A stretch of 24,191 nucleotides of DNA from a virus: the IMG/VR virus record IMGVR_UViG_3300017928_000011, positions 1 to 24,191 of that record, one strand, 5' to 3'. Shown piece by piece: positions 1-24,191 of this stretch. The notes below the pieces were generated by a model. That model saw only the letters and a list, made by a program, of their open reading frames with translations, ran no database searches and had not been told where the DNA came from. Within the stretch, counting starts at the first letter, position 1. Each line of letters opens with the position of its first letter. The translations under genes and the position numbers were made by a program.

Positions 1-105
1 CAAAGTATTTCAAAAGTTCATTCTTGTACGACAGTTCAACAATATATAGACATGTTCAAATCTATATATAATTTTAGAAATCCTACTCCAATCTCATGAC
101 TAATC

Positions 106-178
106 GGGAATATAGTTTAATGGTTAGAGCAGCTAACTCATAACTAACTGGTTGCAGATTCGAATCCTGCTATTCCTA
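106..178 (+). tRNA. tRNA-Met-like (anticodon CAT), possibly degenerate
   Basis: The segment folds as a 73-nt cloverleaf: acceptor GGGAATA (106-112) with TATTCCT (171-177, first pair G-U), D arm 115-130 with the GG pair in the loop, anticodon loop CTCATAA (137-143, anticodon CAT at 139-141), a 5-nt variable loop, T loop TTCGAAT (159-165) and discriminator A178. No CCA is encoded. Two pairs of the anticodon stem are A/C mismatches (133:147 and 136:144), and the normally invariant G53-C61 pair of the T stem is also A/C (158:166). It may therefore be a decayed tRNA, an unusual phage tRNA or a former attachment site. A CAT anticodon can belong to elongator Met or to lysidine-modified Ile2; the sequence does not decide. 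A TATAAT box lies at 67-72, with no good -35. Nothing else is seen in 1-105. Confidence 0.65.
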
Positions 179-258
179 ATTTATGTCATTGAACCTTAGA
201 TTCTAAAAAACTTAATAACTGTCATACAAGTTCACCTATCGAATTAAATTACAACAAT

Positions 259-954
259 TTAAATCCTTAACTTAGACTTTAATTCCTGCATTTTGTCATA
301 AGAATTCTTCATATCAGAAGGAGAATAATCCTTTCCACCAGCTACCATGCCATAGGGAGGAGTAGCGATGCCAGTAGGTTGATAGAAAGGAGTTCTCCTA
401 TTTTTATCCACAACATCCTGAATCGATTGTTTAGGCTCTTCTTTTTTGTGTAAACCTAAAAGCTTAATGTTTTTATATACAAGCTTTTGTCTTTCAAAAG
501 TATCAGGCATTTCTAAAATTGTCTCTGCAAGCTCAGGATCCTTTTCAGCAAACTTTTGAGCATGTTGCATTACTTCATAGAAGTCAGGATTGTTTTTCAT
601 CCAGTTCTGTTTACGATCTTCAGACAAAGCTTTTTGTACAGCTGTCTGTATTCGAGTATCTGTTTCTTGTTGTGTTTGTTGGCTAAACTTATTTAATTTC
701 TTATTCAGAGCTTTCTTATCGATGTAAGGCTCATCATTATCATCATCATCCTCTTCTTCTTTTCCTCGATACATCTTTTCTTGAGCTGCTTTTTCAATCT
801 GAGCAATCTTTTCCTCAGCTGCAAGTCGAGCTTGTCTCTCTTGTTCTAGTTTTCTTTGATACATTTCCTCTTGTTTACGGAAGTTCATTTCCTTGTCATT
901 TTGTCTGGAAGCATCTGGGTTTTGTTCATTAGAAGCACTGATATTTGTTGTCAT
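259..954 (-). CDS. Putative head scaffolding-like protein (231 aa)
   Basis: A highly charged helical protein. Residues 20-65 are rich in Q, E, K and R with coiled-coil character, followed by an acidic run EEEDDDDNDE (66-75). A second helical region spans about 80-180, and the C-terminus is short and basic (KSKLRI). No enzymatic motif is visible. Phage scaffolding proteins are typically small, helical and charged with a basic capsid-binding tail, and this gene lies downstream of terminase and portal in the same leftward direction, where scaffold normally precedes major capsid. The capsid gene itself would be beyond the left edge. The start has AGGT 5 nt upstream. Function is inferred from composition and position; no family signature was recognised. 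Confidence 0.6.
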   Translation of the reverse strand: MTTNISASNEQNPDASRQNDKEMNFRKQEEMYQRKLEQERQARLAAEEKIAQIEKAAQEKMYRGKEEEDDDDNDEPYIDKKALNKKLNKFSQQTQQETDTRIQTAVQKALSEDRKQNWMKNNPDFYEVMQHAQKFAEKDPELAETILEMPDTFERQKLVYKNIKLLGLHKKEEPKQSIQDVVDKNRRTPFYQPTGIATPPYGMVAGGKDYSPSDMKNSYDKMQELKSKLRI

Positions 955-992
955 ATTTTACCTATCTTAACGCCGATTAGCGACATACTAAC

Positions 993-1023
993 TTGTCATA
1001 TTAAAATTTTTAATATATGACAA
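993..1023. promoter_or_regulatory. Palindromic divergent promoter/operator
   Basis: Perfect 9-bp inverted repeats TTGTCATAT (993-1001) and ATATGACAA (1015-1023) flank an AT-only centre between two divergent genes (954 leftward, 1049 rightward). Each arm contains TTGTCA, a good -35 hexamer, and the opposite arm supplies an AT-rich -10-like sequence about 15 nt downstream, so facing promoters may overlap in one symmetric element. A dimeric regulator could bind it. Promoter activity is inferred. Confidence 0.45.
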
Positions 1024-1048
1024 ATAAAAAATTGCAAATGAGGTTAGT

Positions 1049-1582
1049 ATGAAGCTAGATAGACTAGAAACGCATGATAGATATGAGCATTTTACCAAGC
1101 AATCTTTTGACATTGGCAAAAGTTGCCAAGATTTAATTGATCAAAGACCTTTCGGCAATCATCCCTTCTATATCTTTGCTCACAAGCGCGAGATTGGATT
1201 AGATGAACGCGTTGCAATTTACAATCAAGATCTCATGAATAATCCTAGACAATTTAAAACACTTGCAGAAGTGCCAAATGCTCGTTTAATATGGCAACCT
1301 AGATTAACCAAACCAAAAGCTCAGACAAACTCGATGCTTTACAAAGCATATCCAGGATCTGATGTTTTAAAAGTGATTTGGATGATTCCATCTCGGGAGC
1401 TATGGGAACAGTATACTCAAGGTAAGATGACTGAAAATAAGACCATTTGCGAAAGCATTTACGACTTTCAGAACAATAAAGGAAAACTCGAAGCACCTGA
1501 AGATGATGACTTGAGCGATCAAGAGATTGATAAAATCTATACTGAGATAAGCATGAGTAAGAAAGGATTTAAAATGATATGA
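1049..1582 (+). CDS. Hypothetical phage protein (177 aa)
   Basis: A soluble protein that I cannot assign to a family. It has an aromatic and proline-rich middle (around residues 40-115, with RLIWQPRLTKPKAQTNSML and VIWMIPSRELW) and an acidic segment EAPEDDDLSDQEIDKIY near 148-164. No signal peptide or membrane segment is seen. The start is supported by GAGGTT 4-5 nt upstream of ATG. It is the first gene of a two-gene plus-strand unit that sits against the direction of the surrounding leftward head genes, with its own palindromic promoter region at 993-1023. This suggests independent (early or moron-like) expression, but the role is unknown. Confidence 0.8.
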   Translation: MKLDRLETHDRYEHFTKQSFDIGKSCQDLIDQRPFGNHPFYIFAHKREIGLDERVAIYNQDLMNNPRQFKTLAEVPNARLIWQPRLTKPKAQTNSMLYKAYPGSDVLKVIWMIPSRELWEQYTQGKMTENKTICESIYDFQNNKGKLEAPEDDDLSDQEIDKIYTEISMSKKGFKMI

Positions 1583-1598
1583 AATTCCAGAAATACAT

Positions 1599-1916
1599 AT
1601 GAATTGGATAAAAACTGAAGATAAACTTCCTCCTCAAGGATTGAAAATACTTTATTGGGATAGCGGAGATTGCTGGGTAGCATGGAGATTTGGAAAATAT
1701 TGGCTTCCCACTGTCTTTGCCGATTCTAAACATGCGATATTTACTCCTCCTGAATTATGGAGTTATATTGATTTTCCTAATGGATTTAGCGGAAATCTTT
1801 TTTTTATTATTGAAAATGTTGAATATGATACAGATTCTCTAGAGAAATTTTATCCTGAAAAATACAAAGAAGTTATAGAAATATTTGTGAATGCGCATGG
1901 ATTAGATAAAAGTTAA
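1599..1916 (+). CDS. DUF551-like protein (105 aa)
   Basis: The N-terminus MNWIKTEDKLPPQG, followed by a segment with GDCWVAWRFGKYW and a later proline/tryptophan stretch PPELWSYI, matches the pattern of phage DUF551-type proteins (W-I-x-x-x-x-x-L-P at the start, then a short beta-rich domain). Those are common accessory phage proteins without a known function. The gene begins 16 nt after the stop of the 177-aa gene in the same strand, so the two are probably co-transcribed. The Shine-Dalgarno is weak. It ends 6 nt before the stop of the convergent gene at 1923. Confidence 0.65.
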   Translation: MNWIKTEDKLPPQGLKILYWDSGDCWVAWRFGKYWLPTVFADSKHAIFTPPELWSYIDFPNGFSGNLFFIIENVEYDTDSLEKFYPEKYKEVIEIFVNAHGLDKS

Positions 1917-1922
1917 AACTTT

Positions 1923-2207
1923 CTAAACCACCGACTTAGGCGGAGTTCCTAAACTTTTCTTACTAACTGGACGATATCCTACAGTATCATCTCTCAAACG
2001 CCCAACAGGAGCTTTCATGCTAGTACCATAATAGCTTCCCATTCCATACTTTGTGGGCTCAGTGTGCGCTTCAGCATTTTTAGTCTTAGATTTAGGAGAA
2101 CCGATATCCATAGTGCCTACTGTTTGACCAAATCTAGGATCAGCAGCGCCACCTTTTTGATAAGCAGCTTTAGCTTTCTGGACTACTTTAGGCGGGGTGA
2201 TTTTCAT
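1923..2207 (-). CDS. Small basic protein (94-96 aa)
   Basis: A basic, glycine/proline-rich, low-complexity protein with motifs such as PRFGQTVGTMD and SMKAPVGRLRDDTVGYRP. It looks unstructured and could be a minor virion component by position, downstream of portal. The ATG at 2207 is chosen; an in-frame TTG at 2213 would add two residues. Either start lies inside the end of the upstream gene (2188-2439), so translation is probably coupled. A TPVG/APVG motif is shared with that neighbour, hinting that the two small proteins are related or bind the same partner. No known family was recognised. Confidence 0.7.
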   Translation of the reverse strand: MKITPPKVVQKAKAAYQKGGAADPRFGQTVGTMDIGSPKSKTKNAEAHTEPTKYGMGSYYGTSMKAPVGRLRDDTVGYRPVSKKSLGTPPKSVV

Positions 2208-2439
2208 CTTCAATCACGCTTTCGGGTTTAAAGCACATCGCTTTCTGTGGAATAGGACCAGATTGCATAGATCCACAGGATTCTTTACCTACAGGCGTAC
2301 GGAACCCAATGCCATAATTATCGCCACCAGGAATACTGCAAGAAGTACGATTGTCATAAGAAGGAGATTTAAAAGACCATTCCTTTTTCCCATCTTCTTT
2401 CTTTGTGGGTTTAATTGGATTCTTGAACGGGTTTTTCAT
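2188..2439 (-). CDS. Hypothetical protein (83 aa)
   Basis: A small hydrophilic protein with a lysine/proline-rich N-terminus (MKNPFKNPIKPTKKEDGKK) and a middle GGDNYGIGFRTPVGKESCG. Three cysteines are scattered without a metal-site pattern. The start is well supported by GAGGTAAT directly upstream (2440-2450 on the complement). It overlaps the next gene by about 20 nt. Composition and place in the head module suggest a minor structural or assembly role; this is inference only. Confidence 0.65.
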   Translation of the reverse strand: MKNPFKNPIKPTKKEDGKKEWSFKSPSYDNRTSCSIPGGDNYGIGFRTPVGKESCGSMQSGPIPQKAMCFKPESVIEDENHPA

Positions 2440-2440
2440 A

Positions 2441-2509
2441 TTACCTCAATTTAAAATAGCGACAGACATAGGCTGCACCTATCGCCAAGAACAAGATTGG
2501 GGTTTTTAT
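2441..2509 (-). CDS. Possible 22-aa membrane peptide, non-ATG start
   Basis: A short frame encodes a hydrophobic peptide (TPILFLAIGAAYV core, then CRYFKLR), which looks like a single membrane segment with a positive end. It stops at TAA immediately before the Shine-Dalgarno/start of the 83-aa gene. There is no ATG: the natural N-terminus would be ATA at 2509, or TTG at 2494 for a shorter version. A competing GTG frame at about 2513 gives a less protein-like 20-mer. Reported because the hydrophobic pattern is coherent, but it may be chance. Confidence 0.25.
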   Translation of the reverse strand: MKTPILFLAIGAAYVCRYFKLR

Positions 2510-2529
2510 TCACCCAACGCCTATGGCTC

Positions 2530-2745
2530 TTAATATCTATAACCAGTTTTCATCTTATGGCTTTTAACTTTAGAATCGCCATGAGACTGATCTCTGTGAA
2601 TACCTTCACTAGTATCGGGATAATCCATAGGAATCGCTCCAGATCCTTCTGCGCTGTGATATTCTTTGAGATGATTTTTAGATTTCATCGCCATGTCTGA
2701 AGTGTGCGGCATTCCGCCCATATCAGTAATTTTTCTACCTGCCAT
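2530..2745 (-). CDS. Hypothetical small protein (71 aa)
   Basis: A small, hydrophilic, methionine-, serine- and histidine-rich protein (MAGRKITDMGGMPHTSDMAM at the start, KMKTGYRY at the end) with no membrane segment and no recognised domain. The start is supported by GAGGT 6 nt upstream. It is the first small gene after the portal in the leftward unit, with a 68-nt gap that holds nothing obvious. Its position suggests a minor head or assembly component, but the family is unknown. Confidence 0.7.
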   Translation of the reverse strand: MAGRKITDMGGMPHTSDMAMKSKNHLKEYHSAEGSGAIPMDYPDTSEGIHRDQSHGDSKVKSHKMKTGYRY

Positions 2746-2813
2746 ATTTAACCTCGAGTTATGGGGAGTAATTTAATCTCTTTATACATTTTCAAAAAAA
2801 GATTTGCAATATT

Positions 2814-4916
2814 TTATTGCCCTTGAGCTTGTCCAAATGCTTGACCTAATATTTCCGTAGCAAACTTATTAGCATCAGAAGATTGTTTTGCCTTTGATCT
2901 TTCTTCATCTTCTCTAAGGGCTTCTTCATTATTAATTCTTTGTACTTGATCGAGTCTAGCTTGTGTCTCTACTCCCCCAATGATTTGGATTACTTCAGCC
3001 ATTTCTTTAACAGCTTCCATTTTAGCTTTAGTAGAAAGACTTTGATTCTTGCTAATCTCGCTAAGACGCTCTTCCAAAAGACCAATATTACTTTCAGCAC
3101 GGCCATGTCTTTCTCTAGCTGTGGCGATTTGTGCAGCGGTTCTTGCATACATCTCCTTAAGTTTTGCTTCTTCAAAAGTGTGTTGAATATTCGTAGCTTC
3201 TTGCTGCATAACAGATTGTTGTTGCTCTTGTTGCTGCAAGAATTGAAGTGCTTCTGCTTTGCCTGTAATATTCAAATGAGGAACAACCATAGAAGGAGGG
3301 AAGACTTCTCTGCCAAATGCAGCATTAATATCCAAAAGAGATTGAGCTTGCATGTTCTGCTGGGTAGGCGTTAAATCTCCTTCCTCTACAATCACTTGAA
3401 ATTTAGCAAATACTTTTGAGTAAAAATGCGCTGTCGGTTCTTCACCAATGAGCAATCCTACCTTTTCCGCACTCCAATTATTAAGAACTATGCTAAGAAG
3501 CTTATCACCTAATAACTTAAGTGAATAATCCCACTGATCAAAATACTTTTGCAATACTGTTAGATTGGCAGCTTGTTTAAGCATTGTAGTGAGAGATGAA
3601 GCTTGCTTATCCCCTTGAGCAGACCAATTTTCTAGATCAATACCTGAGGTACCAAAAATAAGAGATCGCAATTGATCAGCCAAAGCCATGTCTGATTCAG
3701 GAACAGCCGAAGGAATAATCTTTTCACAATCTGTAAGTTCATATCCTTCATTAATAAGAACGTCCCAACCTTGACCAGACTTCTTAAGGTTATCTTCGTT
3801 AGCAACTGCACCGACTTTTCTTTTCCATCCTTGGTTGATAGTAGCTTCGGAAATGTCATGGTTAATGATTATTCGTCTATTAAGAAGGTAATTAGAATCA
3901 CGCATAGTGCGGACAAGACCGCGAACACGTAAGTCGTAATAATTGTTATGTGGCTCATAGTTCCATAACACGGGTACGAAAGGACAACCGTCAAATCCAA
4001 GAGGATTATCACCTTGAAACATAAGCTGATCATTTAATACTACCGCTAATTTCCAGCATGGGACCTCTACGGTTACCTCTTCCATGTCTGGGATAGCATA
4101 GAGAATCTGCTCTAATTGTCCATCTCCACCAGCAAAGTCAAAGAATTGATTACGTGTGCGACTATAGAGTCGTTTTTTCTTTCTTTTCCATTTGTACCAA
4201 ACATACGAAAGAACCATTAAGTCATTTCGCGCCATGTTGTAGTTTTCAGGAAGAAAATAGAATGAACCATAACGCTGTGGTGTACCAGCCATTGGAGCAA
4301 TATTTTCTAATTTATCGGGAAAACGAAACTCTGCTTCTTTCTTAGAAATATATTCTTGGCACCAGATAAATTGCGCATCTTCAAAACTTAAATCTCTTGC
4401 ATAAGGATCAACTAGAAAACTATTGTATTCCCATAGTTTAACTTTAAGCTCTCCTTGAGCTTGATCATCACCATTGTAATCAAGATAAGGCTGTAATAGA
4501 ACCATTCCAGTTACACAAGCTTGCTCGCATGCTCTTGAGAATTGATCGTGAATACCATTTGTATTAGAAACATGAGTAATTAAACGTGTGTATTGATCTG
4601 TAGTTTGTGGATCTGCGCCTTCAGCAGGAATATAATTGATCGATTTTCGATGTTGCCTCTGATAACCAGTTACCATATTCACAGGCTGCTGCAACAAATT
4701 GAAATAGAAATTCTGGTAACTAAAACTAGGAGTAAAATTAAAATAGCGATTAATAAACGTTTGCGAACCAGCGTAAAATAAAGTATCAATATTACTTTGG
4801 TTCCAACGAGCTTGTTCGATAGGCTGAAATTTACTGTAAAGATTGTCTAACCATTGACGAACGTTACCTTGATTGGGTTCTAAAGCATTGTTCCATGGGG
4901 GATAATAGAATGACGT
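2814..4916 (-). CDS. Portal protein, P22-like, probable ACG start (700 aa)
   Basis: Forms the dodecameric channel for DNA entry at the capsid vertex. The sequence fits P22-type portals: an N-terminal helical region, QQPVNMVTGYQRQHRKS, then an alpha/beta core with YNSFLVDPYARD and ISKKEAEFRFPD, and a long glutamine-rich helical C-terminus (about the last 170 residues) resembling the barrel. P22 gp1 is about 725 aa. The first usual start codon in frame is TTG at 4697, which would remove 73 residues of clearly coding sequence (SFYYPPWNNALEPNQGNVRQ and onward). The frame opens after a TAG at about 4926-4928, and the only start placed correctly behind the strong AGGAGGT (4927-4921) is ACG at 4916, 4 nt away. 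That fits an original ATG-TCA. The Shine-Dalgarno lies in a hairpin (4922-4954). Confidence 0.85.
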   Translation of the reverse strand, partial: TSFYYPPWNNALEPNQGNVRQWLDNLYSKFQPIEQARWNQSNIDTLFYAGSQTFINRYFNFTPSFSYQNFYFNLLQQPVNMVTGYQRQHRKSINYIPAEGADPQTTDQYTRLITHVSNTNGIHDQFSRACEQACVTGMVLLQPYLDYNGDDQAQGELKVKLWEYNSFLVDPYARDLSFEDAQFIWCQEYISKKEAEFRFPDKLENIAPMAGTPQRYGSFYFLPENYNMARNDLMVLSYVWYKWKRKKKRLYSRTRNQFFDFAGGDGQLEQILYAIPDMEEVTVEVPCWKLAVVLNDQLMFQGDNPLGFDGCPFVPVLWNYEPHNNYYDLRVRGLVRTMRDSNYLLNRRIIINHDISEATINQGWKRKVGAVANEDNLKKSGQGWDVLINEGYELTDCEKIIPSAVPESDMALADQLRSLIFGTSGIDLENWSAQGDKQASSLTTMLKQAANLTVLQKYFDQWDYSLKLLGDKLLSIVLNNWSAEKVGLLIGEEPTAHFYSKVFAKFQVIVEEGDLTPTQQNMQAQSLLDINAAFGREVFPPSMVVPHLNITGKAEALQFLQQQEQQQSVMQQEATNIQHTFEEAKLKEMYARTAAQIATARERHGRAESNIGLLEERLSEISKNQSLSTKAKMEAVKEMAEVIQIIGGVETQARLDQVQRINNEEALREDEERSKAKQSSDANKFATEILGQAFGQAQGQ

Positions 4917-4921
4917 AGGTA

Positions 4922-4954
4922 CCTCCTATCGAAGATAAAGCTTCTAATAGGAGA
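4922..4954 (-). promoter_or_regulatory. Hairpin sequestering the portal Shine-Dalgarno
   Basis: In the leftward transcript, CTCCTAT (4953-4947) pairs perfectly with ATAGGAG (4929-4923), and an inner GAAG (4944-4941) pairs with CTTC (4934-4931) around a 6-nt loop, with one G-U pair extending the base. Six of the seven bases of AGGAGGT are inside the stem. This is the layout of a translational control element such as an RNA thermometer or protein-bound operator. The fold is seen in sequence; the regulation is inferred. Confidence 0.55.
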
Positions 4955-4971
4955 TATATATTAAATTTTTT

Positions 4972-5000
4972 ATTATATCAATTGTTCAGTCGGATTTTAA
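4972..5000 (-). promoter_or_regulatory. Candidate promoter for portal operon
   Basis: On the minus strand TTAAAA (5000-4995), a 17-nt spacer and a consensus TATAAT (4977-4972) lie between terL and the portal. A start near 4965 would give a leader of about 50 nt consisting almost entirely of the hairpin. The -35 matches only 4 of 6. Confidence 0.4.
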
Positions 5001-5027
5001 GCAAAAGACAATGCCGATTAAGCATAA

Positions 5028-6341
5028 TTATCTAAACCCTCCTTGTTGTTGTCCGAATCCATATCCAAAAGGATGATGCTTTTGCCTTAAATAGTTCTCT
5101 TGCTTTCTGTATTCTTCTTCTTGATCATATCCAGAATTTATTCGATGAGTCGCAACTGCATAACGAAGTGCATCAATGGCGTGATCATCTTTCTTTTTAG
5201 GTTCATCCCATCCCTTTTCGGCAGCTTTAGAATCCCACACATAGCTTTCTATTTCTCTAATCAAATTATCACAACCTTTGCAGATCAGCAAGTTTCCTTT
5301 CTTCATTTCACTAGTCATGCGCTGAATACCATAATCTACTTTATTATTAGAATCAGTCGTATGGATTCCCTTACGATTTAATTCTAATCGAAATGCAGCA
5401 GCGCTTGGGTCAATATAGATATTTTTCACTCCATAAGGACCCAGAAATTCTTGAATATCGTTAGCAAACTCACTAGCAGTCTTTTGTCTTCCTTTTTTAG
5501 TATGATCCCAAAAATATTCCTTCTCTACCCACATTTGTTTTTTATTTTCGCCAGTGTATTTGCCAGTACTCACTCCAATTAATACGCAAGCAAATGGATT
5601 ATCTGTACCATAATCAATGCCGGCAATCCAATATTCAGCATGAAAAGGACGCTCTATAACATATAAATCACGATCAAAGAAATCAAAGATTGCACCTTCA
5701 GCCAAGCACCATAAACCAAGATAATTACGTTTATAAAATAGACCTGAAGATGAATTCTTTAATTCTTTTTTGTAGTTATCATCCACAAAAGGGTTATCAT
5801 CCAATGTAAAGTGAAGAGAATAATAATTAGGATTGCCGGCTTCTGCTAAATCTATCCATTTCTTCAAAATGTGTGTGGGATGTTTAGGATTCATCGATGC
5901 AAACCCTTTACTCGTAGTCTTACTCAATCGAGAATTAATCATCTCAATAATAGCTTGCGGATACAAAGTCATCTCATCGCAATAAACCACTGAATAGGTA
6001 TCACCTTGGAAATTACCAATTGCGCCTTCATCTTTAGCACCTAATACAGTGATTACCTTATCTCTAAAGTAAAGTTTTTTGCCCGACCACGTACAGAATG
6101 GACGAAAAATCTCTAGTTCTTTAGACTCCATTAATAATCGAATGACATTTCTATATGCAGTATCAAAGGTATGACCGACAATATATATTTTACTATCTTC
6201 GCAGCGATCAGCTTCTTGCATGAATCTGAAAGCGCTAATGATGGTCTTGCCCGTTCGTACGCTTCCATGAGCAAGATTCCACCTTGCGTTGGAGTGAAGA
6301 AGAAATTCAAGCTGCTTCGATGAGAGTGGTGGAAGAGTCAT
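5028..6341 (-). CDS. terL: Terminase large subunit, PBSX/Terminase_3-like (437 aa)
   Basis: The DNA-packaging motor: an ATPase that pumps DNA through the portal and a nuclease that cuts the concatemer. Walker A is GSVRTGKT (26-33), Walker B VVYCDE (118-123) and a coupling motif SMNP is at 149-152. The RNase H-like nuclease domain follows with GIDYGTDNPFA (D243), IYIDPSAAAF (D311) and KKDDHAIDALRYAV (D385/D386 and D390). The length is usual for the PBSX/Terminase_3 family. The C-terminal tail is glutamine/glycine-rich. It is followed by the portal and preceded, after a 200-nt gap holding two plus-strand mini-ORFs, by the TerS-like gene. The ribosome site is weak. Confidence 0.95.
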   Translation of the reverse strand: MTLPPLSSKQLEFLLHSNARWNLAHGSVRTGKTIISAFRFMQEADRCEDSKIYIVGHTFDTAYRNVIRLLMESKELEIFRPFCTWSGKKLYFRDKVITVLGAKDEGAIGNFQGDTYSVVYCDEMTLYPQAIIEMINSRLSKTTSKGFASMNPKHPTHILKKWIDLAEAGNPNYYSLHFTLDDNPFVDDNYKKELKNSSSGLFYKRNYLGLWCLAEGAIFDFFDRDLYVIERPFHAEYWIAGIDYGTDNPFACVLIGVSTGKYTGENKKQMWVEKEYFWDHTKKGRQKTASEFANDIQEFLGPYGVKNIYIDPSAAAFRLELNRKGIHTTDSNNKVDYGIQRMTSEMKKGNLLICKGCDNLIREIESYVWDSKAAEKGWDEPKKKDDHAIDALRYAVATHRINSGYDQEEEYRKQENYLRQKHHPFGYGFGQQQGGFR

Positions 6342-6371
6342 ATTTATTTAAGTACCAGAGATAGAGGATTT

Positions 6372-6419
6372 ATGACAAAGAAAGAATATACAGTCAATTA
6401 TCCAAAAATAAATAAATAA
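6372..6419 (+). CDS. Possible 15-aa leader ORF
   Basis: A plus-strand mini-ORF of 15 codons starts with a good ribosome site (AGAGGATTT then ATG) and ends 4 nt before the ATG of the 50-aa ORF at 6424, which has no ribosome site of its own. It could work as a leader whose translation feeds the next ORF. At this length chance cannot be excluded. Confidence 0.25.
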   Translation: MTKKEYTVNYPKINK

Positions 6420-6423
6420 TTCC

Positions 6424-6576
6424 ATGGAAGAAGACAAGAAAGCACTCATTGAAGAGTTTTGCAACATGGTAGAAAAAGACAATCAATTGCCTTGGAAAGC
6501 TCAATATTCTTTTGTTACTTATTATGAATTAACAAGATATGTTAATTTGCTGGCAAAGATTTTGAAGTCTGAATAG
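6424..6576 (+). CDS. Hypothetical 50-aa protein opposite the packaging genes
   Basis: A plus-strand ORF encoding an acidic, helical-looking protein beginning MEEDKKALIEEF, with tryptophan and tyrosines in the centre (LPWKAQYSFVTYYELTRY) and an amphipathic end. It occupies the gap between terS and terL in the opposite direction and overlaps the terS 3' end by 35 nt. No Shine-Dalgarno precedes it; coupling to the 15-aa ORF at 6372 is possible. The amino-acid composition is protein-like, but no family is recognised. Confidence 0.5.
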   Translation: MEEDKKALIEEFCNMVEKDNQLPWKAQYSFVTYYELTRYVNLLAKILKSE

Positions 6577-6970
6577 CTTGCTTTTGCGCTTCATCTAATT
6601 GATCCATGAGAGCATCGAATTTCTGCTCGACATCGATAGATACAATAACATCATCAGAATTTTCCTTATAGCCTCGAGCTTTGCCTTTAGTCTTTAAAAG
6701 AAAGCAAATAGCACCTAGATTTTTTTCTTCTACAAGATCAGACAGATTAAATTCTGCTAAGTCTAGACGTTTCTCTGTTGCTTCCTCAGAAATTTCTTTA
6801 AGATATGGAGAATATTTAATTCTATCACTAAGTGTTGATTGCGCAATTCCAAGGGCTTCTGCAGCTAAATATTGCATTCCCCTAAATTTCTTAAGTGCTT
6901 GACCAATAGTTTCATCCTTAAGAGCTCCTTGTCTAACCTTTTTAGGTTTCGGTTTTTTCGATTTTGTCAT
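6542..6970 (-). CDS. terS: Terminase small subunit-like DNA-binding protein (142 aa)
   Basis: The N-terminus is very basic (KSKKPKPKKVRQG, 3-15). A helix-turn-helix follows, around 25-55 (MQYLAAEALGIAQSTLSDRI), of the kind found in phage small terminase subunits that recognise the packaging site. The middle (ATEKRLDLAEFNLSDLV, then AICFLLKTKGKARGY) fits the oligomerisation region of TerS-like proteins, and the C-terminal helix is acidic. It lies just upstream of terL in the same direction. The start lies inside the upstream 75-aa gene (29-nt overlap), so translation is probably coupled. The family is judged from pattern and context. Confidence 0.75.
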   Translation of the reverse strand: MTKSKKPKPKKVRQGALKDETIGQALKKFRGMQYLAAEALGIAQSTLSDRIKYSPYLKEISEEATEKRLDLAEFNLSDLVEEKNLGAICFLLKTKGKARGYKENSDDVIVSIDVEQKFDALMDQLDEAQKQAIQTSKSLPAN

Positions 6971-7169
6971 TTAAATTTAACCACACAAATTTAGGTGTTA
7001 TTGTTACTTCGGGATCAATCAATTCTCCTTTATATTCGGCAATTGTTTGATCTACCATTTTCTTTAAGATTGGATCATCATGAGACATAGTATAAACATT
7101 ATACTCGAGAAAATCTTTCTTTATCGTTGTATCATCTGTTTTTATGCGTACTGTGACTTTATGACCCAT
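6942..7169 (-). CDS. Hypothetical protein (75 aa)
   Basis: A small alpha/beta-looking protein starting MGHKVTVRIKTDDTT, with a charged helical middle and a C-terminal strand TPKFVWLNLNDKI. No motif is recognised. It is the first gene of the leftward packaging unit, preceded by an AAAGGG-like ribosome site, and overlaps the TerS-like gene by 29 nt. The overlap suggests a stoichiometric link to TerS, but the role is unknown. Confidence 0.65.
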   Translation of the reverse strand: MGHKVTVRIKTDDTTIKKDFLEYNVYTMSHDDPILKKMVDQTIAEYKGELIDPEVTITPKFVWLNLNDKIEKTET

Positions 7170-7226
7170 ATAAACCCTTTTTAATCATTCATTTTCAATC
7201 CATAACAGAAAAAGAATTTTTGTGTA

Positions 7227-7256
7227 TTGTAAAAAATGCTAGCACTAGCTTATTCT
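7227..7256 (+). promoter_or_regulatory. Promoter with palindromic spacer
   Basis: TTGTAA (7227-7232) and TATTCT (7251-7256) are 18 nt apart upstream of the gene at 7291. Most of the spacer is the inverted repeat GCTAG-CA-CTAGC (7238-7249), which also contains the 8-bp palindrome TGCTAGCA. A repressor site inside the promoter is plausible. Confidence 0.45.
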
Positions 7257-7290
7257 AATTGAATTTAACCCACCTAAGGAGAGAAAAGAA

Positions 7291-7533
7291 ATGGAATGGT
7301 ATCATGTATGTGGAATGATTTTAGGAAATTTAGCAATCTTATTGCCTTTATGGATATGGGTACGTGCAGAATCCAGAGCTGATGCAAGACATATGGATGC
7401 TAAAATAGATTCTAATCGAGAATTAATTCATGTAATTCATAAAGAAACAATGCAAGTAATAAATGAAATTAAATTGGAAAGTAGAGATTTTCATCATCGA
7501 TTATTAGAAATTGAAAGAGCTCGAAAAACATGA
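7291..7533 (+). CDS. Membrane-anchored coiled-coil protein A (80 aa)
   Basis: One membrane segment at about residues 8-24 (ILGNLAILLPLWIWV) is followed by a charged helix ending in a conserved-looking tail INEIKLESRDFHHRLLEIER. The next gene has the same plan and almost the same tail, so the two are tandem paralogs. The start has AAGGAGA 8-9 nt upstream. The architecture (short outer part, single membrane span, cytoplasmic coiled coil) fits an inner-membrane protein that oligomerises. Superinfection immunity, holin or membrane-attachment roles are all possible; none is shown. It is first in a three-gene rightward unit. Confidence 0.7.
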   Translation: MEWYHVCGMILGNLAILLPLWIWVRAESRADARHMDAKIDSNRELIHVIHKETMQVINEIKLESRDFHHRLLEIERARKT

Positions 7534-7540
7534 GGTAAAT

Positions 7541-7771
7541 ATGAATATAGAAATTATTTATGTTATTGGTGGAAGCACTTTAGCTACGATTGGGTGTATG
7601 ATTAGTTTGTTTCTTTGGCTTCGATCTGAAGCAAATTCTGATCGAAAGCATTATGATAATCTACAAACTCAAGATCGAAGAGATTTCATTTCTATAATGA
7701 ATGAAATAAAATTAGAAAATAGAGATTTTCACCATCGGTTATTAGAAATTGAAAGAACAAGGAAATCATGA
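7541..7771 (+). CDS. Membrane-anchored coiled-coil protein B (76 aa)
   Basis: Paralog of the preceding gene: a membrane segment at about 5-24 (IIYVIGGSTLATIGCMISLF), then a charged helix and the tail MNEIKLENRDFHHRLLEIER, which differs from its neighbour at only a few positions. The ATG at 7541 is chosen because GAGGT precedes it by 4 nt; a longer in-frame start at 7511 lies inside the upstream gene and lacks such support. Its stop overlaps the ATG of the next gene (ATGA), which suggests coupled translation. Function unknown. Confidence 0.7.
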   Translation: MNIEIIYVIGGSTLATIGCMISLFLWLRSEANSDRKHYDNLQTQDRRDFISIMNEIKLENRDFHHRLLEIERTRKS

Positions 7772-7950
7772 AAATCAAACTCTACATTCTTCGAAATTAT
7801 GGAAGAGATTTTTACTATCCAGATTGTGATTATAGCAAAATGCTCTGTGAATTGCTAAAACAAAAAACACTCACAGAGCGTGACATTAAAATACTTCAGC
7901 AAAATAAATTTGAGATAGAAAGTGAAATTATTTATCCTAAAAGAAAATAA
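7768..7950 (+). CDS. Hypothetical protein (60 aa)
   Basis: A small soluble protein beginning MKIKLYILRNYGRDFYYPDC, with a helical C-terminal half (TLTERDIKILQQNKFEIE) and a basic end. It resembles no family I know. The start overlaps the previous stop as ATGA, so it is read as part of the membrane-protein unit. Its stop abuts the stop of the minus-strand gene at 7951 with no gap, leaving no room for a classical terminator. Confidence 0.6.
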   Translation: MKIKLYILRNYGRDFYYPDCDYSKMLCELLKQKTLTERDIKILQQNKFEIESEIIYPKRK

Positions 7951-8031
7951 TTACTTCTGTCTTCCTGGCGCTTGAATCGGTGGTTTTTGCTGCCCAGGAT
8001 TGCTTTGAGGTTTTTGCTTAGGTTGATTCAT
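7951..8031 (-). CDS. 26-aa Q/P/K-rich peptide
   Basis: A mini-gene with a clear ribosome site (AAGGT 5 nt before ATG) and an ATGA overlap with the stop of the upstream 53-aa gene. The peptide is made almost only of Q, P, K, G and N (MNQPKQKPQSNPGQQ at the start) and would be unstructured. Last of a three-gene minus-strand cluster. Confidence 0.5.
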   Translation of the reverse strand: MNQPKQKPQSNPGQQKPPIQAPGRQK

Positions 8032-8189
8032 TTTTTACCTTTTTTCTTTAATTTCTGATATTTCTCAATCATAGGATCACGAACACGTTCATCGTAATCC
8101 GCAAGTCTCATGTTTTCACGTTCGGCCTTTTTCAAAGTAGATTCAGCTTTTCGAATCTTCTTTGTAACCTTTCTCATTTTTTTATCCAT
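8028..8189 (-). CDS. Small basic helical protein (53 aa)
   Basis: A lysine-rich protein with a coiled-coil-like N-terminal half (MRKVTKKIRKAESTLKKAER) and the segment ADYDERVRDPMIEKY before a lysine tail. It could bind nucleic acid by charge. The start overlaps the stop of the histidine-rich gene as TAATG, and its own stop overlaps the next start as ATGA, so the three cistrons are tightly coupled. No family is recognised. Confidence 0.6.
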   Translation of the reverse strand: MDKKMRKVTKKIRKAESTLKKAERENMRLADYDERVRDPMIEKYQKLKKKGKK

Positions 8190-8356
8190 TAATCCATCTC
8201 ATGATGTTTTTTAGAATGATGTTTTTTAGCATGATGCTTTTTTTCTGTATGATGATCTTTTTTTTCTGAGTGCATATGCATTTTAGAAAGATGATGATGA
8301 GCTTTTTCTAAATGATGAGCAGCTTTTTTATGATGACTAGATGATTTATGTTCCAT
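8189..8356 (-). CDS. Histidine-rich mini-protein (55 aa, 18 His)
   Basis: About one residue in three is histidine, mostly as HH pairs spaced by KK (KKHHAKKHHSKKHH near the C-terminus) and once as HHH. There is no signal peptide, membrane segment or cysteine. Such composition can bind Ni, Zn or Cu ions, or act as a pH-dependent polycation; either is inference. The ATG at 8356 is chosen since AAGGT lies 6 nt upstream; the ATG at 8362 touches the Shine-Dalgarno. It heads a cluster with the 53-aa and 26-aa genes joined by TAATG and ATGA overlaps. A promoter-like TATAAT lies at 8382-8377. Confidence 0.6.
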   Translation of the reverse strand: MEHKSSSHHKKAAHHLEKAHHHLSKMHMHSEKKDHHTEKKHHAKKHHSKKHHEMD

Positions 8357-8376
8357 TTCCATACCTTGGGTTAAGG

Positions 8377-8397
8377 ATTATAATTTATATATATCAA
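8377..8397 (-). promoter_or_regulatory. Promoter-like motif upstream of His-rich gene
   Basis: On the minus strand TTGATATATATA begins at 8397 and a consensus TATAAT lies at 8382-8377, with a weak TTCAAA about 18 nt before it. A very similar TTGATATATATA occurs upstream of the fibre operon at 23652, and TTGATATAAT upstream of the portal at 4979. The AT-rich background makes chance matches likely. Confidence 0.35.
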
Positions 8398-8420
8398 TTT
8401 TTTGAATATTCAAAAAGTTT

Positions 8421-8660
8421 TTATTCTTTTATTTTTGCTTCGTAACCTTCTTCGTATTGGTTTACTAAATCTTGGCAAAGATCTCTAAAAGTCATCTTAT
8501 CTACTTTGCATGATCTGCAAAAGTTAACAAATACTTCTGAAAGCGTAGCATAAATTATATCACTTTTTGGAATGGGTCTTAAAGATGCAAACAGATCCAA
8601 AATTGCATCTGCATAAAAAATAATTTCTTCAGTTTTGCTTGTAAATTCAATTTTTTTCAT
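8421..8660 (-). CDS. Hypothetical protein (79 aa)
   Basis: A compact helical protein (KTEEIIFYADAILDLFASL, then FVNFCRSCKVDKMTFRDLC) with three cysteines, two as CRSC, which could suit a metal site but lacks a second CxxC pair. It overlaps the upstream zinc/HTH gene by 14 nt, so the two are probably translated together. No family is recognised. Last gene of the leftward early-type operon. Confidence 0.6.
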   Translation of the reverse strand: MKKIEFTSKTEEIIFYADAILDLFASLRPIPKSDIIYATLSEVFVNFCRSCKVDKMTFRDLCQDLVNQYEEGYEAKIKE

Positions 8661-8976
8661 CTAATTCTTCTATTAATTCTTTTGCATGTTCAAAACTCAA
8701 TCCATATTTTCTCATCAAATAAGCCATAGAAACTTTGCTTTCTTTGAAAATTTTTTCAATAATGGATTTTTTAGGTTTTTTTTCTTTGGGCTTATAAGAA
8801 GGGCTCATTAACTTATTCATGCGTACACAGTCTTTGCAATGTGTACTGCTAGGCTCAATTTTTCTAGATACTAATTCTGATTCGACAGGAAATAATCCAC
8901 ATTCTTTGCATAGCTTCCAAGGTCTGATAATTGAACTTATGTTAGATGTTTTTTGGCGTTTTTTTTCTGCTTTCAT
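8647..8976 (-). CDS. Zinc-finger plus C-terminal HTH-like protein (109 aa)
   Basis: Two CxxC knuckles (C23/C26 and C47/C50, with H46 beside the second) predict a small zinc ribbon or treble-clef domain. The sequence around them is LCKECGLFP and HCKDCVRMN. A lysine-rich linker follows, and residues 82-106 (VSMAYLMRKYGLSFEHAKEL) look like a helix-turn-helix. This fits a small phage DNA-binding regulator, but no named family was recognised. No Shine-Dalgarno is seen at the start; it overlaps the next gene by 14 nt. Confidence 0.6.
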   Translation of the reverse strand: MKAEKKRQKTSNISSIIRPWKLCKECGLFPVESELVSRKIEPSSTHCKDCVRMNKLMSPSYKPKEKKPKKSIIEKIFKESKVSMAYLMRKYGLSFEHAKELIEELDEKN

Positions 8977-8994
8977 AGGAGAAATAATAAAGTG

Positions 8995-9096
8995 TTAAAA
9001 ATTCAAATTCCATCTGCCTTCACAAATACGTTTAGAAGGGGTGATTTTCTTTACATTTGTTAAGTTTCTTTTTAGAAAAAGCTTAATTTTTTTCAT
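8995..9096 (-). CDS. Possible 33-aa basic peptide
   Basis: A short lysine/arginine-rich frame (MKKIKLFLKRNLTNVKKITP at the start) overlapping the end of the 82-aa gene by 14 nt. The ribosome site is weak. Its overlap fits the style of this operon, but the composition follows the AT-rich background, so it may be chance. Confidence 0.3.
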   Translation of the reverse strand: MKKIKLFLKRNLTNVKKITPSKRICEGRWNLNF

Positions 9097-9331
9097 CTTT
9101 GTCTTTTACCCAAATACTAGAATTAGTTTCAAATATTATAGTTTTACTTTTAAGAGAAGCTCTTTCGTAATTAAAGGAATGTTTTGAAAAAGTATATATT
9201 CCTAATTCTGAAGCCAATCTATTAATCAATTCATAATTATTATCAAGCGCTTTCATGCAATGGCTCATTTGATCTTCAAGAAATTTTATTCTAGCTTGTA
9301 AATTTTTAAGTTCTTTTTTTCTTATGAACAT
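9083..9331 (-). CDS. Small coiled-coil protein (82 aa)
   Basis: Residues 5-45 form a likely coiled coil (KELKNLQARIKFLEDQMSH and onward), followed by a beta-like tail FSKHSFNYERASL and an end rich in D/E/K. No domain is recognised. It starts 5 nt after the stop of the 36-aa membrane peptide, so it is part of the same leftward operon. The start lacks a clear Shine-Dalgarno. Confidence 0.55.
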   Translation of the reverse strand: MFIRKKELKNLQARIKFLEDQMSHCMKALDNNYELINRLASELGIYTFSKHSFNYERASLKSKTIIFETNSSIWVKDKDEKN

Positions 9332-9336
9332 AATTC

Positions 9337-9447
9337 TTATTTATTTTCTGGGTCTTTCTCTTTTTGCACTAAAAAAGTCAAAACTCCAATTACGCCAAAA
9401 AACATCAATGCTGTAAAAATTCCAATTACCCATCTAAAATCTTCCAT
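9337..9447 (-). CDS. 36-aa single-span membrane protein
   Basis: A mini-protein with one hydrophobic segment (VIGIFTALMFFGVIGVLTFL, about 7-26) framed by a short acidic N-terminus and a charged C-terminus (VQKEKDPENK). GAGG lies about 12 nt upstream, within the end of the 128-aa gene, whose stop is 4 nt before this ATG. It could be holin-like, but small membrane proteins of unknown role are common in phages. Confidence 0.5.
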   Translation of the reverse strand: MEDFRWVIGIFTALMFFGVIGVLTFLVQKEKDPENK

Positions 9448-9451
9448 ATTT

Positions 9452-9838
9452 CTAGCTTACCTCTTCTAAAGGATGCAACCCTACTACTTGCATTTCTTGG
9501 ATTCCTTTTTGAGCAGGATACCAAGCTTGCAAGTATTCATTTTGTCGAATAGCTAAAAGAACATTGCATACAGTTTTATCAAGGATTTCATGAGATTTTA
9601 AGATTTTTTCTAGAAATTGCGTATGGCGAATGTTTTCTTTTTTCACTTCAAGAAGTGTTTTATCATGAGAATCGATCTTTTTTCTTACATGTTGTACCAT
9701 GCCTTCGCATCTTTTAAAGATAGCGTCAAACTTAGCTTTTTCTGAACGCATTTGCTGCTTAAACTTTTCTATTTGTTCTTTCAAATCGATTAGTTCTTCT
9801 TGAAATTTTTGCGTAAATGCATCTTCTTTTTCTTCCAT
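9452..9838 (-). CDS. Coiled-coil protein (128 aa)
   Basis: Most of the length is heptad-like charged helix (residues 5-95, including EELIDLKEQIEKFKQQM and VRKKIDSHDKTLLEVKKEN). The C-terminal 35 residues are different (NEYLQAWYPAQKGIQEM) and may be a small interaction domain. The ATG overlaps the stop of the DUF6496 gene as TAATG. No enzymatic motif; function unknown. Confidence 0.65.
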   Translation of the reverse strand: MEEKEDAFTQKFQEELIDLKEQIEKFKQQMRSEKAKFDAIFKRCEGMVQHVRKKIDSHDKTLLEVKKENIRHTQFLEKILKSHEILDKTVCNVLLAIRQNEYLQAWYPAQKGIQEMQVVGLHPLEEVS

Positions 9839-10101
9839 TATTTTTTTCCTTTTTTGGGGATATGGGCACCAGCCTTGCGTGCTTCTGATAAACCGATAGC
9901 AATAGCCTGTTTAGGATTAGTCACTTTGCCACCTGAACCAGAATGTAAAGTTCCTCGTTTAAATTCGTGCATAACTGTTTCTACTTTTTCTTTAGGAGGA
10001 AGAGATTTTCTTTTTTTTGCATCTTCTCCTAATTTATTTGAATGATGCACTGCTTTTTCAATCTTCTTCTTCTTCTTGTGTTGCGAGCGATCTTTTTTCA
10101 T
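9838..10101 (-). CDS. DUF6496-type protein (87 aa)
   Basis: The C-terminal half carries the signature VMHEFKRGTLHSGSGGKVTN then PKQAIAIGLSEARKAGA, which I recognise as the DUF6496 pattern found in small proteins of phages and Gram-negative bacteria; no function is known to me. The N-terminus is strongly basic with a run of five lysines and an HH pair. The ATG at 10101 is favoured because AAGGT lies 7 nt upstream; an ATG at 10116 would add five residues. The first 44 nt overlap the upstream gene in another frame. Confidence 0.75.
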   Translation of the reverse strand: MKKDRSQHKKKKKIEKAVHHSNKLGEDAKKRKSLPPKEKVETVMHEFKRGTLHSGSGGKVTNPKQAIAIGLSEARKAGAHIPKKGKK

Positions 10102-10264
10102 ATTGAATACCTTCATCTATCCTTACTCCGATATAGTAAGGTGTATATTTTAATCGGTGAAAATAGGAAATCATTTCATGAGTCTGCATTTTTTCAATAT
10201 CATCACTAAACAAAATAATGTCCAGATAATGAATTCCATTAACTTCTTCATGAATGATCTCCAT
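10058..10264 (-). CDS. Hypothetical protein (68 aa)
   Basis: An alpha/beta-looking small protein (MEIIHEEVNGIHYLDIILFS, then HEMISYFHRLKYTPYYIGVR) ending in an acidic tail EEEED. The ATG at 10264 is chosen because it overlaps the stop of the RusA-like gene as TGATG, with GGAGG 11 nt upstream; a TTG at 10282 lies inside that gene. Its last 44 nt also encode the basic N-terminus of the DUF6496 gene. Function unknown; coupling to RusA suggests an early DNA-metabolism context. Confidence 0.6.
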   Translation of the reverse strand: MEIIHEEVNGIHYLDIILFSDDIEKMQTHEMISYFHRLKYTPYYIGVRIDEGIQYEKRSLATQEEEED

Positions 10265-10665
10265 CAGGCAGCATGCCTCCAAGGAATCACTGTAATAAGA
10301 ACTTTAGGTTCTTCTGAAAAATATTTGCTGGCGATAATGAAACAAACCGTACGATCATCTTCTATAACAATTCCTTTAAGACAGTCTTCGTAGAATTTTT
10401 GACAATTAGTCACATCTAACTTGGTAGGATAAATTTGTCCGTTAAGCATCAGTTCTTTTTTCTTTTTGGAAGTGCTTTTAGGGATGGGCATGAAAAAACT
10501 AAAAATTAAAGAGACATATTCAGTAAGAGGTTTTTCTTTGTACTGAATCTTAATAGCTTTTTGAGTGCGTATTTTTTCTAAATGACGAGGATTGTAATGA
10601 CGCTTGCCACTTACTTGAGAAGCTTTCCAAGAGACAGGAACTTGATTCAGGCAAATATTGATCAT
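10264..10665 (-). CDS. rusA: RusA-like Holliday junction resolvase (133 aa)
   Basis: RusA dimers cut Holliday junctions in phage recombination and can resolve branched DNA before packaging. The family pattern is clear: an N-terminal strand, then TKLDVTNCQKFYEDCLKGIV (81-100) and IEDDRTVCFI (101-110), matching the D-x-(D/T)-N...K...D-x-L-x-G...DD core, followed by SKYFSEEPKV. D84 and the D103/D104 pair would bind the metal; the second aspartate of E. coli RusA (D72) is T86 here. Length is normal (about 120-140). The start follows GAGGGTCT. Together with ERF and the YqaJ nuclease it gives the phage a complete recombination set. Confidence 0.85.
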   Translation of the reverse strand: MINICLNQVPVSWKASQVSGKRHYNPRHLEKIRTQKAIKIQYKEKPLTEYVSLIFSFFMPIPKSTSKKKKELMLNGQIYPTKLDVTNCQKFYEDCLKGIVIEDDRTVCFIIASKYFSEEPKVLITVIPWRHAA

Positions 10666-10715
10666 AGACCCTCTGTAAATTCAACAAATAAATATACAGA
10701 GGATTTATGTCTATT

Positions 10716-10802
10716 TTATTTTTTAAGTAGCCAAATATATAGGATTCCGCAAACGCACATTCCTACAATCATGAATGCGCCGGGCCATGTAATTTCATCC
10801 AT
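10716..10802 (-). CDS. 28-aa single-span membrane peptide
   Basis: A hydrophobic segment (FMIVGMCVCGILYIWLL, about 9-25) with a short acidic N-terminus and a KK end. It starts directly after the stop of the HTH gene (TAA then ATG with no gap), so it is probably translated by re-initiation. Similar in style to the other mini membrane proteins of this window; role unknown. Confidence 0.5.
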   Translation of the reverse strand: MDEITWPGAFMIVGMCVCGILYIWLLKK

Positions 10803-10988
10803 TTATTCCTTTTGACTATCTAGCCATTGTTCAAAGAGATCTGGGCGGATAAGTATTTTCTTACCAAATCTTCTTATAGCAAAGCTTAACCCGTTTTCAT
10901 CCCTTTTGGAAAGAAGTAATCGCATCTTTCCCATTGTGATAGGATATTTTTTTGAATTTACAAATTGTTTAACTGTCATGAACTCCAT
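10803..10988 (-). CDS. Excisionase/AlpA-like HTH protein (61 aa)
   Basis: The layout is that of small winged-helix DNA-binding proteins of the excisionase/AlpA/HTH_17 type: TVKQFVNSKKYPITMGKMRL (helix-turn-helix) and then a wing AIRRFGKKILIRPDLFEQWL. Such proteins act as excision directionality factors or as transcription regulators. GGAGG lies 5-6 nt before the ATG. It is the first gene of the leftward early operon, directly facing the rightward recombination promoter, a usual place for a switch regulator. No integrase is in the window, so the regulatory role is favoured, without proof. Confidence 0.75.
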   Translation of the reverse strand: MEFMTVKQFVNSKKYPITMGKMRLLLSKRDENGLSFAIRRFGKKILIRPDLFEQWLDSQKE

Positions 10989-11011
10989 AGAGCCTCCATC
11001 AATAAAGATAT

Positions 11012-11040
11012 ATCTTAAAGAAAAGAAAAAAAATAAGCAA
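11012..11040 (-). promoter_or_regulatory. Leftward early promoter
   Basis: TTGCTT (11040-11035), a 17-nt spacer and TAAGAT (11017-11012) on the minus strand, about 24 nt upstream of the ATG at 10988. Good spacing and 4/6 matches in each hexamer. The spacer is almost only T on that strand. Confidence 0.5.
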
Positions 11041-11054
11041 GATTGTTTTTTTTG

Positions 11055-11085
11055 TTGCTAAAAATATATCGTTTTGTGCTAACAT
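11055..11085 (+). promoter_or_regulatory. Rightward early promoter, extended -10
   Basis: TGCTAACAT gives an extended -10 (TG at 11077-11078, TAACAT at 11080-11085); TTGCTA at 11055-11060 is a weak -35 with a long 19-nt spacer. It is back to back with the leftward promoter and would give a leader of about 130 nt before the gene at 11222. Confidence 0.45.
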
Positions 11086-11104
11086 GTAGATGTCTCATAA
11101 ATGC

Positions 11105-11136
11105 ATCGGTCAAGAAGAATGAAGAAATATACCGAT
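11105..11136 (+). promoter_or_regulatory. Leader inverted repeat ATCGGT/ACCGAT
   Basis: A 6-bp inverted repeat (11105-11110 and 11131-11136) with a purine-rich 20-nt loop in the leader of the recombination operon. It could be an operator or an RNA element. Short enough to be chance. Confidence 0.3.
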
Positions 11137-11154
11137 TAAGTTATGAAATAGAAA

Positions 11155-11184
11155 AGAAAAAACCCCTAAGCGCCAACTTAGGGG
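11155..11184 (-). terminator. Rho-independent terminator pointing leftward
   Basis: CCCCTAAG (11163-11170) and CTTAGGGG (11177-11184) form a perfect 8-bp stem with a 6-nt loop. On the minus strand it is followed by TTTTTTCTTTTC, a normal terminator; on the plus strand no T-run follows. It thus stops leftward transcription coming from the recombination genes or beyond, and in the plus-strand leader it is only a hairpin 37 nt before the first gene. Confidence 0.65.
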
Positions 11185-11221
11185 CGAGATACCAAATGAG
11201 AAAACAAACACGAGGTTAACC

Positions 11222-11407
11222 ATGTCGTTCGCAGAAAAATCTAACAACACATCCAATTTAAGTAAATTGCAAACGCTTTGCAGAGATAAAGATTATCACT
11301 GTGAAGAGATGCAATACCATACTGATCAATTAAAACTTCTTAAGAAAGAAATTGAGCACCATACACTCATGGTTGAATATCACCTTCAACACATTAAATT
11401 TTCGTGA
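11222..11407 (+). CDS. Hypothetical protein (61 aa)
   Basis: A small hydrophilic, helical protein rich in histidine, lysine and glutamate (LCRDKDYHCEEMQYHTDQLK then EIEHHTLMVEYHLQHIKFS). Eight histidines and two cysteines could bind a metal, but no known site pattern is seen. The ribosome site is good (GAGGTTAACC then ATG). First gene of the recombination operon; function unknown. Confidence 0.65.
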   Translation: MSFAEKSNNTSNLSKLQTLCRDKDYHCEEMQYHTDQLKLLKKEIEHHTLMVEYHLQHIKFS

Positions 11408-11414
11408 GGTGCAT

Positions 11415-11594
11415 ATGGAAGCTTGGCAATGGGGTCCCGAATGCTCCAATGATTATGAAATGACTCTTTTTATCCAAGAAGAGTATGAAGAATATAAAGA
11501 GAAAAAATGCACATGTCATCTTTGCGATGAGTGCAATTGTTTAACGTTTAGTGAATTCGAAGACAAATTTTATGAGAAAATAGCAGGAGAATAA
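11415..11594 (+). CDS. Cysteine-cluster mini-protein (59 aa)
   Basis: An acidic protein with a tight cysteine cluster KCTCHLCDECNC (31-42; C32, C34, C37, C40, C42 and H35), which suggests a zinc or iron-sulfur knuckle. The N-terminal half is rich in E and Y. The ATG at 11415 is selected because GAGGT precedes it by 4 nt; an earlier in-frame ATG at 11352 lies inside the previous gene without a ribosome site. It ends 2 nt before the ERF gene. Possibly a small partner of the recombination proteins; no family recognised. Confidence 0.6.
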   Translation: MEAWQWGPECSNDYEMTLFIQEEYEEYKEKKCTCHLCDECNCLTFSEFEDKFYEKIAGE

Positions 11595-11596
11595 TC

Positions 11597-12217
11597 ATGG
11601 AAATGCAAAGTTTAGAAATTGGAAAATTAGCAGAAGCTTTATCAAAAGCTCAGATGCTTATAAAAGGCGCCAAGGAAGACTGTAAAAATCCTTATTTTAA
11701 GTCTGACTATGCAGATCTTACTAGTGTATGGAAAGCTTGCAGAGCAGCTTTAACAGAAAATGGGATTGCCATTTGCCAAACTATGGATACCGAGCAAGAG
11801 AGAATCGTTTTAGTAACTACTCTTTTACATGCTTCAGGACAATGGATAAAGAGCAAGTTGCCAGTGATTCTTACTAAAAATGATCCTCAAACATTAGGTT
11901 CTTCTCTTACTTATACTAGAAGATATGCCCTTGCAGCGATTGCAGGTGTATGCCCAATGGGAGAAGATGATGATGGTGAAGAGGCAATGCGCGATAGTAG
12001 AGAAAAATCTATAAAAGATAACAAACAAAATGGATTGTCAGACAAACAATGCGCGATGCTTGATTCTTATCTTCAAGAAGATCAAGAGGCAATTCCTAAG
12101 ATATGCAAATCAAAGGGGTTAAAATCCGTTTATGATTTAGATCCAGAGCATTTTGATGGAGTCATATCTACATTAAAACAAAGAAAGGAGAAACGCGATG
12201 AATCAAGAGTTGCATAA
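11597..12217 (+). CDS. erf: ERF-family single-strand annealing protein (206 aa)
   Basis: ERF proteins anneal complementary single strands in phage recombination and genome circularisation (P22 Erf type). Typical motifs are NPYFKSDYADL (31-41), a central segment VTTLLHASGQWI, and GSSLTYTRRYAL (101-112) followed by AAIAGVCPMGEDDDGEEA. The C-terminal 70 residues are a charged linker and a small helical domain, as in relatives of about 200 aa. GGAGA precedes the start. The last 20 nt overlap the exonuclease gene, whose AAGGAG lies inside this frame, so annealase and nuclease are made together as a Red-like pair. Confidence 0.92.
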   Translation: MEMQSLEIGKLAEALSKAQMLIKGAKEDCKNPYFKSDYADLTSVWKACRAALTENGIAICQTMDTEQERIVLVTTLLHASGQWIKSKLPVILTKNDPQTLGSSLTYTRRYALAAIAGVCPMGEDDDGEEAMRDSREKSIKDNKQNGLSDKQCAMLDSYLQEDQEAIPKICKSKGLKSVYDLDPEHFDGVISTLKQRKEKRDESRVA

Positions 12218-13043
12218 TTGGAGAGAAGGAAAAATAGGGGCAAGCGATGCCCCTATCATCATGCAAGTGGCTCCTTCTCATTGGAAAACCAATACTCCTT
12301 ACAAATTATGGGAAGAAAAAGTTTTCGGTGTCAAAAGAGCTACTACTTCTGCAATGAATCGAGGAAACTCTTTAGAACCTAAAGCGATTGAATGGTTTGA
12401 GAAAAAGATAGGATTGAAACTTAATTCTCAACAAAAGCTAACTCATCGAGAGATTCCCTACATGATAGCTACCATTGATTGTATTGATGAATCCGGTGTA
12501 ATTATGGCAGAAATCAAATGCCCTAACAAAGAGGACCATTCTATTGCTCTCAACAAAAAAGTTCCCGAGCATTACATGCCTCAACTGCAGCACCAAATGG
12601 AAGTTGCGGGCTTAAACAGCATGTACTATGTCAGTTTCGATGGGATAGATGGCGCTATCGTTGAAGTAGAAAAAGATAATGAATACATAGATAAGATCTT
12701 GAAAAGCGAAAGATCTTTTTATGAGTGCATGATAAATATTAGTCCACCTCCTTTGACTGAGAGAGATTATGAGGAAAAGGGAGAAGATTGGGTGAAGCTT
12801 GCACAAAAAAGATGGAAAATCTCTGAAGAGATTAAAGCATTGGAAAAAGAATCTAAAGCTTTGACTGATTTGCTTATTTCTTTATCAGAAGATAAAAATT
12901 GCAGAGGAGGAGGATTTCAATTTTCTAAGATTACTGTTAAAGGAAGAGTAGATTATGAAGCGATTCCTGAACTGAAAAATATTGATGTGGAAATATATAG
13001 AAAAAATTCTAGCATCCAATGGAGGCTAAATGCTATAAAGTAA
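12198..13043 (+). CDS. YqaJ-type viral recombinase / lambda-like exonuclease (281 aa)
   Basis: A 5'-3' exonuclease of the PD-(D/E)XK type that resects ends for the ERF annealase. Visible family motifs: IGASDAPIIM (13-22) with S16/D17, RGNSLEPKAIEWFE (55-68, E60), the catalytic ATIDCIDES (91-99, D94), AEIKCPNK (104-111, E105 and K107), and MPQLQHQMEVAG (127-138) with the conserved glutamines. The C-terminal 90 residues are a charged helix and a small beta segment. AAGGAG lies 8 nt before ATG. It is followed by a hairpin pair and a strong terminator at 13091-13121, which ends the operon. Confidence 0.92.
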   Translation: MNQELHNWREGKIGASDAPIIMQVAPSHWKTNTPYKLWEEKVFGVKRATTSAMNRGNSLEPKAIEWFEKKIGLKLNSQQKLTHREIPYMIATIDCIDESGVIMAEIKCPNKEDHSIALNKKVPEHYMPQLQHQMEVAGLNSMYYVSFDGIDGAIVEVEKDNEYIDKILKSERSFYECMINISPPPLTERDYEEKGEDWVKLAQKRWKISEEIKALEKESKALTDLLISLSEDKNCRGGGFQFSKITVKGRVDYEAIPELKNIDVEIYRKNSSIQWRLNAIK

Positions 13044-13065
13044 TTGTTCTTCACCATCTCCTTCA

Positions 13066-13085
13066 ATTCACCTCCCAGGGTGAAT
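13066..13085 (+). other. Hairpin preceding the operon terminator
   Basis: ATTCACC (13066-13072) and GGTGAAT (13079-13085) form a perfect 7-bp stem with a 6-nt loop, 23 nt after the exonuclease stop and 5 nt before the terminator stem. It may protect the 3' end or be a processing or antitermination signal. Confidence 0.4.
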
Positions 13086-13090
13086 GGCTT

Positions 13091-13121
13091 GCCCCTTAGT
13101 TTTGGTCTAAGGGGCTTTTTT
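13091..13121 (+). terminator. Rho-independent terminator of the recombination operon
   Basis: GCCCCTTAG (13091-13099) pairs with CTAAGGGGC (13107-13115) around a 7-nt loop and is followed by six T residues. The T-run overlaps the stop codon of the convergent gene at 13120. Confidence 0.9.
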
Positions 13122-13302
13122 ATCTCATCCTTGCATCTTTGTATTCCATGATCTGATTCATTTCAGAGGCAACCTTATTTAAGTCCTTCTTCAAATCATC
13201 TATTCTTTTAAAAAGACCTGTGATCTGATTGCCGATTTTTCCAATTTTTCCAGCCATCAACTCATCTTCATTTTTAGTAAAAAGTTCTTGTTGTACGTAC
13301 AT
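13120..13302 (-). CDS. Small coiled-coil protein (60 aa)
   Basis: A helical protein with an amphipathic core (KIGNQITGLFKRIDDLKKDL, then VASEMNQIMEYKD) and no known domain. The ribosome site is strong (AAGGAG 7-8 nt before ATG), which supports it being real despite its size. It is convergent with the exonuclease, and read-through would be antisense to the recombination genes; the leftward terminator at 11155-11184 lies downstream. Function unknown. Confidence 0.65.
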   Translation of the reverse strand: MYVQQELFTKNEDELMAGKIGKIGNQITGLFKRIDDLKKDLNKVASEMNQIMEYKDARMR

Positions 13303-13454
13303 TTTAAACTCCTTGAGTTCGAATTGCGAAAGGAGTTTAAAGAATTGTCAATTTATTTAAAATATTAAAAATTACTTTAATTATCAGATTACACAACACG
13401 AGAAAGGATTTGATTTTAATGGTTTTAAGAAATAGGATGGAAACGATGCCAAAA

Positions 13455-13485
13455 GAAAACCCTAGCCAAAGTGACTAGGGTTTTC
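13455..13485. terminator. Long hairpin, probably bidirectional terminator
   Basis: GAAAACCCTAG (13455-13465) and CTAGGGTTTTC (13475-13485) form a perfect 11-bp stem with a 9-nt loop. The T residues belonging to the stem give a four-T end on either strand, so it could stop transcription in both directions. Confidence 0.6.
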
Positions 13486-13543
13486 AGAATGTATTCAAAG
13501 CATTGATGAAGTGCTTTAATAAAATAACCAGGCCCCAAAGCTT

Positions 13544-13650
13544 GATTAAAACTGAGCCCCCAAAAAGGTTGCTTAAAACTGAGCTCCCAAAAAGGTACCT
13601 TAGTTTGTTGATTAAAACTGAGTCCCAAAAAGGTTGCTTAGTTTGTCGAG
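13544..13650. repeat. Iteron-like direct repeats upstream of the initiator gene
   Basis: Three copies of a unit with core TTAAAACTGAG, then 3-5 pyrimidine-rich bases (mostly C), then CAAAAAGGT begin at about 13546, 13573 and 13612. Copies 2 and 3 continue with TTAGTTTGT. A partial copy (CCCCAAAGCTTGATTAAAAC) precedes them. Spacing is not constant (27 and 39 nt). The core AAAA-N-TGAGC-N-CCC also occurs in the replication gene at 14054-14119. Likely protein-binding sites; termini of an old IS21-like element, which also carry multiple repeats, are an alternative. Confidence 0.6.
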
Positions 13651-13664
13651 ACTAAATTTATCAC

Positions 13665-13682
13665 ATGTGTCTAATTACACAT
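13665..13682. promoter_or_regulatory. Operator-like palindrome ATGTGT-N6-ACACAT
   Basis: A perfect 6-bp inverted repeat with a 6-nt centre lies 63 nt before the initiator ATG. Size and symmetry suit a dimeric repressor. No clear promoter hexamers with good spacing were found around it. Confidence 0.4.
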
Positions 13683-13745
13683 AGTAAATAAAAATCTTGT
13701 CAAAGTCAAGTGATTGAGTAGGGCTCTTAAAAAATAGGAGATTCT

Positions 13746-14609
13746 ATGTCTATCGACCATCTAGATTTAACTTATGACTCTGTTATCCCCACTGCTCTTT
13801 TAGTTAATCAAAATATAGAACCTAACTGCATAAAATTTTATGCGTTCGTTCGAGGGCTAACAAAACTTCATGGGTATTGTTATGCAACAAACGAATATTT
13901 GGCTTCTTTGATGAAATCAGATATGAGTTCCGTAAAACGTTGGATTCATAGTTTGAAAGAAGAAGGCTATTTAGAAATTCATACAGAAAAAAATGGAATA
14001 CATTGGCAGAGACACATATATTTGTCAGACAAATTCAAAAAATCTTTACGAAGGCTCAAAAATGAGCTACCCCCAGCTCAAAATTCAGCCCCCCCCAGCT
14101 CAAAAATGAGCCACATAATAGAAGATAATATAAATATAGATATTAAAAAGAGAGAGGAGGCCAAGCCTCCCACACCCCTCTTTTCTTTTAAAAGAGTTTC
14201 AATGAATGTTCAAGAATATGAAAAACTTATTCAAGAATTTGGAGAACCAAAAATAAAAGAAATTCTTGATAGATTAGATGAATATGCGGATATCAATCCT
14301 AAACGCTTTAAGCAATATGCAAATCATGCAGTGGTAATACGCAAGTGGTTGAGAGAAGATAAAGAAAAATTTTTCTCAAACAAAAAAGAACAAATAACTG
14401 ATGAACACAAAGATGTAATTCTAGCAGGAAATATAAAAAATAAAGTTAAAGGAATGCCGTGTGATAAAGATATAATTTTAGGTCATAACTATATCGAATT
14501 CCATAGAGGACAATATACAGATGTGATTAAATTTGGAGATAATGGATTCAAAGATCAATGCATTAATGCCTTAAGAAAGATGAGTATCTTTTTCGAAGAT
14601 CTTTCTTAG
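13746..14609 (+). CDS. Phage replication initiator with winged HTH (287 aa)
   Basis: The N-terminal domain (about 28-95) is a winged helix of the HTH_36 type common in phage replication proteins: KFYAFVRGLTKLHGYCYATN, then YLASLMKSDMSSVKRWIHSL and a wing. A low-complexity proline/serine linker (about 104-150) follows, and the C-terminal domain starts VSMNVQEYEKLIQEFGEPKI and has YANHAVVIRKWLREDKE, the style of replisome-organiser proteins that load the helicase. AGGAG lies 6 nt before the ATG. The linker DNA contains three 22-bp iterons, an arrangement like lambda O with its origin inside the gene. This protein probably binds there and starts replication. Confidence 0.8.
   Translation: MSIDHLDLTYDSVIPTALLVNQNIEPNCIKFYAFVRGLTKLHGYCYATNEYLASLMKSDMSSVKRWIHSLKEEGYLEIHTEKNGIHWQRHIYLSDKFKKSLRRLKNELPPAQNSAPPSSKMSHIIEDNINIDIKKREEAKPPTPLFSFKRVSMNVQEYEKLIQEFGEPKIKEILDRLDEYADINPKRFKQYANHAVVIRKWLREDKEKFFSNKKEQITDEHKDVILAGNIKNKVKGMPCDKDIILGHNYIEFHRGQYTDVIKFGDNGFKDQCINALRKMSIFFEDLS
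14054..14119. repeat. Three 22-bp iterons inside the initiator gene
   Basis: Units starting GCTCAAAA at 14054, 14076 and 14098 are spaced exactly 22 nt, about two helical turns. Two contain the palindrome GCTCA-AAAA-TGAGC. The C-rich ends of the first two (CCCCCA and an 8-C run) repeat the TGAGC-CCC pattern of the upstream repeats. Probable replication origin inside the linker-coding part of the initiator. Confidence 0.65.
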
Positions 14610-14798
14610 ACATAAATGAAAAGTAGCTAGATTTTCGTTTATGATAGTTTTTATTATTTTTATTCTATTTTCTTCATTCAGCAATTCATCTCCGATGGAT
14701 TCTTGAATGTAGAAAAATAAATTTCTAATAAATTCTCTATCGTCTAGTTGATGTTTGTCTTGAATCATCATGAAATCTGATAAGAGCTGAATGTCCAT
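14571..14798 (-). CDS. Hypothetical helical protein (75 aa)
   Basis: An all-helical small protein (MDIQLLSDFMMIQDKHQLDD, then EFIRNLFFYIQESIGDEL) with no cysteines in a site pattern and no membrane span. It is convergent with the initiator gene and overlaps its end by 39 nt. AAAGG lies about 9-10 nt before the ATG. Possibly a replication-linked or regulatory protein; no family recognised. Confidence 0.55.
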   Translation of the reverse strand: MDIQLLSDFMMIQDKHQLDDREFIRNLFFYIQESIGDELLNEENRIKIIKTIINENLATFHLCLRKIFEKDTHLS

Positions 14799-14883
14799 AA
14801 GTTAAGCCTTTTAAAAAATAAATTATGGTAGCAAAAAAAAACACCTTATGCAATTCTAAAATTTTGGTTAAAAGGAGACCATC

Positions 14884-15579
14884 ATGAAAAGAATCTTATG
14901 TATCTTTGCTTTAGTACTTTCTTTCTTAGGAATTTTAAGAGCTGAGGAACAAATCAGCCCTCATAATCTTAACCCATATTTCAGCTATAAAAAAATCAAA
15001 GATTCAGATTACAAAACAGAAATTTTTAGCTTCGGTGTAGGATACAGATACATTCAAAACGAGGGATATAATGCTAAATTCAATATAAGCCTTATTTCCG
15101 CAGGAAGCTATGACTACAATGGAGAAGTAGAATTTCAAAATGGCTACCGGATCAAGACAAACTATGATTTTGATATCATGCCTTTTATTGCTATCAAATC
15201 TGAAATGTATGGAGTTTCTGACTCCCATATCTTGGTGCATGGAGTTTCTTATAATTCTAATTTAGAGAAGAAAAAAAGTTCTCAAGCTGTTTCTATTCAC
15301 GGAGGTTTTGGCATCCTGAAGAAAATAAATGATAGGTTTAATTCTTCTATTCACATAGCATTTACTAGAAATCTATCTAGAGACATGGTAATTAAGTATT
15401 TAGGAAATATCTATAAGCATGAAAAACGAGAAAAATTAAATGGATTGATTGCCCATCTTCTAGTCAATTATCAGCTAAATCCAAATAATTTCTTAGAAAT
15501 TGAACCTTATTGGGGCGCTTCTTTTAAAGATAGCGTTACTCAAATTGGATCCAAATTTTCCTATAGATGGAATTATTAA
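14884..15579 (+). CDS. Secreted outer-membrane beta-barrel protein (231 aa)
   Basis: Residues 1-20 are a signal peptide (basic MKR, hydrophobic ILCIFALVLSFLGIL, then a site near RA/EE). The mature part alternates hydrophobic and polar residues with many Tyr/Phe/Asn/Gly (SFGVGYRYIQNEGYNAKFNI) and ends in a strand with a terminal aromatic (SKFSYRWNY), the beta-signal recognised by the Bam machinery. This predicts an 8-10-strand outer-membrane barrel. It stands alone with AAGGAG before its ATG, so it looks like a lysogenic-conversion cargo gene that changes the host surface, for example receptor masking or host interaction. No specific family was recognised. Confidence 0.75.
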   Translation: MKRILCIFALVLSFLGILRAEEQISPHNLNPYFSYKKIKDSDYKTEIFSFGVGYRYIQNEGYNAKFNISLISAGSYDYNGEVEFQNGYRIKTNYDFDIMPFIAIKSEMYGVSDSHILVHGVSYNSNLEKKKSSQAVSIHGGFGILKKINDRFNSSIHIAFTRNLSRDMVIKYLGNIYKHEKREKLNGLIAHLLVNYQLNPNNFLEIEPYWGASFKDSVTQIGSKFSYRWNY

Positions 15580-15854
15580 GCGAAATTGTCATCTATGTAT
15601 TGGGCAGCTCTTTCGTGATCTCTCTCGGAAGGGTTGTCATTCTCTTGCACGCGATCAAAACTTTCTCGATTCCTTTCATTTTCTATTCTATCATCCATTC
15701 TCTCCATTTCAGGAGTTCTTTCTACGTGCATTTCTACATGTCCAAAAAGCTTGATCGTTTGCATGATAGCTAGGACAATACCGAATATAATTACAGCTAT
15801 CTGAAGTTTTTTTATGCAGCAAGAATAGGATTGTGCTGTTTTAGGGATCTTCAT
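15576..15854 (-). CDS. Membrane protein with charged C-terminal tail (92 aa)
   Basis: One membrane span (LQIAVIIFGIVLAIMQTI, about 17-34) after a short basic N-terminus with CC, then a long, very charged tail rich in E, R, D and N (TPEMERMDDRIENERNRESF). The N-in topology with a hydrophilic helical tail is compatible with a spanin-like or regulatory membrane protein, but no endolysin is nearby. AAGGAG lies 4-5 nt before ATG, overlapping the stop of the 40-aa membrane gene. It overlaps the end of the beta-barrel gene by 4 nt. Confidence 0.6.
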   Translation of the reverse strand: MKIPKTAQSYSCCIKKLQIAVIIFGIVLAIMQTIKLFGHVEMHVERTPEMERMDDRIENERNRESFDRVQENDNPSERDHERAAQYIDDNFA

Positions 15855-15864
15855 ATTTTCTCCT

Positions 15865-15987
15865 TTAGCAATAGGGTAATAAAAAAGTTTTATGATTAAA
15901 ATTTTCTAGTAAACATAAAAGCAAAGCTAGGAAAAAGAATATAATAATAATTATAAAGAAAATTTTAAATCCAAGATTGTTTTTCAT
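15865..15987 (-). CDS. 40-aa very hydrophobic membrane peptide
   Basis: Almost all of residues 8-28 is a membrane segment (FFIIIIIFFFLALLLCLL) with a basic N-terminus (MKNNLGFK). The stop (TAA) is part of the TAAAGGAG ribosome site of the next gene, so the two are coupled. AAAGG touches the ATG, which is closer than usual. Together the pair could be a lysis or membrane-stress module; this is inference. Confidence 0.45.
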   Translation of the reverse strand: MKNNLGFKIFFIIIIIFFFLALLLCLLENFNHKTFLLPYC

Positions 15988-16029
15988 CCTTTAACTATAT
16001 TATAAAAATGATTTTTCAGAAATAAATTT

Positions 16030-17391
16030 TTACGCATGAATTTCAAAAATAGTCAATGTTGAAAACAGCGTTCCACCACTTGTATTTGTTCCATCATAAG
16101 TATTCATCACGAAGGTGTCAGTGCCGGTCGCGCTTGATGGTGCTCCTCCTCTAATCTTAAAAGTAGTTGCACTTGTTGTTCCTGCTGCCATAGAGAAAGT
16201 TAAAACAGCATTTGTATTTCCTGCTGTTGCATCTCTTGGAGTTGGTTGAGTAGCCAAAGCATTTGCTGTTGCATCTTGGAAAAGAGCGATGATTCCCATA
16301 TTGTTTCCATTATTTCCCCATCCAACTACATTGGCCTGTATCAATAAAGTACTTAATGAACTAGTAGGAGTAATAGTTGCCGATAAAATTTGAGATCCAT
16401 TTGTGTTTTGAGGGACTGTCGCTATTGGCATTGTGTTATTTCCAGAAACTATTGAAGAGCTGATTGTCGTTATTGCTTGAACTATTGATCCCGTTCCAGA
16501 GCCTGTTGAGGTGACTGTAATTGTGTTTCCGCTTCCAGAGGTTGTCGTTCCTCCTCCTCCCACGACATTTAATACATTTCCTGAAGGGGTTGCTGTTCCT
16601 GTATTGCAATCATAAGTCGTAGCAACTGTTCCTGCTGCGTTTATAGTGACTGTAGAACCAGAACCAGAAGTAGTGATTGCTGTGCCCCCAACAATGTTTA
16701 AATTGTTTCCTGAAGGGGTTGCCGTTCCTGTATCTTCTGTATAAGTTGTGGCTATGGTTCCTCCTGGAGAAATTGTGATTGTGGATCCAGATCCAGAAGT
16801 AGTGATTCCACTAGCGCCTAAAACATTTAAATTATTTGCTGAAGGGGTTGCCGTTCCTGTGTTTTCGGTATAAGTAGTAGCAATTGCCCCTGCAGCAGAT
16901 ACAAATCCATTAGCATCTACGGTGAATTGAGCTGAATTAAAATGCGATACTCCATTATCTCCAATAGTTGAAGAAGCTACCGCTTGAGATCTTTGAACTT
17001 CGATAGTGTAAGTGTTAGCTGCAAGAGAATCTGTCCTGATAACATGAGCAGTTGTGCCTGCTGCTACTTGACCTCCAGTGACTGTGATATTTCCGGCATT
17101 AGGAGTTACAGGATTAGTTCCGGGAGAAGTAGAGGCATCTACCGTAAATACTTCGACAACTGCTCCTCCTCCGATCTTAATCCAAATAGCTTGTACAACT
17201 CCGCCTGCCGAAGTAAATCCCTCTAGCATCCAGAAATTGTTATTGGTAGTATTTAGCCATTTTTTCTGAGTAGGATATTGAACATCATTAGGAGTTGGGT
17301 CTCTGGTCATGAATACATCAACAAAAGGATCTGATGATGTAGTTGCATTAGCTACGGGATATAAATTATTTGTTGGCGTTGTATTTATCAT
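16030..17391 (-). CDS. Tail-fibre/adhesin with 43-aa repeats (453 aa)
   Basis: The N-terminal module (about 10-80, with YPTQKKWLNTTNNNFWMLEG and FTSAGGVVQAIWIKIGGG) is homologous by eye to the start of the 587-aa fibre, and probably attaches the fibre to the tail. The middle contains three 43-residue repeats with TGTATPS, NNLN and ITTSGSGST-type blocks. The last 140 residues (beginning ITTISSSIVSGNNTMPIATV) look like a C-terminal jelly-roll-type head, probably trimeric and receptor-binding. No enzymatic domain is seen. Its start overlaps the stop of the 905-aa gene as ATGA. Last gene of the fibre operon; no clear terminator follows. Confidence 0.75.
   Translation of the reverse strand: MINTTPTNNLYPVANATTSSDPFVDVFMTRDPTPNDVQYPTQKKWLNTTNNNFWMLEGFTSAGGVVQAIWIKIGGGAVVEVFTVDASTSPGTNPVTPNAGNITVTGGQVAAGTTAHVIRTDSLAANTYTIEVQRSQAVASSTIGDNGVSHFNSAQFTVDANGFVSAAGAIATTYTENTGTATPSANNLNVLGASGITTSGSGSTITISPGGTIATTYTEDTGTATPSGNNLNIVGGTAITTSGSGSTVTINAAGTVATTYDCNTGTATPSGNVLNVVGGGGTTTSGSGNTITVTSTGSGTGSIVQAITTISSSIVSGNNTMPIATVPQNTNGSQILSATITPTSSLSTLLIQANVVGWGNNGNNMGIIALFQDATANALATQPTPRDATAGNTNAVLTFSMAAGTTSATTFKIRGGAPSSATGTDTFVMNTYDGTNTSGGTLFSTLTIFEIHA
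16520..16890 (-). repeat. Three 129-bp (43-aa) coding repeats
   Basis: The string GAAGGGGT (plus-strand) recurs at 16583, 16712 and 16841, exactly 129 nt apart, inside highly similar sequence. The limits given are approximate. The copies encode the fibre shaft repeats. Confidence 0.7.
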
Positions 17392-20105
17392 GATATTACA
17401 TACTCTGTGACGATTACGACTCCTGCAGTTCCCGCTCCACCTGCACGAGCAGATTGGCTACCATTATTTGCAGCTCCCGCTCCACCAGCTCCATATCCAA
17501 GACCAGGAATGGGTGAAGCATTTACAGAACCATTACCTCCAGCACCAAATTGACTACTTCCCCCTGCTCCAGGATAAGCAACTCCTGTAGTATTTGCTGC
17601 ATCACCTCCATATTGGCCAGGAGTTCTAAAACTTCCTCCGCTTCCTCCAGTACCTCCAGCACTTCCAAATATAAGAGCAGCACTTCCTGTTGCAGCAAAA
17701 TTTGTTCCTCCTGAGCCTCCATTTGCCGAAATTAATCCTCCAACAGATGTATTACCCCCGCCATTTCCTGTAGTTCCTGAAACTCCTGTTCCTGCGCTTC
17801 CGATAGTTACAGATTGAGATGATCCAATAGTTGCTGCGCTAAAAATTCCCTGAGCATATTCTCCCGATCCTCCTCCGGCTCCGCAAGAAGCTGTTCCAGA
17901 AGTAGCTGCAGCTCCTCCTCCAGCTCCTCCTCCTCCTAAACATTCAATAATGCAATAAACCATTCCTGATGTTGGAGTATAGGTTCCCGTTGAAGTGAAC
18001 GTTTGATTTACAACACTTAAAGATTTAAAAGAGGGATTTGCACTAGTTCCATTGGAGACTAAAAATTTTTGCGCTGTGGAAGGCGTGATGCTAGAAATAG
18101 CATTAGATGCTCCTCCAACTAAAACATCATATTGTGTGACGGCCGAAGCAGTAACAGCGCTTGTTCCATTTCCAATCAAAACTCCTGTTAATGTTGTAGC
18201 TCCTGTCCCTCCATTTCCCACTACAAGAGTACCAGTTAAATCCATAGTTGCAGAAGAAGCACTCGTGGTTAGTCCTGTTGTTCCCCCAGAAATAGTTACT
18301 GTAGAACCAGTCATAGAACCACTATCTCCATCGATAGTTGTGATTCCAGTGGATGCTGTTGCTTGCCAAGATGGTGGAGCACCCGTATTAGCGGTTAAGA
18401 CATATCCAGGTGTCGAACTATTTGCTAAAATTGAAGGTATGCCTGTTGTGCCAGTAATTAAAACACCATTATCAGCTGTGGTGATTTGACCGACTACATT
18501 ATTAGAAGATGAATAAAGGATTTCATTGATGGTTGTTGTCGAAGGATAAGTTGCAGTTGAATAAGCAGGATTAGCAGCATTGCCGCCAGATTGTAATATT
18601 TGACCAGATGATCCTGGCCCTACTGAGGAAATAGCATTTGAAGCTCCTCCAACTAAAACATCATATTGAGTGATTGCATTACCAGTGACTGCAGAGGCTC
18701 CATTTCCAATCAAAACTCCTGTTAATGTTGTGGCTCCTGTCCCTCCATGTCCTACATTAAGAGTTCCTGTTAAATCCATTGTAGAGCTAGATGCACTTGT
18801 CGTTAAACCTGTCGTTCCTCCAGAAATAGTCACTACTCCAGACGAAGGAGTCATGCTTCCAGAATCACCATCGATAGTTGTGATTCCAGTAGAATTGATA
18901 GTGATCGATCCTGCACCATTTATGATTGAAATGCCTGTTCCCGCCGTCAATGTTGTAATAGAAGGATTATGTCCTGTATTTCCTATGATCAATTGTCCAT
19001 TAATAGAGACAGTATGAGAACCTCTATCAAAACTAATATTTTGAGCATATAAAGTTCCCACTTCAGTAGGTGCTGTATATCCTGTGGTTACTGTATTTGC
19101 GATAGATGAATTATTTATATAAGTTATGTCTGCTAAAGTCAATATTCCTGCGCCGGTTCCAGCAATACATGGATTATTAGAAGAATTAATTGTGCAACAT
19201 GAAACAGTCCAATTACCTGAAGAATTAATTATTATCGCTGAATTAGAATTAGTTATGAAAGTGCTATTGTTAATTGTTCCTGTTGAATTATTAGATAAAG
19301 TAACAGTTCCATTGAAAATAGTTCCTCCATCTATTTCAGATGAAGCTCCAGTTTGAAAATTTGCAGGACATTGAACATCACATCCAAAAATAAAAGAAGA
19401 TCCAGAAGTAATCATCGTATTTGATGATCCAGCTCCTATGGTTGCATTTGTCATAAATACAAATGCTCCTCCTGTATTATTTATCCATCCATCATTAGTG
19501 GATCCAATTTCTCCTATATCAAATCCTGTAAAAGATCCAGCAGAAGTCCAATTAGGAAGATTGAATGTATATCCATTAGTAACCTTTATAGCCACATCAA
19601 TTAAAATAATTGCAGAGGTTCCAGCAGAACTACTACTAAATATATTAGTAGCGCTTTGTAAAAAAATATTTCTAATAGTTATTTCTCCAGAAATAGGAGG
19701 AGTATGAGTTCCTATAATCGTACAAGTACCAGAATCAGCTATTCCTACAGCCCCCCACAAATCTACTTTATTGAATAAAGTTAAATTTTCTGTGTAAGTT
19801 CCAGGTTGAATATAAATTGTCCCTCCTCCAGCAGTATGAGCTGCATTAATAGCTGACTGTATTGTTTGATAACCTGCGAAATTTACAAGTCCCACTACAT
19901 AAGGAGTAATTGGATATCCTTGGGAAGTAGGAGTAATAGTGAGAGTATTAGTTGCGGGATTTCCTACTACAATATTTGTGTTAGATGCGACAACATTAAT
20001 ATTATGAGATCCATCAGGACCAATAGCTCCACCAGTATTACCTGTCAAAGTCTCTAAAACCGTAATAGGAACTAAAGATGTATTTGTTGCACCGGCTTGT
20101 GACAT
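17388..20105 (-). CDS. Large tail fibre: beta-helix, repeats, glycine-rich tip (905 aa)
   Basis: Starts MSQAG like the 330-aa protein of this operon. Residues about 70-115 (YQTIQSAINAAHTAGGGTIY, then IQPGTYTENLTLF) are the opening of a right-handed parallel beta-helix, the pectate-lyase-like fold of tailspikes; catalytic residues cannot be assigned. The middle has a duplicated block of 178 residues (GITTIDGDSGSMT, GGTGATTLTGVLIGNG, TQYDVLVGGASNAISS). The C-terminal 200 residues are glycine-rich after FTSTGTYTPTSGMVYCIIEC, a layout of adhesin tips made of glycine-rich helices. The protein probably binds the host surface; the composition suits a trimeric fibre. ATG follows the 56-aa gene with a 1-nt gap. 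Confidence 0.8.
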   Translation of the reverse strand: MSQAGATNTSLVPITVLETLTGNTGGAIGPDGSHNINVVASNTNIVVGNPATNTLTITPTSQGYPITPYVVGLVNFAGYQTIQSAINAAHTAGGGTIYIQPGTYTENLTLFNKVDLWGAVGIADSGTCTIIGTHTPPISGEITIRNIFLQSATNIFSSSSAGTSAIILIDVAIKVTNGYTFNLPNWTSAGSFTGFDIGEIGSTNDGWINNTGGAFVFMTNATIGAGSSNTMITSGSSFIFGCDVQCPANFQTGASSEIDGGTIFNGTVTLSNNSTGTINNSTFITNSNSAIIINSSGNWTVSCCTINSSNNPCIAGTGAGILTLADITYINNSSIANTVTTGYTAPTEVGTLYAQNISFDRGSHTVSINGQLIIGNTGHNPSITTLTAGTGISIINGAGSITINSTGITTIDGDSGSMTPSSGVVTISGGTTGLTTSASSSTMDLTGTLNVGHGGTGATTLTGVLIGNGASAVTGNAITQYDVLVGGASNAISSVGPGSSGQILQSGGNAANPAYSTATYPSTTTINEILYSSSNNVVGQITTADNGVLITGTTGIPSILANSSTPGYVLTANTGAPPSWQATASTGITTIDGDSGSMTGSTVTISGGTTGLTTSASSATMDLTGTLVVGNGGTGATTLTGVLIGNGTSAVTASAVTQYDVLVGGASNAISSITPSTAQKFLVSNGTSANPSFKSLSVVNQTFTSTGTYTPTSGMVYCIIECLGGGGAGGGAAATSGTASCGAGGGSGEYAQGIFSAATIGSSQSVTIGSAGTGVSGTTGNGGGNTSVGGLISANGGSGGTNFAATGSAALIFGSAGGTGGSGGSFRTPGQYGGDAANTTGVAYPGAGGSSQFGAGGNGSVNASPIPGLGYGAGGAGAANNGSQSARAGGAGTAGVVIVTEYVIS
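18101..18360 (-). repeat. Direct repeat copy 1 in the large fibre gene
   Basis: This block is highly similar to 18635-18895, offset by exactly 534 nt (178 codons); shared strings include TCCTCCAACTAAAACATCAT. In-frame duplication of fibre modules. Confidence 0.65.
18635..18895 (-). repeat. Direct repeat copy 2 in the large fibre gene
   Basis: Partner of 18101-18360 at a 534-nt offset, with scattered third-position differences that suggest an older duplication. Confidence 0.65.
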
Positions 20106-20106
20106 T

Positions 20107-20277
20107 TTATTTTCTTGTCTTTATAAATTTTTTATTCACTTCATCCCATGTGTCATTGATATCACATTCATCACTGCGAACTACAAAGTGATTTGCTGGA
20201 GGAGTCCAAGAATCTCCATTCCAAACAATGACATTGGTAACTTTCTTAGTGTCTTTATTAATTACTGCATGTCTCAT
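20107..20277 (-). CDS. Small protein between fibre genes (56 aa)
   Basis: A short protein with MRHAVINKDTKKVTNVIVWN, then GDSWTPPANHF and a basic end. The pattern (a strand pair, a W-N-G-x-x-W motif and PP) resembles short accessory proteins encoded beside tail fibres, which may be chaperones or caps. AGGT lies 3 nt before the ATG and the stop is 1 nt before the large fibre start, so it belongs to the operon. Specific role unknown. Confidence 0.6.
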   Translation of the reverse strand: MRHAVINKDTKKVTNVIVWNGDSWTPPANHFVVRSDECDINDTWDEVNKKFIKTRK

Positions 20278-20282
20278 ATGAC

Positions 20283-21275
20283 CTATAAATATTCAATGAT
20301 AATAACTTGCCCATTCGCGCCATTTCCTCCAGCTCCAGAAGCGTTAGCAGCAAGAGATGCGCCTCCTCCTCCTCCAGAACCTCCAGGAAATCCGCCATTT
20401 CCACCTTTTCCGGCTGCTCCAATAGCATTTGAAGCTCCTCCGCCTCCACTGGTTCCGAAACATTGAAGTCCATGCATTGGAGTACTTGTTGCATTTAATC
20501 CATTTCCGCCATTTTGCCCTGCTCCAACTGTACCTCCTGCTCCGCCAGCTAAAATCGTAGAAGCATCTAACCAAGATAAATAACTTCCCGAATTTCCACC
20601 GTTTTCAGTGACTGTGTCGCTACTTATTCCACCACCACCACCAGCTCCTACAGGAAAATATTGAAATAAGACAGCTGTTTCATTTACAAAAGGAGTTACT
20701 CCTCCTGAATTAAAAGGAGGAATGTTTTGAGCATCTTTATCTGGTCCGCCATAATATCCATTTCCACCCCATTGCAAATCTGCTTCTTGAAAAGAAATGA
20801 GTTCAGAAATGTTGCTATAAATAACGCCTCCATTTCCTCCTGTATCATCTCCTCCGCCCATTCCTGATGTAGGCATTGCAGGATTATTACTGACTTGATT
20901 GAGGATATATCCCATTGTACTGATCATCCCTACTGAACAATCTCCTCCAGGACCTCCATTATTACCGGCACTCCCGGTAACAGATGCTCCTCCAAGGCCA
21001 CCAGCTCCAACAGTTACAGTTTCAGATGCAGAAAAATTAGAAGCTAAAGTGGAATATTTAATAAGACCCAAATTTGCTCCGCCACCACCACCTTGACGGC
21101 TAATAGCAGTATCGCTTGAATCTCCACTACCACCACCGCCACCAGCTCCAAAAATCTGAATAGTGACATATTTAGAATTGGGATTTTTTGTCCAGGTGCC
21201 AGAAATATTAAAAGTAGTGATGATTACTCCTGAGCTGCCTCCTCCTGACGAATTGATAATTCCAGCCTGAGACAT
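20283..21275 (-). CDS. Glycine-rich tail fibre/receptor-binding protein (330 aa)
   Basis: The N-terminus MSQAGIINSSGGG matches the MSQAG start of the 905-aa fibre. Then FNISGTWTKNPNSKYVTIQI leads into a long glycine-rich domain with GAGGGGGSG, RQGGGGGANLG and similar runs to the C-terminus, which ends VIIIEYL, like VIVTEYVIS of the large fibre. It equals the N-terminal peptide plus the tip of that protein without the beta-helix and repeats. Glycine-rich tips of this kind determine host range in other phages. It starts 1 nt from the 112-aa gene. Confidence 0.75.
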   Translation of the reverse strand: MSQAGIINSSGGGSSGVIITTFNISGTWTKNPNSKYVTIQIFGAGGGGGSGDSSDTAISRQGGGGGANLGLIKYSTLASNFSASETVTVGAGGLGGASVTGSAGNNGGPGGDCSVGMISTMGYILNQVSNNPAMPTSGMGGGDDTGGNGGVIYSNISELISFQEADLQWGGNGYYGGPDKDAQNIPPFNSGGVTPFVNETAVLFQYFPVGAGGGGGISSDTVTENGGNSGSYLSWLDASTILAGGAGGTVGAGQNGGNGLNATSTPMHGLQCFGTSGGGGASNAIGAAGKGGNGGFPGGSGGGGGASLAANASGAGGNGANGQVIIIEYL

Positions 21276-21614
21276 TTAAACCTGCACTATGTATTGAACC
21301 ACCAAATAAATTAGACCTGTACCTGCACTTCCTTTCACAAAATACTGTCTTCCTTGAGGAATGAAAATTGCATCGTCTCCTTGAGAAGGAGTGTTTGCTG
21401 TAATGTCATATAACCAGAATGAATTAGCAGGAGCAACATCATGATCGTTCACTCCATCAACAGAAACTGTTACAAGAACTGTGCTATTATTTACCAATTT
21501 AACAATGGAGCCCGGATGAAGAAGAGGCCCTCCAATCGTTTGATAACTTCCAGATAATGTCGAAGAATCAATGCTTCTTAGAGTTTCATATAAAAGTTGT
21601 TTGGTATATGCCAT
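21276..21614 (-). CDS. Small beta-rich virion-type protein (112 aa)
   Basis: A beta-rich protein (LHPGSIVKLVNNSTVLVTVS, then FWLYDITAN and IPQGRQYFVKGSAGTG) typical of small domains that cap, decorate or connect tail fibres. No family name is claimed. It lies between the 68-aa gene and the glycine-rich fibre with 1-2 nt gaps, which supports a structural role in the same tail complex. Confidence 0.65.
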   Translation of the reverse strand: MAYTKQLLYETLRSIDSSTLSGSYQTIGGPLLHPGSIVKLVNNSTVLVTVSVDGVNDHDVAPANSFWLYDITANTPSQGDDAIFIPQGRQYFVKGSAGTGLIYLVVQYIVQV

Positions 21615-21616
21615 AG

Positions 21617-21823
21617 TTACTCAGCCTCTTTTTTAATTTCTTGCTTTGATTCTTCATTTAAAGGCATTGGATTAGAAGCAGAGTTGCCTATTTGCGTTGC
21701 ATAACAAGCGAATTGTAAAAGAGCTTCTTTTACATGCTGTATTGGAGAATTTGGATCACATAAAAACTGATAAACTTTATCGTCGATTTTATATTCTAAT
21801 CGCGTGATATCATTTTTAATCAT
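21617..21823 (-). CDS. Hypothetical protein of the fibre operon (68 aa)
   Basis: A small alpha/beta protein (DITRLEYKIDDKVYQFLCDP, then VKEALLQFACYATQIG) with a charged C-terminus. The start overlaps the stop of the 587-aa fibre as TAATG. Its size and place suggest a fibre chaperone or assembly helper, but no signature supports this. Confidence 0.6.
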   Translation of the reverse strand: MIKNDITRLEYKIDDKVYQFLCDPNSPIQHVKEALLQFACYATQIGNSASNPMPLNEESKQEIKKEAE

Positions 21824-23586
21824 TATATACCCATTGATTGCACGGTTACAGAGGTCACAGTTATAGTACCTGTGGTGTTGTAAAGTAAGTAATAATTATT
21901 TGGAACATAAGCAACAAGATTAATAATTTCAAGCGCTGCTGTGCTAAATGAAGCCACCGCTGTATTTGCTGTAGGAGAACTACTTGCGCCCACACCTAAA
22001 GTAATGGTCGCTGTTGTAGCTGCAGATACAGCAATTGAGATATTGCAAAGCAAGTCATATCCAGTTGTATTTTGAGCTCCTGTATTAGCTGTAAGAGTGG
22101 TGACAAATGCAGCAGTTACAGTGTTAGAATTCGAAGGAGCGGTAGTAATTGTTGAGCTGAAAGCTGCTAATCCAGTTACGTTTACATTTCCAGATCCTGC
22201 TTGTAAAGTCAAAGCCGAAGTAGTATGAGTCGAACCGATAGTTACAGTTTTTGCACCTGCTCCTGTAGCAATAGTTACAGTTTGAGCGCCTGTTCCATCT
22301 ACGATTCTAGCATTACCAGTTCCTGCTGCTGTAGATCCAATAGTTAATGTACCGCTTGTCTGAGCTGAGCCTATTGTGATATTACCAGTAGTCAAAGCAC
22401 TTCCAATAGAAACAGATCCGGAAGTGTTAGCGTTTCCAAGAGCTAAAGTACATGCTCCAGTTCCTCCACCTACAGTTACAGTATTGGTAGCTGAAGAAGA
22501 CCCTAGGGTTATAGTTCCTGTCTGAGCTGTTGCTCCTATAATGACTTGAGCTCCTACAGCGCCTGCAATGGTAATATTTCCTGAACCGCCCTGAATTTTT
22601 GTTGCAGATGTAGTATTAGTGCTTCCAATAGTAACTGATGTTGCAAATGCTCCTTGGCCAATGGTGATTGTGTTAGCTGCATCACTACCGATATCGATTG
22701 TATTTCCGCCTCCAGCAAGTTCAAAATTTCCAGAACCTACATATAAGGTCATGCTTGAAGCGCCTGTAGCTGATCCAATAGTAACTATATTTGCTCCAGC
22801 TCCAGCTGCGATGTTTACAGTATTTCCACCAGTTCCTCCTGAAATCGTTGTTGTGTTAGCGCCATTTCCTCCTCCAATAACTATCGCATTCGTTGCAGTA
22901 GAGCTTCCTAATGTAATTGTGCCGGTTTGAGCTGCAGCTCCAATCCCAATCGTTGCTGCTGCTGTTCCTGCAATCGTGCAATTTCCGGTTCCAAATTTTA
23001 GAGCTAATGCCGAAGTAGAAGATACGCTACCTATATTCACTAGATTGGCAGCTGCTGATGTGCCGATATCAATTGTACGGCCTGATGTACCTGTTCCAAT
23101 ATTTACTTGAGCTGTATCATTATCTGTAGCAAGATTGAGCGCTGTGCCGGCTGTATTAATTGTTGCACTAGCATCTCCTTTTAAAAGACCTGTGACTTCT
23201 AATGAACCAGGAACTACCATTGTGGAAGGAAGGCTCCAAGTGATTTCGCTAGAACCAGCAGTTGTAGTAATTTGACCTGATGTACCATTAAGTTGAATAT
23301 TTCCTGCTGATGGATTGACAGTTGTAGCGCTTTGATCGCTAAGCGTGTTTAATGCGCCTCCACTATTAGCAAGAAGTTGCCAATTGGCTGTGATAGTTCC
23401 TCCACTAGTTGAGAAAGAAGTGAGAACATATTCATCATTGCTAACTGTGTTGACCCATCTTTTACCTATTGGGTAATTAATAGATGTAGTTGATGGTGAT
23501 ACGGTTGCTATTACAGGAACTTCTACATTTTCTGGTTTGCTTCCAAAGCCCTGTGTGTATAAGTTTGCGCCAGGCTGAATTGTCAT
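21823..23586 (-). CDS. Tail fibre with beta-solenoid-like repeats (587 aa)
   Basis: The N-terminal module (about 5-80, with YPIGKRWVNTVSNDEYVLTS and a following GGTITANWQLL) shares its pattern with the 453-aa fibre and is probably the tail-attachment domain. Residues about 130-470 are a long array of short repeats such as VTIGSA, ITLGSS and TIDIGS, about every 8-15 residues, which predicts a beta-solenoid or fibrous shaft. The C-terminal 100 residues (TTGYDLLCNISIAVSAATTA) look like a globular head. AGGGGGTC lies 5 nt before ATG. First gene of the fibre operon. Confidence 0.8.
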   Translation of the reverse strand: MTIQPGANLYTQGFGSKPENVEVPVIATVSPSTTSINYPIGKRWVNTVSNDEYVLTSFSTSGGTITANWQLLANSGGALNTLSDQSATTVNPSAGNIQLNGTSGQITTTAGSSEITWSLPSTMVVPGSLEVTGLLKGDASATINTAGTALNLATDNDTAQVNIGTGTSGRTIDIGTSAAANLVNIGSVSSTSALALKFGTGNCTIAGTAAATIGIGAAAQTGTITLGSSTATNAIVIGGGNGANTTTISGGTGGNTVNIAAGAGANIVTIGSATGASSMTLYVGSGNFELAGGGNTIDIGSDAANTITIGQGAFATSVTIGSTNTTSATKIQGGSGNITIAGAVGAQVIIGATAQTGTITLGSSSATNTVTVGGGTGACTLALGNANTSGSVSIGSALTTGNITIGSAQTSGTLTIGSTAAGTGNARIVDGTGAQTVTIATGAGAKTVTIGSTHTTSALTLQAGSGNVNVTGLAAFSSTITTAPSNSNTVTAAFVTTLTANTGAQNTTGYDLLCNISIAVSAATTATITLGVGASSSPTANTAVASFSTAALEIINLVAYVPNNYYLLYNTTGTITVTSVTVQSMGI

Positions 23587-23628
23587 AAAGACCCCCTTGA
23601 TCTGTTAAATTGGAATTTAAAGGATGTT

Positions 23629-23652
23629 TCAAATAATTTCTATATATATCAA
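23629..23652 (-). promoter_or_regulatory. Promoter-like motif upstream of fibre operon
   Basis: TTGATATATATA starts at 23652 on the minus strand, identical over 12 nt to the motif before the histidine-rich gene, and a related sequence precedes the portal. It could be a shared late-promoter element. No good -10 follows at standard spacing. Confidence 0.3.
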
Positions 23653-23700
23653 GAAAATTTTTAAAAAACTTTTTCATAGAGATAAAGAAAAGATTGCTTA

Positions 23701-23729
23701 TTGGAGTTAAGATAAAGATGTGGTATCCT
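23701..23729 (+). promoter_or_regulatory. Promoter of the repeat coiled-coil gene
   Basis: TTGGAG (23701-23706) and TATCCT (23724-23729) are 17 nt apart, 25 nt before the ATG at 23755. Each hexamer matches 4 of 6 consensus positions. Confidence 0.4.
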
Positions 23730-23754
23730 TCATAGGAAAAAAGGAGAGTTAGAC

Positions 23755-24191
23755 ATGGACGATGGGATTTTTAAAATAATAGTCTTGGTGATTGGATCTG
23801 GTGGATTGATTTCTATTCTTACAATGTTGATAAAGATGAGTTTTTCAATGGGAAAATTAGTCCAAAAAATAGAGTCGTTGGATAGAAAAATAGATGACCG
23901 TTGTGATAAGATAGAAAAGAAATTCGATGACCGTTGTGATAAGATAGAAAAGAAATTCGATGACCGTTGCGATAAGATAGAAAAGAAATTCGATGACCGT
24001 TGCGATAAGTTAGAAGTCAAGATAGACAAAACTAGAGATGAAGTTGTTGAAACTAAGGAAAGGATTTCTTTCTTAGAAGCTGAAACGATAGTTTATAACA
24101 CTATTCCAGATGCAAATGTAAGAAGTGAAGCTGCTAAGAAAATGTGGCAAAGAAGAAAGGCTAAGAATTTAATAAAACACTCTAATGAAAA
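23755..24191 (+). CDS. Membrane-anchored hendecad-repeat coiled-coil protein, partial
   Basis: The frame is open to the window end (145 codons seen). A membrane segment at about 5-25 (IFKIIVLVIGSGGLISILTM) is followed by a long charged helix. It contains three near-identical 11-residue units DDRCDKIEKKF and a fourth changed one, then a further coiled coil (TRDEVVETKERISFLEAE) and a basic tail MWQRRKAKN. The one-cysteine-per-unit pattern is unusual. AAGGAG lies 8 nt before ATG. The architecture is like the membrane/coiled-coil pair at 7291-7771, though the sequences are not closely similar. Function unknown. Confidence 0.75.
   Translation, partial: MDDGIFKIIVLVIGSGGLISILTMLIKMSFSMGKLVQKIESLDRKIDDRCDKIEKKFDDRCDKIEKKFDDRCDKIEKKFDDRCDKLEVKIDKTRDEVVETKERISFLEAETIVYNTIPDANVRSEAAKKMWQRRKAKNLIKHSNE
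23893..24024 (+). repeat. 33-bp tandem repeats, four units
   Basis: Units start at 23893, 23926, 23959 and 23992. The first three are nearly identical (GATGACCGTTG, then T or C, then GATAAGATAGAAAAG), and the fourth changes after GATAAG. Being a multiple of three, unit gain or loss would keep the frame. Confidence 0.85.

Follow-up and report, generated by a model that had tools for sequence, protein, structure and literature searches.

A P22-like portal gene with an ACG start codon and a Shine-Dalgarno hairpin, and the turnover of near-cognate starts among its relatives

Portal locus and reading frame

The window analyzed here is a 24,191-nt phage fragment, and the locus under study lies on its minus strand. 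The portal protein gene (2814..4916, (-)), which has an ACG start and 700 codons, was identified by its matches to PF16510 P22_portal (E=4e-48, residues 70-580 of the portal) and to phrog_156 of the PHROGs collection (E=2.4e-47, portal residues 21-664 against profile positions 10-663). Directly upstream lies the large terminase (TerL) gene (5028..6341, (-), ATG start; phrog_2, E=2.1e-54), which is the neighbour expected of a P22-like portal. TerL was used as a control gene, as was the probable scaffold gene (259..954, (-), ATG start), which was recognized by a weak PHROG scaffold match (E=0.007). Elsewhere in the window, two adjacent small ORFs (7291-7533 and 7511-7771) have nearly identical C-termini (EIKLESRDFHHRLLEIER), a tandem duplication.

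The open portal frame extends from a TAG at 4928-4926 down to 2814. Its first in-frame ATG, GTG, or TTG is the TTG at 4697, 73 codons in, and a preliminary description of the locus, made from sequence alone, had proposed that coding extends across these 73 codons. This held. Among 132 portals, residues 2-73 showed a mean conservation of 84%, compared with 78%, 74%, and 47% in the remainder of the protein, and comparison of codons 2-73 with the nearest relative (L002) gave 36 synonymous codon differences and 1 non-synonymous difference. Because conservation is highest in this segment and the differences from L002 are almost only synonymous, coding sequence in the portal ORF extends well beyond TTG-4697 in the upstream direction, and codons 2-73 are its best-conserved portion.

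Ahead of the portal start codon (ACG, 4914..4916, (-)), a Shine-Dalgarno sequence, AGGAGGT (4921..4927, (-)), is separated from it by 4 nt; a GGAGG-like site at similar spacing was found in most relatives. The ACG at 4916-4914 is the sole candidate start at proper spacing from AGGAGGT. The positions given in the preliminary description were all correct, with the TAG at 4928-4926, the Shine-Dalgarno at 4927-4921, the ACG at 4916-4914, and a TATAAT box at 4977-4972.

In some relatives the portal ORF is broken near its N-terminus by an insertion (L175 at 3173-3355, and L086, L113, L125, L153, L161, L173, L174, L179, and L181). The insertion in L175 is similar to a group I intron (E=1.7e-4, a match under the Rfam gathering score), and the others were seen solely as broken frames. 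A conserved gene in L312 (17848-18159; MSVTTSGNLGPM...) is apparently cut after about 70 codons and is followed by a tail peptide (SLIDLDGRW...) like those read through the portal insertions, which suggests a similar insertion; no intron was detected there by Rfam. An int-alpA RNA (RF02996) scoring above the gathering score was located upstream of the portal in three relatives (L175:2752-2821, L179:1777-1841, and L281:2298-2365) and was not found in 16 other relatives scanned.

Start codons in the relatives

Relatives were gathered from viral contigs and genome contigs, aligned using as anchor a conserved PPW motif 7 codons downstream of the start, and thinned to a set of 150 that were independent at less than 90% DNA identity. 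The codon at the position of the ACG was TTG in 36, ATT in 35, ATC in 25, ATG in 24, ACG in 14, GTG in 11, and CTG in 2, and it served as the start codon in 147 of the 150; in the other three (L030, L040, and L176) the start was displaced by one or two codons. With these three set aside, every codon at the start position is a one-base neighbour of ATG. Leucine is encoded there solely by TTG or CTG, threonine solely by ACG, and valine solely by GTG, and isoleucine is never encoded by ATA, a restriction with a log10 P of about -50 for an ordinary residue under the codon usage of the same genes. In 56 of the 150 relatives, the stretch from the in-frame stop upstream to codon 8 is free of ATG, GTG, and TTG. 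The ACG at 4916-4914 is therefore shown by sequence comparison to be a genuine portal start codon, as had been proposed, and it is not a sequencing error, since ACG stands at the same place in two near relatives, L002 and L008.

The suggestion in the preliminary description that the ACG is an ATG altered by one base required correction, since weak starts are the norm across this large clade of uncultured phages: ATT, ATC, ACG, or CTG was found in 76 of the 150 relatives, and ATG is a minority (24 of 150, 16%). Over the portal starts of L001-L308, ATA was absent although ATT and ATC were common, and ATA makes up 22% of the isoleucine codons in these genes. Portal relatives L081-L087 come from MAGs whose labels include Nitrospiraceae, Bacteroidetes, Patescibacteria, Pseudomonadota, and Simkania, and the contigs are about 40 kb long in several cases; the host is not established.

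Only the portal showed this use of near-cognate starts. Among the control genes of the same phages, scaffold began with ATG in 69 of 70 cases, and TerL had ATG at its start site in 76 of 79 cases. The one scaffold start other than ATG (ATT in L219) comes immediately after an in-frame stop and appears to reflect alignment in the wrong frame. When 72 sequences, consisting of the relatives with larger flanks and the window, were scanned without supervision, the portal was the sole gene family with a mixed near-cognate start; in the other families with an assignable start, ATG predominated, accompanied by a few cases of GTG or TTG. The portal thus qualified as a weak-start gene, with weak starts in about half of the relatives, TTG or GTG in a further third, and ATG in other genes. 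Sequence comparison shows that mostly near-cognate starts are a clade habit of the portal gene alone.

Two other accounts of initiation at the portal were considered and rejected. Translational coupling to an upstream ORF was not supported, as just 29 of the 150 leaders have an ORF ending near the start. A phage-encoded initiator tRNA was likewise not supported, as the tRNA-Met of the window lacks initiator features and no Met tRNA was present in any relative scanned. The gene for this tRNA-Met (CAT), at 106-178 of the window, has anticodon-stem mismatches and is not initiator-like, and no second Met tRNA turned up in the loci scanned.

Start turnover and Shine-Dalgarno strength

On a FastTree phylogeny of 132 portals, built with the first eight residues excluded, at least 64 changes of start codon were counted, including 34 switches between canonical (ATG, GTG, TTG) and weak (ATT, ATC, ACG, CTG) starts and 19 between ATG and non-ATG. 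Sequence comparison thus shows a codon that turns over fast among near-cognates and seldom becomes ATG.

The Shine-Dalgarno energy differed with the start codon, at -6.1 kcal/mol for ATG, -7.9 for TTG, -8.1 for GTG, -8.5 for ATC, -9.2 for ATT, and -9.65 for ACG. The difference between ATG and weak starts gave P=1.7e-8, and start weakness was correlated with Shine-Dalgarno energy (rank correlation -0.44, P=3e-8). Of the phylogenetically independent pairs, 7.5 had the stronger Shine-Dalgarno with the weak start and 0.5 showed the opposite, a modest result (median P 0.02). Weaker starts are thus shown by sequence comparison to be matched by stronger Shine-Dalgarno sequences, with modest support from independent pairs.

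Leader hairpin

The window leader forms a hairpin (4920..4956, (-)) with an 11-bp stem and a small inner stem-loop, and its 3' arm holds the Shine-Dalgarno. The minimum free energy is -16 kcal/mol (z -3.7; 0 of 200 shuffles were as good), and the whole AGGAGGT is paired. The pairing of CTCCTAT (4953-4947) with ATAGGAG (4929-4923) given in the preliminary description was confirmed, and its proposal that a hairpin hides the Shine-Dalgarno held, the structure recurring in relatives with compensatory changes.

The last 40 nt ahead of the start folded far better than shuffles across the 150 leaders (mean z -1.57, falling to about 0 further upstream), and the folding signal of the scaffold leader was small (z -0.48). 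Stems beat shuffles in which the Shine-Dalgarno and start were held fixed (P=1e-24). A strong stem was present in 72 of the 150 leaders; it covered the Shine-Dalgarno in 49 of these 72, and many of the others end against it. The sequences of the arms differ among phages (e.g. CTCCTAT/ATAGGAG, CCTTTGGGATTAA/TTAATCTCAGAGG, and ACTCTGATG/CATCGGAGT). When arms were swapped between phages, native pairs scored -8.6 kcal/mol compared with -5.9 kcal/mol for swapped pairs, with controls near null, and 29% of natives fell in the best 5% of swaps, compared with 5% and 3% in the controls. Because native arms outdo swapped arms while the arm sequences differ, sequence comparison shows that compensatory change has preserved a hairpin that covers or adjoins the Shine-Dalgarno; this is an average over the clade, with strong stems in about half of the leaders.

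The leaders of the 150 relatives share no hairpin sequence or loop for a protein to recognize, and binding by a sequence-specific protein is accordingly disfavored. A link between hairpin strength and start weakness was not clear (P=0.05), and independent pairs showed none. The pairing probability of the Shine-Dalgarno was similar in leaders and shuffles (0.75 vs 0.72); since a G-rich site in an AT-rich leader becomes paired by chance, this test is uninformative, and the stem scores and the arm-swap test were used in its place.

Upstream motif

The TATAAT box named in the preliminary description is present and is part of a longer conserved AT-rich motif, GATATAATAAAAAATTTAATATATATCTCC (4950..4979, (-)), which is a probable portal promoter and the best match to the motif in the whole window (18.1 bits). 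The motif, found by de novo search, has the form G-n4-AATAAAATnTTTAnTGnTA and ends most often about 33 or about 22 nt before the start. It scored at least 14 in 80 of the 150 leaders. In the 53 relatives with large flanks, the motif had 44 strong matches against an expectation of 6, and about 30 of these 44 lay at the portal. A scan for sigma-70 -35/-10 elements gave just slight enrichment, and the de novo motif was far clearer. The motif is mostly portal-specific, and a dedicated promoter, with a transcript start inferred at the foot of the hairpin, is its likeliest reading. The TerL stop is located a median of 524 nt upstream of the portal start, and TerL often lies 500-1600 nt upstream; the leader therefore travels with the portal. 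A near-palindrome, GTCATATTAAAATTTTTAATATATGAC, at 995-1024 of the window, between the scaffold gene and a divergent gene at 1049, also fits the portal leader motif (13.6 bits).

Interpretation

The most likely interpretation is that the non-AUG starts, the hairpin, and the balance with the Shine-Dalgarno constitute an evolved, tuned low level of portal translation that is probably sensitive to IF3, although there are no expression data and the effect of IF3 is inferred. According to this model, a short transcript would begin at the conserved motif that immediately precedes the hairpin, its leader would consist of little beyond the hairpin, the Shine-Dalgarno, and the weak start, and the ACG would be decoded by initiator fMet-tRNA. 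These features would jointly hold portal translation low and within a narrow range, as befits a ring of 12 copies, and the control may also involve host IF3, a factor that rejects codons of this kind. Portals are dodecameric rings at one vertex (PMC3185693), and a low dose therefore fits. Low portal output had been proposed in the preliminary description and is supported only indirectly, through the compensation between start and Shine-Dalgarno. It is possible that the strong Shine-Dalgarno gives moderate rather than low output.

A bolder version of the model, which we regard as tentative and would not favor over its negation, is that the lineage doses its portal by deliberately poor initiation, with a near-cognate start selected to stay weak, balanced by the Shine-Dalgarno and the covarying hairpin, and read through host IF3 so that portal supply tracks the initiation-factor state of the cell.

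The main rival is relaxed selection, in which few portal copies are needed, any near-cognate start with a decent Shine-Dalgarno suffices, and weakness is merely tolerated. The share of ATG (16%), which is about that expected from equal use of all workable ATG neighbours, and the many switches on the portal tree are in its favor. Against it, ATG portals carry a weaker Shine-Dalgarno than weak-start portals and the hairpin is maintained by covariation, both of which suggest a kept set-point, and no such drift is seen in scaffold or TerL. Relaxed selection is considered unlikely.

Also unlikely is a regulated switch, in which the hairpin and weak start hold the portal off until translation is opened by a trigger such as temperature, a phage protein, or altered availability of IF3 or 30S late in infection. 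The double gate formed by hairpin and weak start, the promoter-like motif belonging to the portal itself, and the precedent of sigR and infC for regulation of weak starts (PMC5472188) favor it; however, the hairpin has no conserved sequence or loop readable by a protein, and no trigger has been identified.

Host-wide relaxation of start selection, which the preliminary description had offered as host-specific start use, is very unlikely: the host is unknown, which leaves room for it, but it predicts weak starts elsewhere and the neighbouring and other genes of the same phages use ATG. Assembly or sequencing error, the other alternative offered there, is excluded by the recurrence of the pattern in 150 independent contigs and by the ACG common to near relatives. 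Finally, a portal truly starting at TTG 4697 or at conserved Met codon 81, with the upstream part untranslated, is all but excluded: TTG 4697 is the first start usable by ordinary gene finders and the first in-frame ATG is at codon index 80 in 80 of the 150 relatives, but this is refuted by the conservation and nearly exclusively synonymous change of codons 2-73, the portal profile alignment begins at residue 21, and relatives starting at residue 74 or later, which would have overturned the ACG start, were not seen.

Comparison with known systems

Bacterial genes start with AUG in 82% of cases, GUG in 14%, UUG in 4%, and CUG in 0.024%, and the outputs relative to AUG are 58% for GUG, 30% for UUG, and 0.86% for CUG (PMC11497404). 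Codons outside ATG, GTG, and TTG are very rare in bacteria, yet they are found here at one essential structural gene in half of 150 independent phages. In the open-access literature searched, no report was found of a conserved non-AUG start in a portal or any other virion gene of a phage. Portal dosage control becomes testable in this clade, which also provides a natural data set of trade-offs between start codon and Shine-Dalgarno, and gene finders limited to ATG, GTG, and TTG would truncate the portal in many of these viruses.

The portal of Pseudomonas phage KPP25, a distant cultured P22-like homologue (about 23% identity), is also located downstream of the terminase; unlike the window portal, it has an ATG start and follows directly after the terminase gene. 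A sister-clade search with the KPP25 portal found almost no relatives.

Among cellular genes, infC (AUU) and sigR (GUC) are the closest precedents and rest on the principle inferred for the portal. The cvfC1 and ccpN genes of S. aureus (AUU and AUA) resemble the portal in combining non-canonical starts with a strong, extended Shine-Dalgarno (PMC13009471), and in poor medium their starts give about 10% of the output of AUG (PMC13009471); they differ in being cellular, and clade-wide turnover of the start is not described in the relevant sections of PMC13009471. The sigR gene of Streptomyces, which has an IF3-repressed GTC start, is similar in that a rare start fixes the ratio of a protein to its partner (PMC5472188), but it encodes a cellular regulator rather than a virion protein and uses GTC. 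The infC gene (IF3) starts with ATT in E. coli, ATC in Streptomyces, and AUA in S. aureus (PMC5472188; PMC13009471) and, like the portal, is a single gene that keeps a non-canonical start, whose weakness serves to control its level (PMC5472188; PMC13009471). However, infC regulates its own decoder and the portal has no role in initiation, and at the portal the codon varies freely among ATG neighbours with ATA always absent, and the leader contributes a hairpin as well.
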